In this document: piece after piece, positions 1 through 64,000 of the stretch
Layout of the letters: each line of letters begins with the position of its first letter
Position numbering within the stretch: position 1 is the first letter of the stretch
Source: Rhodopseudomonas sp.
GTDB taxonomy: Bacteria > Pseudomonadota > Alphaproteobacteria > Rhizobiales > Xanthobacteraceae
Direction of reading: 5' to 3'
DNA: 64,000 nucleotides
Assembly: GCA_016124795.1 (NCBI GenBank)
Contig: WGNB01000015.1
Coordinates: 1 to 64,000 of the forward strand
Notes under the pieces: model-generated
What the model saw: only the letters and a program-made list of their open reading frames with translations
Told to the model about the DNA's origin: nothing
Database searches by the model: none
Program-made: the position numbers and the translations under genes

Positions 1-1100
<1,100 letters not shown>

Positions 1101-1174
1101 GGGCATGGTCCTCGCAAGAAATCGTGATGCGGCCTTCTAGCAGCCTGCGCCGGGTCTGCACAGTCACGATGGTG

Positions 1175-2092
1175 TCACGGGGTCACACGCTGTGGCGCGC
1201 GCACCTTGCCGTGCGGGAACATGCCGGTCACCCAGTCGATGAAGACGCGCACCCGTGGCGACAGCCCCCGCGATTGCGGATAGAGCACCGACAAGAGCGT
1301 CGACGATGGCGGAAACTTCGCCAGCACCTCGACAAGTCGGCCGGCCTTGAGGTCCGCCTCGACGTGATAACGCGGTGTCTGCACCAGCCCGAGGCCGAGG
1401 CGAGCGAGTTCGATACTGGTCTCGCTGCCGGTGAGGGTGATGCTCACGGGCAAGGTCAGGGTCTCGCGCCGACCTTTCACCATGAACTCGAGCGGCAGCA
1501 CATGACCGGTCGCCGACGACACGAAGCCGATCATGCGGTGGCCGGAAAGGTCGGCGATGCCGTGCGGCGTGCCGTGCTTGCGCAGATAAGCGGGGCTCGC
1601 CACCGTCATCTCGTCCATGGTCGCGATCTGGCGTGCGATCATGCTGCTGTCGCGCAAGTCGCCAGCACGAATGACGCAGTCGACACCTTCGCGAACCAGG
1701 TCGACCAGCCGGTCGCCTTCGCCGATGTGCAATTGCAGGTCGGGATATTGTGCGAGAAATTTTGGAAGTGACGGCACCAGCAGGCGGCGCAGCAAGGTGC
1801 CGTGCACGTCGATGCGTAGCGGGCCGCGCGGCTTGACGTCGCCGAAAGATTCTTCGGCCGCTTCGACATCGGCGAGAATGGCGAGGCAACGTTGATAATA
1901 GGCCTCGCCATCATGCGTCGGGCTGACGACGCGGGTGGTGCGTTGCAGGAGCCTGACGCCGAGTCGGGCCTCGATCTGGCGCACGGCGTCGGTCGCGGTC
2001 GAGCGCGGCAACCGCAGATCTTGCGCGGCGAGCGTGAAGCTGCGTCGTTCGACGACGCGCGTATAGAGCCGCATGGCGTCCAGTCGATCCAT
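1175..2092 (-). CDS. LysR-family transcriptional regulator
   Basis: 305 residues, the normal LysR length. The N-terminal winged helix-turn-helix (about residues 4-62) contains the classic pattern RSFTLAAQDLRLPRSTATDA and then RQIEARLGVRLLQRTTR. Residues about 90-295 form the periplasmic-binding-like effector domain (ends QTPRYHVEADLKAGRLVEVL). The protein belongs to the group whose members often control an adjacent, divergent oxidoreductase. Here the SDR gene at 2198 is divergent, with 105 bp between start codons, so SDR control plus autoregulation is the natural reading. The effector is unknown. Confidence 0.93.
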   Translation of the reverse strand: MDRLDAMRLYTRVVERRSFTLAAQDLRLPRSTATDAVRQIEARLGVRLLQRTTRVVSPTHDGEAYYQRCLAILADVEAAEESFGDVKPRGPLRIDVHGTLLRRLLVPSLPKFLAQYPDLQLHIGEGDRLVDLVREGVDCVIRAGDLRDSSMIARQIATMDEMTVASPAYLRKHGTPHGIADLSGHRMIGFVSSATGHVLPLEFMVKGRRETLTLPVSITLTGSETSIELARLGLGLVQTPRYHVEADLKAGRLVEVLAKFPPSSTLLSVLYPQSRGLSPRVRVFIDWVTGMFPHGKVRAPQRVTP

Positions 2093-2094
2093 GA

Positions 2095-2144
2095 TTATCC
2101 GGATATCACAAATAGTATTGTCGAAACAAGAAGGTTTATCCGGA
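2095..2144. promoter_or_regulatory. Divergent lysR/SDR promoter region with repeated TTATCCGGA
   Basis: The 105-bp gap between the divergent LysR and SDR starts contains TTATCCGGA twice on the + strand, at 2095-2103 and 2136-2144, 41 bp apart (about four helical turns). The first copy lies in the perfect palindrome TATCCGGATA (2096-2105), right beside the LysR start codon. LysR proteins usually bind two sites phased like this. Assignment as operators is inference. Confidence 0.45.
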
Positions 2145-2197
2145 CAACCGAAAGCGGCATGTTGCCGGCACGCAATTCACCCAGAAGGACTGATTCA

Positions 2198-2938
2198 ATG
2201 ATCGAATGGAACAACAAGACCGCCATCGTGACGGGCGCCTCGCGCGGTATCGGTGCGGCGATTGCCGAGCGACTGGCCTTGGACGGCTTCGCGGTAGTGG
2301 TCAATTATGCGGGCAACGCCGCACTTGCCGAGGCCGTCGTGGCCAGGATCGCGCAAGCGGGTGGCAAGGCGCTGGCGGTCCAGGCCGACGTGAGCGATTC
2401 GGCTGCGATGCGGGCGATGTTCGATGAGGCCGAGCGGGCTTTCGGCGGCGTCGACGTTCTGGTCAATAATGCCGGGGTGATGGCCTTGGCGAAAATTGCC
2501 GACGCCGACGACGATACTTTCGATCGAATCGTGGCGATCAATCTCAAGGGGACATTCAACGGTTTGCGGGAGGCCGCCCGGCGGCTGCGAAACGGCGGCC
2601 GGATCGTCAATTTCTCGACCAGCGTGGTCGGCACCAAGCTTGAGACTTACGGCATCTATACGGCGACCAAAGCGGCGGTCGAGGCGCTGACCGGCATCCT
2701 CGCCAAGGAACTGCGCGGCCGCGCCATCGCCGTCAACGCCGTGGCGCCCGGACCGGTCGCCACCGAATTGTTCCTGAACGGTAAGTCGCCGGAACTGATC
2801 GAGCGCTACGCCAAGATGCCGCCGATGGAGCGGCTCGGCACGCCGGAGGATATCGCCGGCGTGGTGTCGTTTCTCGCCGGACCGGATGGCGGCTGGGTTG
2901 ACGGTCAGGTGGTCCGCGCCAATGGTGGATTGGTGTAG
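2198..2938 (+). CDS. SDR-family oxidoreductase (FabG-like)
   Basis: 246-residue classical short-chain dehydrogenase/reductase, NAD(P)-dependent and cytosolic. Visible motifs are the TGASRGIG cofactor loop (residues 12-19), NNAG (90-93), a serine in NFSTS (about 142) and the catalytic YTATK (Tyr154, Lys158); the C-terminal DGQVVRANGG is also typical. The substrate cannot be told from sequence. The ATG at 2198 was chosen because residue 1 then lies a few residues before the Rossmann strand; in-frame upstream ATG 2159 would add 13 unlikely residues. Divergent from the LysR gene, its probable regulator. Confidence 0.92.
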   Translation: MIEWNNKTAIVTGASRGIGAAIAERLALDGFAVVVNYAGNAALAEAVVARIAQAGGKALAVQADVSDSAAMRAMFDEAERAFGGVDVLVNNAGVMALAKIADADDDTFDRIVAINLKGTFNGLREAARRLRNGGRIVNFSTSVVGTKLETYGIYTATKAAVEALTGILAKELRGRAIAVNAVAPGPVATELFLNGKSPELIERYAKMPPMERLGTPEDIAGVVSFLAGPDGGWVDGQVVRANGGLV

Positions 2939-2949
2939 TGAATTTGTCG

Positions 2950-2979
2950 TTCCGGGGCGCGCGTCGCGCGACCCCGGAA
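2950..2979. repeat. Palindromic repeat TTCCGGGG...CCCCGGAA
   Basis: Inverted repeat just 3' of the SDR gene: TTCCGGGG at 2950-2957 and CCCCGGAA at 2972-2979, with GC-rich sequence between that extends the pairing. It resembles the dispersed extragenic palindromes of Bradyrhizobium-type genomes. It sits between convergent genes and may act as a bidirectional terminator, but there is no T-tract. Confidence 0.55.
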
Positions 2980-3009
2980 GCCCGATAGATATTCAGAACC
3001 GCAGCTAAA

Positions 3010-3039
3010 TTCCGGATTGCCGCTTCGCGGCATCCGGAA
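3010..3039. repeat. Second palindrome TTCCGGAT-(T)-GCCGC/GCGGC-ATCCGGAA
   Basis: Thirteen paired bases: TTCCGGAT plus GCCGC against GCGGC plus ATCCGGAA, with one bulged T and a TTC loop. It lies 6 bp from the 3' end of obg and 30 bp from the palindrome at 2950-2979. The pair looks like a composite extragenic palindromic element between convergent genes. Confidence 0.55.
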
Positions 3040-3045
3040 CGAGGA

Positions 3046-5734
<2,689 letters not shown>

Positions 5735-5849
5735 GATTTCTCCGCCGCCATGTCCGGCCCTGTGCCCGGCATTCACGACGCTCTTTACCAAGAAAGTCGT
5801 ATATAGCCAGACCAATTCTGGTCGTGACGGTTATGTCGGTTGAAGTTTC

Positions 5850-6392
5850 TTACGTCGCCTGTTGCGGCGTCATTTGATGTACTTCGCCCGATGGGAGGTC
5901 GATGCGAATGCGGTGAATTTTGTCGAGATTGGTGCCGGTAATGCGCACGAAGCGCGCCTGTGCCGGATAATCGATCGAATGGATGGCGCCGTCCTGGTAG
6001 ATGCCGGCCTGGCCTGGCATCAGCCTGTACTTTGACTTGACCGCAAGTTTGGCATGGCTGGGATCGGCGCCATCATCTTCGCGCAGCCATTCGGTCATAT
6101 CGGTATATTGAGTGGCCTGGCCGTAGATCGCCCATGACTCGCCGTGGTCGTGCGGCGGCGAGACGCGGGCCTTGTCGTTGTTATAAGCGAGTACCTGGAA
6201 GCCGAGCGCCGGGTCCTCGTAGAGAACCTTGATGCCGCGCGGCTGATCGTCGCCACAATAGGTCTGAATGAAGTTCGGCTCGGCCAGAAGTCGTTCCAGG
6301 TTGGTGCGCACCCGCTCGCGGCCGTCGGGACCGGGATCGCGGCCGAGGCTTTCGCGGCAATCGGCGATGAACTGATCGAGTCCGTAGGACAT
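5850..6392 (-). CDS. Cysteine-dioxygenase-like cupin protein
   Basis: 180 residues. Cupin metal site HDH (His81, His83 in PPHDHGESWAIYG) and His138 (GAIHSIDY), the three-histidine pattern of thiol dioxygenases. Such enzymes oxidise cysteine, 3-mercaptopropionate or related thiols to sulfinates with Fe(II) and O2. Which thiol is used cannot be decided; no Cys-Tyr crosslink pair is obvious. ATG 6392 is preceded by GGGAG; an ATG 13 codons upstream adds an unlikely tail. Lies just upstream of the multi-rhodanese gene in the same direction, so oxidation and sulfur transfer on related substrates is plausible. Confidence 0.75.
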   Translation of the reverse strand: MSYGLDQFIADCRESLGRDPGPDGRERVRTNLERLLAEPNFIQTYCGDDQPRGIKVLYEDPALGFQVLAYNNDKARVSPPHDHGESWAIYGQATQYTDMTEWLREDDGADPSHAKLAVKSKYRLMPGQAGIYQDGAIHSIDYPAQARFVRITGTNLDKIHRIRIDLPSGEVHQMTPQQAT

Positions 6393-6536
6393 GGCGTGCT
6401 CCCTAGGCTTGTTGCTGGCATTTTCGCGCAAGTCGGGACCGGACGCCAGTGCCGTTGGAAACCTGTCCGTTCCGGGCGGCGACGGCCGTCATTTTCGCAG
6501 GACTGACAATTTCGCCGTGCTATAGCCTGCGCCGCC

Positions 6537-7442
6537 ATGACGCCCTCCACGCCAGACCACAAGTTTGCCGGCATTGCCCTGATGCTCGCCGGGATATTCC
6601 TGTTCGCGCTCAACGACGCGATGGGTAAATGGTTGATAGCGACGTTCTCCGTCGGGCAGGTGTTGCTGGTGCGCAGCGCCGCGGCGCTGACGATCCTGTC
6701 GCCTTTCATCGGCCGCGCCGGCTGGCGTGCCTTTGTCGCGGCGCCGCGGCCGGCCATGCAGGTGTGGCGCGCGGTGTTCGCGACCGTCGAAGTCGCCTGC
6801 TTCTACTGGGCGCTGGCCGATATGTCGCTCGCCGATGTTATGACGTTTTATCTCGCCGGTCCGATTTACGTGACGGCGATGTCGCCGTTCCTGCTGGGCG
6901 AGCATGTCGGCTGGCGGCGATGGATGGCCGTGTTGGCCGGCTTTGTCGGCGTCATGATTGCGCTGCGGCCGGGAGCGGGCGCGTTGAGTGCGGCGGCCGT
7001 GGTCGCGATTGTGGGCAGTCTGTCGTTCTCGATCTTCATGGTCAGCACCCGGCTGGTGCGGGGCACGTCCGACGTCGTGCTGGTGACGACCCAGAACCTC
7101 GCCGCGTTGCTGTTCGGCGCCGTCGTCTCGCCGTTTTCCTGGGTGGCGCTGAGCTGGTTCGACGGCGGGCTGCTGGTCCTGCTCGGCGTGACCGCGATGC
7201 TTGCCTTCGTCTGCATCAATCGCGCGCTATCGATCGCCAGGGCCTCGGTCGTCGTTCCCTATCAATACACGACGATCTTCTGGGCGATCTTGCTCGGCTG
7301 GATATTCTTCGGCGACAAGCCGTCCGTGCCGATGCTGATCGGCGCCGGCATTATTATCGCCGCGGGGGTCTATATTTTCGTGCGGGAGCAAAGGCTGGCC
7401 GCGCCGGGGCGCGAGCCGACGGTGATGGTAGAGCCGCCGTGA
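6537..7442 (+). CDS. DMT-superfamily transporter (two EamA domains)
   Basis: 301 residues with about ten hydrophobic segments in two EamA halves (residues about 8-140 and 150-280). The first half opens GIALMLAGIFLFALNDAMGKW, and the second closes near IGAGIIIAAGVYIFVREQR. Family members export amino acids, metabolites or drugs across the inner membrane; the substrate is unknown. Transcribed divergently from the cupin gene, with 144 bp between. Converges on the diguanylate cyclase gene. Confidence 0.88.
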   Translation: MTPSTPDHKFAGIALMLAGIFLFALNDAMGKWLIATFSVGQVLLVRSAAALTILSPFIGRAGWRAFVAAPRPAMQVWRAVFATVEVACFYWALADMSLADVMTFYLAGPIYVTAMSPFLLGEHVGWRRWMAVLAGFVGVMIALRPGAGALSAAAVVAIVGSLSFSIFMVSTRLVRGTSDVVLVTTQNLAALLFGAVVSPFSWVALSWFDGGLLVLLGVTAMLAFVCINRALSIARASVVVPYQYTTIFWAILLGWIFFGDKPSVPMLIGAGIIIAAGVYIFVREQRLAAPGREPTVMVEPP

Positions 7443-7461
7443 CGGCGATCATTAGCGAGGT

Positions 7462-9480
7462 CTAGCTGGCGGCCAGTGCGAAGCTGAATTCCTCGAATTG
7501 ACAGTAGCGGTTCCGACCTGATCGTTTGGCTTGATACAGGGCGCTGTCCGCGTTTCGCAGTAGCGCGTCGACCCCGATGCCTTGCGTTTGACAGACGGCA
7601 ATACCGATGCTGATGCTCACGGTGACGGAAATATCGTCGATCAAATAAGTGCCAGACGTCGCCTGTAGCAGGCGTCTGGCCAGATCGGCCGCGCCATTTC
7701 CTTCCGCTCCTCCGGTCTGCAGGACCGCAAATTCGTCGCCGCCGAAGCGGGCGACAGTGTCTTCCATTCGCAGCACGCTCTTCAGACGGCTGGCGACCTG
7801 CATCAACAGCGCGTCGCCAACGGCGTGGCCGTAGATATCGTTGATGTTCTTGAAATGATCGACATCGATGAACAGCACGGAGAACGGTGAGTTATGCCGG
7901 ATGTCGAAGGCAATCGCTTGTTCAAGACGCTCCCGGAAATACAGCCGGTTGGGCAGCGCGGTGAGCGAATCGTGGCGGGCGAGGAACTGAAGATGACGTT
8001 CGGCGTGCTTGCGCAAGGTGACGTCGGTATAAGTGCGGATGAGACTGCCATCGTCGAGCGGTACCGTGCGGATTTCGATGACCCGGCCGTTCGGCCGTTC
8101 GCGCTCGTGGACTGTCGTCTGTCCGGCCACGAGGCCATCGCGGGAAAACATGATCTCGACGTCTTCCGGCGCTTCGTCGATGATGCCCAGCCGTTTCTGA
8201 TATGCGACGGCGTCGCTCACCCGGGGATGGGTGCGCAGCAGGTCTTCTGGCACTTCGATGAGGTCGGCGGCTTTGGCGTTGTGGAGCCGGATGACGCCGT
8301 CCCGGTCGACGAGCAGAAGGCCCTGGTCCATGTTCGACAAGGTGGTCTCGAGCAGTTTGGTCTTGGCCGCCAGCTCCGCCGTGCGTTCCTCGACCCGCCG
8401 TTCTAGCGTCTTCTTGGCCGACACCAGCGCCTCGGATTGCAGATGCAGCTTTTCGGACGCGGCCTTGAAAGCGGTTCCGACGATATTGGCGTCGACGACC
8501 GGCGTAACGATGGTTTTGATGTCCTTGCCTTCGCCGAGCTGGCCGGCGATGGCGATGATCTTGCGCACGGCGCCGGTCAAAATCCGGCTTGTCGTGAAGG
8601 CGACGATGCCGCCGATCGTGAACACGACTCCGGCCAGACCGAGGAACCAGAGCAGCGAACGGTTCAGCGGCGCATGTAAAAGGCTTTGCGCGATGCCGGT
8701 CGTCACCGCCCAGCCGTTGAGTTTTTCACGCCGGATGACGCCATAGACCGGCACGCCTTGCGGATTGACGCCCGACCAGATGAAGGCCGCCTTGGAATGC
8801 GATGCGGCGGCACCGGGCAATTGCTTGCCGAAATGCTTCTCGTTTTCAGCCGAGCGTGCGAGCAGAATGTTGTTGCGGTCGACGATGGAAACGAAATAGC
8901 CGGGGTCGAGGTTCTGGTCGGTGATTAGATCGGCCAGCCGCTGGACGGGCATCCGCGCGATCAGATAGTAGCGGACGTTATCCAGGATCTTGACCGGAAC
9001 GGTGACGAAATAGGCCGAGTCCGTGAATGTCTTGCCGGCCGACAGACCGGAAAAGGTCGGCCGTTCCTGCCTTAATTCGGGCGTCGCCAGCATGGCGCTC
9101 GATGATGACGTTCCGATATCTTCGCCGGTGTCGAGCAGCGTGTGGCCGGCGGCGTCTTCCAGGATGATTTCGGCGCCCTTGAGATCGGAGCGCAGGATGG
9201 CGTGGGCCTGAACCCGGAAAGACCCGATGTCGTCGTCGCGTAGCGCCGGCGATGTCGCCAGGACCCGCATCATGGCGACATCCGCGGTCAACTGTCGTTC
9301 CAGCGCGGACATCACCTGAAGATTGACGTCGGACACGTCGCGGGTCAGCCGGGCTTTTTCGGCTGCCGCGAAATTCCAGGTCATGAATGCGGTGACGATC
9401 AGGATTGGAATCGTCAGCGCGGCGCAAAGCGCGCCGAGATAAAACCACACCGGCCGCGGCCGAGAGAAAAAATCGAACAA
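7462..9480 (-). CDS. Membrane diguanylate cyclase (sensor domain, PAS-like, GGDEF)
   Basis: Makes cyclic di-GMP from two GTP. From a TTG at 9480 (AGGGG 7 nt upstream) the protein is 672 residues: a transmembrane helix near residues 9-30, a periplasmic sensor domain of about 250 residues, a second helix (SLLWFLGLAGVVFTIGGIV), a HAMP-like and coiled-coil stretch ending EERTAELAAKTKLLETTLSN, a PAS-like domain and a C-terminal GGDEF domain. The catalytic GGDEF is at about 580-584. The product-inhibition I-site RMED (571-574) lies five residues before it, so allosteric feedback is expected. No EAL domain. The open frame continues 135 codons upstream, but that part overlaps the acetyltransferase gene antisense and has no family character. 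Confidence 0.87.
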   Translation of the reverse strand: MFDFFSRPRPVWFYLGALCAALTIPILIVTAFMTWNFAAAEKARLTRDVSDVNLQVMSALERQLTADVAMMRVLATSPALRDDDIGSFRVQAHAILRSDLKGAEIILEDAAGHTLLDTGEDIGTSSSSAMLATPELRQERPTFSGLSAGKTFTDSAYFVTVPVKILDNVRYYLIARMPVQRLADLITDQNLDPGYFVSIVDRNNILLARSAENEKHFGKQLPGAAASHSKAAFIWSGVNPQGVPVYGVIRREKLNGWAVTTGIAQSLLHAPLNRSLLWFLGLAGVVFTIGGIVAFTTSRILTGAVRKIIAIAGQLGEGKDIKTIVTPVVDANIVGTAFKAASEKLHLQSEALVSAKKTLERRVEERTAELAAKTKLLETTLSNMDQGLLLVDRDGVIRLHNAKAADLIEVPEDLLRTHPRVSDAVAYQKRLGIIDEAPEDVEIMFSRDGLVAGQTTVHERERPNGRVIEIRTVPLDDGSLIRTYTDVTLRKHAERHLQFLARHDSLTALPNRLYFRERLEQAIAFDIRHNSPFSVLFIDVDHFKNINDIYGHAVGDALLMQVASRLKSVLRMEDTVARFGGDEFAVLQTGGAEGNGAADLARRLLQATSGTYLIDDISVTVSISIGIAVCQTQGIGVDALLRNADSALYQAKRSGRNRYCQFEEFSFALAAS

Positions 9481-9682
9481 GAAATAACCCCTGGTCACCT
9501 GTGAAAAGGTGATAGCGGGCGTTTCGGTAACAGCTTCTAACGAGGACGATGCGTTGTTTGAAATTGGTTTCCGGATACTTAATGCTGGCGGATGACGCCG
9601 CTTGGCCGGCTTGATACGAGGTCGACCGGCCGTGCGAGGCCCGAAATTCCGGGCCTCGCTGAAACCGGCTGTTCCGTCGCGC

Positions 9683-10279
9683 TCAGCAACGTTTGATTGC
9701 GGCCCAGCCTTTGATTGCGGACCAGATGCCGCGGTCAAGTCTGAAGCGGTCGATCGGCGCTGACGAATTGATGGCCTTGATCCGGCACAGACCGACACCG
9801 GTCCACTGGAACCCGCATTTCTCCAGCACCCGGCGCGAGGTCGGGTTGGTGACGCGAGCGCCGGCTTGCAGCGAGTCGTGCTCAAGATCGGTGAAGGCGT
9901 AGTCGATCACGGCGTGCAGCGCCTCTGTGGCGTAGCCATTGCCCCAGTAGTCGACGCCGAGCCAGTAGCCGAGTTCCGGCACATTATCCTGTGTGACGAG
10001 GCCGCAGGCGCCAATCACCGTGCGGTTGCGCAACGTCAGCAGGAAGACGGCCTCGCCGCCTGCCTTGTTGGCGGCGGTAATGAATTTCTCGGCATCCGCG
10101 GTTTTGTACGGATGCGGGATGCGTGCCGTGTTTTCGGCAATGCGACGGTCGTTTGCGAGCATCGCTACCGTTTTAACGTCCGCGAGGTTCGGCGCACGCA
10201 AGGTCAGCCGTTCGGTCTCGAGGACGGGGATACTCGCCTCGAAGAAGCTTTCGCTGGGTAGGTCTTCAAACAACGTCAT
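9683..10279 (-). CDS. GNAT-family N-acetyltransferase (RimJ/RimL type)
   Basis: 198 residues. Typical RimJ/RimL-like layout: LETERLTLRAPNLADVKTVA near the N-terminus, the acetyl-CoA-binding region ELGYWLGVDYWGNGYATEAL, and NPTSRRVLEKCGF. Acetylates an amine, possibly a protein N-terminus or a small molecule; the substrate is unknown. ATG 10279 has GGAG 8 nt upstream. It follows rpmA, a conserved position for GNAT genes in the rplU-rpmA-obg region of rhizobia and relatives (family knowledge). Confidence 0.88.
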   Translation of the reverse strand: MTLFEDLPSESFFEASIPVLETERLTLRAPNLADVKTVAMLANDRRIAENTARIPHPYKTADAEKFITAANKAGGEAVFLLTLRNRTVIGACGLVTQDNVPELGYWLGVDYWGNGYATEALHAVIDYAFTDLEHDSLQAGARVTNPTSRRVLEKCGFQWTGVGLCRIKAINSSAPIDRFRLDRGIWSAIKGWAAIKRC

Positions 10280-10359
10280 GACACGGGCTCCGGTTTTTTG
10301 GCCCGCAAGCCATCTTGCGGGTCCAAATGCCAAAACGCGCAAAGCGCGTTAAATGCGAA

Positions 10360-10389
10360 GAGGGGGAGCCGGTCACCCGTCTCCCCCTC
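10360..10389 (-). terminator. Hairpin after rpmA
   Basis: GAGGGGGAG (10360-10368) pairs with CTCCCCCTC (10381-10389) across a 12-nt loop, between rpmA and the GNAT gene. A weaker hairpin AACGCGC/GCGCGTT lies at 10334-10350. No U-tract follows, so it may be a partial terminator or RNA-processing site downstream of the ribosomal-protein transcript. Confidence 0.5.
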
Positions 10390-10456
10390 TCAGAGCCCTT
10401 TGAGCCCTGCCGGATCGACTGAGTGACCGGCAGACCTCGAATTTTGGCCTACCTTT

Positions 10457-10726
10457 TTATTCGGCTGCTTCCATCATCGGGACGACGGATACGTAGGTGC
10501 GGCCTTTGGCTTTTTTGGCGAACTGAACTTTACCGGCGGCGAGCGCGAACAGAGTATGGTCCTTGCCCATGCCGACATTACGGCCGGCATGCCAAACGGT
10601 ACCGCGCTGACGAACGATAATGTTGCCGGGCTCGGCGATCTGGCCGCCCGACTTCTTCAGACCGAGGCGGCGGCCGTCGGAATCGCGACCGTTGCGCGAG
10701 GAGCCGCCTGCTTTTTTATGTGCCAT
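10457..10726 (-). CDS. rpmA: 50S ribosomal protein L27
   Basis: 89 residues. Full-length L27 with the conserved start [20 protein letters not shown] and [20 protein letters not shown]; its N-terminal tail reaches the peptidyl-transferase centre. There is no cleavable Firmicutes-type N-terminal extension. It lies 61 nt downstream of rplU and is presumably cotranscribed with it. Confidence 0.98.
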
Positions 10727-10787
10727 GACTGTTCTCTAAATCTCGAATTCGGTTCTGATCCTACGACGATTCCGTAACGGAATCATC

Positions 10788-11267
10788 TCACTTCTTGTCA
10801 GCCTTCGTGCCAGCTTTGGCGGCAGGCTTCTTGGCTGCCGGCTTTTTCGCCGGCTTGGCTTCCGTTGCGGTCTCGGCGGCTTCGCTTTCGACCGGAGCCT
10901 TCGGGGCCTTGGCAACACGCTCGGGACGGGCCGGCGGGGTCGATTGCGGCTTGGCGCCGTTGGTCAGGATTTCGGTGATGCGGATCACCGAGAAATCGTG
11001 ACGGAAACCACGCTTGCGCCGTGAATTCTTGCGGCGGCGCTTCTTGAAGGCGATGACCTTGTCGCCACGGGTGTGCTGGACCACTTCGCCAGCCACCATG
11101 GCGCCGGCCACGGTCGGCGCGCCGACTGTCGGCGTATCGCCGCCCAGCACCAGAACTTCACCAAACTCAACTACTTGACCGGGCTCGGCCGAGACGCGGT
11201 CGATCCGGATGACATCTTCAGCAGCGACGCGGTATTGCTTACCGCCGGCTTTGATGACTGCGAACAT
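10788..11267 (-). CDS. rplU: 50S ribosomal protein L21 with Ala/Lys-rich C-terminal extension
   Basis: 159 residues; the core L21 (about 1-103, MFAVIKAGGKQYRVAAEDVI ... RGFRHDFSVIRI) is followed by about 55 residues rich in Ala, Lys and Pro. Such basic tails are common in alphaproteobacterial L21 and are absent from the roughly 103-residue E. coli protein. GAGG precedes ATG 11267 at suitable spacing. First gene of the rplU-rpmA unit. Confidence 0.97.
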   Translation of the reverse strand: MFAVIKAGGKQYRVAAEDVIRIDRVSAEPGQVVEFGEVLVLGGDTPTVGAPTVAGAMVAGEVVQHTRGDKVIAFKKRRRKNSRRKRGFRHDFSVIRITEILTNGAKPQSTPPARPERVAKAPKAPVESEAAETATEAKPAKKPAAKKPAAKAGTKADKK

Positions 11268-11346
11268 CGTTTTTTCCTCGTGTTCAAACCCGGTCTCGGA
11301 GGATTCCGGACCGGCTTTTTGTCAGTCGATTTGCGTTTATTTCTAA

Positions 11347-11390
11347 GGGCTTAATGCCCATAAAAATGCGCGCGGACCCTGAAAGGGTCC
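11347..11390. terminator. Hairpins between kdpE end and rplU
   Basis: Two small inverted repeats sit in the 202-bp gap: GGGC-TTAAT-GCCC (11347-11359) and GGACCCT-GAA-AGGGTCC (11374-11390). Read leftward, the second is followed 9 nt later by TTTTT, so it may end the kdpD-kdpE transcript. Alternatively it is part of an rplU leader. No further gene is seen in the gap. Confidence 0.4.
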
Positions 11391-11469
11391 ACGGCTGGCG
11401 GCTTTATGGCGGGCCAGTCGCCAAGAGTCAAGAAAGACCGCCTGATTCGTCGCCCGACGGTCCCGGCGG

Positions 11470-12225
11470 TCAGATTTCGGCTTTGGCCGATGTCGGGGCA
11501 GGCACCGACAGGACGCCTGGCTCGATTTCGGTCCCCGATTGCGCCAGCCGGTAGCCGACGCCCAGCTCGGTGATCAGGATTTTCGGGGAATCGGGGTGCG
11601 GTTCGATTTTCTGGCGCAGCTTGCGCACGAAAATCCGCAGATAATGGGTGTCCTGCATATGGATCGAGCCCCAGACCTCCTTGAGGAGGTGCTGGTGGGT
11701 GACGACGTTACCGGCGTGCTGGGCCAGAACCTGGAGCAGCCGATATTCCTTCGGCGTCAGTGTCATGCGCGAGCCGTTTAGCATCACCGCGCGGGCGGCG
11801 AGGTCGATGGTGAGCGGACCGACGGTGACCGTCGGCTCGCCGGAGGCGGCGCGCGACTGGCGACGCAGGGCAACGCGGACGCGGGCCAGCAGTTCGGCGA
11901 TGCCAAAGGGTTTGACGACATAGTCGTCGGCACCGATTTCCAGCAGTCGCACCTTTTGGGCCTCGGTCGAGCGCACCGACAGCACGATGATCGGCACCGT
12001 CGACCAGGACCGGATGCGCTCGACAACCTCGGAACCGTCCATGTCCGGCAGACCGAGATCGACAATCACCAGGTCGATGGGCCGCAGGGTGGCGGCGCGG
12101 ATTGCCTCGGCGCCAGTGCCGGCCTCATGCACCACGAATCCGTTCAGTTCGAAACCGGTGCGCAAAAAGCGCCGGATCTGAATCTCGTCATCGACCACGA
12201 GGACAATGGGGGAGGGCTCACTCAT
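11470..12225 (-). CDS. kdpE: KdpE-like response regulator (OmpR family)
   Basis: 251 residues. Receiver domain 1-120 with the acidic pair VDDE, phospho-acceptor Asp56 (IVDLGLPDMDG) and Lys105 (VVKPF). The C-terminal winged helix contains LTPKEYRLLQVLAQHAGNVV and DTHYLRIFVRKLRQKIE, a good KdpE match. A roughly 20-residue tail follows. Overlaps the 3' end of the sensor kinase gene by 8 bp, so the two are translationally coupled. No kdpFABC potassium ATPase is nearby, so its target is unknown. Confidence 0.85.
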   Translation of the reverse strand: MSEPSPIVLVVDDEIQIRRFLRTGFELNGFVVHEAGTGAEAIRAATLRPIDLVIVDLGLPDMDGSEVVERIRSWSTVPIIVLSVRSTEAQKVRLLEIGADDYVVKPFGIAELLARVRVALRRQSRAASGEPTVTVGPLTIDLAARAVMLNGSRMTLTPKEYRLLQVLAQHAGNVVTHQHLLKEVWGSIHMQDTHYLRIFVRKLRQKIEPHPDSPKILITELGVGYRLAQSGTEIEPGVLSVPAPTSAKAEI

Positions 12226-13777
12226 CTGCGTCGCTTTCCAGTTGGGGCACCGCGGCTTGCATCACCGGGATTTCAATCGTCATCGTGGTGCCGGTGCCTG
12301 GCCCATCGCTGACGGCATTCATTTTGCCGCCATTGGCGGCGACAAAGGCATTGGCAATCCAGAGACCAAGACCGGAGCCGCTGGTGGTTGCGGCATGGCG
12401 TTCGCCACGGGCGAAGCGCTCCCAGATCTGCTGTTCCTCGTTGACTGTCAGGCCAGCGCCTTCATCGCTGACACTGAGAATCATGCGGCCGTCGCGGGCG
12501 CGCGCGGCAACTGTGATTCGCGAACCTGGCGGCGAATATTTCGCGGCGTTGTCGAAAATCTGTACCAGGGCCTGTCGTACCAGGACCGGATCGACGTGGA
12601 TCAGCGGCAGGTCGGACGGCATGTTCCTGATCAATGTGTGGGCATTCAGCCGGGTGCCGCAGCGTTCCAGAGCGCTGTCGACGATGTCGTTGGGATCGGC
12701 CCATTCGATTCGCGGTTTGATGCCGTCGCTCGAGATCCGGGTTGCATCGAGCAGGTTCTGGATGTCGCCGTTGAGGCGTTCGGCCTCGCCGCGAACATCG
12801 CGTACCAGCGCCTGCAAATCGGTCTGGTCCTGCAGTGCGGGCGCGCTGCTCAAGACGGTCGCGGCGCCCAGAATCGACGCCAGCGGCGTGCGCAATTCGT
12901 GGCTGACCGATCCGATCAGAGCTTCGCGCAGACGGTCGGTCTGTGAGCGCATCGTGGCTTCATTGATGGCATGGGCGACGCCAAGGCGTTCGAGCGTGGC
13001 AGTGGCGTCGGCCAGCGCGGAGTCGATCCGGGCGCGCATTTCGTTGACCGTTTCCAGCGAGCCGAGGCCGAGTTCGATGGCGATGACATGCATCTCGCCG
13101 CCTTCGCGCGAAACCGGTCGGACCAGCCAGATCTCGCCATTGTCACCGGTGGCGGTGACTTCGCCGGTGCGCTGAGCGGTGGCGAATTCGATGATCTGGG
13201 CGAATACCCGTTCCGGCACGGCACTGCCGTTATGGCGGCGGTTTTGCGGCTTGGTGGTCTGGACGTTTGGGAACAGCACAACTCTGCGCTGCATGATCGT
13301 GGAAAGGTGGTCTTCGACAGCAGCCTGGATTTCGGCGGCGTCGAAGGCGGCGGCCAGCCGGCGCGAAAAAGCGTAAAGATCGCGCATGTTGATTTCGCGC
13401 TGCCGGGCGAGTTCGAGTTCCCGCTTGAGTCGGGTGGCAAGCTGGCTGACCACGATCGCGACAAAAATGAACAGCAGGAGGTTGATAACCTCCTGAGGAT
13501 CGCGGATTCGGAACGAGTAAAACGGTGGGAAAAAGAAAAAGGCCGAGGTCAGCACGCCGCAAATAGCAGCGAACAGGGCCGATCCGATCCCCCAACGGGT
13601 GGCGGCGATGACCACGGGGATAATGTAGATGACGGTGCCCCGGGTCCGCCCGGTCGTCCAGATGATGGTGAAAATCACCAAAGTGACGATGGCCACCAGA
13701 AAAATGGTCATCAGAATGCCGCGCAGCTCGTTGCGCAGGCGTTCCAGATTGAGCGCATTCGGCGGTGCGTCAGGCAT
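12218..13777 (-). CDS. KdpD-like sensor histidine kinase lacking the N-terminal KdpD/USP domains
   Basis: 519 residues. Starts directly at the four-helix DUF4118 membrane module (about 20-115: ILMTIFLVAIVTLVIFTIIW, then the FFFPPFYSFRIRDPQE loop), followed by a GAF-like region (130-260), HisKA with His293 (SHELRTPLASILGAA) and HATPase (IFDNAAKYSPPGS, VSDEGAGL, GSGLGLWIANAF). Full KdpD is about 890 residues with an N-terminal ATP-binding and universal-stress region; that part is absent here and no upstream frame encodes it. It pairs with the overlapping kdpE. The input signal may therefore differ from classical KdpD. Confidence 0.85.
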   Translation of the reverse strand: MPDAPPNALNLERLRNELRGILMTIFLVAIVTLVIFTIIWTTGRTRGTVIYIIPVVIAATRWGIGSALFAAICGVLTSAFFFFPPFYSFRIRDPQEVINLLLFIFVAIVVSQLATRLKRELELARQREINMRDLYAFSRRLAAAFDAAEIQAAVEDHLSTIMQRRVVLFPNVQTTKPQNRRHNGSAVPERVFAQIIEFATAQRTGEVTATGDNGEIWLVRPVSREGGEMHVIAIELGLGSLETVNEMRARIDSALADATATLERLGVAHAINEATMRSQTDRLREALIGSVSHELRTPLASILGAATVLSSAPALQDQTDLQALVRDVRGEAERLNGDIQNLLDATRISSDGIKPRIEWADPNDIVDSALERCGTRLNAHTLIRNMPSDLPLIHVDPVLVRQALVQIFDNAAKYSPPGSRITVAARARDGRMILSVSDEGAGLTVNEEQQIWERFARGERHAATTSGSGLGLWIANAFVAANGGKMNAVSDGPGTGTTMTIEIPVMQAAVPQLESDADE

Positions 13778-13904
13778 CTTGTGCCGGTTGGCGGCCTTTT
13801 TTGAAGCGGCACGATATATACGGCCGCTGACCCTTGTTTGTCGCGTCTCTCTTGGTTACATAGCGCCGTCCAATTCGGGCCGTTTAAGGTCCGTTTCGGA
13901 CGCC

Positions 13905-13994
13905 GGAGAGGTGGCAGAGTGGTCGAATGCACCGCACTCGAAATGCGGCATAGGTGCAAGCCTATCGGGGGTTCGAATCCCTCCCTCTCCGCCA
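13905..13994 (+). tRNA. tRNA-Ser (anticodon CGA)
   Basis: 90-nt class II tRNA with encoded CCA. Acceptor GGAGAGG pairs with CCTCTCC, then discriminator G and CCA. The anticodon stem CGCA-CTCGAAA-TGCG gives anticodon CGA (reads UCG). A long variable arm is followed by the T-loop GGTTCGAATCC. Followed at once by a strong terminator. Confidence 0.96.
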
Positions 13995-13997
13995 CTA

Positions 13998-14040
13998 AAA
14001 CAGCCCTATAAGCCGGTCGGCTTATAGGGCTGTTTTTTTT
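13998..14040 (+). terminator. Rho-independent terminator of tRNA-Ser(CGA)
   Basis: A 14-bp perfect stem, CAGCCCTATAAGCC (14001-14014) with GGCTTATAGGGCTG (14019-14032), loop GGTC, followed by eight T residues. It begins a few bases after the tRNA CCA end. Confidence 0.95.
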
Positions 14041-14200
14041 GGCGAAATGGCGGATCGTAATCCCGTCTTTTTCGACCAGCGGTACTCCCGCCCCTTTCAA
14101 GTAATAAAACGTCAGATTTCCGGAAAACCTGCGCTACCGCGCCGGAGCGGTGACGCCTTTGCCGGCGTGCCGGTCTTTACATCCAGCCGCGGCCGGGCCT

Positions 14201-14224
14201 ATAAGTCGTTATGTCCGGACTTAT
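14201..14224. promoter_or_regulatory. Inverted repeat over the ars operon start codon
   Basis: ATAAGTC (14201-14207) and GACTTAT (14218-14224) are exact inverted copies flanking the ATG at 14211. An ArsR-type repressor bound here would block initiation; the downstream gene encodes such a domain. No clear Shine-Dalgarno lies upstream of this ATG, so the message may be leaderless or weakly initiated. Operator role is inference. Confidence 0.45.
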
Positions 14225-15080
14225 CGACGAATCAGATTTAATCGACGGCCTTGGCTCTCTGGCGCAGCCGACCCGGCTTGCTGCCTTTCGCCATCTTCTT
14301 GCGGCCTATCCGGATAGTCTGGCGGCCGGCGACATCGCGCGGCGATGTGCCGTTCCACACAACACCATGTCCACGCATCTCACCATTCTGAGCCGTGCTG
14401 GCCTCGTGACCGTCGAGCGCGAGGGCCGCGGCATGAATTACCGCGCCGATGTCAAAGCCTTCCGCGGTCTCATTCGATTTCTGGCCGGCGATTGCTGCGG
14501 CGGCCGGCCCGATTTGTGCGGCGACCTCGCCCGCCTGCTTCCCGACGATGTCGATGACACCAAGGACAACGCCATGTCACCCGCGTTCAATGTGCTGTTC
14601 CTCTGTACCCAGAATTCCGCCCGATCGATCATCGCCGAAGCGCTTCTGCAAAAGATCGGCAAGGACCGCTTCAACGCTTATTCGGCTGGATCGGATCCGG
14701 CCGCGCGACCGATGCCGGAGGTAATCGAACGCCTGAAAGCGCTCGGACACGACGTCACTGGCCTTCGCAGCAAGTCGTGGCAGGAATTCAGCGGCCCCGC
14801 GGCGCCGAAGTTCGATTTCGTGATCGCGCTTTGCGATACTTTGGACGGTCAAGTGTGCCCCGATTTTGGCGGCAAGAACATCACCGCTGCCTGGCCTTTG
14901 CCGGATCCGGCCAAGTTCAAAGGCTCGGCCACCGAACAGGCGACACTTCTCAACGAGCTTTACGCCATGATCCGCCGGCGTCTGGAGATCTTCACCAATT
15001 TGCCTTTTGCGTCGCTCGACAGAATCGCCCTCAAGGCCCGGCTCGATGAAATTGGCGATACGGCAAAGGCTTTGACCTGA
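14211..15080 (+). CDS. ArsR-type regulator fused to LMW-phosphatase-type arsenate reductase
   Basis: 289 residues in two parts. Residues 1-105 are an ArsR/SmtB winged helix (LGSLAQPTRLAAFRHLL, HNTMSTHLTILSRAGLVTVE) with Cys95-Cys96 and Cys103 after the DNA-binding domain as likely As(III) ligands. Residues 122-289 are a thioredoxin-coupled arsenate reductase of the low-molecular-weight phosphatase fold: CTQNSAR gives Cys132-x5-Arg138, with Cys208 and Cys216 (ALCDTLDGQVCPDFG) as candidate relay cysteines. An internal ATG (14574) with AAGGA 7 nt upstream could also give a free reductase. First gene of an arsenic operon with acr3 and a second arsC. Confidence 0.9.
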   Translation: MSGLIDESDLIDGLGSLAQPTRLAAFRHLLAAYPDSLAAGDIARRCAVPHNTMSTHLTILSRAGLVTVEREGRGMNYRADVKAFRGLIRFLAGDCCGGRPDLCGDLARLLPDDVDDTKDNAMSPAFNVLFLCTQNSARSIIAEALLQKIGKDRFNAYSAGSDPAARPMPEVIERLKALGHDVTGLRSKSWQEFSGPAAPKFDFVIALCDTLDGQVCPDFGGKNITAAWPLPDPAKFKGSATEQATLLNELYAMIRRRLEIFTNLPFASLDRIALKARLDEIGDTAKALT

Positions 15081-15187
15081 CAGCGCCTTGATCCGATCGG
15101 GCTTCGAACAAATGCCGCGCTGGTCATGGCCGCTCCGCTCGTCGGAGTCCAAGACGCCGGTCCTGCAACATGAGGTTTGGTGACGCT

Positions 15188-16267
15188 ATGTCTTTATTCG
15201 AACGGTTTCTGACGCTCTGGGTTGCGGCCTGTATCATTGCCGGCGTTGCGCTCGGACAAATATTTCCAGCGGTGTTTCAGGCGATCGGCGGTGCGGAGAT
15301 CGCCAAGGTCAACTTGCCGGTCGCGGCGTTGATCTGGTTGATGATCATCCCGATGCTGGCCAAGATCGACTTCGCCGCGCTGTCGCGGGTTAAAGAGCAC
15401 TGGCGCGGTATCGGCGTCACGCTCTTTATCAACTGGGCGATCAAGCCGTTCTCGATGGCTTTGTTGGGCTGGCTGTTCGTTGGCTGGCTGTTTCGGGCGT
15501 ATCTGCCGGCGGACCAGATCGACAGCTACATTGCCGGCCTCATTCTTCTGGCCGCCGCGCCTTGTACTGCGATGGTATTCGTGTGGAGCAATTTGACCAA
15601 GGGGGAGCCGCACTTCACGCTGAGTCAGGTGGCGCTCAACGACGTCATCATGGTGTTTGCTTTTGCTCCTTTGGTCGGGTTGCTGCTCGGTTTGTCGGCG
15701 ATCACGATTCCCTGGCAGACGTTGTTGCTCTCTGTGGGCCTTTACATCGTGGTTCCGGTCATTATCGCCCAGATTCTGCGGCGCATGACTCTGGCGCGCG
15801 ATGGCGAGGCCGGCCTCGGCCGTTTGCTGGCTCTGCTGCAACCGGTCTCGCTGGTGTCCTTGCTGGCGACCCTTGTGTTGCTGTTCGGCTTTCAGGGCGG
15901 GCAGATTTTGGCCCAGCCGCTTATCATCGCCATGCTGGCGGTGCCGATCCTGATTCAGGTCTACTTCAACGCGGGGCTTGCCTATCTGCTCAATCGCGTG
16001 ACCGGCGAGGCTCATTGCGTGGCCGGCCCATCGGCGCTGATCGGCGCCAGCAACTTTTTTGAGCTCGCGGTTGCCGCGGCCATCAGCCTGTTCGGCTTTC
16101 ACTCGGGGGCCGCACTCGCCACCGTCGTCGGCGTTCTGATCGAGGTTCCGGTCATGCTGTCTGTGGTCAAGATCGTCAACGCCAGCAAGAGCTGGTACGA
16201 GGCCGGCGCGGCGGTGGCCCGATCGCCCGCCGCAGCCAAAGCCGCTATCGCGGAAGGCAAGTCATGA
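15188..16267 (+). CDS. acr3: Acr3-family arsenite efflux permease
   Basis: 359 residues, ten predicted membrane helices. Exports As(III) through the inner membrane using the proton-motive force. The conserved APCTAMVFVWS gives the essential cysteine (Cys126), and GASNFFELAVAAAISLFG near the C-terminus is also diagnostic. Start: ATG 15188 gives the usual MSLFERFLTLWVA opening; ATG 15170 in frame would add six residues and has no better ribosome site. Its stop overlaps the next arsC start (ATGA). Confidence 0.95.
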   Translation: MSLFERFLTLWVAACIIAGVALGQIFPAVFQAIGGAEIAKVNLPVAALIWLMIIPMLAKIDFAALSRVKEHWRGIGVTLFINWAIKPFSMALLGWLFVGWLFRAYLPADQIDSYIAGLILLAAAPCTAMVFVWSNLTKGEPHFTLSQVALNDVIMVFAFAPLVGLLLGLSAITIPWQTLLLSVGLYIVVPVIIAQILRRMTLARDGEAGLGRLLALLQPVSLVSLLATLVLLFGFQGGQILAQPLIIAMLAVPILIQVYFNAGLAYLLNRVTGEAHCVAGPSALIGASNFFELAVAAAISLFGFHSGAALATVVGVLIEVPVMLSVVKIVNASKSWYEAGAAVARSPAAAKAAIAEGKS

Positions 16268-16674
16268 CCATCACCATTTATCATAATCCGCAGTGCGGCA
16301 CGTCGCGCAATACACTGGCAATGATCCGGCAAAGCGGCGAGGAACCGGTGGTGATCGAATATTTGAAGGACCCGCCGAGCCGGGCACGGCTTCAGCAATT
16401 GATCGCGGCCATGGGCATTCCGGTGCGGGCGCTGCTGCGCGAAAAGGGCACGCCGTTCCACGAACTCGAGCTTGGCGATCCGAAGTGGACCGACGATGAA
16501 CTGCTCGATGCCATGCTGGCGCATCCGATCCTGATCAATCGTCCGATTGTCGAAACCGAGAAAGGCGTGCGGCTCTGTCGGCCTTCCGAGCGCGTCTTGG
16601 AAGTTCTGCCGAACCCCGATATAGGCATCTTCACCAAGGAAGACGGCGAGGCGGTGATCAGCCCGAAACGCTAG
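16264..16674 (+). CDS. arsC: Glutaredoxin-dependent arsenate reductase
   Basis: 136 residues, the usual length of plasmid R773-type ArsC. Reduces arsenate to arsenite with glutathione and glutaredoxin. The catalytic motif is HNPQCGTSRNTL (Cys11). Downstream, PILINRPIV carries the substrate-binding arginine. It starts inside the acr3 stop codon (4-bp overlap). The operon therefore encodes two unrelated arsenate reductases, this one and the phosphatase-fold domain fused to ArsR. Confidence 0.95.
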   Translation: MTITIYHNPQCGTSRNTLAMIRQSGEEPVVIEYLKDPPSRARLQQLIAAMGIPVRALLREKGTPFHELELGDPKWTDDELLDAMLAHPILINRPIVETEKGVRLCRPSERVLEVLPNPDIGIFTKEDGEAVISPKR

Positions 16675-16704
16675 CCGGTCTTCGCGATCAATTTGCGGGA
16701 CGTC

Positions 16705-17613
16705 ATGGCAGCGGCGACATCGATTCTGGACGTCAGGCACACTCCGCCGAATTTTGCGGTGCCGCGCGATGCTTGCGATTGCCACGTTCATGTCTTCGGG
16801 CCGCATGATCGTTTTCCATTGTGGTCAGGGCGGGTCTATACGCCGCAGGATGCCTCGCTGGCTGAGCTCAATGAGCTGCATCGTGCCCTGCATATCGATC
16901 GTGTGGTGGTGGTGCATCCTAGCCCTTATGGCGCCGATAATGCCGTGACGGTCGATGCCGTGCGCGCGCTGGGGGTGCGTGCGCGTGGCGTCGCGGTGAT
17001 CGACGAGACCACGACCGATGCCATGCTCAATGAGATGCACGAGGCCGGGGTGCGCGGCGTGCGGGTCAACCTCGAGTCGGCCGGCGAAAGCGATCCGGCC
17101 GTGGCGCGGCAGAAGCTGCAATGGGCGGCCATGCGGGTCGCACCGTTGCGTTGGCATGTTCAGACTTATGCGCGATTGCCGGTCATTGCCGCCTTGCACG
17201 ATACGATCATGGATTTGCCGGTGATTTTGGTGATCGATCATTTCGGCCGTGCCGAGGCCGGGCTCGGTCCCGATCAGCCGGGGCTCGACAGGATCTATGC
17301 GCAACTGCGCAGCGGTAAGGTCTACGTCAAGATTTCAGGCGCTTATCGCATTTCGACAGCGCCGGATTATGCTGATGCGGCGCCGATCGCGCGCGCGATG
17401 ATCGCGGCGAATCCGGATCGTATTGTCTGGGGCACCGACTGGCCGCATCCGGCTGGCGGCAAGGCGCGCCTGACGCGCGATCTGTCGGCGCCCGAGGCAT
17501 TTCGGCCGGAAGATGACGGTGCGGCGCTGAACCGTCTCAATAGCTGGTGCGACAACCGTGATCAGCTCGAACGAATACTCGTCGGCAACCCGGCATCGCT
17601 TTACGGTTTCTAG
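16705..17613 (+). CDS. Amidohydrolase-family (TIM-barrel) hydrolase
   Basis: 302 residues. Metal-dependent hydrolase of the amidohydrolase-2 / 2-pyrone-4,6-dicarboxylate lactonase group: N-terminal DCHVHVFGP (His27, His29), a central VIDHFGRAE and the late GTDWPHPAGGKA. Probably opens a lactone or cleaves a related carboxylic acid; the substrate is not defined. ATG 16705 is used; an in-frame TTG at 16693 would add four residues. It follows arsC by 30 nt and may be read through from the ars operon, though no arsenic role is known for the family. Confidence 0.82.
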   Translation: MAAATSILDVRHTPPNFAVPRDACDCHVHVFGPHDRFPLWSGRVYTPQDASLAELNELHRALHIDRVVVVHPSPYGADNAVTVDAVRALGVRARGVAVIDETTTDAMLNEMHEAGVRGVRVNLESAGESDPAVARQKLQWAAMRVAPLRWHVQTYARLPVIAALHDTIMDLPVILVIDHFGRAEAGLGPDQPGLDRIYAQLRSGKVYVKISGAYRISTAPDYADAAPIARAMIAANPDRIVWGTDWPHPAGGKARLTRDLSAPEAFRPEDDGAALNRLNSWCDNRDQLERILVGNPASLYGF

Positions 17614-17629
17614 CGCGCCGTCCGGCGCG
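17614..17629. terminator. Short GC-rich hairpin between convergent genes
   Basis: CGCGCCG (17614-17620) is complementary to CGGCGCG (17623-17629), with a 2-nt gap, directly after the amidohydrolase stop. There is no T-tract. It could serve as a weak bidirectional terminator between the convergent amidohydrolase and ABC-F genes. Confidence 0.3.
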
Positions 17630-17665
17630 GGGCAGCGATTCGAGCGCGTTTCGTAACGACGGAAG

Positions 17666-19498
17666 CTAACCTCCCGCCATTTCCTCGCGCATCATTTCCA
17701 GCTCGAGCCATTCTTCTTCCGCCGCCGTCAGCTTGCGCTGGGCTTCGCCGAGGTCGTTGGTGACCTTGTCGAAGCCGGCGCGGTCGCGCTGGAAGAATTG
17801 CGGATCGGCGAGTTTGCCCTGCAATTCCTTGATCTTGGTTTCAAGGGCCGCCATCGTTTTCGGCAGGGTTTCCAGCGCGTGCTTGTGCTTGAAACTCATT
17901 TTCTGCTTGGGCGCGGCGGCGGCGGGCTTGGCCGTTGCGGCCTTGTCCGCCTTGTCCGCCTTGTCCGCCTTGGACGGCTCGGCGGCAGGCTGGCTGCGTT
18001 TGAGGTCTTCGCCGCGCTGCGCCAGCATGTCGGAATAGCCGCCGGCATATTCGGTCCAGCGGCCGTCGCCTTCCGGCACGATCACGCCCGACACCAGCCG
18101 GTCGAGGAAGTCGCGATCATGGCTGATGAGAATGACGGTGCCGGCATAATCGCCGATGACGTCTTCCAGAACGTCGAGCGTTTCCATGTCGAGATCGTTG
18201 GTCGGTTCGTCGAGCACCAGCAGGTTCGACGGCTTGGCCAAAGCTTGAGCCAGCATCAGCCGGCCGCGTTCGCCGCCGGATAATTTCCCGAGCGGGGTAC
18301 GCGCCTGTTCGGGTGCAAACAGGAAGTCGCGCATATAGCCGATGACGTGCTTGGGTTGGCCATTGACCATGACGGTCTCACCGGAACCGCCTGTCAGAGC
18401 GTCGGCGACGGTGGTTTCCGGCTTCAGGCTGTCGCGATGCTGATTGAGGGTGGCGACTTCCAGGGTCGAGCCGAGTTTGACGGTACCGGAGTCGGGCGGT
18501 TCGGCGCCGATCAGCATATTGATCAGCGTGGTCTTGCCGCTGCCGTTCGGTCCGACAATGCCGATACGGTCGCCGCGTGCCACCCGCAGTGAAAAATCGC
18601 TGACGATGGCGCGCTCGCCATAAGTTCGATTGATGTTCTTGGTTTCGATCACCAGTGCGCCCGAGGCCGAGGCGGCTCCGGCGGTAATGCTGGCCACACC
18701 AGCGACGCCGCGATAGGTGCGGCGCTGCTCGCGCAATGCCTGCAGTTCGCCGACGCGCCGCATATTGCGTTTGCGTCGGCCGGTGACGCCGTAGCGCATC
18801 CAGTGCTCTTCCATCGCGATCTTTCGGTCGAGCTTGTGTTGCGCGACTTCTTCCTCGGCCAGCAGGGCGTCGCGCCATTCCTCGAAGTGCGCGAAGCCGC
18901 GATCGAGCCGTTTGGTGGTGCCGCGGTCGAGCCAGACGGTGGAGCGCGTCAGGTTCGACAGAAATCGTCGATCATGGCTGATGATGACCAGAGCGGTACG
19001 ACGCGAGGCAAGATCCTTTTCCAGCCACTCAATGGTGGTGAGATCGAGATGGTTGGTCGGTTCGTCGAGCAGCAGAATATCGGGGTCGGCGGCCAGCGCG
19101 CGGGCCAATGACGCGCGGCGGGCTTCACCACCGGACAAATGGGCCGGGTTTTCCGTGCCGGTGAGGCCCAGCTCTTCAACCAGATTGCGGGCGATGTAGT
19201 GGTCGTCTTCGGACAGCAAGCCGCCTTCGACATAGCTGAGCGTGGTGTCGTAGCCGGAAAAATCGGGCTCTTGCGCCAGATAGCGCACGACCGCGCCGGG
19301 CTGCACAAAAACGGTGCCGGAATCCGGCTCGACCAGTCGGGCGGCGATTTTCAGCAAGGTGGATTTGCCGGAGCCGTTGCGACCGACCAGCGATACCCGT
19401 TCGCCGGTCGAGACCGAGAGGTCGGCGCCGGACAGCAAGGGTGTGCCGCCAAAGGTCAATTTGATGCCGGTGAGTTGCAGAAGCGGAGGAGGGGCCAT
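17666..19498 (-). CDS. uup: ABC-F family ATPase (Uup-like)
   Basis: 610 residues with two ATP-binding cassettes and no membrane segment. Cassette 1 has Walker A GRNGSGKST (39-47), LSGGEARRASLARALAADP and LLLDEPTNHLDL. Cassette 2 has GPNGSGKTTLINML, LSGGERGRLMLAQALAKP and LVLDEPTNDLDM. A lysine/alanine linker and a C-terminal coiled coil (about 530-610) match Uup. ABC-F proteins act on the ribosome; Uup also affects precise transposon excision in E. coli. ATG 19498 gives the usual N-terminus; ATG 19555 adds 19 basic residues. No strong Shine-Dalgarno for either. Confidence 0.92.
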   Translation of the reverse strand: MAPPPLLQLTGIKLTFGGTPLLSGADLSVSTGERVSLVGRNGSGKSTLLKIAARLVEPDSGTVFVQPGAVVRYLAQEPDFSGYDTTLSYVEGGLLSEDDHYIARNLVEELGLTGTENPAHLSGGEARRASLARALAADPDILLLDEPTNHLDLTTIEWLEKDLASRRTALVIISHDRRFLSNLTRSTVWLDRGTTKRLDRGFAHFEEWRDALLAEEEVAQHKLDRKIAMEEHWMRYGVTGRRKRNMRRVGELQALREQRRTYRGVAGVASITAGAASASGALVIETKNINRTYGERAIVSDFSLRVARGDRIGIVGPNGSGKTTLINMLIGAEPPDSGTVKLGSTLEVATLNQHRDSLKPETTVADALTGGSGETVMVNGQPKHVIGYMRDFLFAPEQARTPLGKLSGGERGRLMLAQALAKPSNLLVLDEPTNDLDMETLDVLEDVIGDYAGTVILISHDRDFLDRLVSGVIVPEGDGRWTEYAGGYSDMLAQRGEDLKRSQPAAEPSKADKADKADKAATAKPAAAAPKQKMSFKHKHALETLPKTMAALETKIKELQGKLADPQFFQRDRAGFDKVTNDLGEAQRKLTAAEEEWLELEMMREEMAGG

Positions 19499-19701
19499 TT
19501 TTTTGCGGGGTATTTTCGTTGGTCTGGCGCGATACGGCGCGGAACACTTCCGCATCGCTTATGTTGGGTGATCCGGTACAGGGCGAAAGCCCCGGCGTCA
19601 AAGTTTTGCCGTTAAGGATTAGCGATGCGCCGTGCGACCGGGCTGTGACAGCCGGGCTCGTCGGCTGCAAGACCGCGCCGGTGTGGCGGCATCCTGGCCG
19701 A

Positions 19702-20934
19702 TCAGCGGGCGGCGTCAGGCCGGTTTAGGGCGTCGAGCCGGCGGATCGTTGGGCCGAGATGACGCTCGGTAATATCGCGCAATGCCGGCGTCGCCGCTTC
19801 GTGCTTGGCGACGCTATCGGCGGCGAATTCCAGTTGCGGCAGCTTGGCGTCGAAAGCGGCGGTCCGCCGCATCGCGTCGCGAGCGGACGCTTCAATGTAG
19901 ATGCCGAAATGCGGCAGGATCCGGCTGAAGACAGCGTCGGGCAATTCGCGATAATCGACCGCCAGGCCGCGGTGAGGCCGCTTCGCAAGTCGGTCGGCGG
20001 CGGCGGCGCAAATTCGATTGAGGACTTGCGCGCAATGATCCGTGTTCGGAACGTCGTATCCGGCAAGGCCGAGGTCGGCGAACGTCAGGAAGCCGGGCAC
20101 CGTCTGGCTGCCGCGTTCGCGCATCTGCGACACCATGACCTCGACCGGATCGCGATAAAGAAACAGCCACGGTGTCTCGGGAAAGGCCTTCTCGAACAGC
20201 GGCAAGGTTAGCGTGTGCCAGCAGTCGAGCTTGAAGAAAGCGTGGCGTTCGCCGCCGGCGCGTGGCCGGCTGAAAGCCAGAATCATGGCGCGGAGAATGT
20301 CGGCGTGTCGCGCATCCGGTAAAGCCGTTGACCCCAGCCGTACCGCGTCGTCGACTGCGGGGGCTTCCGAAATGACGACATGGTCGCTGAGCGCGGCCAG
20401 CATCCGGCTCACCAAAGTCGAGCCGCAGCGCGACATATGAAATATAAAGCCGCTCGGCATCAGGCTTGCGCCGGTTCTGTCCTGGCGCCGGGCTTCCTGA
20501 AGGAAATCTTCGAGCGTCATGCGATAACGAAACATACGATTGAACGGCCGGTACAAGGTGGCGTGAATCGATTGTTCGAAGAAAGGTTTGGTCAGCGGTT
20601 CCGGCCCGAAGCGCAGCCAGTCGACAAAGATGGCGTCATTCTGACTGACGATGCCGATGGGCAGCCAATGGCGCGGCGGCCAGAGCGAGTCGTCAGGCGG
20701 CGTCGGAACGAAGCGCGCAATGCCGAGCGGGTCGGGTCGGGTCGCGTTTTGAATGTCCCGTTCGGCCAATTCGATACCGCGGTCATGCGCAGCCGCCAAA
20801 AGCCGTTCGGCAAATATGTCGGGTCGTTCGGTGTCGGCTAGTGCCGACGCCAGGGTCTCGTCGGCGAGGATGTGCGGCATGAACTGGTTGCGCGCTGAAG
20901 TGGACGTGAGCGACGTCGGATCGAGGCTTGTCAT
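19702..20934 (-). CDS. Sulfotransferase-like protein with possible Nif11-like N-terminal segment
   Basis: 410 residues. Residues about 150-330 look like a sulfotransferase: 5'-phosphosulfate loop MSRCGSTLVSRMLAAL, later FLYRDPVEVMVSQMRER (3'-phosphate-binding type, RDP...S...R). The first 55 residues, especially ALADTERPDIFAERLLAAAH and DRGIELAERDI, resemble the Nif11 leader-like domain found on some peptide natural-product precursors and fused to enzymes; this is a judgement by eye. Lies 3 kb from the lasso cluster but is separated from it by the tail-collar genes. The substrate is unknown. Confidence 0.65.
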   Translation of the reverse strand: MTSLDPTSLTSTSARNQFMPHILADETLASALADTERPDIFAERLLAAAHDRGIELAERDIQNATRPDPLGIARFVPTPPDDSLWPPRHWLPIGIVSQNDAIFVDWLRFGPEPLTKPFFEQSIHATLYRPFNRMFRYRMTLEDFLQEARRQDRTGASLMPSGFIFHMSRCGSTLVSRMLAALSDHVVISEAPAVDDAVRLGSTALPDARHADILRAMILAFSRPRAGGERHAFFKLDCWHTLTLPLFEKAFPETPWLFLYRDPVEVMVSQMRERGSQTVPGFLTFADLGLAGYDVPNTDHCAQVLNRICAAAADRLAKRPHRGLAVDYRELPDAVFSRILPHFGIYIEASARDAMRRTAAFDAKLPQLEFAADSVAKHEAATPALRDITERHLGPTIRRLDALNRPDAAR

Positions 20935-20969
20935 GTCGGGCCTAAGCCGAAGAAAACGGGATGCATTGA

Positions 20970-21015
20970 ATATATCATAGGTTGTGTATTTTAATAATTA
21001 TATACTTATGATAGC
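20970..21015 (+). promoter_or_regulatory. AT-rich promoter region with ATAGGTTGT, upstream of the DUF6916 gene
   Basis: A sharply AT-rich block in GC-rich surroundings, in the 215-bp gap between two divergent genes. It holds ATAGGTTGT (20977-20985) followed by an AT run. The same 9-mer, in the same orientation relative to its gene and also followed by an AT run, occurs upstream of the tail-collar genes (complement of 23777-23785). Probable shared promoter or activator site (inference). No other feature seen in the gap. Confidence 0.4.
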
Positions 21016-21149
21016 ATCCGACCGAACCTCGAAGGTTGTTCGGGACGCCGCCGGGCGCGCTCGTGCGGGGGCGGCGATCAAAGCCCATTGCCGGTCGCAA
21101 CCGGTCTCCGGCCTTTTCGAGCGAGGATTAACACTTTGAGAGAAGCGCT

Positions 21150-21452
21150 ATGACGGCCAGAAAACTGGTGTTCGAGGATTTCGCCGACAAAATTGGCGAT
21201 ATGTTTCCAATCTGCGACCACGACGTTCCGCGCATTCCGCTGACTCTGGCGGAAGCGGAATTGCATGAGGCAAAGTGGCATATGCCGGGCATCAGGCCAC
21301 CGTTCTCGCTGGTGTTTCTGGCGAACGACGGCACGGTTCTGCCGCAGCGGCTGTATCGGATGGAGCACGACCGGCTCGGTGCGCTGGAAATTTTTCTGGT
21401 GCCGATCGCCCAGGATGGCCGAGGCGTCAGCTATCAGGCGACGTTCAACTGA
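21150..21452 (+). CDS. DUF6916-like small protein
   Basis: 100 residues, soluble, no signal peptide. Pattern MTARKLVFEDFADKIGD ... LTLAEAELHEAKW ... PPFSLVFLANDGTVLPQRLYR ... GALEIFLVPIAQD fits the uncharacterised DUF6916 family, whose genes commonly sit beside tail-collar (microcystin-dependent-protein-like) genes. Here three such genes lie about 600 bp away. Converges on the GNAT gene. No function can be assigned. Confidence 0.7.
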   Translation: MTARKLVFEDFADKIGDMFPICDHDVPRIPLTLAEAELHEAKWHMPGIRPPFSLVFLANDGTVLPQRLYRMEHDRLGALEIFLVPIAQDGRGVSYQATFN

Positions 21453-21463
21453 ACTCTCTGCGA

Positions 21464-22021
21464 CTAAGCCTGCGCCGCGAATCTGGTGTCGGACGGTGCG
21501 TCGTCCGGCCACCATTCCATTTCGATGACGATGTCCTGATCGGCAACAGCGGTGAAGCCAAGCCGCCGATAGAACCGCAAAGCCGGGCTGAATTTCTCGA
21601 CGAAAATACCGACGCCGAGACTGCGCGCGCGCGACCAGTCCTGCAAGGCCGCGAAGATCGCGGTGCCGACACCTTGCCCGCGCCACGCCGGCAGCAGTGC
21701 GATATCGACGACATGGACGCAGGTCTGCCGATGGTCGAGATAGAGCCGGCCGATCGGCTGGCTGTCATGTTCGATGACGTCGAACCGGCAGCCGTCGATA
21801 AAGGTCCGGTAGTGATGGCGCTGCGCCCTGAACTGATTGGCGAGGAAGGTTTGCTTTATTTCCGATGTCCAGGGTACCGGCGCCAATTCCGCTTCCCGAG
21901 TCGACGCATAGAGCTGCATCAGAAATGGCGTGTCGTCCTCGCGCTCCGGCCGCAGGCGATAGCCTTCAGACAATAACGCAATCGGCAGCGCGAATGCCGG
22001 CGGCGCAGGGTCGTCGGTCAT
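21464..22021 (-). CDS. GNAT-family N-acetyltransferase
   Basis: 185 residues. Acetyl-CoA-binding motif DIALLPAWRGQGVGTAIFAAL (R-G-Q-G-V-G-T) and FYRRLGF near the end are diagnostic. The substrate is unknown. Lies directly downstream of the tail-collar genes (12 bp) in the same orientation, so probably the last gene of that operon. This combination of collar proteins with an acetyltransferase may be a functional unit. Confidence 0.85.
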   Translation of the reverse strand: MTDDPAPPAFALPIALLSEGYRLRPEREDDTPFLMQLYASTREAELAPVPWTSEIKQTFLANQFRAQRHHYRTFIDGCRFDVIEHDSQPIGRLYLDHRQTCVHVVDIALLPAWRGQGVGTAIFAALQDWSRARSLGVGIFVEKFSPALRFYRRLGFTAVADQDIVIEMEWWPDDAPSDTRFAAQA

Positions 22022-22032
22022 GATGGGATCGC

Positions 22033-22572
22033 CTAGTTGCGGGTCGGGAAGACGCCCTCGGTCGCAATGCAGAAGTTCAGGACGAGGTAAGGCTGCATAT
22101 TGTTATGCGACTCGGAATTGCCGGTCATTCCGATCGAGTTCGGGGAAAAGGCTAGGTTCGGAGTTGAGGGCGCGGCCTGGTAGATCGCCCCACCGCCGGA
22201 CCGGGCCATATAACTTGTCGCGACTGGTCCGGCCGATCGTTCGGAGCCGCCGCCGGCTTCGATCTGCGCCGCTGAAATCATATGCGAGTGCTGCGGAATT
22301 TCACTGACAATCAAGGTTACCGACGGCGAGCCGAGGGGCTCGCCGATCACGGTGTTCAGGCCGGCACCTGAGCCGGGATGCATCGGTGATTGGCCCTGAA
22401 GATTCGGCAATCCGAAGGTGGCGCGCCCGTCTCCGCCATAGGTCGTGCCGAGAATCGAGAAGAGCGCCGTATTCACGCTGATATTGAGAAGTTGACCGTT
22501 GCACATCGCCCAGCCCCGCGGCGCAAAATTGAAGCCGAAGCAACGGATCTCACCGATAAAGGGTTCGGCCAT
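22033..22572 (-). CDS. Phage tail-collar domain protein, paralogue 3
   Basis: 179 residues. Tail-collar (microcystin-dependent-protein-like) fold: GFNFAPRGWAMCNGQLLNI, then ALFSILGTTYGGDGRATFGL, SEIPQHSHMI and the C-terminal MQPYLVLNFCIATEGVFPTRN pattern. ATG 22572 has AAGGAG at good spacing. No phage genes are nearby, so this belongs to the bacterial collar-protein trio rather than a prophage. Molecular role unknown; possibly a secreted or tail-like spike component. Confidence 0.85.
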   Translation of the reverse strand: MAEPFIGEIRCFGFNFAPRGWAMCNGQLLNISVNTALFSILGTTYGGDGRATFGLPNLQGQSPMHPGSGAGLNTVIGEPLGSPSVTLIVSEIPQHSHMISAAQIEAGGGSERSAGPVATSYMARSGGGAIYQAAPSTPNLAFSPNSIGMTGNSESHNNMQPYLVLNFCIATEGVFPTRN

Positions 22573-22583
22573 TTTGGCTCTCC

Positions 22584-23129
22584 TTAGTTGCGCGACGGGA
22601 ATATGCCGGCCAAGGCGATGATGAAGTTGACGCAAAGCGACGGCATCAGGTTGCTATGTGGCAGGCTTCCGCCGTTTCGCGAACAAACCAGTGGGTTCAT
22701 GGCGACAGGGTCCAGCGGTGGCTTGCCGGCTTGCTCGGCGGCATAAAACAGCGCGCCCGTTCCGGTCGCCGTGGCGAGAACCACGCTGGAGCCGATGGTG
22801 CCGGTGTTGGCGTCACCTTTCGTGGCCACTAGACTGTGACTGTGGGCCGGCATTGTCGTGGTGGTGATCGTCACATTCGGGCTGCCGCCCGGTTGACCCA
22901 ACGAGTAGTTAGGCAGGCCGTTGCCCTGACCCTGGTGGATCGACAGTCGCGATTTCAGATTGGGCAGCGCGAAGGTCTGGACGCCATCGCCGCCATAGAC
23001 GGTGCCGAGCAGGGCAAACAGCGCATCGTTCTGGGAGATGGATAACAGTTGTCCGTCACACAATGCGTAGCCGCGTGGCGCGAAACTACCGGCGAACATG
23101 GTGACTTGACCAAGAAAGACAATGCTCAT
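22584..23129 (-). CDS. Phage tail-collar domain protein, paralogue 2
   Basis: 181 residues, middle gene of the trio. Shares FAPRGYALCDGQLLSISQND, ALFALLGTVYGGDGVQTFAL, MPAHSHSL and a FPSRN C-terminus with its neighbours. The variable middle (about 100-155) is rich in Thr, Gly and Ala. Eleven bases separate it from the next gene, so they are cotranscribed. Confidence 0.85.
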   Translation of the reverse strand: MSIVFLGQVTMFAGSFAPRGYALCDGQLLSISQNDALFALLGTVYGGDGVQTFALPNLKSRLSIHQGQGNGLPNYSLGQPGGSPNVTITTTTMPAHSHSLVATKGDANTGTIGSSVVLATATGTGALFYAAEQAGKPPLDPVAMNPLVCSRNGGSLPHSNLMPSLCVNFIIALAGIFPSRN

Positions 23130-23165
23130 CGACAGGGCCTCCCAGACGGGGTGAATGCGGCAGCG

Positions 23166-23699
23166 TTAGTTGCGGGACGGGAACAGGCCAGTCAGGCTGA
23201 TGCACCAATTCAGCGTCAAATAAGGTTGCATGTTTTCGTGCGCCTGGCCTTGGCCGAAGCTAGAGACTGATGCCGGGTTCAGCGGTTGCGGCGTCGTCAA
23301 GGGTCCATAAAAATTGGCGGCGGTGCCGCCGCTGTTCGATGCCTTGGCCAAGGCCTGGTTCGGCGCCGCCAGGGCGACCGTGGCGTCCGACGATGCGCCG
23401 AGAAACTGATGTGAATGCGCCGGCATTTGTGCCGTCGTCAGCGCCACGGAGGCTTGCCCGGAGGCTTGGCCAATCGGATAGCCGGTTCCGTTCAGGGTGC
23501 CTTCATGCAGCGGCACCCGGCCGCGCAGATCGGGCAACAGGAAGGTGGTCGTGCCGTTACCGCCGTAAAAGGTTCCCAGCAACGAAAACAGCGCCTGATT
23601 TTGCGCGATGTTGAGGGTCTGACCATCGCATTTCGCCCAGCTTTTCGGCGGAAAGCCGAACGCGAACGGCTGAATTTGCCCAATGAAAGGTTGAGTCAT
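23166..23699 (-). CDS. Phage tail-collar domain protein, paralogue 1
   Basis: 177 residues, first gene of the leftward trio. Motifs: FPPKSWAKCDGQTLNIAQNQ, ALFSLLGTFYGGNGTTTFLL, MPAHSHQFLG and MQPYLTLNWCISLTGLFPSRN-type end. ATG 23699 follows GGGAGGCAGGC, a strong ribosome site; an in-frame start 11 codons upstream is unlikely. An AT-rich promoter region lies upstream at 23755-23786. Confidence 0.86.
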   Translation of the reverse strand: MTQPFIGQIQPFAFGFPPKSWAKCDGQTLNIAQNQALFSLLGTFYGGNGTTTFLLPDLRGRVPLHEGTLNGTGYPIGQASGQASVALTTAQMPAHSHQFLGASSDATVALAAPNQALAKASNSGGTAANFYGPLTTPQPLNPASVSSFGQGQAHENMQPYLTLNWCISLTGLFPSRN

Positions 23700-23754
23700 G
23701 CCTGCCTCCCTGCGACGGCAGGACCCTAGCATTACCGCTCTACGATAGCAACTT

Positions 23755-23786
23755 AAAATACATATATAATATTTTTACAACCTATA
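23755..23786 (-). promoter_or_regulatory. AT-rich promoter region of the tail-collar operon (ATAGGTTGT on the minus strand)
   Basis: Very AT-rich block 55-90 bp upstream of the first collar gene. On the minus strand it reads ATAGGTTGT (complement of 23777-23785) followed by a long A/T run containing TATTATATAT. It matches the arrangement upstream of the DUF6916 gene (20977-20985). Confidence 0.45.
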
Positions 23787-24122
23787 AGAGAAATCGAAAT
23801 AAGCCGCCGCTCCAACCTCCCGACCTCCTGGCCATTTCCTCTCACCGATGAGTTTTCGCGGCTACCACGGTTTGTCAAAACGCTGCGATGGGCAATTAAG
23901 GCCCTGATGTCGGCACGACACCGCCGCCGCCGATTTTTTTGCTTCGAAAAATCAAACCGGTGTGGCGCGACCGGCAACGCGGGTTCGCGCGGCGAGGATC
24001 GGGCGAGTGACATCCTTTAGTTGCACACGCTATACGGTCTTTTCTTGTCAGTCTTGCCGTATGCTGGTAAGTCATAAAGGTTCTTGAACGCTTCCGATTT
24101 CGCGAGCCGCTGGAGAGCGCGG
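23787..24122. other. Intergenic region upstream of the lasso precursor
   Basis: About 335 bp with no convincing gene; the longest minus-strand frame (23753-24013) is basic, low in family character and lacks a ribosome site. An inverted repeat ATACGG (24032-24037) / CCGTAT (24057-24062) lies 61-91 bp before the precursor ATG and may be an operator or part of its promoter. No clear -35/-10 pair could be fixed by eye. Confidence 0.4.
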
Positions 24123-24290
24123 ATGAACGGCGACGACGTGAACGAGCAGCCGCGTAATGCGTCGGATCGGCCCATGGAAGCCGCTCCGCGCAAGGTGTGG
24201 CATGCGCCGAAGCTGACCGTGAAGGAAATTCAAAGCACCGAACTTGGCGGCTACTCGTTTTCCGACAACGGCTCATTGTTCACGAGCTGA
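24123..24290 (+). CDS. Lasso peptide precursor (A protein)
   Basis: 55 residues: a leader of about 40 and a 15-residue predicted core LGGYSFSDNGSLFTS. Leader residues 26-31 (WHAPKL) match the YxxPxL recognition motif read by RRE proteins, with Trp for Tyr. Thr39 is then the conserved Thr at position -2. Cutting after Glu40 leaves Leu1 and Asp8, giving an eight-residue macrolactam ring; Leu1 lasso peptides such as citrulassin exist. Cutting before Gly42 would give an unusual seven-residue ring and put Thr at -3. The core ends in Ser, the residue modified by HPr-kinase-like lasso kinases. ATG 24123 has GGAG 7 nt upstream; an upstream in-frame TTG (24084) adds 13 residues. The cyclase follows on the same strand. 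Confidence 0.82.
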   Translation: MNGDDVNEQPRNASDRPMEAAPRKVWHAPKLTVKEIQSTELGGYSFSDNGSLFTS

Positions 24291-24359
24291 TTCTTGATCC
24301 CGTTTCTGCAGTATCGCCGACCGTAAAGGCGTCACCGTCAGTCGAACGAGACGCCGAAT

Positions 24360-24382
24360 GTCATGATCCCGATGGTCATGAC
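24360..24382 (+). promoter_or_regulatory. Intercistronic hairpin between lasso precursor and cyclase
   Basis: GTCATGA (24360-24366) pairs with TCATGAC (24376-24382) around a 9-nt loop, in the 114-bp gap between precursor and cyclase. Such a stem often stabilises the short precursor message and lowers downstream enzyme expression. No T-tract, so not a full terminator. Role is inference. Confidence 0.4.
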
Positions 24383-24404
24383 CCGAGTGCGAGGCTTTTG
24401 ATCC

Positions 24405-26369
24405 ATGGCGGCATTTGCCGGTATCGTCGCCTTTGACGGTGGGGTCGCGGACGAAGCCGCCGAGCGTCATCTGGCAGGCGCGGTGCTGGCCGATCGAGAT
24501 CGCCCGGCGATCATGCGACGTATCGGCCAATCGGTCTTCGCGCAGCGCGTCGACGCTGCCATAGGTAACCGCGCTCGACACCATGCGGTCGGCGGGACGT
24601 TTGGTGCGCTGGACCAGAGCGACAAGCTGTTCGTAGCTTCGGCGCGCCTGGATAACCGCGCCGAACTGGCGGATGCTTTGACGATCGATCCGGCGACGCT
24701 TGCCGGACTATCCGATGGCGATCTCCTGAACCGGATGCTGCTGCGGTGGGGTGAAGCGGGAATAGCCCGCTGTCTTGGCGCGTTTGCCTTCGTGCAATGG
24801 GATGCGACGGAGCGTCGTCTAACGCTCGGTCGCGATTGCCTTGGCGGACGGGCGCTGTTTTTCCATCGTGGTCGAGGTTTCGTCGCCTTTGCCTCGACGT
24901 TGACCGGATTGCTGGCGATGCCGGACGTGCCGCGTCAGCTCGACGAGGATGTGCTGGCCAATTTCCTGGCGCTTAATCTGTCGGAACAACGCCGGACTTT
25001 TTATCGCGGCATCGAACGGGTACCGAGCCGAACCTTGATCAAGATGGACCGCGACCGCATCGTCCATCGGCTTTATTGGTCGCCGGACCTCGATGCGCCG
25101 CCGCCCTATCGGCGCGATGAAGATTATGTCGCGCGCGCGCGTGAACTGTTCGATCAGGCGGTCGCCGTATCCATTGCCGGCACGCCGCATTTTGCCATTG
25201 CCACCAGCGGCGGGCTGGATTCCAGTGCGGTGGCGGCGACCGCGGCCGGGCTCGGCGCCGGTCGGCGCATCGCCTGTTACACCATCGTTCCGCCGGCGGG
25301 GGCGCCCACCGATGTCGGATCGTATCGTTACCGGGACGAGACTGATAAGGTCGCCGCGCTGGCGCGCATGTACCCCGCGCTTGACCTGCGGCTAATTGCC
25401 GGCGATGTCGGCGCGCCGCTCAGGGATGAAGAAGGCCGGCGTTTTGCGACCATGAATACCCCGGCGCTCGGCCCGGCCGCCATGCTCGGCGGCGCCTATA
25501 AATTATATGATGCGGTCGCCGCGGAGCGCTGTCCGGCCCTGCTGGTCGGCAACTACGGCAATTTCGGTTTGTCGTGGAGCGGCCAATATTCTCTTCTGGC
25601 GCTGTTGCGCGCCGGTCAGCCGGGCGACTTTCTGCGCGAACTGATCGCGATCGCGCGCAACACCGGACATGGCGTGCTGCGCACGATTGCGCATGACCTG
25701 ATCTATGCCGCGGCGCCGATCGAGATCAGACGATTGATGTTCTGCCTGATCGGCCGGGATTTCGACAGTGTGGCGCGTTACAGTTCGCTCAATCCGGCTT
25801 ATATCGCCGAGAGCGGCCTCGGCCGGCAATGGCGCGCGGACGGTTTTAATCTGTGGCCCGGCCGGGACGGTTGGCAGCCACAGCGTTATCGCGCGAATTA
25901 CCTGTTCGACGACAATCAATCCGCCCGCGATCATCTGGGAATGTTCGAAGACCTGCATGGCTACGCCATCCGCGATCCGCATGCCGACCGCCGGCTGCTG
26001 GAATTTGCCTTGTCGGTGCCGGAGCCGGTCTTCCGTCGCAACGGCGTGGCGCGCTCGTTTGCGCGCACCGTCTTTGCCGATCGGCTGCCGCGCGTCATCA
26101 CCGACGAGCGGCGACGCGGCGCCAACGCAGTTGCCTGGTTCAGTCAAATGCAGGCGCGGCGGCAGGACATCGCCGCCGAAGTCGAGCGGCTGGAAGCTTC
26201 GCCGACCGCGCGCCGGCTGATTGATCTGCCGCGCCTTAAGCGCCTTCTCGATCAATGGCCGAAAGATCAAAATGCCGCCGAACGGCGTAGTCGCGATTAC
26301 CGTCTGGTTCTTGGCCGCGGCGTTCATGTCGGCCGTTTCATTCGTTGGGTCGAGGGTGGCAATGCCTGA
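24405..26369 (+). CDS. Lasso cyclase (asparagine-synthetase-like, C protein)
   Basis: 654 residues. N-terminal glutaminase-like fold (about 1-180, starts MAAFAGIVAFDGG; no Cys2 nucleophile, as expected for cyclases) and a C-terminal ATP-pyrophosphatase/asparagine-synthetase domain with SGGLDSS (268-274), which adenylates the ring Asp so that the core N-terminus attacks it. Later RRGANAVAW and YRLVLGRGVHVGRF complete the family pattern. Starts 114 bp after the precursor; its stop overlaps the start of the PqqD-like gene. Confidence 0.88.
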   Translation: MAAFAGIVAFDGGVADEAAERHLAGAVLADRDRPAIMRRIGQSVFAQRVDAAIGNRARHHAVGGTFGALDQSDKLFVASARLDNRAELADALTIDPATLAGLSDGDLLNRMLLRWGEAGIARCLGAFAFVQWDATERRLTLGRDCLGGRALFFHRGRGFVAFASTLTGLLAMPDVPRQLDEDVLANFLALNLSEQRRTFYRGIERVPSRTLIKMDRDRIVHRLYWSPDLDAPPPYRRDEDYVARARELFDQAVAVSIAGTPHFAIATSGGLDSSAVAATAAGLGAGRRIACYTIVPPAGAPTDVGSYRYRDETDKVAALARMYPALDLRLIAGDVGAPLRDEEGRRFATMNTPALGPAAMLGGAYKLYDAVAAERCPALLVGNYGNFGLSWSGQYSLLALLRAGQPGDFLRELIAIARNTGHGVLRTIAHDLIYAAAPIEIRRLMFCLIGRDFDSVARYSSLNPAYIAESGLGRQWRADGFNLWPGRDGWQPQRYRANYLFDDNQSARDHLGMFEDLHGYAIRDPHADRRLLEFALSVPEPVFRRNGVARSFARTVFADRLPRVITDERRRGANAVAWFSQMQARRQDIAAEVERLEASPTARRLIDLPRLKRLLDQWPKDQNAAERRSRDYRLVLGRGVHVGRFIRWVEGGNA

Positions 26370-26670
26370 ACACATCCCGGAGACGCCGCTGCCGCCGATT
26401 GACGACGGCACATTGATCAGCCGCAGCACCGAGCTTCTGGTGGCGCCGGTGCGCGACGAACTGCTGATGATGGATATCGACCGCGATTGTTATTACGGCC
26501 TCGACGATATCGGCAGCGATATATGGCGGCGGCTGGAATCGCCTTGTCGGTTCGGCGCCCTGATCGATGGCCTGGCCGCCGATTACGCCGCCGAACACGC
26601 GGTGATCGCGGCCGATTTGCGTCCCTTGTTGGCGGACATGGCGGCGCGCGGGATGGTGAGCCTGGCATAA
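26362..26670 (+). CDS. PqqD-like RRE protein (first copy, + strand)
   Basis: 102 residues. PqqD fold used as RiPP recognition element: SRSTELLVAPVRDELLMMDI, DCYYGLDDIGSDIWRRLESP, then a helical C-terminus (LRPLLADMAARGMVSL). In lasso pathways this B1 role binds the leader and hands it to the peptidase. The ATG overlaps the cyclase stop by 8 bp; GAGGG lies upstream. A second, divergent PqqD-like protein is encoded at 27179-27454 on the other strand, so which one delivers the precursor is open. Confidence 0.82.
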   Translation: MPEHIPETPLPPIDDGTLISRSTELLVAPVRDELLMMDIDRDCYYGLDDIGSDIWRRLESPCRFGALIDGLAADYAAEHAVIAADLRPLLADMAARGMVSLA

Positions 26671-26739
26671 GACACCGAACGTGGATCGTGGGCTTGGCCG
26701 ATCATCCGTCGAAGCGTCGGCGCGCGCTTTCGTTAGCAT

Positions 26740-27216
26740 TCAGACGTAACAGGCAATCTCGGTGAAGCTTTTGGCAACCGGATAGCCGGTGACTTCGATG
26801 CCGGCGGCGTCGAGCCAGGCATGGGTATCGAGCGTTTGATCCTTGGCCTTGGCGGCGCCGAAATGCAGGATGCTGGCGACGCCCCGCCGCTTCAGCATCA
26901 CGCGGGCGGCCATGGCCTGCGGCAAACAGACCGCCGCGAACGGTACATGACGCGCTGCCCGGGTTACGGCCCAGCCGATATCGCTTGCGACACGGACGTC
27001 GTCTGACGATCGCGGGTTTTTGGCCGCGGTGGCGCGCGCGACTTCCGGTGTGGCGAAAGTGCCGAGCCGCTGTGCCAGACGTGGAAATGGCACCAGCCGC
27101 AGCGCTGTGCGTGCCAGCCATAGCCATATTATCGCTTCGATCACCAGCAAGCGGCGGCGGCCATCGACCTGCGTGAATCTATGCAGCGGATGGCGGATCG
27201 AGCGTAACCACGCCAT
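26740..27216 (-). CDS. Lasso leader peptidase (B2, transglutaminase-like)
   Basis: 158 residues. Papain/transglutaminase-like B2 protein that removes the leader: Cys97 in VCLPQAMAARVMLKRRG and His132 in LDTHAWLDAAGIEV, with Asp136 or a nearby acid completing the triad. An N-terminal hydrophobic stretch (about 22-42) may contact the membrane. ATG 27216 lies inside the upstream PqqD-like gene (38-bp overlap), so translation is coupled. Last gene of the leftward operon, converging on the + strand PqqD gene. Confidence 0.85.
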   Translation of the reverse strand: MAWLRSIRHPLHRFTQVDGRRRLLVIEAIIWLWLARTALRLVPFPRLAQRLGTFATPEVARATAAKNPRSSDDVRVASDIGWAVTRAARHVPFAAVCLPQAMAARVMLKRRGVASILHFGAAKAKDQTLDTHAWLDAAGIEVTGYPVAKSFTEIACYV

Positions 27217-27454
27217 GTTTCACCAGTTCGTTGACAAAACTCCGGACTTCGGCGCGACAGGTAGCCGGCGACACGTCAAACTCCCGACCGAGCCGGTCGC
27301 AGATCGTGTCGATGGGTTGCGGCGTCGCAATCAGTTCCCATATCCGCGCGCCGATTTCGCTTAGCTCGATATAGTGTCGGTTGTTCGCGTTCATCATCAC
27401 GAGTTCATCGCCAAGCGAAGCGGTCAGCCAGCCGTCGGTCCGTCGTACCAGCAT
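27179..27454 (-). CDS. PqqD-like RRE protein (second copy, minus strand; B1)
   Basis: 91 residues. PqqD fold: LVRRTDGWLTASLGDELVMM, NRHYIELSEIGARIWELI, IDTICDRLGREFDV, VNELVKHGVVTL. Overlaps the B2 gene start, the usual B1-B2 order of lasso operons, so it is the better candidate for leader recognition during cleavage. ATG 27454 lies 10 bp after the sulfotransferase stop. An upstream in-frame start adds 15 residues into that gene and is less likely. Confidence 0.83.
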   Translation of the reverse strand: MLVRRTDGWLTASLGDELVMMNANNRHYIELSEIGARIWELIATPQPIDTICDRLGREFDVSPATCRAEVRSFVNELVKHGVVTLDPPSAA

Positions 27455-27464
27455 GGCAGCTCCG

Positions 27465-28400
27465 CTATTCGGCGTGGACCGGCATCGCGTCCGAGACAAG
27501 ATGATAGCCCAGTCGTTTCATCATGGCGCCATGATCGGCTTCCAGCCGCGCCACCTGCGCCGACGTCAGTTCGTCGCGCCAGCCGCCGGCGATGCCGCGC
27601 CTGAAAAATTGGTTGCCGCTCGACGGTCGCGGTGCTTCGCGAAAGCCTTTGGCTGCCTCCTGGGCGCGCAATTCGGAAAAGCGAGCGAGCCGGACCGCGC
27701 GATGGATCCGCTTCGGTTCAGTGTCGTAATGCGCGAAGGACAGTACATTTCGTAGCGCTCCGGCGGTATCGGCCAGCAGTTCCTCGTAACGTAGCAACAG
27801 GATTGGCAGGTCGGACTGATCCAGCCAGCTCGCGACATGGTCGCTCCAGCTCAACATCCGTTGGCGTAGCTGGCCGAACTGGCGGTTGGTTTGAGCGCAG
27901 AAAGCGCATTCGCGGTTGGCCATGGTCGCAATCGCCTGATCGATACCGGTGCGGTTATGATTGGCAAAGGACGGCGCGACGTCGCGCGGGTCGCGCACCA
28001 GGACGACGGCGCCGTCGGCGCCGCGCCGGCCGGCCAACAACGGTTCGCCGCGCCGCGTCAGGGTATAGGCATCGTGGACCTTGACGAAACGCGTCGGTGG
28101 CGTTCCCGTCGTTCCTTGATTTCGGCTATAGGCTTCAGCGCGTGCGATGTGCTCTTCCGGGTGTGCGTAAATATATTCGAGGACGCGCGGTCGCAGATCG
28201 TCGATTTCGTCGAATGTCAGAAGGCCGGATTCAATCTGGGTCCATTCATCGAACGGTTCGCGCCCGCTGGCGATGCTGCCTTGCGGCGGCAGGTCGTTGA
28301 TATCAATTGGTTGTTCGCCCGTTGCCAGCAGGTTCGCGATCAGCATGCGCAGCCATGTGTTGCCGGATTTCGGGAATGAGGCGAGCCAGACGGTGCGCAT
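27465..28400 (-). CDS. PAPS-dependent sulfotransferase (lasso cluster tailoring candidate)
   Basis: 311 residues. Canonical sulfotransferase-1 motifs: 5'-phosphosulfate loop FPKSGNTWLRML (PKSGNTW 10-16), a likely catalytic His109 in VKVHDAYT, and 3'-phosphate-binding VRDPRDVAPSF (RDPRDV 136-141). Transfers sulfate from PAPS to a hydroxyl or amine. Its position between the kinase and B1-B2, overlapping the kinase stop by one base (TGATG), points to action on the lasso peptide; Tyr4, Ser or Thr of the core are candidates. ATG 28400 preferred over GTG 28403. Confidence 0.85.
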   Translation of the reverse strand: MRTVWLASFPKSGNTWLRMLIANLLATGEQPIDINDLPPQGSIASGREPFDEWTQIESGLLTFDEIDDLRPRVLEYIYAHPEEHIARAEAYSRNQGTTGTPPTRFVKVHDAYTLTRRGEPLLAGRRGADGAVVLVRDPRDVAPSFANHNRTGIDQAIATMANRECAFCAQTNRQFGQLRQRMLSWSDHVASWLDQSDLPILLLRYEELLADTAGALRNVLSFAHYDTEPKRIHRAVRLARFSELRAQEAAKGFREAPRPSSGNQFFRRGIAGGWRDELTSAQVARLEADHGAMMKRLGYHLVSDAMPVHAE

Positions 28401-29326
28401 CACGCCGCCTTGTCCAGCAAGCCGATGTCCTGCCAGTTTTGTTCCAGCGATGCGATAACCGCCGGCATGGCCTTGAAGTCCAGCGGTCGTGTCAATGTGA
28501 ACAGGCTGGCGCTGTTGACGATGGCGCTGGCGGCCCGGAAGTAGTCGGTTTTTTGACCCATTCGGTTGACGAGGTGCGGCCGGTAGGCATTTTGCCGCAA
28601 CGCCAGCGCGCCATCGATTGCGGCCTGTTGCTCGATGCCGGGGCGGTGCGGCGGCCGCGCTTCGCGTAGTATGTAGATCGCGGCGAGCGGCAGGGATTGG
28701 ACGAAGACGTCGTCCGGCGCGACATAATATTTTTCAAGACGACGTCGCACGCGGTCGCCGCGCCCAGCGGCCAGATCGAGTCGATCGATGGCCTGCGCCC
28801 ATAATTTAAGATGACGTCCTTCCGGGTGGACCGTCGGCGTGGCACCGGCGGTAATGGAAATCGCGCCGACGTCGTCCGCGACCACAGGAAAGCCGTGCTT
28901 CGCCAGAGCCGCCGCCATGGTTGACTTGCCGCTGCCGGATCGACCGCAAAACAGCACGGCCTTGCCGTTCACCCGCACGGCGCTGGCGTGCAAGACGATT
29001 TGTCCGCGTTGATGCAGAAGAATTCCGAATACGGTGCCGAGAATGAAAATCGGAATGTCGGTGGGGTCGCCATCGGTGTCCGGCGTGACCGTGATGTGAT
29101 GTCCATCGGTCAGTAGGAACCGCGCGATGCCGGGGATGGCCAGGAGAAATTGTTGGCCGGCGATCTGCCAGGTTGGCCCGTTGGCGGTCGCGTCGGATAG
29201 CGAAGTCGGCGTCGTACCAAGTTCGATGGTCACGTCGTGCGTGGGGGTGGCGCTAGTGGCCGCATTCAGTCCCGGCAACATGATGTCGCTGCCGACCGTC
29301 AGACCGCAGACACGATAGCGATGCAT
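28400..29326 (-). CDS. HPr-kinase-like kinase of the lasso cluster
   Basis: 308 residues. C-terminal P-loop domain with HASAV (His113), Walker A GRSGSGKST (128-136) and VVADDVGAI (Asp151-Asp152), the HprK pattern. The N-terminal half is the variable domain seen in HprK-like proteins of RiPP clusters. In paeninodin-type clusters such kinases phosphorylate the C-terminal Ser of the precursor; the precursor here also ends in Ser. ATG 29326 has GAGG 7 nt upstream. First gene of the leftward kinase-sulfotransferase-B1-B2 operon. Confidence 0.83.
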   Translation of the reverse strand: MHRYRVCGLTVGSDIMLPGLNAATSATPTHDVTIELGTTPTSLSDATANGPTWQIAGQQFLLAIPGIARFLLTDGHHITVTPDTDGDPTDIPIFILGTVFGILLHQRGQIVLHASAVRVNGKAVLFCGRSGSGKSTMAAALAKHGFPVVADDVGAISITAGATPTVHPEGRHLKLWAQAIDRLDLAAGRGDRVRRRLEKYYVAPDDVFVQSLPLAAIYILREARPPHRPGIEQQAAIDGALALRQNAYRPHLVNRMGQKTDYFRAASAIVNSASLFTLTRPLDFKAMPAVIASLEQNWQDIGLLDKAA

Positions 29327-29512
29327 TGCCGTCCTCGTTCGGCCGCGTCCGACGGCCAAGGCATGCGAGACCCTTTATGCGAGCATGTATCATACGGAAC
29401 AACCCGTCGAATTCAACGGTGCTTTGCCGGTCCTATCGGTATTGTTACGGTTTTCACCGTGCCTGACGATGGCGTCGTGGCGCGACTGCGTCGCCTATTT
29501 CGGAGCCCCACG

Positions 29513-30352
29513 ATGCCGGACGATCTGCAAGCGCTTCAGGCCGCCCTCACCGAACGATTCGGCGATGCCTTTTCCATCGATCCGGCGTGGCCGGGACTGG
29601 CTGAACTTGCCGCGATGGCTGGCCGTAGCGTTCGCCGACGCTTTACCGAAGCCGATGTTTCGCCCGAATTGCTGCGGCTGCTGTGCGGATGTGCGCTGTC
29701 GGCGCCGTCCAAAAGCGATCTGCAACAGGCGGACATTCTGATTCTGCGCGATCCCGGTCGGCGACGGGCGATAGCCGATCTTTTGCCTGACATGCCATGG
29801 GTGATCGAAGCGCCTGTCTTTCTGGTTTTTCTCGCCAACGGCCGGCGGCTGCCGGCCATTGCCGCCGCGCGCGGCAAACCGTTTCCGAACGATCATCTCG
29901 ATCTGTTCTTCAACGCGACCGTCGACGCCGCGATCGTTTTGGCGAGTTTCCTGCGCGCCGCCGATGCGGTCGGTCTGGGCTGCTGTCCGATCAGCGTTAT
30001 CCGTGACCACGCCGTGGTGGTCAGCGAATTGCTGGCGCTGCCGGATAAGGTCGTCCCGATTGCCGGCATGTGCGTCGGTTGGCCGGCCGAGCCGGGTGCG
30101 GTGATGCCGAGGTTGCCGCTGAGCTTGACGGTGCATGAAGAGCGATTCGACGACAGCGATTGGACCGCTGCTATCGACGCTTACGATCGTCGCCGCGCTG
30201 CCACTCGGCCTTATCGCCGGCAGCGTCAGGTGGCGCTTTTCGGGGAAGCGGCATTCTACGGCTGGTCCGAAGATAAAGCCCGCCAGTATGCCGATCCGGC
30301 GCGTGCCGATTTTGGCGCTTTCGTGCGCGGCAAGGGATTCTGCCTCGATTAA
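29513..30352 (+). CDS. Nitroreductase-family flavoprotein
   Basis: 279 residues. FMN-dependent nitroreductase/oxygen-insensitive reductase fold: MAGRSVRRRFTEADVSPELL, CALSAPSKSDLQQADILIL, FFNATVDAAIVLASFLRAADAVGLGCCP and PDKVVPIAGMCVGWP. Reduces nitro, quinone or flavin substrates with NAD(P)H. ATG 29513 has GGAG 7 nt upstream; a much longer upstream frame runs antisense to the kinase gene and is rejected. Divergent from the lasso kinase operon (186 bp gap); membership in the cluster is uncertain. Confidence 0.85.
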   Translation: MPDDLQALQAALTERFGDAFSIDPAWPGLAELAAMAGRSVRRRFTEADVSPELLRLLCGCALSAPSKSDLQQADILILRDPGRRRAIADLLPDMPWVIEAPVFLVFLANGRRLPAIAAARGKPFPNDHLDLFFNATVDAAIVLASFLRAADAVGLGCCPISVIRDHAVVVSELLALPDKVVPIAGMCVGWPAEPGAVMPRLPLSLTVHEERFDDSDWTAAIDAYDRRRAATRPYRRQRQVALFGEAAFYGWSEDKARQYADPARADFGAFVRGKGFCLD

Positions 30353-30430
30353 CTGCCCTTTGCCTGGATCGCAGGTGCGCCTATGTCACGCGGCGCGCCA
30401 ACGCAACCGCCGCGCCGACGACGGTCGGCG

Positions 30431-30655
30431 CTATTTCTTGCGGATGCGGAAGCTTTGCACGCCGTCGGCCTCGGTCTTGCCTTCCAGCGTGTCGCCGGTC
30501 TGACGCAGAAGATTGGGAATATCGATTGCCGCCAGCGGGTCGGTGCATTCCGCCACGATGATGTCGCCGGATTTCAGGCCGGACAGCTTCTTTTTCACCC
30601 GCAGCGTAGGCAAGGGGCATTTCAGCCCCCGCAGGTTCATGATCGTGTCGGTCAA
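30431..30655 (-). CDS. tusA: TusA-like sulfurtransferase
   Basis: 74 residues. Small sulfur-carrier of the TusA/SirA/YedF family with the signature RGLKCPLPTLRVKKKL; Cys13 carries the persulfide. It hands sulfur to tRNA thiolation or molybdenum cofactor and FDH maturation routes. TTG 30655 with GAGGAA 7 nt upstream gives the usual length; an ATG five codons inside would leave too little in front of the motif. Located next to MoeA-type genes and within reach of FdhD, which needs sulfur transfer. Confidence 0.88.
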   Translation of the reverse strand: MTDTIMNLRGLKCPLPTLRVKKKLSGLKSGDIIVAECTDPLAAIDIPNLLRQTGDTLEGKTEADGVQSFRIRKK

Positions 30656-30823
30656 GACTTGGTTCCTCACGATTGGGGGCGTGATTGTAGCGCCGGACGT
30701 GAGCCCGGAGCCTGTCGTCCGGGGCTTCTCACTCAAAGCCGCTGCCCGAGACTTGGCTCCTGCCGGGCGCTGTGTTGAGGTAGACTGACGACAATACCGG
30801 TTACAAGGTCAAGCGCGAAAATC

Positions 30824-31945
30824 ATGGCGGCGTCCGAGACGATACAAACGATTTCACGGTTGACGCCGCTCGTTGAGGTGCTGGCGCTGATCGATCTCAG
30901 GGTCAAGCCGGTGGCATCGCGTACACTCGACATCAGCGCGGCGGCCGGGCGCACCTTGGCGACCGATGCCTCGGCGACGTTGCGTCCGGCCGCGGCGCTG
31001 GCCTTGACCGACGGTTGGGCGGTCGCCGCCGAGCTGACGCTGGGCGCCAGTGACTATGCGCCGGTTGTGTTACCGCAAGCGCCGCGGCGAATTGAAGCTG
31101 GTGCGCCATTGCCGTCGGGTGCCGACAGTATCGCTCCGATTGATGCGATCCGCACGGGCGACGGTCTTGCCGAAGCGCTAACCCCAATCAATCCTGGCGA
31201 CGGTGTGTTGCCGCCCGGCGGCGATAGTGATCCGGGCATTCCATTGCGGCGCGCCGGCGAGCGTTTGCGCCTGACGGATCTCGCCGCCTTCGCCGCCGCC
31301 GGCAGGGCCCGCGTGACGGTGCGTGAGCCGCGCATTCGCGTGCTGCCGGTCCGCGACGATGCCATCATTGTCGCGGCGGCGCGACTGGTCGCCGGCGATA
31401 TCGACCGGCGTGGCGGCGTCGCAATGCTCGAGGCGGCAGGACGTGATATGGCCGACGTGCTGGCGGCCGATCATTCCGATGCGGTTGTCGTCATCGGCGG
31501 CACCGGTTCCGGCCGCAACGACGACAGCATTCAGATCGTCGCGCGCGACGGCGACCTGGCATTACACGGCATCGCGGTAACGCCGGGTGAAACCGCCGCT
31601 TTCGGCTTTATCGGGGCGCAACCGGTCTTGCTGTTGGCGGGTCGGGTCGACAGCGCGCTCGCGATCTGGCTGACCGTTGGCCGTCATGTTCAAGACCGGC
31701 TGGCCGGTGCACAGCGCGACGATGGCGATACGCTCGAAACAATGCCCTTGGCGCGCAAGGTGACCTCGACGGTCGGGTTGGTCGAAGTGGTGCCGGTGCG
31801 ATGTCACAACAATCAGGCGGAACCGTTGGCCAGCAAATACCTGTCGTTATCGTCGTTGACCCGCTCAGACGGCTGGATTCTGGTGCCGGCCGAGAGCGAA
31901 GGCTATTCCGTGGGCGCGCCGGTTTGGGTAAGGCCTTGGCCGTAA
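30824..31945 (+). CDS. Divergent MoeA-like molybdopterin-binding protein
   Basis: 373 residues, shorter and more divergent than MoeA. Recognisable remains: ALTDGWAVAAE (for MDGYA), GAPLPSGADSI, a MoCF-like segment AVVVIGGTGSGRNDDS and TPGETAAFGFIGAQPVLLLAG (for KPGKPxxFG). Several canonical MoeA residues are replaced, so metal insertion activity is doubtful; it may be a paralogue that binds cofactor or assists the MoeA fusion directly downstream (25 bp). Function inferred from family only. Confidence 0.72.
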   Translation: MAASETIQTISRLTPLVEVLALIDLRVKPVASRTLDISAAAGRTLATDASATLRPAAALALTDGWAVAAELTLGASDYAPVVLPQAPRRIEAGAPLPSGADSIAPIDAIRTGDGLAEALTPINPGDGVLPPGGDSDPGIPLRRAGERLRLTDLAAFAAAGRARVTVREPRIRVLPVRDDAIIVAAARLVAGDIDRRGGVAMLEAAGRDMADVLAADHSDAVVVIGGTGSGRNDDSIQIVARDGDLALHGIAVTPGETAAFGFIGAQPVLLLAGRVDSALAIWLTVGRHVQDRLAGAQRDDGDTLETMPLARKVTSTVGLVEVVPVRCHNNQAEPLASKYLSLSSLTRSDGWILVPAESEGYSVGAPVWVRPWP

Positions 31946-31970
31946 ATCCATTTTGAATGAGCATCGGTGA

Positions 31971-33962
31971 ATGAGTGAAGCCCGCAAGCCCGGCTCGGAT
32001 GCCGACATTGCCCTGATTGCCCGCGTGCGGGCGGCGGCACGCCAGGAACAGTTCCTCGACGTGGTTTCGGCCGAGGTTGCGCGCGCTCGTTTCGAAGGGC
32101 ATCTCGATCTCAAGCCGTTACTGGCCGAGACCGTTGCGCTGGCCGATGCGCTGACGCGCGTTCTTGCGCATGACATTATTGCTGAAGTCGACGCGCCACC
32201 CTTCGACCGCTCCAACGTCGATGGCTTTGCCTTGCGCGCCGTCGATACGCTCGGTGCCAGCCAGAGTGCGCCGAAGCTTTTCAAACTGAACGGCGAAGTG
32301 ATTGCTTGCGGCGATGCCCCGGCACTGGAAGTCGCGCCGGGCACCGCGACGACCATCGCGACTGGCGGCGTGATCCCGCGTGGCGCCGATGCCGTGGTGA
32401 TGGTCGAGCAGACCGAACTGATCGAGCAGGGCGAACCACGCATTGAACTGCGACGTGCGGCGACGCCCGGGCAATTCATTTCCTATGCCGGCTCTGATAT
32501 CGCGCGGGGCGAAACCTTACTACGTAAGGGAACACGCATCGGCTCACGCGAGATCGGCATGTTGGCGGCCTGCGGTCTGGCCTCGGTCGATGTTGTGCGT
32601 AAGCCGACGGTCGCGGTGATTTCGACTGGCGACGAACTGGTTGCGCTCGGCGCGCCGCTGAAGCCCGCCGGCATCTACGATAGCAACGGCGCGATCATTG
32701 CTGCTGCGGTCGCCGAGGCCGGCGGCGCGCCGGTGGCTTTTGGCGCCATTCCCGACGATGCGGCAGCGCTCGACAAGGCGGTGCGTGAGGCGCTGGCAAG
32801 CTGCGACATGGTGGTGCTGTCGGCCGGCACATCGAAAGGCGCAGGCGATCTGTCGCATGCCATTGTGTCGAAGCTCGGTGCGCCCGGCATTCTCGTGCAT
32901 GGCGTCGCGCTGAAGCCCGGCAAGCCGCTCTGCCTTGGCGTGGTCGGCAAGACGCCGCTGGTGGTGCTGCCGGGCTTTCCAACCTCGGCGATTTTCACCT
33001 TTCATGCCTTCGTCGCGCCGGTCATTCGTGCTTTCGCCGGTCTGCCGCCGGAAGCCGCGCAAACCGTTCAGGCCCGGGTGCCGGTGCGGATCGCGTCGGA
33101 ACTCGGCCGCAAGGAATTCGTCCTGGTGTCGCTGATCGAAAGCGAGGACGGGCCGATTGCCTTTCCGACCGGCAAAGGGTCGGGTTCCGTCACCAGTTTT
33201 TCGCAGGCCGATGGATTTCTCGAAATCGATGCGCTGGCGACCGCGCTCGACGCCAATAGCGAATCTCAGGTCACCCTGATCGGCAGCGCGGCGCATGCGC
33301 CCGATCTGGTGATCATGGGTAGCCATGATATCGCTCTCGATGTCGTTGTCGGGGCTCTGGCGGAGAAGGGCTTCTCGGCGCGCACGCTGGCTGTCGGCAG
33401 TCTTGGCGGCGTGGCAGCGGCGACCCGTGGCGAATGCGACATCGCCCCGGTGCATCTGATCGATCCGAAGACTGGCGACTATAACAAGCATCTGGTGACG
33501 CCGGCTTTGTCGCTGGTTCATGGCTGGCAACGGATGCAAGGTATATTGTTTCGTCCGGGCGACCGGCGGTTCGAAGGACGCGGTGCTGAAGATGCGATCA
33601 AGATTGTGCTGGCCGACGGCGATGCCTTGATGGTCAGTCGCAACGCCGGTTCCGGTACGCGGGTTCTGATCGACAAATTGCTGAACGGCGCGCGGCCGCC
33701 GGGTTATGCCAATCAGCCCAAGTCGCATAATGCGGTCGCGGCCTCGATTGCGCAGGGCCGCGCCGATTGGGGCGTCGCGATTGAACCGGTGGCGACGATG
33801 TACGGTCTCGGCTTTCTGCCGTTGGCGCCGGAACATTACGATTTTCTGGTGGTCGAGAGCCGGCGGGAAAGGCCCGCGGTGCAGGCCTTTTTGGCCGCAC
33901 TGCGCGACGAGACCACGCGCGCCGGAATCCGCGCGATCGGCATGCGCCCCGCCGAAGCCTGA
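31971..33962 (+). CDS. MoeA domain fused to a C-terminal periplasmic-binding-like domain
   Basis: 663 residues. Residues about 30-410 are MoeA (DRSNVDGFALRA, GGVIPRGADAVVMVEQTE, VISTGDELV, SAGTSKGAGDLSH, LKPGKPLCLGV, LPGFPTSAIF), which inserts molybdate or tungstate into adenylylated molybdopterin. Residues about 440-655 are a binding-protein-like domain (MGSHDIALDVVVGALAEKG, LGGVAAATRGECDIAPVHLI, RNAGSGTRVLIDKLL) found in COG1910-type fusions, possibly an oxyanion or ligand sensor. A related fusion occurs widely. No signal peptide, so it is cytosolic. Confidence 0.85.
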   Translation: MSEARKPGSDADIALIARVRAAARQEQFLDVVSAEVARARFEGHLDLKPLLAETVALADALTRVLAHDIIAEVDAPPFDRSNVDGFALRAVDTLGASQSAPKLFKLNGEVIACGDAPALEVAPGTATTIATGGVIPRGADAVVMVEQTELIEQGEPRIELRRAATPGQFISYAGSDIARGETLLRKGTRIGSREIGMLAACGLASVDVVRKPTVAVISTGDELVALGAPLKPAGIYDSNGAIIAAAVAEAGGAPVAFGAIPDDAAALDKAVREALASCDMVVLSAGTSKGAGDLSHAIVSKLGAPGILVHGVALKPGKPLCLGVVGKTPLVVLPGFPTSAIFTFHAFVAPVIRAFAGLPPEAAQTVQARVPVRIASELGRKEFVLVSLIESEDGPIAFPTGKGSGSVTSFSQADGFLEIDALATALDANSESQVTLIGSAAHAPDLVIMGSHDIALDVVVGALAEKGFSARTLAVGSLGGVAAATRGECDIAPVHLIDPKTGDYNKHLVTPALSLVHGWQRMQGILFRPGDRRFEGRGAEDAIKIVLADGDALMVSRNAGSGTRVLIDKLLNGARPPGYANQPKSHNAVAASIAQGRADWGVAIEPVATMYGLGFLPLAPEHYDFLVVESRRERPAVQAFLAALRDETTRAGIRAIGMRPAEA

Positions 33963-34015
33963 TTTCGGTGTATGATGCGTGGCGCATTGCCAATATTGGC
34001 GCCACGGAATTCCAC

Positions 34016-35299
34016 ATGACCTTCCGTATCAAGAGCCTGTCGGTCTTGTTGTTACTGTTCGCGGCTGGCTCCGCGCAGGCGCAATTGCGCGGCCACGGCG
34101 GGCCGGTGCGTGCTTTGGCGATTTCCGCCGACGGCAAGCAGGCCATTTCCGGCAGCTTCGATACATCGGCGATTCGCTGGTCGCTTGAACGCAATGTCGC
34201 CGATCAGGTATTGCGGTTCCATGACCAAGCGGTCAACGCGGTTGCTTACTTGAAGGACGGCCGCATTGTTACCGCCGGCGCTGATGGCAAGATCGCAATC
34301 TGGACGGCTGGCAAAGCGACGCCCGATAAAATCCTTGAAGGCCACAAGGGTCCCGTCGTCGCGCTCGCCGTGTCGCCGGACGGCGCGACATTGGCTTCCG
34401 GGTCGTGGGATCACACCATCCGGCTCTGGCCGGTTGCGGGTGGCGCAGCGCGCGTGCTGGAGGGTCATAGCCAGAACGTCAACGGCGTTGCTTTCACACC
34501 GGACGGCAAGGCGCTGGTCAGCGCAGGCTACGATACGACTTTGCGGATCTGGCTACTCGACGGCCAGGTCGCGACGGTGCGCAATCTGCCGACGCCGTTG
34601 AACGCAGTGGCGGTCGCGCCCAATGGTGAAATCGTAACCGCCGGCGCCGACGGCAAAGTCTATTTCCTTTCTGCCAAGGGCGAAGTCGAGGCCGAAGTTC
34701 AAGTCTCGGCCGCGCCGGTGATCGACCTTGCGTTATCGCCGGACGGCCAATGGATGGCCGCCGCCGGCATTCGCGGTTCGGTGGCGATCGTCGACCGCAA
34801 GGCGCGCACGCTGAAACATACGCTGGTCGGTCCCGGTCTGCCGGTCTGGTCGGTGGCTTTTTCTCCGGACGGCAAGACGATCCTGACCGGCGGCGCCGAC
34901 CGCATGATCCGGCGCTGGTCGGTGGTCAACGGCGAACCGCTCGACCGGGTGATCGCGCGCGCGCCGGACGATCCGCTGGCCGCCTATAAAGGCGATCCCG
35001 GCGCCGAAGTGTTTCGGGCTTGCATCGCTTGCCACACTTTATCGGCCGACGAAGGCAACAAGGCCGGGCCGAGCCTGCATCACATTTTCGGTCGCAAGAT
35101 CGCATCCTTGCCCGGGTATCAATATTCCGACGCGCTCAAGCGCATGAACATTGTCTGGACCCCGGAGACGGTGTCGAAAATGTTCGAGGTTGGGCCGATG
35201 CGCTATACGCCCGGCACCAAGATGCCGGAACAGACCATCGGCTCGGCACAGGACCGTCAGGCGCTGATGGAGTTCTTGAAAAAGGCGACGGTCAGGTAG
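34016..35299 (+). CDS. WD40 beta-propeller with C-terminal cytochrome c domain
   Basis: 427 residues. Signal peptide 1-22 (SLSVLLLLFAAGSAQA), then about seven WD40-type repeats (GHGGPVRALAISADGKQAIS, WDHTIRLW, ADRMIRRWS) to about 320, then a cytochrome c domain with CIACH (336-340) and axial Met403 (TPGTKMPE). Periplasmic electron carrier, or a haem protein docked by the propeller. Such fusions are known in rhizobia. ATG 34016 chosen for the signal peptide; an ATG 16 codons upstream would bury it. Ends 8 bp inside the convergent hydrolase gene. Confidence 0.88.
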   Translation: MTFRIKSLSVLLLLFAAGSAQAQLRGHGGPVRALAISADGKQAISGSFDTSAIRWSLERNVADQVLRFHDQAVNAVAYLKDGRIVTAGADGKIAIWTAGKATPDKILEGHKGPVVALAVSPDGATLASGSWDHTIRLWPVAGGAARVLEGHSQNVNGVAFTPDGKALVSAGYDTTLRIWLLDGQVATVRNLPTPLNAVAVAPNGEIVTAGADGKVYFLSAKGEVEAEVQVSAAPVIDLALSPDGQWMAAAGIRGSVAIVDRKARTLKHTLVGPGLPVWSVAFSPDGKTILTGGADRMIRRWSVVNGEPLDRVIARAPDDPLAAYKGDPGAEVFRACIACHTLSADEGNKAGPSLHHIFGRKIASLPGYQYSDALKRMNIVWTPETVSKMFEVGPMRYTPGTKMPEQTIGSAQDRQALMEFLKKATVR

Positions 35300-36185
35300 C
35301 CGCCAGTGTATCGAGTACGGCTTTGACGACGGCGTCCGGCGCTTCGGCCGGAATATTGTGACCGACGCGCTTGAGTCTGCGTTCCTCGGCCGGGCCGGTG
35401 AACTTGTCGCGATATCGCGTCCACATTTCCGGCACCACGCCGTTGGCGTCGCCTTGCAGCACAATGGTCGGCGCCGATATCGCCGGCTGCGCTGCTAGCC
35501 GGCGTTCGATCTCATCCAGTGCTGGATCGCCCGGCGCATTGCCGTAACGATGGCGATAGGACTGGATGGTGACGTCGACGAAATCCGGGTTGTCCCAGGA
35601 AGGCGCCGAGCGGGCGAAGGTGGTGTCGTCGAAGGCCCAATGCGGCGACCATAGCGACCACAACAGGCGAACCAAAGCGCGGCGGTTCTGCGTTAGCCCG
35701 GCACGACCGCGCTCGGTGTGGAAATAGAACTGATACCAGTAGCGCCATTCCTGTTCGGGATCGGCCGGTTTGTTGGCGTTCGGAATATCCTGAATGTTGT
35801 AGCCGTTCCCTGTCACCAGACCGCGGACGTAGTCCGGCCAGAGCGCGGCGACGATGCAGGCGGCTCGCCCGCCCCAGTCATAGCCGACCAGCATGGCGTT
35901 TTTCAGCGCCAGCGCGTCCATGAAATCTTTCAGGTCATGGCCGAGCGCGGCTTGCTGACCAGAGCGCGGCGTTTTGTCCGACAGGAACCGAGTCGCGCCA
36001 AAGCCACGCAGATAAGGCACAATGACGCGGCAGCCCTCGGTAACGAGCGGCGGGACAACCGCATCATAGACGCGCGGGTCGTAGGGCCAGCCATGCATCA
36101 GCAACACCGGCACGCCAGCGACCGGGCCGTCTTCCTCGTAGGCGATATCGAGCGTCGGAGTCTGGATGCGTCGGGTCGCCGTCAT
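35292..36185 (-). CDS. Alpha/beta hydrolase (epoxide-hydrolase/dehalogenase type)
   Basis: 297 residues. Oxyanion region HGWPYDP (31-37), nucleophile GYDWGG with Asp103 (an aspartate, not serine, as in epoxide hydrolases and haloacetate dehalogenases), and a late His in RVGHNIPAE. Likely hydrolyses an epoxide or carbon-halogen bond; the substrate is unproven. Convergent and overlapping by 8 bp with the WD40-cytochrome gene. Confidence 0.87.
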   Translation of the reverse strand: MTATRRIQTPTLDIAYEEDGPVAGVPVLLMHGWPYDPRVYDAVVPPLVTEGCRVIVPYLRGFGATRFLSDKTPRSGQQAALGHDLKDFMDALALKNAMLVGYDWGGRAACIVAALWPDYVRGLVTGNGYNIQDIPNANKPADPEQEWRYWYQFYFHTERGRAGLTQNRRALVRLLWSLWSPHWAFDDTTFARSAPSWDNPDFVDVTIQSYRHRYGNAPGDPALDEIERRLAAQPAISAPTIVLQGDANGVVPEMWTRYRDKFTGPAEERRLKRVGHNIPAEAPDAVVKAVLDTLAAT

Positions 36186-36236
36186 CGCATGTCCATGCTG
36201 CGCTGAAAGGGAGCGGAACCGCCGAAGCCAGAACGG

Positions 36237-38267
36237 CTACGATTTGGCTTTTTCCGCTTCCTCGCGCTCGCGAATATAGTCTTCAGTGGTGCGAGTCGGC
36301 GGCCGGCCTTGCGCGCCGAATGGATCGAATTGTTCCTCCGCCATGGCGTTGACGCGGCAGTCGTCGCACATACGGATGACGTCAAGCCGCTTGGCGTTGT
36401 TCTTGAACATCCAGTGCTTGCCTTCGAGTTTGGCGATGACGCGCTCGACCGAACTCTTGACGCCGAACGGCTTGCCGCAGCGCACGCAAGGATAGGGTTC
36501 TTCCTGCTTGATGACGCGGCTCATCGCGGTCGCGGCGCGGAAGTCGATCTGCGGTTTAAGTGTGATGACTTTCTCCGGGCAGGTGGTCGCGCACAGTCCG
36601 CATTGGACGCAAGCATCTTCGGCAAAGCGCAGCATCGGCTTTTCCGGATCGTCCGACAGCGCGCCGGTCGGGCAGGCCGATACGCAGGACAGGCACAGCG
36701 TACAGCCGTCGACGTTGATGTCGAGGGTGCCGAAAGGTGCGCCTTTCGGCAAGGCGATCACGTCGGTCGGAGCCGGCGCGACGGCATGCAATTCACGCAA
36801 CGCCAGCCGCGCGATCTCGCGCTTGGCGCCGACGGCGGCAAAGGTCGCGGCTTTGGCGACGCCATCCATCGCCGCCATCGCGCGCAATGCATCGTTCAGC
36901 GCGTCCGGATCGTCGGTCGCGATGGTTGCGATCCGCTCGCCGGCAACGCCTAATCCGGCGAGAATGGGTTGCGCCAGGGCGATGGTTTGGGTCAGCCCCT
37001 CGGTATCGTGACGCGGCTTGCCGCGAATGAGACAGCGCACGGCCGAAGCGCCGTAGGCAAAACAGGCGGCGATCGATTCGAGCCCGACCTGGGTGACCTC
37101 GTTGACTTCGACCGGCAGGACCGTGGCCGGCAATCCGTCGCCATAGCGGGCCAGCGCGTCGATCAGCGCACCGCCATGGTCGGCGTCGTGGAACATTACG
37201 ATGGCGTTCTTGCCGCCAGCGTTGCGATAGCCCATCAGCAAATTGCGGAGCTTGCCCATCAGGTGGTCGGATGGCGGCAGCGCGTAAGCGGCCGCGCCTG
37301 TCGGGCATGCCGCGGCGCATTGACCGCAACCGGCGCAAATATGCGGGTCGATTGCGACGTGATCGCCGTTCGGGACGATTGCGCCGGTCGGACACAGATC
37401 GAGACAGCGACGGCAACCGACGATGCCGGAACGCGAATGCGCGCAGAGATCGTCGTTGTACGCGACGAAACGCGGCTTATCGAAAGCGCCGACCAGATCC
37501 CGGGCCTTGAGCACCAGCTGCAGAACGGCGGCTGGATCGCCCGGATCGGTGCGCAGGTAGCCGTCGCGCAGATCGGCGGCTGGAAACAAGGATGTGCCGC
37601 CGGTCATGTCGATCAGGATGTCGCAATGCGACACCGCGTCGTTGCGCGCGGGGCCGAAAGTCAACGCGCCGCGTGACGACGGGATCGATACCGCATAGCC
37701 ATCCACCGTCAGCGTAAAGGCGCCCAGGTAACCTTTGGCGGCCTTGATGCTGCCCTTGGCGACCGGAAAGTCGGTGACGCGCGGTGGCGTGACATCTTTC
37801 GGTGTCTTGAGCAGAACGGTGACGTCGAGATGGTCGCGCAACAGTCTGGCGGCTTCGATCGCCCGTTCATCGGTACCATAGACCAGTGTGACGCCTTCGG
37901 AATTGAAATTGACCGCGGGCAGTTGCGGCACCGGCGCGGCGGCGGCCAGCAGCGCGGCCATTTTCGGGCCTGCGGTCTTGGCGTCTTTCGACCAACCGGC
38001 GGTCTCGCGAATATTGACGAAGTCGATCGGCCCGGCGGTGTCGATCTCGCTGGCGATCTCAACGAACAGTGGCGCTTCCTGAGTGCAGGCGACTGTCAAT
38101 GGCTCGCCGTTGGCGGCGAGTTTGCGAAAAGTATCCAATTCGGCGCGACACAGATGCCGGCCTTCGATCACGATGCTGTCGCGGCAGGCCGCGCGCACCG
38201 AGGCGCCATCGAGCGGCATGGTGTCTTCGCAAGAGCAGATCAGGATGTGACGCGGCCGCTCGGCCAT
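36237..38267 (-). CDS. Multi-cluster ferredoxin-type protein linked to formate dehydrogenase
   Basis: 676 residues. N-terminal part (1-300) has no clusters. Then four [4Fe-4S] motifs follow: CRRCLDLCPTGAI, CAGCGQCAAACPTG, CTLCLSCVSACPTG and CVQCGLCATTCPE. Two CxxC pairs (CVRCGKPF, CDDCRVNA) follow near the C-terminus. Cytosolic. Genes of this kind sit beside formate dehydrogenase accessory genes in rhizobia and relatives (family knowledge), and it is divergent from that block here. ATG 38267 gives a sensible N-terminus MAERPRHILICSCED; the open frame runs 284 codons further upstream, antisense to the next gene, and is rejected. Confidence 0.85.
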   Translation of the reverse strand: MAERPRHILICSCEDTMPLDGASVRAACRDSIVIEGRHLCRAELDTFRKLAANGEPLTVACTQEAPLFVEIASEIDTAGPIDFVNIRETAGWSKDAKTAGPKMAALLAAAAPVPQLPAVNFNSEGVTLVYGTDERAIEAARLLRDHLDVTVLLKTPKDVTPPRVTDFPVAKGSIKAAKGYLGAFTLTVDGYAVSIPSSRGALTFGPARNDAVSHCDILIDMTGGTSLFPAADLRDGYLRTDPGDPAAVLQLVLKARDLVGAFDKPRFVAYNDDLCAHSRSGIVGCRRCLDLCPTGAIVPNGDHVAIDPHICAGCGQCAAACPTGAAAYALPPSDHLMGKLRNLLMGYRNAGGKNAIVMFHDADHGGALIDALARYGDGLPATVLPVEVNEVTQVGLESIAACFAYGASAVRCLIRGKPRHDTEGLTQTIALAQPILAGLGVAGERIATIATDDPDALNDALRAMAAMDGVAKAATFAAVGAKREIARLALRELHAVAPAPTDVIALPKGAPFGTLDINVDGCTLCLSCVSACPTGALSDDPEKPMLRFAEDACVQCGLCATTCPEKVITLKPQIDFRAATAMSRVIKQEEPYPCVRCGKPFGVKSSVERVIAKLEGKHWMFKNNAKRLDVIRMCDDCRVNAMAEEQFDPFGAQGRPPTRTTEDYIREREEAEKAKS

Positions 38268-38386
38268 CGGGCAATTTACCTTTTTACGTGGTCCGACGCC
38301 TGCCCGGAAACGGACCGGCACAAGGTCGCAGACGGTATTCCATCGTTTGTTTCGCGCGGCGGGTCTGGTCTCGCGCCCGCCCGCTC

Positions 38387-38397
38387 TATAATTATAT
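38387..38397 (+). promoter_or_regulatory. AT-rich TATAATTATAT promoter element of the FDH accessory operon
   Basis: The 162-bp divergent gap between the ferredoxin gene (-) and the ligase gene (+) is GC-rich except for TATAATTATAT 33-43 bp upstream of the ATG at 38430. It is a plausible -10 element for the rightward operon; the core TATAATTATA is a palindrome and could serve both strands. No clear -35 seen. Confidence 0.4.
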
Positions 38398-38429
38398 GTA
38401 TTCCAAAGAGAATGTAACAGCGAGGATCG

Positions 38430-39191
38430 ATGGCGTTGCCGATAACGGCCCCCCCCGGAACGGCCGGCCAGCAGGACTTGGCGTTGCCGCCGTTTTATTC
38501 GCAGGTCCGCCTGCGCGAAATGGGCGACGCTTTCGCGCATGCGACGTCGATTGCCACCGATCAGGGTGCCGGGACTTTGGTCTATGTCGGGCGTTTCGAT
38601 CTGGCCGAATTCGCCGTGGTGCTGGAACCGGAGCAACCGCTCGCGCAGGCGCGCTGCGCCTTCTATGCCGGCATGGCGGCATTGGCGGATGCGTTGATTG
38701 CCCATGCCGAGCCGGAAACCTATATCGTGATCGACTGGCCGGATGCGATTTCGGTCAATCGCGGTTTGGTCGGTGGCGGGCGGCTGGCCTGGCCGGCTGG
38801 GACCGGGGAGGACGACGTTCCGAATTGGCTGGTGTTCGGTGCGATGATCCGTACCGCCGGTATCGTCGACTTCGAGCCCGGGCATAATCCGCACGTCACC
38901 GCGCTGGCCGAAGAGGGCTTCCGCGAATTCACGCCCGAACGTTTGATGGAAAGCTTCGCGCGCAATTTGATGGTCGCGTTTGATGCCTGGCAGGAGCAGG
39001 GCTTTGGCGCGGTGGCCAAGACTTATCTCGAACGCCTGCCGCGCGAAAGCGGCCTGCGCCGTTCGATCGACGGTCATGGCGATTTGCTGATTGCCAGCGT
39101 CCTCAAGCCGGAGCCGCAACGATTCGCGCTCCTGCCGCGGCTCAACACGCCGTCCTGGTTCGATCCAACGACGAAAGCGCCGCGCCTATGA
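38430..39191 (+). CDS. Biotin/lipoate ligase-family protein
   Basis: 253 residues. Resembles the biotin/lipoate A-B ligase family with a short C-terminal domain seen in the formate dehydrogenase clusters of Bradyrhizobium-type genomes: VYVGRFDLAEFAVVLEPEQP, YIVIDWPDAISVNRGLVGGG, HNPHVTALAEEGFREF. No lysine-specific lipoyl substrate is encoded here, so a catalytic role is uncertain. First gene of the rightward FDH accessory operon; its stop overlaps the next start (ATGA). Confidence 0.72.
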   Translation: MALPITAPPGTAGQQDLALPPFYSQVRLREMGDAFAHATSIATDQGAGTLVYVGRFDLAEFAVVLEPEQPLAQARCAFYAGMAALADALIAHAEPETYIVIDWPDAISVNRGLVGGGRLAWPAGTGEDDVPNWLVFGAMIRTAGIVDFEPGHNPHVTALAEEGFREFTPERLMESFARNLMVAFDAWQEQGFGAVAKTYLERLPRESGLRRSIDGHGDLLIASVLKPEPQRFALLPRLNTPSWFDPTTKAPRL

Positions 39192-39745
39192 AGCTGATGC
39201 GCACAATCAGGCTCGACCCGTCGGATACTTTTGTCTTCGACCCGGCGGCTGAGCCGGGCGAATGGGCGGTGCCTGGTGCTTTCGTATTCTGGGATCGCGA
39301 TCCGGCGACGCTCGATGGCAAGCGGCGCAGCGCCTTTCGCAGCGGCTTCCTCGGTCTGGACTCGTTGGGCTGGTCGACGCTGGTGCAGATCGTGGATGCG
39401 ACCGCGCAGGATCGTGCCGCCGTCGTCGATCTTCTGGCGCGGCAATTGGTGGCTCGCTTCGGCGCGCCCGATTTGCCGACCGCGGCCTTGGCGGCCGAAG
39501 AGGAAGTGGCTTTCGCCGAGTCCTTGTGTAATCAGCCGTGGGATTCCTTGATTGCCATGCATCGCAGCTTTGAAGATGGCGCGGTGCGTGAACAGTTCCG
39601 AACGCTGAGGCCGCGCGAAGGTCAAAAGCCGGCGCGGGCTTTCTCGTTCCTGGAGGTCGAGGGTGAGGCGGAAGAAGGGCCACAGGATCGCGTCGATCTG
39701 GTTGGCATGGCTGGCGACAATTCGCTTCATAAGGTGCGTGAATGA
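39188..39745 (+). CDS. DUF6505-like FDH-region protein
   Basis: 185 residues, soluble, acidic. Pattern MKLMRTIRLDPSDTFVFDPA, WAVPGAFVFWDRDPATLDGK and AFRSGFLGLDSLGWSTLV matches the uncharacterised DUF6505 type that accompanies formate dehydrogenase accessory genes. Overlaps both neighbours by 4 bp (ATGA), so it is translationally coupled. No function known. Confidence 0.7.
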   Translation: MKLMRTIRLDPSDTFVFDPAAEPGEWAVPGAFVFWDRDPATLDGKRRSAFRSGFLGLDSLGWSTLVQIVDATAQDRAAVVDLLARQLVARFGAPDLPTAALAAEEEVAFAESLCNQPWDSLIAMHRSFEDGAVREQFRTLRPREGQKPARAFSFLEVEGEAEEGPQDRVDLVGMAGDNSLHKVRE

Positions 39746-40749
39746 CTGACTTCTGGATTTCCTGCGGCCATCATCTGCTCGACCGCGACGAAGGTGGCGG
39801 ACTGACGGTGACCGACGACTTTTTGAAGGTCTATTTGGCGCGGCCGGAACTGATTCCACCGCCGGAGGCCTGCGTGGTCGAGCGCACGCTGCATGGCGCG
39901 CTGCTGGACAATCCGCGTCATGAGGTTTCGGCGTCCGATATCGCGGCGATTGCCGATGCCGATGCCCGCGAAAACTGGCAATTGCTGGTCGATTTCCGCA
40001 ATCATCTGCTGTCGCACAAGACGCTGGAAGCGGCCTATGTCGATCTGGCGCGCACCGGCCTCGGCCGCTTTCCCCTGCTGTTCATCAATCAATTGGTGCA
40101 CGTCATATTGCGTAATGCGCTCGATGGCGTCACCGACGTGCGGGTGTTGCGCGCCGCCGAGTTGTTGTTCCGCACCCAGCGCGTCACCTTGCACGAGGGG
40201 TCATTGATTGCCGCCGACGAGGAAACCATCGGCGGCATCAATACAGCGCCGACCTCGCCTCTGGTGTCGATGCTCGGTTTGCCGGCTGAATCGGCTATCG
40301 ACGTGCTCAATAACGACAACTTTGAAACTTACTGGCAACGTAGCGACCAGTTTGACATGGCGCTCGATCTGACCGCCGGTCGCGAGGGGCTGGCGGCTCT
40401 GGCGGAGGCCATGGAGTATTGGATTGCGCATGTGCTAGGCATTGAAGTCGATATCGAGCCGTTGAAGGAACTGCACGACGTCAATCTGGCCTGGTATGTC
40501 GGGCTCGATGCGGAGGCGACCAAGTTCGGCGACATGTTGTGGAACGGCGAGGAGATCGACGACGCCACCATGGACCGGACCGTCGGCCTGTTCCGGTTGA
40601 CCTTCGACGACCCGGCCGAGATGCTCGAAGACGTCAAAGGCGAGCCGGTCTACATGATCCTGGCGATGACCGCCGATAAATTGATTCGGATGAAGCCGCA
40701 AAATCTGGTGACCGGCCTGCCGGTCCGGCATCTCGAGGCGATTGGCTGA
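39742..40749 (+). CDS. DUF6352-like FDH-region protein
   Basis: 335 residues. MTDFWISCGHHLLDRDEGGG, the WQLLVDFRNHLLSHKTLEAA segment and DLNVLNNDNFETYWQRSDQF-like region are characteristic of this uncharacterised family, which travels with the DUF6505 and ligase genes. No signal peptide or membrane segment. Ends 179 bp before the HTH-TorD gene, so a separate promoter with palindromes (40769-40835) follows. Confidence 0.72.
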   Translation: MTDFWISCGHHLLDRDEGGGLTVTDDFLKVYLARPELIPPPEACVVERTLHGALLDNPRHEVSASDIAAIADADARENWQLLVDFRNHLLSHKTLEAAYVDLARTGLGRFPLLFINQLVHVILRNALDGVTDVRVLRAAELLFRTQRVTLHEGSLIAADEETIGGINTAPTSPLVSMLGLPAESAIDVLNNDNFETYWQRSDQFDMALDLTAGREGLAALAEAMEYWIAHVLGIEVDIEPLKELHDVNLAWYVGLDAEATKFGDMLWNGEEIDDATMDRTVGLFRLTFDDPAEMLEDVKGEPVYMILAMTADKLIRMKPQNLVTGLPVRHLEAIG

Positions 40750-40768
40750 GGGCGGCGCGGCACAAAAA

Positions 40769-40835
40769 TGCTGCGCAACAAAAGGCCCGGATGCTGCGCA
40801 ATATGTTGCGTTGCAGCAAATGCTGCATTGCAACA
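40769..40835 (+). promoter_or_regulatory. Cluster of TGYTGC / GCARCA palindromes upstream of the HTH-TorD gene
   Basis: Four related sites in 67 bp: TGCTGCGCAACA (40769-40780), TGCTGCGCAATA (40792-40803), TGTTGCGTTGCAGCA (40804-40818) and TGCTGCATTGCAACA (40821-40835). The last two fit TGYTGC-N3-GCARCA with centres 17 bp apart. The same 15-mer palindrome recurs upstream of the fdh structural genes at 43307-43321. Likely operators for the HTH domain encoded just downstream (inference). Confidence 0.6.
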
Positions 40836-40928
40836 TAGGTGCGCCGGCCCGGTGTTGCTTGCCGCTCCTGGCCGTCGACGTTAGGCTTTCACGGCAATTG
40901 CGATCTAAAATCAAGAGAGAGACGAGGA

Positions 40929-41705
40929 ATGCGGGATCAGGGCCTGTCGGAAGCTATTCGCGCGGCCGGGGGCGTCAGCGAACTCGCGCGGCAGATCGGC
41001 ATTTCGCAGCCATCGGTCTCGAATTGGGTGCGGGTGCCGGCCGAGCGGGTGATCTCGATCGAAGCCATTACCGGGGTCGACCGGAGCATTTTGCGGCCGG
41101 ACCTTTATGGCGGCGTGGCCAGTGACACTGAAGCGAGCGATATCGATGCTGCGCGGGGTCAGGAATATGCCTTGCTCGCCGCACTTCTGACCCGGGCGCC
41201 GGATGCCCGCTTACTGGCGGACCTCGCGACTTTGCCGGGTGACCCAAGTCCGCTCGGCATGGCGCATCTGGCTTTGGCTGACGCGGCACGGGCCGCAACC
41301 GTAGAAAGTGTCGAGCGCGAATATTTCGACCTGTTCATCGGCATCGGCCGAGGCGAGTTGCTGCCTTACGGCTCGTATTATCTGACCGGCTTCTTGCAGG
41401 AGCGGCCGTTAGCGCGGCTGCGTGACGACCTGGCGGCGGTCGGTGTCGCGCGTGCCGAAGGCGTCGTCGAGCCGGAGGATCACGTCGGCATTCTGTGCGA
41501 AATCATGTCGGGACTGGCCAGCCGCCGCTTGCCGGCGCCGCCCGATGCTGACCGGATGATCTTCGAGCGGCATCTTGCCCCTTGGGTCGGGCGTTTTTTT
41601 GCCGATCTTGAGAACGCCGGCGCCGCCGTGTTTTACCGTCAGGTCGGCGCCCTCGGCCGCACGTTCATGGATATCGAGGTCGAAGCCTTCAATCTGCCCG
41701 CTTGA
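40929..41705 (+). CDS. TorD-family chaperone with N-terminal helix-turn-helix domain
   Basis: 258 residues. Residues 1-60 form a Cro/YdaS-like HTH (LSEAIRAAGGVSELARQIGI, SQPSVSNWVRVP). Residues about 70-255 are a TorD/DmsD chaperone (EYFDLFIGIGRGELLPYGSY, YLTGFLQERPLARLRDDL, DHVGILCEIMSGLASRRLP), which binds Tat-signal Mo enzymes in the cytosol and protects the cofactor-loading state. The fusion suggests sensing of apo-enzyme coupled to DNA binding; palindromes lie directly upstream. ATG 40929 is preceded by GAGG. Such fusions occur in related genomes. Confidence 0.85.
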   Translation: MRDQGLSEAIRAAGGVSELARQIGISQPSVSNWVRVPAERVISIEAITGVDRSILRPDLYGGVASDTEASDIDAARGQEYALLAALLTRAPDARLLADLATLPGDPSPLGMAHLALADAARAATVESVEREYFDLFIGIGRGELLPYGSYYLTGFLQERPLARLRDDLAAVGVARAEGVVEPEDHVGILCEIMSGLASRRLPAPPDADRMIFERHLAPWVGRFFADLENAGAAVFYRQVGALGRTFMDIEVEAFNLPA

Positions 41706-41746
41706 GACCCTATAGTCTTTTTATCACTGCCAAGGAGAACGCGATC

Positions 41747-41959
41747 ATGACCGAACACGACAAGTCGAAATTCGGACGCCGTGATTTCCTGCGCGCGATC
41801 GGTTTGGGCGCCGGTGCCGGAATCGCAATGACGGTGGTTGCGGCCGGTCCGCTGGCGACGTCCGCGGCGGCTACCGAATCGGACGCCGAGAAAAAGAAGG
41901 CCCGCTATAATCCGAACGCCGAAGACGTGAAGAACTATTACCGGGTCAACCGAAGCTGA
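41747..41959 (+). CDS. Formate dehydrogenase-region small Tat-target protein (copy 1)
   Basis: 70 residues. Twin-arginine signal FGRRDFLRAIGLGAGAG, then a short periplasmic part with ARYNPNAEDVKNYYRVNRS-type end. It resembles the small twin-arginine protein family encoded with FdhA; role unknown. AAGGAG precedes ATG 41747. A second copy is at 43677-43877 with a similar VxxYYxxxR-like tail. Confidence 0.85.
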   Translation: MTEHDKSKFGRRDFLRAIGLGAGAGIAMTVVAAGPLATSAAATESDAEKKKARYNPNAEDVKNYYRVNRS

Positions 41960-41990
41960 GGCCGGTGCCCGGCTAGCGACAGGATTTACA

Positions 41991-42527
41991 ATGTCAGCCG
42001 ACGCGGTAATGCCGGTCAGCGTCGTGCTCGAACGGCGCGCGAGCAAGAGCCCTTGGGTCGATCATGTGTGGGAGCCGATCGGCGTGTTGCCGCGTGTCGC
42101 GCTTCCGGCCGGCGCGGTGATGGCCGAGGGCGAGGGTTTCGTCCAGTATCACGGCGGTTCGCTTGATCTCGAATTGTTTCGCGGCGAGACCGAAGGCTAT
42201 CTCAATAACCTGTCGCAGACTCCGCCGTTGGTTTACGTCGTGCTGCGTCGGGATGATGGCGATGCCGAGATCCCTGAAAATCTTGAGGGTCTGGAATTCA
42301 AGCCATTCCTTGTCACCGTTTGCCCTTATGAGGGCAATGGCTACGCCAAGGGCAATGACGAACTGGTTGTCGCGGGCGTGGCGATGCCTTTGCCGATCAT
42401 GGCCTGGGTGCAGGAATTCGTCACCGCCCATCATGTCGATGAGCCCTTCGTCAAACGTAAGAACAGACGACACCAGGATAACGATCAACTGCCGCCCGTG
42501 CTGGCGCGTGACGGCGGTTTATCGTGA
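41991..42527 (+). CDS. DUF3305 protein
   Basis: 178 residues. Matches the DUF3305 pattern: VMPVSVVLERRASKSPWVDH, VWEPIGVLP, LDLELFRGETEGYLNNL and PLVYVVLRRD. Cytosolic accessory protein found next to formate dehydrogenases, probably in maturation or regulation. Overlaps the DUF3306 gene start by 4 bp. Confidence 0.85.
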   Translation: MSADAVMPVSVVLERRASKSPWVDHVWEPIGVLPRVALPAGAVMAEGEGFVQYHGGSLDLELFRGETEGYLNNLSQTPPLVYVVLRRDDGDAEIPENLEGLEFKPFLVTVCPYEGNGYAKGNDELVVAGVAMPLPIMAWVQEFVTAHHVDEPFVKRKNRRHQDNDQLPPVLARDGGLS

Positions 42528-43264
42528 GCGAAGGTTCGCGGCTGGCGCGCTGGTCGCAGCGTAAGCTGGCGTCTCGTCATGGCGGCGCGGTTCCTCAACC
42601 GGAGCCAGCGTCCCCGGAAATCAACGACCGCGACCGTGGCGACAGTCCTGCCGCAAATCGACCGGCGGCGGCATTGAACGACGGCGGTACGGCCGCCGTC
42701 GGGCCGGCGCAGCTTCCGTCGTCTGGCGCGCAACGTCCTGCGCCTGAAACCCGGGCTGATGCCGAATCGAAGCTGACCGAAGCGGATCTTCCGTCAATCG
42801 ATGGCTTGACCGCGCAATCGGACTATACGGTGTTTTTGCAGAAGAATGTGCCGGAGACACTGCGAAAGGCCGCATTACGCAAGCTGTGGGGCAGCGACCC
42901 TGTGCTCGCCAATCTCGACGGCCTGAACGATTATGACGACGACTACACTGTCGTCACCGCGATGACGATGGATGATACGCTCTATCGGGTCGGGCGTGGC
43001 TTGCTCGACGATGTATCGGCGCTCGAACTTCCGCCGGATGCCACACCAGCGCGAAGTAGGGCTGCCGAAGGCGATGCCGATTCCGAACCGACTGCGGCGT
43101 TGGAAACCCCTTTGGCGGATGAGGTCAGGGCCGACGAGGAACCCGCGCACAATGTCGCACCCGATGCTGTGCCACGGAATGATGATGGCAACCCGAGAGA
43201 CGCCGATTCCGATGCCGTCGTGAGTGAGCGCCCAGCCGTTCTGAAATCGTTGGGAGATTCGTAA
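42524..43264 (+). CDS. DUF3306 protein
   Basis: 246 residues starting at GTG 42524, overlapping the DUF3305 stop (GTGA). DUF3306 signature FLQKNVPETLRKAALRKLW and LDGLNDYDDDYTVVTAM in a long, Ala/Pro/acid-rich, low-complexity context (both termini). Companion of DUF3305 in FDH clusters; molecular role unknown. Confidence 0.85.
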   Translation: MSEGSRLARWSQRKLASRHGGAVPQPEPASPEINDRDRGDSPAANRPAAALNDGGTAAVGPAQLPSSGAQRPAPETRADAESKLTEADLPSIDGLTAQSDYTVFLQKNVPETLRKAALRKLWGSDPVLANLDGLNDYDDDYTVVTAMTMDDTLYRVGRGLLDDVSALELPPDATPARSRAAEGDADSEPTAALETPLADEVRADEEPAHNVAPDAVPRNDDGNPRDADSDAVVSERPAVLKSLGDS

Positions 43265-43676
43265 TCCCAGGCTTGAGGCGGCTTTATGTGTCTCGGTCCG
43301 CATTTATGCTGCATTGCAGCATACGATCGTCATAGCTCAAAACTATTTCGTGACCTGAGACCAAAGCAGATTGAGAATCCATAGCCTGCCGCTATAGTCG
43401 AATTGTTCTAATCTTAGATCGTGCTAATCCCGGAAGAATATCACTGCGCCGGATATGAAGATCGGAAAAGAACGAATGAACGGAGCGAATGTTCTGCCCG
43501 ATCGCTTTCCCGCCATGACGCCATCGAACGCCTCACCGGAGGCCTCTATGCGCGGGCGGGAAATGATCGCGAGACATGAAGGCATTCGACGCTTCCGGCG
43601 TTTTCATCCATCCGCGGGCGCGCCGCGATGCAAATAAATGTCTGGCCGCGCTTAACCGACCATCGGAGGATCGACC
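43265..43676 (+). promoter_or_regulatory. Promoter region of the fdh structural genes with perfect 17-bp palindrome
   Basis: 412 bp without a convincing gene. ATGCTGCATTGCAGCAT at 43306-43322 is a perfect palindrome with the same TGCTGC-N3-GCA core as the sites at 40804-40835. A 60-codon frame (43455-43637) is present but has no recognisable character or good ribosome site, and is not called. The region probably holds the promoter for tat2-fdhABC. Confidence 0.55.
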
Positions 43677-43877
43677 ATGAACAATGAACAGGCCGAATCG
43701 AAACGGCTCGATCGCCGCAGTCTCCTGAAAGGCGCCAGCTTCACTCTGGGCGCGGGCGTTGCCACCGCGACCGCCAAGGCGGCCGTTGCAGCGCCGGCCG
43801 AAACCGACCAGCAGCGCGTCACCGGTTATCGCGAAACCGAGCACGTTCGCACTTATTACAAGAGCGCGCGTTTCTGA
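43677..43877 (+). CDS. Formate dehydrogenase-region small Tat-target protein (copy 2)
   Basis: 66 residues. Tat signal LDRRSLLKGASFTLGAG, then a short tail ending HVRTYYKSARF. GGAGGA lies 7 nt before ATG 43677, a strong site. Located directly upstream of fdhA, the usual position of this family, while copy 1 sits upstream of DUF3305. Confidence 0.88.
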   Translation: MNNEQAESKRLDRRSLLKGASFTLGAGVATATAKAAVAAPAETDQQRVTGYRETEHVRTYYKSARF

Positions 43878-43952
43878 CGGCCGATCTCGATCCGCCATCC
43901 GCGCTGCCTGCTTTCGCCGAATTTACAGCCGACCCGTTCTCTGGAGGGACCC

Positions 43953-46907
43953 ATGCTCAGGAAAAAATCCAACGGCGCCGTTCGAGCTGCACGTTTGAAG
44001 GATGCCTTGGCACCGGTCGCGGGCAGTCCGCTCGATCGCCGCAGCTTCCTGGCGCGCTCCGGTCTGCTCACCGGCAGCGTTGCATTGGCCAGCGTTCTGC
44101 CCTCGGGCGCCGTTCGTCCGGCGAAAGCCGCTGCCGCCGGTCCGCTGACGTCGGGCGCGACGCGCGTCAAATCCGTCTGTACCCATTGTTCGGTCGGTTG
44201 CACGGTGATCGCCGAGGTCAAGAACGGTGTCTGGGTCGGTCAGGAGCCGGGGTGGGATAGCCCCTTCAACATGGGTTCGCATTGCGCCAAAGGTGCGTCG
44301 GTTCGCGAGCATGCCCACAGCGATCGTCGGCTGAAATATCCGCTGAAGCTGGAAGGCGGCCAGTGGAAGCGCATTTCGTGGGAAACCGCGATCAACGAAG
44401 TCGGCGACAAGATGCTGGCGATCCGCCAGAAGTCCGGTCCGGACTCGGTTTATTGGCTTGGTTCGTCGAAGTTCAATAACGAGCAGGCTTACCTGTTCCG
44501 CAAGTTCAACGCCTTCTGGGGTTCGAACAATTGCGACAACCAGGCGCGTATTTGTCACTCCACGACGGTTGCCGGTGTGGCCAATACATGGGGCTACGGC
44601 GCCATGACCAATTCCTACAACGACATGCACAATGCGAAGCTGATGATCTTCTTCGGCTCGAATCCGGCCGAAGCGCATCCGGTCGCCGTGCAGCACATCT
44701 TGAAGGCCAAGGAGCAAAACAAGGCCAAGCTGATCGTGTGCGATCCGCGTTTCACCCGCACCGCGGCCCATGCCGATGAATATGTCCGGCTGCGTCCCGG
44801 TACCGACGTGGCGCTGGTTTGGGGCATCCTCTACCACATCTTCAAGAATGGCTGGGAAGACAAGGAATACATCAAGCAGCGCGTTTACGGCTTCGAGCAG
44901 GTGAAGGCCGAAGTGATGAAGTGGACGCCGGAAGAGACCGAGAAGGTCACCGGCGTGCCGGGCGCGCAGGTCGCTGCCGTCGCCAAGATGTTGCACGAGA
45001 ACAAGCCCGGCACTCTTGTCTGGTGTATGGGCGGCACGCAGCACACCAGCGGCAACAACAACACCCGGGCTTACTGCGCGCTGCAGCTGGCGCTCGGCAA
45101 TATCGGCGTGGCCGGCGGTGGCGCCAATATTTTCCGCGGCCACGATAACGTGCAGGGCGCGACCGATATGAACATTCTGCCGGACAGTCTGCCCGGCTAT
45201 TTCGGCCTGGCCACCGGCGCCTGGAAGCATTGGGCGCGGGTCTGGGATGTCGATTACGACACCATCAAGGCGCGCTTCGCCAGCCAGAAGCTGATGGAAA
45301 GCGTCGGCATTCCGGTGTCGCGCTGGATCGACGGCGTGCTGGAGAAAAAAGAGAACATCGCGCAGCCCGACAATATTCACGCCATGGTGTTCTGGGGCCA
45401 TGCCGCGAACTCGCAGACCCGTCTGCCTGAAATGAAGAAGGCGATGGAGAAGCTCGACCTGCTGGTCGTGGTCGATCCTGTGCCGACATTCGCCTCGATC
45501 ATTCCCGACCGGCAGGACGGCATTTATATCCTGCCCTCGACCACGCAGTTCGAGACCTACGGCTCGGTCACGGCGTCGAACCGGTCGCTACAGTGGCGCG
45601 ACAAGGTCATCGAGCCGTGGTTCGAATGCAAGACCGACCACGAGATCCTTTATCTGTTCTCGAAGAAGTTCGGGATCGACAAGGAGATGTTCAAGCACAT
45701 CGCGGTCAAGGGCAACGAGCCGAACATCGAGGACATGACCCGCGAATATAACCGCGGCATGTGGACCATTGGTTACACCGGCCAGTCGCCCGAGCGTCTC
45801 AAGGCGCACATGGCCAATCAGGATAAGTTCGATCCGACCACGCTCAAGGCCAAGGGCGGCGAGGTGGACGGCGATTACTACGGCCTGCCGTGGCCGTGCT
45901 GGGGCACGCCGGAAATGAAGCATCCCGGCACGCCGATCCTCTACGATACCTCGAAGCCGGTGGCAGAAGGCGGCCTGACATTCCGCGCCCGTTTCGGCGT
46001 CGAGTACAAAGGCGAAAGCATTCTGGCCGACGGCTCCTATTCCAAGGATTCGGAGATCAAGGACGGCTATCCCGAATTCACCATGGCCATGCTCAAGAAG
46101 CTCGGCTGGGATGGCGATCTGACGCCGGCTGAATTGGCGTCGATCGAGAAGGTCGCGGGCGCGACGAAGCCCGCCGCGCCTGCCGACGCGACGGCTCCCG
46201 TCGATGCGGCGGCGATGGCCGACTATGACAAGAAAATCGGCGGCGTGAACTGGAAGACCGATCTGTCCGGCGGCATCCAGCGCGTTTCCATCAAGCATGG
46301 CTGCGCGCCTTTCGGCAACGCCAAGGCCCGGACCGTGGTCTGGACATTCCCGGACCCGATCCCGCTGCATCGCGAGCCGCTTTATACCGCGCGGCGCGAC
46401 CTGCTGCCGAAATACGCCACCTATTCCGATCGCAAGGCCTGGCGTTTGCCGACGCTCTACGCCTCGATCCAGAAGGTCGATCATTCGAAGGAATTCCCGA
46501 CGATCCTCACGACCGGCCGACTGGTCGAATACGAGGGCGGTGGCGACGAATCCCGTTCGATGAAGTGGCTGGCCGAGTTGCAGCAGGACATGTTCTGCGA
46601 ACTCAACCCCGCCGATGCCGGCAAGCTTGGCGTCAAGGACGGCGGCAATGTCTGGGTGCACTCGCCGGAAGGCGGCAAGGTTCTGGTCAAGGCGCTGGTC
46701 ACGCCCCGCGTCGCGGCCGGCGTCGCCTTCATGCCGTTCCATTTCGGCGGTCACTGGCAGGGCAAGGACCTGCGCTCGAAATATCCGAAAGGCAGCGACC
46801 CCTACGTGTTGGGCGAGGCGTCCAACATGAACGGAACCTACGGATATGACGTGGTGACGCAGATGCAGGAAACCAAAGTCACGCTTTGCCGTGTCGAAGC
46901 GGCTTGA
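43953..46907 (+). CDS. fdhA: Formate dehydrogenase catalytic subunit (Cys-type, Tat-exported)
   Basis: 984 residues, close to FdnG/FdoG. Oxidises formate to CO2 with bis-molybdopterin guanine dinucleotide. Twin-arginine signal LDRRSFLARSGLL (Arg29-30), one [4Fe-4S] with CTHCSVGC (Cys76, 79, 83) and Cys111, and the metal ligand in NQARICHSTT: Cys201, next to His202. No in-frame TGA, so cysteine replaces selenocysteine. GGAGGG precedes ATG 43953. Mo or W cannot be told from the sequence, but a tungstate-type transporter operon lies 8 kb away. Confidence 0.96.
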   Translation: MLRKKSNGAVRAARLKDALAPVAGSPLDRRSFLARSGLLTGSVALASVLPSGAVRPAKAAAAGPLTSGATRVKSVCTHCSVGCTVIAEVKNGVWVGQEPGWDSPFNMGSHCAKGASVREHAHSDRRLKYPLKLEGGQWKRISWETAINEVGDKMLAIRQKSGPDSVYWLGSSKFNNEQAYLFRKFNAFWGSNNCDNQARICHSTTVAGVANTWGYGAMTNSYNDMHNAKLMIFFGSNPAEAHPVAVQHILKAKEQNKAKLIVCDPRFTRTAAHADEYVRLRPGTDVALVWGILYHIFKNGWEDKEYIKQRVYGFEQVKAEVMKWTPEETEKVTGVPGAQVAAVAKMLHENKPGTLVWCMGGTQHTSGNNNTRAYCALQLALGNIGVAGGGANIFRGHDNVQGATDMNILPDSLPGYFGLATGAWKHWARVWDVDYDTIKARFASQKLMESVGIPVSRWIDGVLEKKENIAQPDNIHAMVFWGHAANSQTRLPEMKKAMEKLDLLVVVDPVPTFASIIPDRQDGIYILPSTTQFETYGSVTASNRSLQWRDKVIEPWFECKTDHEILYLFSKKFGIDKEMFKHIAVKGNEPNIEDMTREYNRGMWTIGYTGQSPERLKAHMANQDKFDPTTLKAKGGEVDGDYYGLPWPCWGTPEMKHPGTPILYDTSKPVAEGGLTFRARFGVEYKGESILADGSYSKDSEIKDGYPEFTMAMLKKLGWDGDLTPAELASIEKVAGATKPAAPADATAPVDAAAMADYDKKIGGVNWKTDLSGGIQRVSIKHGCAPFGNAKARTVVWTFPDPIPLHREPLYTARRDLLPKYATYSDRKAWRLPTLYASIQKVDHSKEFPTILTTGRLVEYEGGGDESRSMKWLAELQQDMFCELNPADAGKLGVKDGGNVWVHSPEGGKVLVKALVTPRVAAGVAFMPFHFGGHWQGKDLRSKYPKGSDPYVLGEASNMNGTYGYDVVTQMQETKVTLCRVEAA

Positions 46908-46937
46908 ACGAAACGGCGCGGTTGAAGGAGAATTCAC

Positions 46938-47534
46938 ATGGCTCGAATGAAATTCCTCTGCGACGCTGACCGTTGCATCGAGTGCAATGCCTGCGTCACC
47001 GCCTGCAAGAACGAACACGAGGTGCCGTGGGGCATCAATCGCCGGCGCGTCGTGACGCTCAACGACGGCAAGCCGGGCGAGCGTTCGATTTCGATGGCCT
47101 GCATGCACTGCACCGACGCGCCCTGCGCGGCGGTGTGCCCGGTCAACGTGTTCTACACCACCGCCGACGGCGTGGTGCTGCACTCCAAAGACCTGTGCAT
47201 CGGCTGCGGCTATTGCTTCTACGCCTGTCCGTTCGGCGCGCCGCAATATCCCAAGACCACCAATTTCGGTTCGCGCGGCAAGATGGACAAGTGCACGTTT
47301 TGCGCGGGCGGCCCGGAAGCCGATGGTTCGAAGGAAGAGTACGAAAAATACGGCGCCAACCGTCTGGCCGAAGGCAAGCTGCCGCTCTGCGCCGAGTTCT
47401 GCTCGACCAAGTCGCTGCTCGCTGGCGATGGCGACGTGATCGCCCAGATCTACAAGGAACGGGTTTCCAAGCGCGGTTATGGTTCAGGCGCCTGGGGCTG
47501 GCAGACGGCCTATCACGAAACGATCGCGAGCTGA
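46938..47534 (+). CDS. fdhB: Formate dehydrogenase iron-sulfur subunit
   Basis: 198 residues. Four [4Fe-4S] ferredoxin motifs: CIECNACVTACKNEH, CMHCTDAPCAAVCP, CIGCGYCFYACPFG and CTFC ... CAEFC. Transfers electrons from FdhA to the membrane cytochrome b. No C-terminal membrane anchor as in E. coli FdnH, so it is a peripheral subunit. AAGGAG lies upstream of ATG 46938. Confidence 0.96.
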   Translation: MARMKFLCDADRCIECNACVTACKNEHEVPWGINRRRVVTLNDGKPGERSISMACMHCTDAPCAAVCPVNVFYTTADGVVLHSKDLCIGCGYCFYACPFGAPQYPKTTNFGSRGKMDKCTFCAGGPEADGSKEEYEKYGANRLAEGKLPLCAEFCSTKSLLAGDGDVIAQIYKERVSKRGYGSGAWGWQTAYHETIAS

Positions 47535-47622
47535 TCGGACCGGTGGCGGCGCGGGCTTAACGCCCGGCGCCGTCGATTTCGCCAATCGAGAATATTGGAT
47601 CTGAAAAAGAGGAGAGGATGCC

Positions 47623-48648
47623 ATGGCGAAAGTCTCGAGCCGGCTCCTGAGCCACATCTGCATTGCCGCCGCTGTCATGATGCTGGTTCTGATCGCCGCA
47701 GCCGCGCCATCGTCACCCGCTTCGGCACAAAATGTACCGCAAGCGGCGACCAGCGAGCAGCAGCTTCTCAACCAGCTCAAGCTCGGTGGCGCGATCTCCG
47801 GTCAGGTCAGCATCCCGGACAAGAAGTCCGCCAATCTGATTCACCCGGCGGGGCGGGACTGGCGGACTTTCCGCACCGTCTGGCTGAAGTGGATCGGCGG
47901 CGTCGCGGTCGTCGGCATGGTCGTTCTGCTGATCGGCTTCTACATGTGGCGCGGCACCATGAAGATCGCCGGTGGTCGCTCCGGTCGCACCATTGTGCGC
48001 TTTTCGGGCTTCGAGCGTTTCGTGCATTGGCTGACCGCCACGACCTTCGTCGTGCTGGGCATTACCGGGCTGAATATTACGTTCGGCCGCGCTCTGATTC
48101 TGCCCTGGCTTGGGCCGCAGGCCTTTAGCGAATGGTCGGAATGGTCAAAATACGCCCATAACTATATCAGCTTTGCCTTCACGCTTGGCGTGCTGCTGAT
48201 GTTCCTGATGTGGGTTGGCCAGAATTTCCCGACCAAGGCCGACATCACCTGGTTCAAGATGGGTGGCGGCATGTTCAGCAAGGGGCATACCGAGCCGGCG
48301 CCGGCGTGGAAATTCAATGGCGGCCAGAAACTGCTGTACTGGTTCATTGTCGTGGCCGGAGCCGCCATGATCGTTACTGGCTTTATCCTGCTGTTCCCGT
48401 TCTATGCCGGGCTCACCATCGACAGCATGGAGTTGTCGCAGGTATTCCACGGAACGGTCGGCGTGCTGTTCGTGGCGCTGATCATCGCCCATATTTATCT
48501 CGGCACGATCGGGATGGAGGGCGCGTTCGAGGCGATGTCCGACGGTACCGTGGACGTCAACTGGGCCAAGGAGCATCATCCGCTCTGGTATGACGAGATG
48601 AAGAGCGGAGCGGTTGACGCGAACGCCGTTGTAACGCCGGCTGAATAG
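47623..48648 (+). CDS. fdhC: Formate dehydrogenase cytochrome b subunit (gamma)
   Basis: 341 residues. A hydrophobic N-terminal signal (about 1-36), a roughly 50-residue periplasmic segment and then cytochrome b-type helices: GGVAVVGMVVLLIGFYMW, FVHWLTATTFVVLGITGLNI, YISFAFTLGVLLMFLMWVG, LLYWFIVVAGAAMIVTGFI and FHGTVGVLFVALIIAHIYLG. His residues in helices 2 and 5 are candidate haem b ligands. Passes electrons to quinone. GGAGAGG precedes ATG 47623. Confidence 0.94.
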   Translation: MAKVSSRLLSHICIAAAVMMLVLIAAAAPSSPASAQNVPQAATSEQQLLNQLKLGGAISGQVSIPDKKSANLIHPAGRDWRTFRTVWLKWIGGVAVVGMVVLLIGFYMWRGTMKIAGGRSGRTIVRFSGFERFVHWLTATTFVVLGITGLNITFGRALILPWLGPQAFSEWSEWSKYAHNYISFAFTLGVLLMFLMWVGQNFPTKADITWFKMGGGMFSKGHTEPAPAWKFNGGQKLLYWFIVVAGAAMIVTGFILLFPFYAGLTIDSMELSQVFHGTVGVLFVALIIAHIYLGTIGMEGAFEAMSDGTVDVNWAKEHHPLWYDEMKSGAVDANAVVTPAE

Positions 48649-48678
48649 CGGGCCGATGCTCCGGAAGAATGAATGCAA

Positions 48679-48708
48679 AACGCCCGGCCTCACGGCCGGG
48701 CGTTTTTT
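48679..48708 (+). terminator. Rho-independent terminator of the fdh operon
   Basis: AACGCCCGGCC (48679-48689), loop TCAC, then GGCCGGGCGTT, with TTTTTT ending at 48708. A perfect stem, 30 bp after the cytochrome b gene stop. Confidence 0.95.
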
Positions 48709-48845
48709 CTTTGATTTCTCGTGGGCTCGGAGGCGACGCCGCCACTCCCCGTGAAGCGGATACCTGCTTTATGATCGGGCACGTCGTCACATTGCGAAGC
48801 AGGACGCCAGCACAGGCAAAATACTTGAACCGGCTAGCTTCGCTT

Positions 48846-48873
48846 GTCGCCCTCCCCTTGAGGAGAGGGCGAC
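48846..48873 (-). repeat. Hairpin GTCGCCCTC/GAGGGCGAC 3' of the pentaheme gene
   Basis: Perfect 9-bp inverted repeat (48846-48854 and 48865-48873, 10-nt loop), 20 bp past the pentaheme cytochrome stop. Similar GTCGCCCTC-type palindromes are dispersed in these genomes. No T-tract, so termination is uncertain. The rest of 48709-48892 shows nothing. Confidence 0.45.
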
Positions 48874-48892
48874 AGGCGTTCGGATCGCGCCC

Positions 48893-50104
48893 TTACGGCC
48901 GCACCGCCTTGCCGAGATCGACCTTCACCTTGGCGCCGAGATCGTTGATCGAGTCCTGCAACAGCTCAATGGCATAGGGCCCGTTATGGGCGAAGGCGCC
49001 AGGGTCCTTGGTGACGAACTGATAGTTATAAGCCGCTTTCATCAGACGCGGCGTCCAGGACTTGTAGCGGTTCGGGAAGATCGCCTCGCCCTTGTCGACC
49101 GCGCCGTTGCCGTTCTTGTCGTTGAAGAAGTAGGGGTAAGCCTCCAGCTCATAGACAACCGGCTTGCCATTGACGGTCTTGGCATAGTCCATGATGGCCG
49201 CCAGCAGTTTGGCGCGCAGATGCTCGATCTCCTGGCCGACGCCTTCCTTGATGTCGCCGTTGCCGTCGCGGTCGGCCTTGCTGGTGCGGATCAGTTCCAG
49301 TGACGCCTTGTTGGTGACCTCGCGGTGGCAAGCGGCGCAATCCTTGACCTTGACCGCCACGGTATGCAGTTCGTGGCAGCTGGTGCAGGTGACGTAAGGC
49401 GTCTTGTGCATGAAACGGCCGGCATAGGTCTTGCCGGCATATTCATAACCGGCGCGGGCGCCGCTGCCGAACAGCATTGCGCCGGCGGCGGCATAATGGA
49501 CGTTGATGAAGTCGAGCTTCGGCTCGACAGTGTCGTCGGCCAGGCCCTTGAGCTTGGCGTTGACGCTAACCACCGACTCGACGCCCTGGTGGCAGGTCAT
49601 GCAGATCGCCGCGCCGCCCTGGTTGGTGACCTTCTTGCCGGACGGGAACGTGACGCTGGTGAGCTTCACGGTCTTGTCGTTGTGGCAGGCGACGCAAGTG
49701 ATGACGGTGCCGACCGGCATAGGATGTTCGACCTTGCCGGGCGCGCTACCGTCGGCGCCGACATAGGCTTGGAAGCCGGGCGTCGAATGGCAGCGCGCGC
49801 ATTCGACCGGAATGTTGCCTTCCTTGTTCCAGTGATTGAACGGTTCGGCCTTGTGATTACCGTGCGGCGAACTGGCCCATTCGGCGTAGAACGGAATTTC
49901 TGTCATTGGTACGAAGCCGACCGGGGCCGCCGGAGCGGCGGGGGGCGGTGGTGGCGGTGCGGGCGCGGCGGCGGCCGGCGCTGGCGGCGCGGCCGCCGGG
50001 GTCTGGGCTTGCAACCGGGTCGACACGACCAGGATGCTGGCCGTCAGACCGCCGGTCAGGAGCGCGGCGGCAAGGACTTTCGCAATCCGGCCTTTGATGC
50101 GCAT
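48893..50104 (-). CDS. Pentaheme c-type cytochrome with EF-hand-like loops
   Basis: 403 residues. Signal-type N-terminus (about 1-34), a Pro/Ala linker (35-65), then five haem motifs: CARCH, CVACH, CMTCH, CTSCH and CAACH. Two calcium-loop-like stretches follow, DRDGNGDIKEGV (278-289) and DKNGNGAVDKGE (329-340); the second fits an EF-hand loop exactly. ATG 50104 has GAGGAG 7 nt upstream. Paired with the NapC/NirT gene 118 bp upstream on the same strand, so it likely accepts quinol electrons from it in the periplasm. The terminal acceptor is unknown. Confidence 0.87.
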   Translation of the reverse strand: MRIKGRIAKVLAAALLTGGLTASILVVSTRLQAQTPAAAPPAPAAAAPAPPPPPPAAPAAPVGFVPMTEIPFYAEWASSPHGNHKAEPFNHWNKEGNIPVECARCHSTPGFQAYVGADGSAPGKVEHPMPVGTVITCVACHNDKTVKLTSVTFPSGKKVTNQGGAAICMTCHQGVESVVSVNAKLKGLADDTVEPKLDFINVHYAAAGAMLFGSGARAGYEYAGKTYAGRFMHKTPYVTCTSCHELHTVAVKVKDCAACHREVTNKASLELIRTSKADRDGNGDIKEGVGQEIEHLRAKLLAAIMDYAKTVNGKPVVYELEAYPYFFNDKNGNGAVDKGEAIFPNRYKSWTPRLMKAAYNYQFVTKDPGAFAHNGPYAIELLQDSINDLGAKVKVDLGKAVRP

Positions 50105-50222
50105 CGCATTCTCCTCATTATTCTCTATTCGGTTTGCCGATAGCTTGGTGTTTATCGATCGCGTGTCTAAAGCGCGCGCCATACCGCGCGGGTGTTCGTC
50201 GTTGTCGCCTGCGTCACGACGG

Positions 50223-50801
50223 CTAGTTGGCTTTCGCGCCGATCGCCGAGCCGCGGATAAAATCGATGCTCGGCGCGACAGGCGCGTGTACCAGATTGAT
50301 ATGGCAGTCGATGCAGGTCATGCGGCCTTCGCGCAGCAGCGCATGGGCGGCTTGACCGCGCTCACTCTTCGGATTGATGGTCTTGGCGTCGTGGCAGGAG
50401 CGGCAGGTCACTGAATCCTCGGCCCGCATCACGTCGCGCACTTCATGCGCCAGGGCGACGCGATGCGCCTCCCAGGTCTTGGCGTCGCTGAAATTGTGCG
50501 TGTATTCGGCGTACATGTCGCGCACGCCGGATTTGGCGTGGGTATAGGTCTCGACGAACCAGTTGGTCTTCGGGATGTGGCAGTCGGCGCAGGTCGGATT
50601 GACACCGGCGCTGTTGCTGGCATGCGCGGAATTGACGAAATGCGGATCGTTGGCGACGAACTTCATGCTGTGGCATGAGGTGCAGAATTCGTCGGAGGAG
50701 GTGGCCTTGTTGACCTCAAGGCTGACAATCATAGCACCGGCACCGAGCAGGCCGCCGCCGACCAGCACGGCTAACAATAGCAGCCACCGACTTCTCGGCA
50801 T
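50223..50801 (-). CDS. NapC/NirT-family tetraheme cytochrome c
   Basis: 192 residues. One N-terminal membrane helix (about 6-26, WLLLLAVLVGGGLLGAGAM), then four haem motifs: CTSCH, CADCH, CRSCH and CIDCH. Quinol-oxidising periplasmic anchor protein; family members feed nitrate, nitrite or other reductases. ATG 50801 has GGAG 7 nt upstream; 27 upstream codons are discarded. Same strand and adjacent to the pentaheme gene. Confidence 0.92.
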   Translation of the reverse strand: MPRSRWLLLLAVLVGGGLLGAGAMIVSLEVNKATSSDEFCTSCHSMKFVANDPHFVNSAHASNSAGVNPTCADCHIPKTNWFVETYTHAKSGVRDMYAEYTHNFSDAKTWEAHRVALAHEVRDVMRAEDSVTCRSCHDAKTINPKSERGQAAHALLREGRMTCIDCHINLVHAPVAPSIDFIRGSAIGAKAN

Positions 50802-50957
50802 CTCGGTCTCCGCTTTCGCTGGTATCGTCAGGCGCCACCCGAAGCGAACTATAGAGTAGCCATTCAGTTTGTAGCAATTCAAAATTAAGATCGCATGACG
50901 GCTAACATTTGATTTAGATCAATTGTTGCCGCCCGCTTTTGATGTCTCGCGCTGATT

Positions 50958-51890
50958 CTATACCGCCATGCCGATGGCGAGACAGATCGAATAGCCGACG
51001 GTCAGCATCGCCAGGCGTGGCGTCATTGGCATCAACGCCGCGTAAGTATCCTTGGTCCAGACCGCCCGCACGACCATTCCCGCGAGTGGTAATGTGATAA
51101 GTGGCAGCAGCACCCAGGCGCTGAAACCGAGGCCGCGCCATAGCCAGAACGGCGCGACATAGGCGAATGCGATCAGCGCAATAAACTCGACACGGCTGTA
51201 GATCTTGCCGAAGCGTACCGCCACGGTGTTTTTGCCCTTATGGCGGTCGAATTCGAAATCGCGGATATCGTCGATGATCAGGATGTCGGTGATCAGTGCG
51301 CCGATCGGCAGGCTGACTGCGACGGCGGTCAGCGGCAGCGCCTCGCGCCAATGTTCGGGACCGAGCACGACCGCCGCCTGAACATAATAAGCGCCCAGCA
51401 CCGAAACGGTGCCGAAGAAAAGAAAGAACAGCGGATCGGCAAAGCCGTGTCGGCCGAAGGGGAAAGGCCCCGCGGAGTAGGCCCAGCTCGCCGCGATGCT
51501 GGCGACCCCGATGGCGATCACCGGCCAGCCGGCCATCAGAAACAGCACGCAGCCGATCAACACGGCGAGACCGTAGGTCGCGAAGATGGTGGTGCGCAGG
51601 TCGGCCAGTGACAGGATACCGGTCGCGACCGCCTGCACCAGTTCAGGGTGTTCACGGTCATCCGGCTGGCGCAGCAGGTTGGTATAATTGTCGGTGACGA
51701 CGCCGGCGAACTGGACTAGCCAGCCAGCCAGAAACGCCAATGCGACCGGTAGGGCGGAAAACACGCCGTCGTGCTTGGCCAGCCCCATCGCCACGATCAC
51801 CGGGGCAATCGCCGTCGGCAAGGTGTGGCCGGGGTAAAGCAGCTTCCGCGTCCACACTTCGCGTCGGGTCCATGCAAAAGCCTGCGACAT
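50958..51890 (-). CDS. UbiA-family prenyltransferase (MenA-like)
   Basis: 310 residues, about nine membrane helices. Prenyl-diphosphate binding motif DNYTNLLRQPDDREHP and the second aspartate-rich motif IIDDIRDFEFDRHKGKNTVA are both present; the latter is characteristic of MenA-type enzymes that prenylate dihydroxynaphthoate. No other menaquinone genes are in the window. Lies upstream of the NapC/pentaheme pair on the same strand (156-bp gap), so a quinone link is possible but unproven. Confidence 0.82.
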   Translation of the reverse strand: MSQAFAWTRREVWTRKLLYPGHTLPTAIAPVIVAMGLAKHDGVFSALPVALAFLAGWLVQFAGVVTDNYTNLLRQPDDREHPELVQAVATGILSLADLRTTIFATYGLAVLIGCVLFLMAGWPVIAIGVASIAASWAYSAGPFPFGRHGFADPLFFLFFGTVSVLGAYYVQAAVVLGPEHWREALPLTAVAVSLPIGALITDILIIDDIRDFEFDRHKGKNTVAVRFGKIYSRVEFIALIAFAYVAPFWLWRGLGFSAWVLLPLITLPLAGMVVRAVWTKDTYAALMPMTPRLAMLTVGYSICLAIGMAV

Positions 51891-52039
51891 AGTGTGTTCT
51901 CCGCGTTTTCGGGCCGTTCCGGTGGCAAAAATGCCCCGTCATGCGCTGTCGGGCAATCCCGTAGTTGCCCGGAGGGGGGCCATTCTACGGTCCTGTCATG
52001 CTATAGACGACAGGCGCCGTTGGAGAATGTCGGGTCAAT

Positions 52040-52570
52040 ATGAAGACAATGCGAATAATCGGCCTCGCCGGGTGGAGCGGCTCGGGCAAGACTACCCTCG
52101 TTACGAAACTCATTCCCTGCCTCTCGGCACGCGGCTTGCGGGTCTCGACCCTGAAGCACGCCCATCACGGCTTTGACCTTGATACGCCGGGTAAGGACAG
52201 TTTCATGCATCGTGCCGCCGGCGCGACCGAGGTGATCATTTCCTCCGGCAAGCGCTGGGCGATGCTGCATGAATTGCGCGACGAACCCGAATGGGATCTG
52301 CCGCATCTGGTCGCCAAGATGTCGCCGGTCGATCTGGTATTGGTCGAGGGCTTCAAGCGTGATGCCTTCCCCAAGCTCGAAATTCATCGCGCCGCCAATG
52401 GCAAGCCGCTGATCCAGCCGGAGGACCCCTATATCGTAGCGGTCGCGTCCGACGGACCGGTGCCGGCAGCGGCGGTACCGGTGGTCGATCTGAACGATAT
52501 CGATGCGGTGGCCGACTTGCTGCTCAAGCATGCCGTCGCCATTGCCGAAGTGGCAACGGCAAGCCCGTGA
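52040..52570 (+). CDS. mobB: Molybdopterin-guanine dinucleotide biosynthesis adaptor MobB
   Basis: 176 residues. P-loop GWSGSGKTTLVTKL (about 11-24), LKHAHHGFDLDTPGKDS and VLVEGFKRDAFPKLEI are MobB signatures. GTP-binding helper of MobA in making the bis-MGD cofactor used by FdhA. Followed on the same strand by moeA after 10 bp. Confidence 0.95.
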   Translation: MKTMRIIGLAGWSGSGKTTLVTKLIPCLSARGLRVSTLKHAHHGFDLDTPGKDSFMHRAAGATEVIISSGKRWAMLHELRDEPEWDLPHLVAKMSPVDLVLVEGFKRDAFPKLEIHRAANGKPLIQPEDPYIVAVASDGPVPAAAVPVVDLNDIDAVADLLLKHAVAIAEVATASP

Positions 52571-52580
52571 TGGACAAGCC

Positions 52581-53870
52581 ATGGCGCAACTGACCGACGA
52601 TTGCTTCGCGTTTTCCGGGCCGCTTCTGCCATTGTCGGAGATGGAACGGCTGATCGCCGATCGCATCGCGCCGGTCGGTGAAACCGAGACAGTGCCATTG
52701 CGTGGCGCGCGTGGCCGTATCACCGCTCACGATATCGTCGCGCCGGTCGATTTGCCGCCATTCGATAATTCCGCCGTTGACGGTTATGCCGTGCGCCATG
52801 GCGATCTGGAGGCCGATGGCGATACCGAGCTGGCGGTGGTAGGCCGGCTCACCGCCGGCGCGCGCGCCGAGTTGTCGTGCGGGCCGAAGCAGGCGATCCG
52901 AATTTTTACCGGCGCGATGATGCCGAAGGGCGCCGACACGGTGTTCATGCAGGAAGATGTGACGGTGGACGGTGACCGGGTCATCGTTCCGAAAGGTCTG
53001 GCGCTTGGCGCCAATCGCCGGCTGGCCGGCGAGGATGTGCCGAAAGGCAAGGTCGTCTTGCCGGCCGGAACCGTGCTGGAAGCCCAGCATATCGCGTTGC
53101 TGGCGGCGCTTGGCATCACCGATATCGCGGTTCGTCGCCGGCTGAAGGTGGCGATTTTTTCGACCGGCGACGAAGTGGTCGAGCCCGGCGCGGCGCGCGG
53201 CGGCGCGGCGATCTTCGACGCCAACCGCTATCTGTTGACCGCGCTGCTTGAGCGGCTCGGCGCGGTTGTCACCGACCTTGGCATACTGGCCGACGATCCG
53301 TCGGAACTGGCGCGCGCCTTGGCCAAGGCGGCGGCCTGGCACGATCTCATTATTACATCGGGCGGAGTCTCGACCGGTGAAGCCGATTATGTTCGTGGCG
53401 CGGTCGAGAAGATCGGTTCGCTGACCTTCTGGCGGGTCGCGATCAAGCCCGGTCGGCCGGTGGCGATGGGTGTGATTCGGGCCGCGCCGCGCAAGGATTA
53501 TGCGGCCAACAGCGGCGCGGCGTTTTGCGGCCTGCCCGGCAATCCGGTCGCGGTGTTCGTGACCTTCGTGCGAGTGGTCAAGCCTTTGCTGTTGCGGCTC
53601 GGCGGGGCGCGGCCGCAGACTTTGACGCCCCTGCCGGTGCGCGCGGCCTTCGCTTACAAGAAGAAAAAGGATCGCCGCGAATATGTCCGGGTGGCGTTGC
53701 GTCACGGGGCCGACGGCGAAGTCGAGGCGGTCAAACATCCACAGGATGGCGCCGGCATATTGACGTCACTGACCGAGACCGACGGTCTGCTGGAGTTTCC
53801 CGAGGATGTCACGGCCATCAAGCCGGGAGACCGGGTCGGCTTCCTGTCTTACGCGGCCCTGATGGGATGA
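52581..53870 (+). CDS. moeA: Molybdopterin molybdenumtransferase MoeA
   Basis: 429 residues, canonical MoeA: DNSAVDGYAVRHGD, GAMMPKGADTVFMQEDVTVDG, FSTGDEVVEPG, SGGVSTGEADYVRG and KPGRPVAMGV with LPGNPVAVFVTF. Inserts molybdate into adenylylated molybdopterin. ATG 52581 follows mobB by 10 bp; stop overlaps the next start (ATGA). It is the third MoeA-type protein in the window and the most canonical. Confidence 0.96.
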   Translation: MAQLTDDCFAFSGPLLPLSEMERLIADRIAPVGETETVPLRGARGRITAHDIVAPVDLPPFDNSAVDGYAVRHGDLEADGDTELAVVGRLTAGARAELSCGPKQAIRIFTGAMMPKGADTVFMQEDVTVDGDRVIVPKGLALGANRRLAGEDVPKGKVVLPAGTVLEAQHIALLAALGITDIAVRRRLKVAIFSTGDEVVEPGAARGGAAIFDANRYLLTALLERLGAVVTDLGILADDPSELARALAKAAAWHDLIITSGGVSTGEADYVRGAVEKIGSLTFWRVAIKPGRPVAMGVIRAAPRKDYAANSGAAFCGLPGNPVAVFVTFVRVVKPLLLRLGGARPQTLTPLPVRAAFAYKKKKDRREYVRVALRHGADGEVEAVKHPQDGAGILTSLTETDGLLEFPEDVTAIKPGDRVGFLSYAALMG

Positions 53871-54847
53871 CCGAAGTGCCGCACGCGCAAGACCATGACA
53901 TCTACGCGCCGGCGCGGCGTGTCGGCGGGCGGTTTCGCAATGCCGTCGACCATCCGCCGCATGGCATGATGTCGGCAATGCGTTGGTTCGCGACCCGGCG
54001 CCCGTCGCCATGGCCGCGCACGGTCGATGAGTTTGTCGGGCCGAAGCCGGTGGAGCGAGTGACCGACGACCGGATTCGCGTCACGCTGATCGGCCACGCC
54101 ACCGTGCTGTTGCAGGTCGCCGGGCTGAACATCCTGACCGATCCGATATGGTCGCAACGCGCCAGTCCGGTGTCGTGGCTTGGTCCGAGGCGCATCAGAC
54201 CGCCGGCGATTCGCTTTGACGATCTGCCGCCGATCGATGTCGTGCTGCTCAGCCACAGTCATTACGACCATCTCGACCGGCCGACGCTGAAGGCCTTGTA
54301 TCGCTGCCATGCGCCTTTGATCGTCACCGGCCTCGAAGTTGGCGCGGTGGTGCCGGCCAAACCGGTCGTCGAACTGGACTGGTGGCAAAGCCATCGGCTC
54401 GGCGATGGCGTCACCGCGACTTACGTTCCGGCCCAGCATTTCTCCGCGCGCGGCCTGTTCGATCGCAACAAGCGGCTGTGGGGCGGGTTTGTCGTGGAGA
54501 CGCCGGCAGGCGCGATCTACTTCGCCGGCGATACCGGCGACGGCCCGCATATCGCGGCCATCAACCGGCGCTTCGGGCCGATGACGCTGTCGCTGCTGCC
54601 GATCGGCGCCTATCTGCCGCGGTGGTTCATGGCACCGGTCCATATGTCGCCGGGCGAAGCGGTCGCGGCGAGCGCAACGCTTCAGTCGAAGGTCTCGCTG
54701 CCGATTCATTTCGGCACCATCCGGCTCGCGGACGATGCCTTCGATGAGCCGTTACGCGGCCTTGACGAGGCCCTGAACGCCAGACAAGGCGACGGCCTCG
54801 ATTTCCGCGTGCCGGACTTTGGTTTCGCGGTCGAAATCCGGCATTAG
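53867..54847 (+). CDS. Metallo-beta-lactamase-fold hydrolase (UlaG/NAPE-PLD-like)
   Basis: 326 residues. Zinc motif SHSHYDHLD (His130, His132, Asp134, His135), VYFAGDTGDGPH-like later metal site and LPIHFGTIRLADD near the C-terminus. LIGHATVLLQVAGLNILTDP is typical of the NAPE-PLD/UlaG group. The substrate is unknown; it may hydrolyse a phosphodiester or lactone. ATG overlaps moeA stop (ATGA). Confidence 0.87.
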   Translation: MTEVPHAQDHDIYAPARRVGGRFRNAVDHPPHGMMSAMRWFATRRPSPWPRTVDEFVGPKPVERVTDDRIRVTLIGHATVLLQVAGLNILTDPIWSQRASPVSWLGPRRIRPPAIRFDDLPPIDVVLLSHSHYDHLDRPTLKALYRCHAPLIVTGLEVGAVVPAKPVVELDWWQSHRLGDGVTATYVPAQHFSARGLFDRNKRLWGGFVVETPAGAIYFAGDTGDGPHIAAINRRFGPMTLSLLPIGAYLPRWFMAPVHMSPGEAVAASATLQSKVSLPIHFGTIRLADDAFDEPLRGLDEALNARQGDGLDFRVPDFGFAVEIRH

Positions 54848-54872
54848 GCGAATCAGCCGGCAGGCTGGCGCC

Positions 54873-55001
54873 TTACGCGCCGAGCCGGACCGAGCTGGTG
54901 CTGAAGGCGGTCTGTGCCGATTCCTGCATGCCGCTCAGAACAATGCCGCCAACCACCGCGATGATGATTGCCGCTGCGCAGGCAATTACGAATGATTTCA
55001 T
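54873..55001 (-). CDS. Small single-pass membrane peptide (42 residues)
   Basis: 42 residues, ATG 55001 with AAGGGC and GAGGAG upstream. An N-terminal hydrophobic helix (SFVIACAAAIIIAVVGGIVL), then a short polar tail (AQTAFSTSSVRLGA). A likely real small gene: it has a good ribosome site, a candidate promoter at 55042-55071 and fills most of the gap between the hydrolase and mobA. Similar small proteins occur in Bradyrhizobium-type genomes (recollection, to be checked). Function unknown. Confidence 0.7.
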   Translation of the reverse strand: MKSFVIACAAAIIIAVVGGIVLSGMQESAQTAFSTSSVRLGA

Positions 55002-55041
55002 GCCCTTAGCTCCTCTTCGAACCCATAGCTTGGAACTATAA

Positions 55042-55071
55042 CAGATATGGTCCGTAAACGGGCAAGGTCAA
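55042..55071 (-). promoter_or_regulatory. Candidate promoter of the 42-residue peptide gene
   Basis: On the minus strand TTGACC (complement of 55066-55071) and TATCTG (complement of 55042-55047) are spaced by 18 bp and lie about 40 bp before the ATG at 55001. The -35 is good; the -10 is weak. Confidence 0.35.
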
Positions 55072-55104
55072 GCGAGGTTTTGCGACGGGGCGCGATGCCG
55101 CATC

Positions 55105-55743
55105 TTATCTTTGCTGCAACGCAATGCGGGTGGCTCGCTCGGCGTCGTCCGGCGTGTTGACGTTGAAGAACGGATCGACCGGCTGATCCGGCCAGTCGGC
55201 GATCGCGACGCCGTGGCGCGCGGTCCAGACTTCGATCTTGTGCAGGCCCTCGACCTCGAGCGCCTGCCGCAGGTTCTCGCGCAACGCCAATGGCCATAAG
55301 CCGACCACGGGATGCCGCCATTCGCCGGAACGCGCGCAGGCCAAAGGCACGCCGGCGCCCATCTCACGCCGCGCCTGATGCAGCCGTTCCACCAGATCGT
55401 CCGGCAGGAACGGGCAGTCGCCCGGCACGCTCACCATCCATTCGATGCCGTTGTCCTGTTTCGCCAGCCAGTCGAGTCCGGCCAGAATGCCGGCGAGCGG
55501 ACCGGCAAAATCCGGCACGCTGTCTGACACCACCTCAAGGCCGGTATCGGCGAAACGGCTCACGTCGCCGTTGGCGTTGATGACCATGCCGACGCATTGG
55601 CCCGACAAGGTCGCCAGCACACGGTCGAGAATCGTGATGCCGGCGATCTTGATGCGCGCCTTGTCGCCGCCGCCCATGCGGCGGGCGAGTCCGCCGGCCA
55701 GAACGAGGCCGAAAGTGGGGGGAGGTGGAGGAAATTCACTCAT
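55105..55743 (-). CDS. mobA: Molybdenum cofactor guanylyltransferase MobA
   Basis: 212 residues. Nucleotidyl transferase signature LVLAGGLARRMGGGDKA, then VSVPGDCPFLPDDLV and FFNVNTPDDAERA. Adds GMP to molybdopterin to make MGD for FdhA. Its start overlaps the fdhD 3' end by 8 bp. Last gene of the leftward ten-gene oxyanion operon. Confidence 0.95.
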   Translation of the reverse strand: MSEFPPPPPTFGLVLAGGLARRMGGGDKARIKIAGITILDRVLATLSGQCVGMVINANGDVSRFADTGLEVVSDSVPDFAGPLAGILAGLDWLAKQDNGIEWMVSVPGDCPFLPDDLVERLHQARREMGAGVPLACARSGEWRHPVVGLWPLALRENLRQALEVEGLHKIEVWTARHGVAIADWPDQPVDPFFNVNTPDDAERATRIALQQR

Positions 55744-56614
55744 CGCCGACTGCGGCCTTGCGCCGGTGTTTACTGCTTTCTTCCTTCACCGTCGACAGGT
55801 CCTGATCGAAGATAATGCGATCTTCGCCGGCGAGCGCGACGAAACGCTGACCGCGGGCGCGGCCGATCAAGGTGAGGTTGGCCTTGCGGGCCAGTTCGAC
55901 GCCCCAGGCGGTGAAGCCCGAACGTGAAATCAGGATCGGGATGCCCATGCGCACGGTCTTGATCACCATCTCGGACGTCAACCGGCCGGTGGTATAGAAA
56001 ATCTTGTCGCTCGGCGAGACCTTCTCCTTGAACATCCAGCCGGCGATCTTGTCGACCGCGTTGTGGCGGCCGACGTCTTCCATATAGATCAACGGTTGAT
56101 CTTCGCGCGCCAGTACGCAGCCGTGGATGGCGCCGGCTTCGAGATAAAGCGACGGCGTGGTGTTGATCTGGTGCGTCAAGGCATAGAGCCAAGAGGTCTT
56201 CAGCGTTGTATTCGGTAACGAGACCCCTTCCAGCGCTTCCATCAGATCGCCGAACACCGTGCCCTGGGCGCAGCCGCTGGTTTGAACCTTCTTCTTGAGC
56301 TTCTTTTCGTAATTGGTCTTGCGCTCGGTGCGCACGACGACGACCGCCAGTTCTTCGTCATAGTCGACGCCGGTGACGATATCGTCCGGCAGCAGCATGT
56401 GCTGGTTGAGCAGATAGCCGATCGCCAGATATTCCGGGTAGTCGTTGATCGTCATCGCGGTGACGATTTCCTGGCTGTTGAGGAAGATCGTCAGCGCCCG
56501 CTCGACCGTAACCGAAGTCTCGATTCTGGCGCCGGTCTGGTCGATGCCTGTAACGCGCTCGGTCAGGCGCGGATCGTGCGGGTTTGGGCGGATGATGTAG
56601 CTGTCCTGGGTCAT
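55736..56614 (-). CDS. fdhD: Formate dehydrogenase sulfurtransferase/accessory protein FdhD
   Basis: 292 residues. FdhD transfers sulfur from cysteine desulfurase to the Mo/W cofactor of formate dehydrogenase. DVGRHNAVDKIAGWM and TTGRLTSEMVIKTVRMGIPI are strong FdhD motifs. In E. coli the sulfur-transfer site is CxxC; here it reads SGCAQGTV, so only Cys115 is kept and the second position is Gly. ATG 56614 is preferred over an in-frame start 32 codons upstream. Overlaps mobA by 8 bp. Confidence 0.94.
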   Translation of the reverse strand: MTQDSYIIRPNPHDPRLTERVTGIDQTGARIETSVTVERALTIFLNSQEIVTAMTINDYPEYLAIGYLLNQHMLLPDDIVTGVDYDEELAVVVVRTERKTNYEKKLKKKVQTSGCAQGTVFGDLMEALEGVSLPNTTLKTSWLYALTHQINTTPSLYLEAGAIHGCVLAREDQPLIYMEDVGRHNAVDKIAGWMFKEKVSPSDKIFYTTGRLTSEMVIKTVRMGIPILISRSGFTAWGVELARKANLTLIGRARGQRFVALAGEDRIIFDQDLSTVKEESSKHRRKAAVGDE

Positions 56615-56654
56615 GACGCCAATGTAGTGCTTCGATTGCGCCACGGGAAGCGGC

Positions 56655-57440
56655 TCACCCCGCGGGGATGACGGCCTGACCCGGCAAGAATGCCACGTTC
56701 CCGGCTGCATCGATGACGGTATCGACCGGCGCGCGATAAAGTGTTTCGAGTTGCGCCTTGTTTAATACCTGCCCGACCGGTCCCTCGGCGATTCGCGTGC
56801 CGTCGCGCAATAGAAAGGCGCGGTCGGCGGCGCGCAAGGCATGGTTGGGATCGTGGGTCGTGAACAGGACGCCGAGCCCGGAGACCGCCAGCGCGCGGAT
56901 CTCGGCCATCACCTTGCCCTGATTGCCGAAGTCGAGCGAGGCCGTCGGCTCATCGAGCACAATGAATTGCGGTTCCTGGGCCAGTGCGCGGGCCAGCAAA
57001 ACCAGTTGGCGCTCGCCGCCCGAAATCTGCGTGTAGGGCCGCTGCGACAGATGCGCAATGCCAAAGCGCGCCAGCGCTCGCGCCGTGACCTCGCGGTCAT
57101 GATCGCTTGGCCGGCTCAACATATTGCCGTGCGCGGTACGGCCCATCAGCACGACGGTCTCGACCGTGAAGGCAAACGTGCCGACATGGACCTGCGGCAC
57201 GTAAGCCACGATCCGGGCGCGCTCCTGGATCGAATAATCGCCGAGCGGCTTGCCGTCGATCCGTACCGTACCGGCCTTGGCGTCGATCAATCCGAGCAGC
57301 GTTTTGAGCAAGGTGGTTTTGCCGCCGCCATTCGGGCCGAGCAGCGCCAGCACCTCGCCGGTCTCGAACGCGACATCGATGCCGTGACCGACGACGTGGG
57401 CGGGATAACCGATGGTCAGCGATTGGCCTTCGAGCCTCAC
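56655..57440 (-). CDS. FecE-type ABC transporter ATPase
   Basis: 261 residues. Walker A GPNGGGKTTLLK (about 35-46), signature ISGGERQLVLLARALAQEP, Walker B FIVLDEPTASLDFG. Pairs with a FecCD-type permease and FecB-like binding protein; MolC-type molybdate/tungstate transporters belong to the same class. GTG 57440 overlaps the permease stop (GTGA); longer frames upstream run over that gene. Confidence 0.86.
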   Translation of the reverse strand: MRLEGQSLTIGYPAHVVGHGIDVAFETGEVLALLGPNGGGKTTLLKTLLGLIDAKAGTVRIDGKPLGDYSIQERARIVAYVPQVHVGTFAFTVETVVLMGRTAHGNMLSRPSDHDREVTARALARFGIAHLSQRPYTQISGGERQLVLLARALAQEPQFIVLDEPTASLDFGNQGKVMAEIRALAVSGLGVLFTTHDPNHALRAADRAFLLRDGTRIAEGPVGQVLNKAQLETLYRAPVDTVIDAAGNVAFLPGQAVIPAG

Positions 57441-58468
57441 GACCAGTTCCTCTGCACGCCGGTCAGCAACCAGATGAAGAACGGTGTGCCGATCACGGCG
57501 GTCAGAATGCCGAGCGGGATTTCGACTTGCGCCACCGTGCGCGCTAGCGTGTCGATCAGCAGCAGATAGCCGCCGCCGAGGATCGCGGCGGTCGGCACCA
57601 GTCTGGCGAAATCCGGTCCGACCAGCGCGCGCGCTAGATGCGGCACCACCAGTCCGACCCAACCGATAATGCCGGCGGTGGCGACGCTTGCCGATGTGAC
57701 CAGCGTGGCGGCCGCGACAATAATAATGCGCAGCGGTCCGGTGGCGACGCCGAGCGCGCGGGCTTCTTCTTCCGGCAGCGACATGACGTTCATGCGCCAG
57801 CGCAGCGCGATCAGGATCGCGGTGCCGAGTGCGACCGGACCGAATAGTGGCAGCAGATCGGCGGTGCTGGCCGCCGACAGGCTGCCGAGCAGCCAGAAGG
57901 TCATCGCCGGCAATTGATTGTAGGGATCGGCGAGATACTTGACGAGGCCGACACCGGCGCCGAGCAGCGCGCCGACCACGACGCCGGTCAGTACCAGCAC
58001 CAGAATCGGGTCGCGCGAACGCACCATCGAACCGATCATGTAAACGGCGGCGACCGCGATCAGCCCGCCGATAAAGGCGAGACCCTGGATAGCGAAGATG
58101 CCGAATGAGAAGAAAATGCCGATCACCGCGCCGAGTGCCGCGCCGGACGATGCGCCAAGAATGTCCGGCGACACCAATGGATTGCGGAACAGTCCCTGAA
58201 AAGCGGTGCCGGCTACCGCCAGCGCCGCGCCAACCATGACGGCCGCGAGCACGCGCGGGCCACGCACTTGCCAGATCACGCTTTCGACCGCTTGCGGCAC
58301 ATGCGGTTGATGGCCGGTGAGCTTGGCCAACAGCACTTGCATGAGGTCAGTCAGCGATATTGGATAGCGCCCCACGGTAAAGGCGAGCAAAAGACCGACG
58401 ATAAGAATGATTGCTGCAACCGTCAGGCCGGGAAGTGATGAACGGCTTAGTGGAGAGTTCTTCCGCAT
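57437..58468 (-). CDS. FecCD/BtuC-type ABC transporter permease
   Basis: 343 residues, about nine to ten helices. Signature region GLFRNPLVSPDILGASSGAALG and GWVGLVVPHLAR are typical of BtuC/FecD/MolB permeases. ATG 58468 has GGAG 6 nt upstream; in-frame ATG 58483 adds five residues. It follows the binding-protein gene after a 145-bp gap that contains a dispersed palindrome. Context with Mop, TupABC, fdhD and mobA favours a molybdate/tungstate role over siderophore (inference). Confidence 0.85.
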   Translation of the reverse strand: MRKNSPLSRSSLPGLTVAAIILIVGLLLAFTVGRYPISLTDLMQVLLAKLTGHQPHVPQAVESVIWQVRGPRVLAAVMVGAALAVAGTAFQGLFRNPLVSPDILGASSGAALGAVIGIFFSFGIFAIQGLAFIGGLIAVAAVYMIGSMVRSRDPILVLVLTGVVVGALLGAGVGLVKYLADPYNQLPAMTFWLLGSLSAASTADLLPLFGPVALGTAILIALRWRMNVMSLPEEEARALGVATGPLRIIIVAAATLVTSASVATAGIIGWVGLVVPHLARALVGPDFARLVPTAAILGGGYLLLIDTLARTVAQVEIPLGILTAVIGTPFFIWLLTGVQRNWS

Positions 58469-58476
58469 GCTTTGCT

Positions 58477-58521
58477 CCGTCATCCTGAGGCGCGAGCGAA
58501 GCGAGCCTCGAAGGATGACGG
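58477..58521. repeat. Dispersed extragenic palindrome (CCGTCATCCT ... AGGATGACGG)
   Basis: The inverted arms CCGTCATCCT (58477-58486) and AGGATGACGG (58512-58521) bracket a 25-bp centre with GCGAGCGAAGCGAGC. Sequence of this kind recurs as an extragenic repeat in Bradyrhizobium, Rhodopseudomonas and relatives. A further ACCGTCATCC lies at 58610-58619, so the element probably fills the whole gap 58477-58613 between binding protein and permease genes. Confidence 0.7.
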
Positions 58522-58613
58522 GCCCGGGCCGTCCCCCTTCGAGGGTCGTGCTTTGCGCGTCCGCATCAGGGCGACGGTCAAGGATGATCGCGAGCGAAGA
58601 TGCGATGTCACCG

Positions 58614-59654
58614 TCATCCCCGTCCCGCCAACACATGCGCGATCTGCTCGTCGCTTGGCGTGTGATGATAGAACAGCGTGTAAAAATCGCGGGTCAGTTT
58701 GGTCAGGTCTTCGGGAAAGCGGTCGGGGTACAAAATCTTCGCCAGCCACCACAGCCCGATCAGCCGGTTAACCGAGGGTGGGAAGTCAACCCAGCCGAAC
58801 GGCATTTTCGGGGACAGATGGACCCGGTCGTTCTTGACCGCCGACACGGACGCCCAGGCCGGATCGCCTCGGACGATGGCGGCGAATTCCTGATCGATGG
58901 TGACAACCACCTCCGGATTCCACACCAGCACCTGTTCGATCGAGACATTGGCAAGGCCGCCCCGTTGGCCGCCGGCGACGTTCTGCGCCAGCATTTCGAT
59001 GGTCTCGACGTTGATTGAATGGCCGAGGCCGGTGACCAGACCGCGCGGTCCGCGCGCATAATAGACGCGTGGCCGCTTGTCTTGCGGAATGTCCTTGATG
59101 CGTCCGGTGATGGTGGCAACCGTATCGTCGGCATATCGCGCCAGCTTTTCGGCGGCGTCTTGCCGGCCGATGAGTTCGCCGAGCTTGCGGTAGCTGGTCG
59201 GAATCGCGTCGAAGCGTCCGTCGAGCAGCGCATAGGGAATGCCGGTCTGGTCCTGCACCCGTGTCGCCAATGAGATGAAGGTGTCGCGGGTCGATCCGAC
59301 ATCGAGGATCAGGTCGGGCTTGAGCGCGATCACGGTTTCCAGATTGGCGGTGTTGCCGCGCCCGGTGACGCGACCGACCGCCGGCTTGGCGCAGATGTCC
59401 GGCAGCATATAGGCGCATTCTTCCGGCCGATTGGCGCGCGGCCAGCCAAGCAGCAGATCGGGCGCGAGCGTATAGAGCATGATTGCGGCCGGCGGTCCGG
59501 CAGGAAAGACGCGTGTGGTTCTGGCCGGTATCGTCACGGCGCGGCCGGCGGCGTCCTTGACGGTGGCGGCGAAGGCCGTGGAGCCAAGGCACACCGGCGC
59601 GATCAGCGCCGCGGCCGAGCTTGTCAGCAGCGAGCGGCGGGTCAGCACGGTCAA
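58614..59654 (-). CDS. FecB/TroA-type ABC substrate-binding protein
   Basis: 346 residues. Tat-like signal (LTRRSLLTSSAAALIAPVCL), then a helical-backbone binding protein: GRAVTIPARTTRVFPAGPPA, LKPDLILDVGSTRDTFISLA, NVSIEQVLVWNPEVVVTIDQ. Substrate not certain; neighbours suggest molybdate or tungstate (MolA-like), with siderophore or haem as the alternative. The TTG at 59654 overlaps the mop stop (TTGA); GTG 59648 is the alternative start. Confidence 0.8.
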   Translation of the reverse strand: MTVLTRRSLLTSSAAALIAPVCLGSTAFAATVKDAAGRAVTIPARTTRVFPAGPPAAIMLYTLAPDLLLGWPRANRPEECAYMLPDICAKPAVGRVTGRGNTANLETVIALKPDLILDVGSTRDTFISLATRVQDQTGIPYALLDGRFDAIPTSYRKLGELIGRQDAAEKLARYADDTVATITGRIKDIPQDKRPRVYYARGPRGLVTGLGHSINVETIEMLAQNVAGGQRGGLANVSIEQVLVWNPEVVVTIDQEFAAIVRGDPAWASVSAVKNDRVHLSPKMPFGWVDFPPSVNRLIGLWWLAKILYPDRFPEDLTKLTRDFYTLFYHHTPSDEQIAHVLAGRG

Positions 59655-59860
59655 TCCACCGCGACCATGACGCTGGTTGCCTTGACGATGGCATAGGCCG
59701 TTTTGCCGACCTCGAGATTCAATTCGTCGACCGATTCGTTGGTAATCGACGCGGTAATAAGCTGGCCGCCGCCGACGTCGATGCGGACATGGGCGGTGGT
59801 CACGCCCTTTTTCACTTCGACGATCTTGCCTTGCAGCTGATTGCGGGCGCTCAGTTTCAT
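59651..59860 (-). CDS. mop: Mop/TOBE-domain molybdopterin-binding protein
   Basis: 69 residues, one Mop domain (MKLSARNQLQGKIVEVKKGV, GGGQLITASITNESVDEL, VGKTAYAIVKATSVMVAVD). Binds molybdate or tungstate as an oligomeric store or buffer in the cytosol. AAGGAG lies 7 nt before ATG 59860. Nested between a ModA-like gene and a FecB-type binding-protein gene. Confidence 0.9.
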   Translation of the reverse strand: MKLSARNQLQGKIVEVKKGVTTAHVRIDVGGGQLITASITNESVDELNLEVGKTAYAIVKATSVMVAVD

Positions 59861-59870
59861 GGCGTGCTCC

Positions 59871-60626
59871 TTATGCGGCAATCGGCGCGAAGCCGTGCCG
59901 GGCCAGGGTGGCCTGGCCTGTTGGCGACAGGATAAAGCGCGCAAAGGCCGAGGCTCCCGCCGGAGCGTCTTTCGTCACGGTGAGCCCATAATCGGCTCCG
60001 ACCGCGAGCGCTTCCGGCAGCATAACACATTTCTGGCCGGGGTTGTCTGTCATGGCGGCCAAGGCATTGGTGCAATAGGTCAGGAAAATATCGGCCCGTC
60101 CCTGGGCGATGTGCCAGCCGTAGACGTTTTCGCCGGCTGGCGGCAAGGCGCTGTCCTTGCTGCCGGTCAGCCTGAGCGCCTTGGCTTCGAGCAATTTTCG
60201 CATGCCTGGCTTGATGGCGTCGGCCTTGGCGAAGACTTCGAAGGCATAGTCGCCGGACGGATCGGCTTTCGGCGTCGATGTGCCGAGTGAGATGTTCGGG
60301 TCGAGCATGACCGCGAGCAGCGAATCGCTATCGACAGCGAGGCCGGCTTTTACCAGCGCGCACAGTTTGTTGCGTGTGAACAAGGTGACGGGGCCGCTCA
60401 GGCCGGCGTCGTGAAGGGCGCGCGGATGGTCCATATTGGCCGAGGCGAAGACGTCGGCTCTCGCGCCGTTGACGATTTCGTCTTTCAGAAGGCCGGACGC
60501 GCCGAATCTGGCGACGATCGTGTGGCCCGACGCCGTCTCGTAATCTCCGGCGATGTCAGTGAGCGCGGCCTTGAGGCTGCCGGCGGCAAAAAGGTGAATG
60601 GTCTCGGTCTGGCCGGATGCCGCCAT
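59871..60626 (-). CDS. ModA-like molybdate-binding protein without visible signal peptide
   Basis: 251 residues. ModA-type fold: TIHLFAAGSLKAALTDIAGD, FGASGLLKDEIVNGARADVF, NKLCALVKAG and VNG-like helical end. The frame from ATG 60626 begins directly at the mature-type sequence MAASGQTETIHLFAAGS, with no hydrophobic signal; the open frame upstream also lacks one. So it is either cytosolic, or the start and signal are lost. Lies between tupA and mop; a 14-bp hairpin (60671-60706) lies upstream. Confidence 0.72.
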   Translation of the reverse strand: MAASGQTETIHLFAAGSLKAALTDIAGDYETASGHTIVARFGASGLLKDEIVNGARADVFASANMDHPRALHDAGLSGPVTLFTRNKLCALVKAGLAVDSDSLLAVMLDPNISLGTSTPKADPSGDYAFEVFAKADAIKPGMRKLLEAKALRLTGSKDSALPPAGENVYGWHIAQGRADIFLTYCTNALAAMTDNPGQKCVMLPEALAVGADYGLTVTKDAPAGASAFARFILSPTGQATLARHGFAPIAA

Positions 60627-60670
60627 GATGCTCGTCGTCGTGAATAAAGGCCATTCCACCGAAGGGCAGA

Positions 60671-60706
60671 GGCTGTCATCGCCCATTGTCGCGGGCGATG
60701 ACAGCC
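60671..60706 (-). promoter_or_regulatory. Intercistronic hairpin between tupA and ModA-like gene
   Basis: A 14-bp perfect stem, GGCTGTCATCGCCC (60671-60684) with GGGCGATGACAGCC (60693-60706), loop of 8. It starts 8 bp after the tupA stop on the minus strand. No T-tract, so it may be a processing or stability element, or a partial attenuator within the long operon. Confidence 0.55.
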
Positions 60707-60714
60707 GTGGTTCG

Positions 60715-61551
60715 TCAGGCGTTGTGATCGTTGGCGTTCGGGAAGAACAGTTCCTGCCCATTGACCTTGTAACCGGCGATGTCTTTCTGGCCGGCCGGCG
60801 AAATCAGGTAATCGATGAAAGCCTGACCGAGGTCTTTCTTGACGCTCGGGCACTTGGCCGGGTTCACCAGCATGACGCCGTACTGGTTGAACAGGCGCTT
60901 GTCGCCTTCGACTTCGATCACCAGGTTCTGCTTGTTCTTGAAGTGGATCCAGGTGGCGCGGTCGGTCAGCGTATAGCCGTTCGAGGCTGCCGCGGTGTTG
61001 AGCGTCGCGCCCATGCCCTGGCCGAGCGCCTTGTACCACGGGCCTTTCTGCTTATCGATATCGATGCCCGACGCTTTCCAGAGCCGCAGTTCGGCGGAAT
61101 TGGTGCCGGAGCGGTCGCCGCGCGACAGGAAGTCGGCCTTCTTGTCCATGATGGTGGTCATCGCCTTGCCGACATCCTTCATGCCTTTGATGCCGGCCGG
61201 GTCGCTCTTCGGCCCAACGATGACGAAGTCGTTATACATCACCGGGAACCGCTTGACGCCGTGACCGGCGGCGAGGAATTTTTCTTCCTGGGCCTTGGCG
61301 TGAACGAAGACGACATCGGCGTCGCAGCGCGCGCCGGTATCGAGCGCCTTGCCGGTGCCTTGCGCCACCACTTTCACGGTGATGCCGGTCTTGGCTTTGA
61401 ACAGCGGCAGCAGATATTCGAACAGGCCGGAGTCCTGGGTCGATGTGGTCGACGCGACCACGATCGATTTTTCCTGCGCAAAGCCCGGTTGGGCTGCGAT
61501 GGCAAGGCCGGCAAGCGCGGCGGCGGCCATCAGATATCGGCGGTTGAGCAT
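60715..61551 (-). CDS. tupA: Tungstate-type ABC substrate-binding protein (TupA-like)
   Basis: 278 residues. Signal peptide about 1-25, then the diagnostic STTSTQDSGLFEYLLPLFKA; TupA binds tungstate tightly (family knowledge). AGGAGG precedes ATG 61551. Encoded downstream of the permease and ATPase genes of the same transporter. Confidence 0.88.
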   Translation of the reverse strand: MLNRRYLMAAAALAGLAIAAQPGFAQEKSIVVASTTSTQDSGLFEYLLPLFKAKTGITVKVVAQGTGKALDTGARCDADVVFVHAKAQEEKFLAAGHGVKRFPVMYNDFVIVGPKSDPAGIKGMKDVGKAMTTIMDKKADFLSRGDRSGTNSAELRLWKASGIDIDKQKGPWYKALGQGMGATLNTAAASNGYTLTDRATWIHFKNKQNLVIEVEGDKRLFNQYGVMLVNPAKCPSVKKDLGQAFIDYLISPAGQKDIAGYKVNGQELFFPNANDHNA

Positions 61552-61613
61552 ATCTCTCCTCCTTATGCTTCTCACGTCTTCGATCCCCATGCGCCCATCG
61601 GCGTGGGGGCCCT

Positions 61614-62342
61614 TCACACCAGCAATTCGCCGGCAATGAACTTTCTGGCGTCTTCGGTTTGCGGACCGGCGAAGAACGCCTGCGCGTCGCCTTGTTCGAT
61701 CAATCGTCCGCGATGCAGCAACACGATATCGCCGGCCAGCCGTTTGGCCTGACCGAGATCGTGCGTCGACATCACGACCTTGACGCCATGCGCCGCGACG
61801 GCGCGCACGATGTCTTCAATTCCCTTGGTGGCGGCGGGGTCGAGACTGGCGGTCGGTTCGTCGAGAAACAGCACCGCCGGGTCGCGGGCGAGCGCGCGCG
61901 CCAGCGCCAGCCGTTGCTGTTCGCCGCCCGATAGCCGGCGCGCCGGCCGCTTGGCCATGGCGCCGAGCCCGACTTGATTCAACAACGCATCGATCCGCGC
62001 CGGATGCTGCGCGCGCGGCACGCCGGCGGCGGCGAGCGCATAAGCGATGTTGCCGGCGGCCGAACGTCGCAGCATCACCGGCCGCTGGAAAACGATAGCG
62101 CGGTGCGTCGGCGACGCGCTCTCGCGTCCGCCCCAGCTGAGTCGGCCACGCGTCAGCGGCAGCAGCCCCATGGCGGCGCGCAATAGCGTGGTCTTGCCGG
62201 AGCCGTTCGGCCCGATCAGAACCGTCGGCGCGCCGGCCGCGATCGTCAGCGTCAGTTCGCCGAGAATGGTGACGGCGCCGGCGACGATGGCGGCCTTGTC
62301 GAAGTGGATCGGCAGATCGGATGACGGGGCGCGCATGATCAT
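61614..62342 (-). CDS. tupC: Tungstate-type ABC transporter ATPase (TupC-like)
   Basis: 242 residues. Walker A GPNGSGKTTLLRAAMG, signature LSGGEQQRLALARALARDP, Walker B LFLDEPTASLDPAATKG, H-loop STHDLGQ. ATG 62342 overlaps the permease stop (ATGA). Second gene of the tup operon, followed by tupA. Confidence 0.87.
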   Translation of the reverse strand: MIMRAPSSDLPIHFDKAAIVAGAVTILGELTLTIAAGAPTVLIGPNGSGKTTLLRAAMGLLPLTRGRLSWGGRESASPTHRAIVFQRPVMLRRSAAGNIAYALAAAGVPRAQHPARIDALLNQVGLGAMAKRPARRLSGGEQQRLALARALARDPAVLFLDEPTASLDPAATKGIEDIVRAVAAHGVKVVMSTHDLGQAKRLAGDIVLLHRGRLIEQGDAQAFFAGPQTEDARKFIAGELLV

Positions 62343-63031
62343 CCCGCGTAGCGTTCGCCGGCCCGGCGCGCGCCCCAAGCCAGCGCGTTAACGGCGACGA
62401 CGATGGTGATCAGCACCAGGCCGAGCCCGATCGCCAGCGGCAGGTCGCCTTTCGACGTCTCCAGCGCGATGGCGGTGGTCATGGTGCGGGTGAAGCCGTC
62501 GATGTTGCCGCCGACGATGATGATGGCGCCAACCTCGGCGGCCGCCCGGCCGAAGCCGGCCAGCAGCGCGGTCACGAGCGAGAAGCGCGCGTCCCAGACT
62601 AGCGTGGCGACGCGCGCCAGCGGGCCGATATCCATCGCCGCCAGTTCCTCGCGGTATTCGGCCCAGAGGTCCTCGACCGTTTGCCGGGTCAGCGCGGCGA
62701 TGATCGGCGCCACCAGGATGGTCTGGGCAATGACCATTGCCTGTGGCGTGAACAGCAGGCCGAACGAGCCCAACGGCCCGGACCGCGACAGCAAGAGGTA
62801 GACGGCAAGGCCAACGACGACCGGCGGCAGTCCCATCATGGCATTGAGAATGACGATGACCCCGTCACGCCCGGGAAACCGGGTCAGGGCGAGCAGCGCG
62901 CCGCAAGGCACGCCGATGAGCGCCGCGCACAGCACCGCGCTCATGCTGACGACGATCGAGAGCCAGACAATGGCATAGAGCCCCGGATCGCCGGTCAGGA
63001 CCAGGTGCAGGGCGGATGCGTCGTCGGTCAT
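62339..63031 (-). CDS. tupB: Tungstate-type ABC transporter permease (TupB-like)
   Basis: 230 residues, about six helices (VWLSIVVSMSAVLCAALIGV, VIVILNAMMGLPPVVVGLAVYL), with the EAA-type loop AAMDIGPLARVATLVWD and FGRAAAEVGAIIIVGGNIDG. ATG 63031 has GGGAG 5 nt upstream; an upstream extension of 133 codons has no family character. First gene of the leftward operon that ends with fdhD and mobA. Confidence 0.87.
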   Translation of the reverse strand: MTDDASALHLVLTGDPGLYAIVWLSIVVSMSAVLCAALIGVPCGALLALTRFPGRDGVIVILNAMMGLPPVVVGLAVYLLLSRSGPLGSFGLLFTPQAMVIAQTILVAPIIAALTRQTVEDLWAEYREELAAMDIGPLARVATLVWDARFSLVTALLAGFGRAAAEVGAIIIVGGNIDGFTRTMTTAIALETSKGDLPLAIGLGLVLITIVVAVNALAWGARRAGERYAG

Positions 63032-63516
63032 GCAAGCTCCCTGCTGCGCGAAGGCCGAATTCGGGGTCGAATTTTGTCCGGCGTTTTCCCGGAAAGGCCG
63101 GCAAGGTCCCGGAAATCCGGGGCACGGGCGGCAACCCGTATGGTTATTCCACACTATACCAGTGTGTGCATTTGTTTCTTTACGGGTCAATGACCGGAAA
63201 AAGAACATAAATATGCGCATTTTTTCAGCCCACCAACAGTCATGCCCATCGGGTGACCATCCGAAACGGGACATAAGTGCCGTTGGGGCTCGCTTGATTG
63301 AGCTTTGTGGCCGACGGTTGCCTGAGGTCGCCGTCTGGCTATAGTGCCGCCGTTCGCGGCCCCGGCCGTGAGCGAAAATGGCCATCCCAACCGGATATCT
63401 TGGCTTGCAAACCGTCTCCGGCCCCGTCATGAGCTAGGGGCGAACGGTCGTTGAGCCGATTGGCAGGGCTGGCCGTTTCGCGTGCGTCCGCGACGACGCG
63501 CGCCGCGCGAGAGTCC
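63032..63516. promoter_or_regulatory. tup-fdhD operon upstream region with CACACT/AGTGTG inverted repeat
   Basis: 485 bp without a supported gene; minus-strand frame 63187-63390 has no family character. CACACT-ATACC-AGTGTG (63150-63166) is a perfect inverted repeat about 120-135 bp upstream of tupB and is a candidate oxyanion-responsive operator. ModE-type sites differ, so identity is open. The tRNA-Ser gene starts at 63517. Confidence 0.4.
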
Positions 63517-63606
63517 GGAGAGGTGGCCGAGTGGCTGAAGGCGCACGCTTGGAAAGCGTGTTTACGGGAAACCGTAACGTGGGTTCGAATCCCACTCTCT
63601 CCGCCA
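63517..63606 (+). tRNA. tRNA-Ser (anticodon GGA)
   Basis: 90-nt class II tRNA with encoded CCA. The acceptor GGAGAGG pairs with the 3' CTCTCTCC region (one wobble pair), then discriminator G and CCA. The loop CTTGGAAAG gives anticodon GGA. The variable arm TTTACGGGAAACCGTAAC and the T-arm GGTTCGAATCC are complete. Confidence 0.96.
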
Positions 63607-63624
63607 GCCGCGATCAGGGCCGAA

Positions 63625-63640
63625 TTTGTCCGCGGACAAA
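63625..63640. repeat. 16-bp perfect palindrome downstream of tRNA-Ser(GGA)
   Basis: TTTGTCCGCGGACAAA is a perfect palindrome 18 bp after the tRNA CCA end. It could form a short hairpin, but no T-tract follows. Possible weak tRNA terminator or protein-binding site. Confidence 0.35.
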
Positions 63641-63729
63641 ACCTCCGGCAAGTCCATCAATCCACGTCTGACGACGTCCTTGAGGCCGTCGCGTATGCTA
63701 GCCGGATCGGTTGCCGGAACGCGCCGCGG

Positions 63730-64000
63730 TTACAGTCCGTCGAACCAGATCTTCCACTGCGGCACGGCGGTCGCATAGGTGCCGCGATGGCTGGTCTTGC
63801 CGGTCGATATCGCTTCGACCTGTGTGTTGCCGGCGCCCATTGAGCGCTGGTACGTCATGGCGAGCTGGCCGAGACCGGTGCTGATCGCTTCATCGGCTTC
63901 GCCGTAATAGTTACGGACCTTGCTTTTGATGACCCAGCGATAGGCTTCGGTCTGACGGATCAGGCGGCCATAAGCCGAGCGCGCGAAATATTGCGCATCG
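63730..64000 (-). CDS. Alpha/beta hydrolase, C-terminal part (5' end outside window)
   Basis: 90 residues are visible, read from the window edge to TAA at 63730. The segment KVRNYYGEADEAISTGLGQL carries a likely catalytic Asp and SHRGTYATAVPQWKIWFDGL the catalytic His, the pattern of secreted alpha/beta hydrolases/esterases common in rhizobia (inference from the C-terminus only). The nucleophile elbow lies outside the window. Confidence 0.6.
   Translation of the reverse strand, partial: DAQYFARSAYGRLIRQTEAYRWVIKSKVRNYYGEADEAISTGLGQLAMTYQRSMGAGNTQVEAISTGKTSHRGTYATAVPQWKIWFDGL

Follow-up and report, generated by a model that had tools for sequence, protein, structure and literature searches.

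Lasso peptide genes and three tail-collar genes share a chromosomal island in Rhodopseudomonas sp.

In a 64,000-nucleotide stretch of DNA from Rhodopseudomonas sp. (the window), a lasso peptide gene cluster and three genes for tail-collar proteins lie in one chromosomal island. Our main reading, to which we give a probability of roughly 0.7, is that the island makes a disulfide-free lasso peptide along with a companion set of tail-collar proteins, and that the kinase (K), sulfotransferase (ST), B2 leader peptidase and collar genes stay in place while the cyclase and the precursor are swapped.

The analysis confirmed that the lasso cluster at 24123-29326 is real and laid out as the original prediction described it. 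The precursor A (24123..24290, 55 amino acids), the cyclase C (24405..26369) and a PqqD-like protein that we term B1x (26362..26670) all read rightward, on the forward strand. K (28400..29326), ST (27465..28400, or to 28403, with its ATG overlapping the stop of K), what the prediction counted as the second PqqD-like protein (B1; 27179..27454, with the frame open to 27499 and a probable ATG at 27454) and B2 (26740..27216) do read leftward, all on the reverse strand between 26740 and 29326, and the two units meet near 26.7 kb, as claimed. The interpretation as a lasso cluster is supported, but it was incomplete. B1x looks cassette-borne, and the kinase/sulfotransferase unit is a chassis that persists when the cyclase is exchanged. 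Also, the seven genes are as placed, but the unit that comes and goes takes in a block at the left as well (collar genes, a GNAT gene, a second sulfotransferase gene and a DUF6916 gene).

Only B2 passes its lasso-specific NCBIfam cut-off (NF033537, 74.2 bits versus a cut-off of 33; also PF13471, 84 bits), and it carries VCL, HAW and LDAAG motifs. The cyclase and both PqqD-like proteins score best to lasso models. Among NCBIfam models, the lasso cyclase NF033535 fits the cyclase best, with 179 bits versus 111 bits for the asparagine synthase model TIGR01536, but this is under the cut-off of 525; the ATP loop (SGGLDS) is present and the N-terminal Cys is absent. A search of the genome contig collection with the cyclase found a single relative, 29% identical. 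The prediction had named better matches of B2 and cyclase to other families as grounds for dropping it; in the main, both match lasso models best. B1x and B1 are PqqD-like RREs (PF05402, 49 and 68 bits, cut-off 23) with a predicted role in leader binding; the lasso PqqD model NF033536 is the best for both (43 and 67 bits), under its cut-off of 80.

ST (PF00685, 89 bits) has the motifs SFPKSGN, RDPRD and RRGIAGGW and is related to solved sulfotransferases (best E = 1e-10). Among 61 ST rows, the 5'-PAPS pattern is found in 59, R-x-P-x-D in 51 and the RKG pattern in 30. (For ST, C and B2, the motif patterns applied are those expected of these families.) K scores under the cut-offs of its profiles (PF07475, 31.9 bits versus 33.3; HprK_rel_A, 47 bits versus 200), so the call of an HprK-like kinase rests also on motifs and relatives. 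K has LHA at position 112, GRSGSGKS at 128 and ADD at 150, and among 56 K rows the P-loop is kept in 46 and Asp-Asp in 54; these patterns (His, P-loop Lys, Asp-Asp) were taken from PMC9266682 and PMC10368454. K also matches the kinase-position gene of a paeninodin-family cluster in Priestia aryabhattai (tblastn E = 6e-24), which is annotated there as an aldolase. No solved structure resembled K at E = 0.01.

The precursor was recognized by its sequence and by a motif and place that are common to the precursors of other loci. Its leader contains WHAPKL (W-x-x-P-x-L), with a Thr 13 residues after the Trp. The core is probably the 15 residues LGGYSFSDNGSLFTS, whose start we infer from Thr(-2); so defined, the core has Asp at position 8, within the span 7-9 in which lasso cores carry their Asp or Glu. 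(Precursors were chosen by eye from candidate listings, with other candidates dropped, and the loci without an accepted precursor include L041, L042, L043, L044, L045, L049, L051, L069, L071, L077, L121 and L129.) As for conservation of the precursor in homologous clusters, which the original prediction had put up as a check, the W-x-x-P leader motif and a C-terminal Ser are kept but the sequence as such is not. Among 149 family genomes we saw no clear homologue of the precursor (best non-self E = 0.018).

The precursor in the window ends in FTS, and 44 of 47 precursors end in Ser (in a set picked by eye, with selection unblinded to the last residue), which suggests phosphorylation at the C-terminal Ser. 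K and ST are adjacent and on one strand for 32 of the 46 K genes of family loci and for 28/42 of those of class loci, and this pair predicts peptides that carry both phosphate and sulfate. Tyrosine as the common sulfation site was rejected, as only 5 of the 18 precursors from loci with ST beside K contain it.

From what is known of these families, we propose that an RRE (B1x, B1 or both) recognizes the W-x-x-P leader of A. K would phosphorylate the precursor, most likely at the C-terminal Ser, given that this Ser is nearly universal and given the kinases PadeK, ThcoK and SyanK. ST may move sulfate from PAPS onto the peptide or onto its phosphorylated end. The cut by B2 would come one residue past Thr(-2), and C would close an eight-residue ring from Leu1 to Asp8 of LGGYSFSDNGSLFTS. 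The product may then have as its partner or target a module made up of three tail-tip-like collars, GNAT, the second sulfotransferase and the DUF6916 protein. Partnership with this module is suggested by joint presence and absence at one site and by recurrence elsewhere.

In four cluster-less genomes of the genus that we examined (of seven searched), the genes for ABC-F and TusA adjoin. In the window, 10.9 kb separate them, with the genes for the second sulfotransferase, the DUF6916 protein, GNAT and three tail-collar proteins, the lasso genes and a nitroreductase gene. The collars and the lasso cluster are gained or lost as one block at this one site in the genus, and the island begins at 19.6 kb and ends at 29.3 kb, or at 30.4 kb if the optional nitroreductase gene is counted. 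The second sulfotransferase gene and the DUF6916 gene are each present at six of six compared island loci (L034, L035, L047, L049, L050 and L053) and at none of the four empty sites. No clear attachment repeats were found, and promoter matches were at chance level (3 versus 3.4 expected).

The block at 19.6-23.7 kb went unmentioned in the original prediction. All three collar genes are on the reverse strand: t1 (23166..23699; PF07484, 95 bits) is nearest to the precursor and divergent from it, followed by t2 (22584..23129; PF07484, 90 bits, and position-wise clustering) and, third in transcription order, t3 (22033..22572; PF07484, 93 bits), of which residues 5-168 match a phage tail family. 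Downstream of the triplet are the GNAT acetyltransferase gene (21464..22021, reverse strand; PF00583, 48 bits) and, convergent with it, the DUF6916 gene (21150..21452, forward strand; PF21880, 82 bits). The second sulfotransferase-family protein, ST2, is encoded at 19702..20934 on the reverse strand (PF13469, 36 bits, cut-off 27).

The pairing of collars with lasso clusters extends beyond this site. Within the genus, short collar genes are found in all nine genomes with the kinase and in 0/34 without it. In the family sample (391 genomes; the class sample held 385), collars are found in 29 of 33 genomes with K versus 97 of 358 without. At loci that hold both K and C, at least two collar genes are present at 20/36 in the family sample and 8/25 in the class sample. 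One triplet in 5 Mb would be expected in a 17-kb stretch about 0.3% of the time, a comparison that is uncorrected for shared ancestry. In the class sample, seven further families show the pairing, and two Azospirillum plasmids have three annotated tail fibre genes and a GNAT gene beside a lasso cluster. The relative orientation varies: collars are divergent from C at L034, L035, L038 and L057 and co-directional downstream of C at L047, L050, L051 and L053. Of the 30 collar sets located at K or cyclase loci, 24 have a GNAT gene within 2.5 kb, as do 25 of the 28 other sets. For separate origins of the collar link (the window's genus versus other groups), concatenated triplets gave p-AU = 0.029 when L060 was included and 0.088 when it was left out, and we do not claim such origins. 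In the open literature that we searched, no paper ties collars to lasso peptides.

Cyclase and precursor have been exchanged within a constant kinase-sulfotransferase-B2-collar chassis. For the cyclase, trees show the swapping against the staying K: K of 11 chassis loci forms one clade (100/95) among 55 rows, while the cyclases of the nine chassis loci with a cyclase row fall into three clades, and a single clade is rejected (p-AU = 6e-54). Five divergent cyclases (L117, L102, L069, L054 and L055) were dropped before the cyclase tree was built; a 44-row tree that includes them has the same split. (L040/L075 and L034/L035 are near-duplicate rows.) The clade of the window's cyclase also holds L034, L035, L049, L074 and L077. 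The best matches of B1x are the RREs next to the cyclases of L049 (63%) and L077 (57%), both of which have cyclases in the window's clade, and B1x probably came with the cyclase cassette; B1 is 53-61% identical to B1 of eight chassis loci. As the chassis tree requires three changes versus a minimum of two, and the test does not reject a single type II clade (p = 0.53), two exchanges are the least that we claim. An exchangeable cassette suggests that K, ST and B2 can act on more than one core, and such tolerance would be useful for producing modified lasso peptides.

Several observations count against our main reading. In the other three of the seven cluster-less genomes, ABC-F lies away from MoeA2. 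In one genome of the genus (G311), the cluster is accompanied by a single collar gene instead of three. The scores of C, K and both RREs are under their NCBIfam cut-offs, and BsfK phosphorylates Ser3 of the ring and not a C-terminal Ser (PMC10368454). Finally, the collar-GNAT operon also occurs in stretches without lasso genes, beside large proteins. This last point is what one would expect if the locus were an ordinary kinase-type lasso cluster and the collar operon had ended up beside it by chance or by hitch-hiking, at a site prone to insertions, as would be the lack of two collar genes at 16/36 family and 17/25 class loci with K and C; also, insertion at one site could unite unrelated genes. 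However, the recurrence in seven other families and on plasmids, in two relative orientations, and the excess over the roughly 0.3% expectation make chance neighbourhood unlikely, and we doubt this explanation as a whole.

It is much less probable that the collar genes are leftovers of a prophage or tailocin. In a PHROGs scan of nine island proteins, the three collars do hit tail families, but no others do: GNAT matches an acetyltransferase family, five have no match at E = 1e-5, and no sheath, tube, baseplate or capsid genes were seen. Also, the order of the three full-length collar paralogues is mostly kept over 51 triplets (16 changes of position labels versus 72 when shuffled). On viral contigs we found four relatives of the collars and no relative of the kinase, and among solved structures one long tail fibre resembles a collar (E = 7e-5); a structure prediction from the window's three copies had a mean pLDDT of 29.7. 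Similarly, we think it very improbable that the cluster is decayed or cryptic and makes no product. Its two RREs, the lack of an exporter nearby and the low scores of C and K would fit decay, but all frames are open with their motifs kept, and K is 54-63% identical, in stop-free frames, in eight other genomes of the genus.

Within our preferred reading of a lasso peptide with companion collars, one could go further. Conceivably, though we think it unlikely, these lasso peptides do not act as free small molecules but serve a three-collar, tail-tip-like surface structure as its end-piece or as an assembly factor, one that is exchangeable, phosphorylated and possibly also sulfated, with the chassis fixed and the peptide-cyclase cassette swapped like the tip of a device. 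More generally, the pairing hints that peptides of this kind may not work alone but together with surface proteins. At one site in the genus, the cluster and this genetic partner are gained and lost together, and the partner recurs beside such clusters in eight families sampled, which gives a testable lead beyond antibiosis.

The statement that no transporter is visible holds for the neighbourhood: among the matches listed, there is no membrane-spanning ABC exporter at 17-31 kb. We rejected the ABC protein at 17666-19555 as the missing exporter because its Pfam matches (the best 25 of 30 family matches) are two ABC domains and ABC_tran_CTD, which is the ABC-F type. The idea that collars substitute for an exporter is unsupported: exporter homologues are found at 2 of 30 loci with collars and 7 of 35 without (p = 0.16), in a count that overlooked the ABC transporter annotated at one edge of L104.

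Our comparisons with published clusters draw on parts of the cited papers. Like the kinase-tailored clusters (paeninodin/PadeK, ThcoK and SyanK), the window has split B1 and B2, a cyclase, a precursor ending in Ser and an HprK-like kinase with His, P-loop Lys and Asp-Asp (PMC9266682). For such clusters, PMC5067487 gives the gene orders C A K B1 B2 D and A B1 B2 C K D. In the window, by contrast, the genes form two convergent units with no D nearby; K is followed by a sulfotransferase, and there are also a second RRE and the collar/GNAT block. A sulfotransferase gene in a lasso cluster is already known: PMC8498205 credits Zhu et al. (2016) with Firmicute clusters that have a putative one. There it is at the start of the cluster, while in the window it directly follows K, as at 28/42 class K genes. 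The BsfK system of Bradymonas sediminis also has a kinase, B2 and a discrete RRE, which speeds phosphorylation there; exporter and nucleotidyltransferase genes, phosphorylation of Ser3 in the ring and an Ile(-2) leader set that system apart from the window (PMC10368454). The isopeptidase/TonB-receptor clusters of Alphaproteobacteria (astexin, caulosegnin and sphingocin) likewise appear to have no ABC exporter in the cluster (from parts of PMC5067487 and PMC11006600). Unlike them, the island, whose proteins were scanned with profiles, has neither isopeptidase nor TonB receptor among the matches listed, and has split B1/B2 and a kinase instead. None of the PADLOC families matched among seven island proteins.

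The collar block resembles operons with three tail fibre genes and GNAT on plasmids of Ruegeria, Paenibacillus, Comamonas, Rhizobium, Sinorhizobium and Deinococcus, for which we found no name among the literature matches listed. The partner of those operons is not a lasso cluster but a large Ig-like, YDG, choice-of-anchor or beta-helix protein (about 940 to 3900 amino acids by annotation). Finally, and without remark in the part of PMC10040529 used here, a table for Pontixanthobacter gives cluster numbers that are nearly consecutive to B2, PqqD, Asn synthase and two sulfotransferases.

The island between the ABC-F and TusA genes most likely makes a phosphorylated, possibly also sulfated, lasso peptide from a swappable precursor-cyclase cassette, and its partner would be a tail-tip-like protein set. 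What we observed is sequence, linkage, and phylogeny; we infer every chemical step. The seven lasso genes (24123-29326) have the frames, strands, and coordinates of the original prediction, as an ORF and sequence check confirmed, and profile searches bore out its gene identities (cyclase, B2 leader peptidase, two PqqD-like RREs, PAPS-type sulfotransferase, and HprK-like kinase). The top NCBIfam model for the cyclase was lasso cyclase, at 179 bits versus a cut-off of 525 (asparagine synthase, 111), and B2 scored 74 bits, above its cut-off of 33. The PAPS patterns of the sulfotransferase and the Cys/His/Asp patterns of B2 are both found in the window's proteins. The original prediction's remark that no transporter is visible held locally: we saw no exporter at 17-31 kb, and the ABC protein left of the cluster is of the ABC-F type. 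The kinase is HprK-like by profile, with scores below the cut-offs, and has a His, a P-loop, and an Asp-Asp motif, as given for lasso kinases in PMC9266682 and PMC10368454.

At E values of 1e-12 or better, the kinase is found in 33 of 391 genomes of the family sample, at 46 places. A sulfotransferase gene adjoins it on the same strand for 32 of 46 kinase genes (fetched family loci and the window) and for 28 of 42 in the fetched class loci. Among precursors chosen by eye (a W/Y-x-x-P motif close to the cyclase), 33 of 36 in a first listing and 11 of 11 in a second end in Ser, while the cores vary. This pattern fits a kinase acting on the C-terminal Ser, the reported target of PadeK, ThcoK, and SyanK (PMC9266682 and PMC8498205), but it is not proof, because BsfK uses a ring Ser (PMC10368454). 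For 18 precursors from loci with the sulfotransferase beside the kinase, we tabulated the last residue, its neighbor, and the presence of Tyr: Ser is the last residue in all 18, its neighbor is Ser or Thr in 7, and Tyr occurs in 5. So, the two enzymes may meet at one peptide end, or the sulfotransferase may use a variable site. Kinase-sulfotransferase pairs at L066, L068, L070, and L076 have no lasso cyclase match within the fetched stretch, and the module may also serve other peptides. One genome has three such gene pairs within 20 kb (L122, G708:C3:1-19900), with RRE and cyclase relatives around each. At L078 and L080, one cyclase is followed downstream by three differing precursor-like ORFs per locus, every one Ser-ended.

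In the window, ABC-F ends at 19555 and TusA starts at 30431, with 10.9 kb between them. Four genomes of the genus without the cluster (G142, G157, G260, and G034) have the order ABC-F, TusA, MoeA1; there, the matched parts of the first two genes are 77-118 bp apart. (These were fetched from seven searched genomes that lack the cluster; in the other three, G127, G182, and G208, which were left out, ABC-F and MoeA2 do not lie close together.) Six loci (L034, L035, L047, L049, L050, and L053) all have a second sulfotransferase, DUF6916, a GNAT acetyltransferase, both tail-collar (PF07484) genes used as queries, cyclase, B2, sulfotransferase, and kinase, in like order except for the cassette; ABC-F was outside the fetched stretch at L047, L049, and L053. 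Among the compared loci, only the window, L049, L050, and L053 have a nitroreductase gene past the kinase. Thus, from filled and empty sites, the collar genes are gained or lost together with the lasso genes. An imperfect inverted pair of 23 nt (83%) lies near both island ends (19534-19556 and 30443-30465); both arms are inside coding sequence, and the pair may be due to chance.

The genus sample has 43 genomes, of which 9 carry the kinase and 12 a PF07484 match. In 7 of the 9, three short collar genes share a contig with the cluster. In G283 triplet and cluster are on different contigs, and in G311 one short collar gene adjoins the cluster and a longer frame elsewhere has a match. Three genomes without the kinase have a single match each, in frames of 290-336 aa. 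In the family sample, a match occurs in 29 of the 33 kinase-bearing genomes versus 97 of the 358 others (Fisher test, 6e-12, ignoring kinship). Two or more collar genes occur at 20 of the 36 family loci that have kinase and cyclase (counting the window) and at 8 of the 25 such class loci, those 8 being in seven other families. On plasmids of Azospirillum oryzae and Azospirillum sp. TSH100, three tail fibre genes and a GNAT gene adjoin a lasso cluster; no tail fibre gene was found within the stretch around the kinase and cyclase genes in Tistrella mobilis pTM1 and Thalassobaculum sp. L065, perhaps a decaying locus, has kinase, RRE, collar triplet, and GNAT, with sulfotransferase fragments only and no cyclase match. 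At L097 and L098, collar domains lie within long frames (1240-1281 aa), with a lasso-type cyclase near that of L097. Searches of the open PMC literature found no paper with "lasso peptide" and "tail collar" together, and none among the papers listed, judged by title, takes the collar-lasso link as its subject; PMC10040529, in the part seen, only lists the genes.

The three-collar operon is also widespread elsewhere (L081-L096, L099, and L105-L113), with GNAT in most; its large neighbors are Ig-like, YDG, choice-of-anchor, beta-helix, or unnamed proteins. In Spirosoma the operon is without GNAT. Our searches found no name for it. On a tree of 153 collar proteins, position labels change 16 times, versus 72 when shuffled; paralogue order is thus mostly kept, which suggests that the paralogues would be three distinct subunits.

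A single kinase clade (support 100/95) unites 11 loci: nine from the window's genus, plus L051 and L052 from another genus. The cyclases of the nine of these loci with a cyclase row fall into three supported clades that include sequences from other genera, and constraining them to one clade was rejected (p-AU 6e-54). Cyclase and B2 are convergent in the window, L034, L035, and L049 and co-directional in L047, L048, L050, L051, and L053. On a tree of the constant parts, cassette type requires 3 changes versus a minimum possible of 2. As for the PqqD-like proteins, the one between sulfotransferase and B2 is 53-61% identical to its counterparts at eight loci that share the kinase, sulfotransferase, B2, and collar genes (at L049, none was seen in that position). 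The one beside the cyclase is closest to the cyclase-side RREs of L049 (63%) and L077 (57%), and the cyclases of both loci are in the window's cyclase clade.
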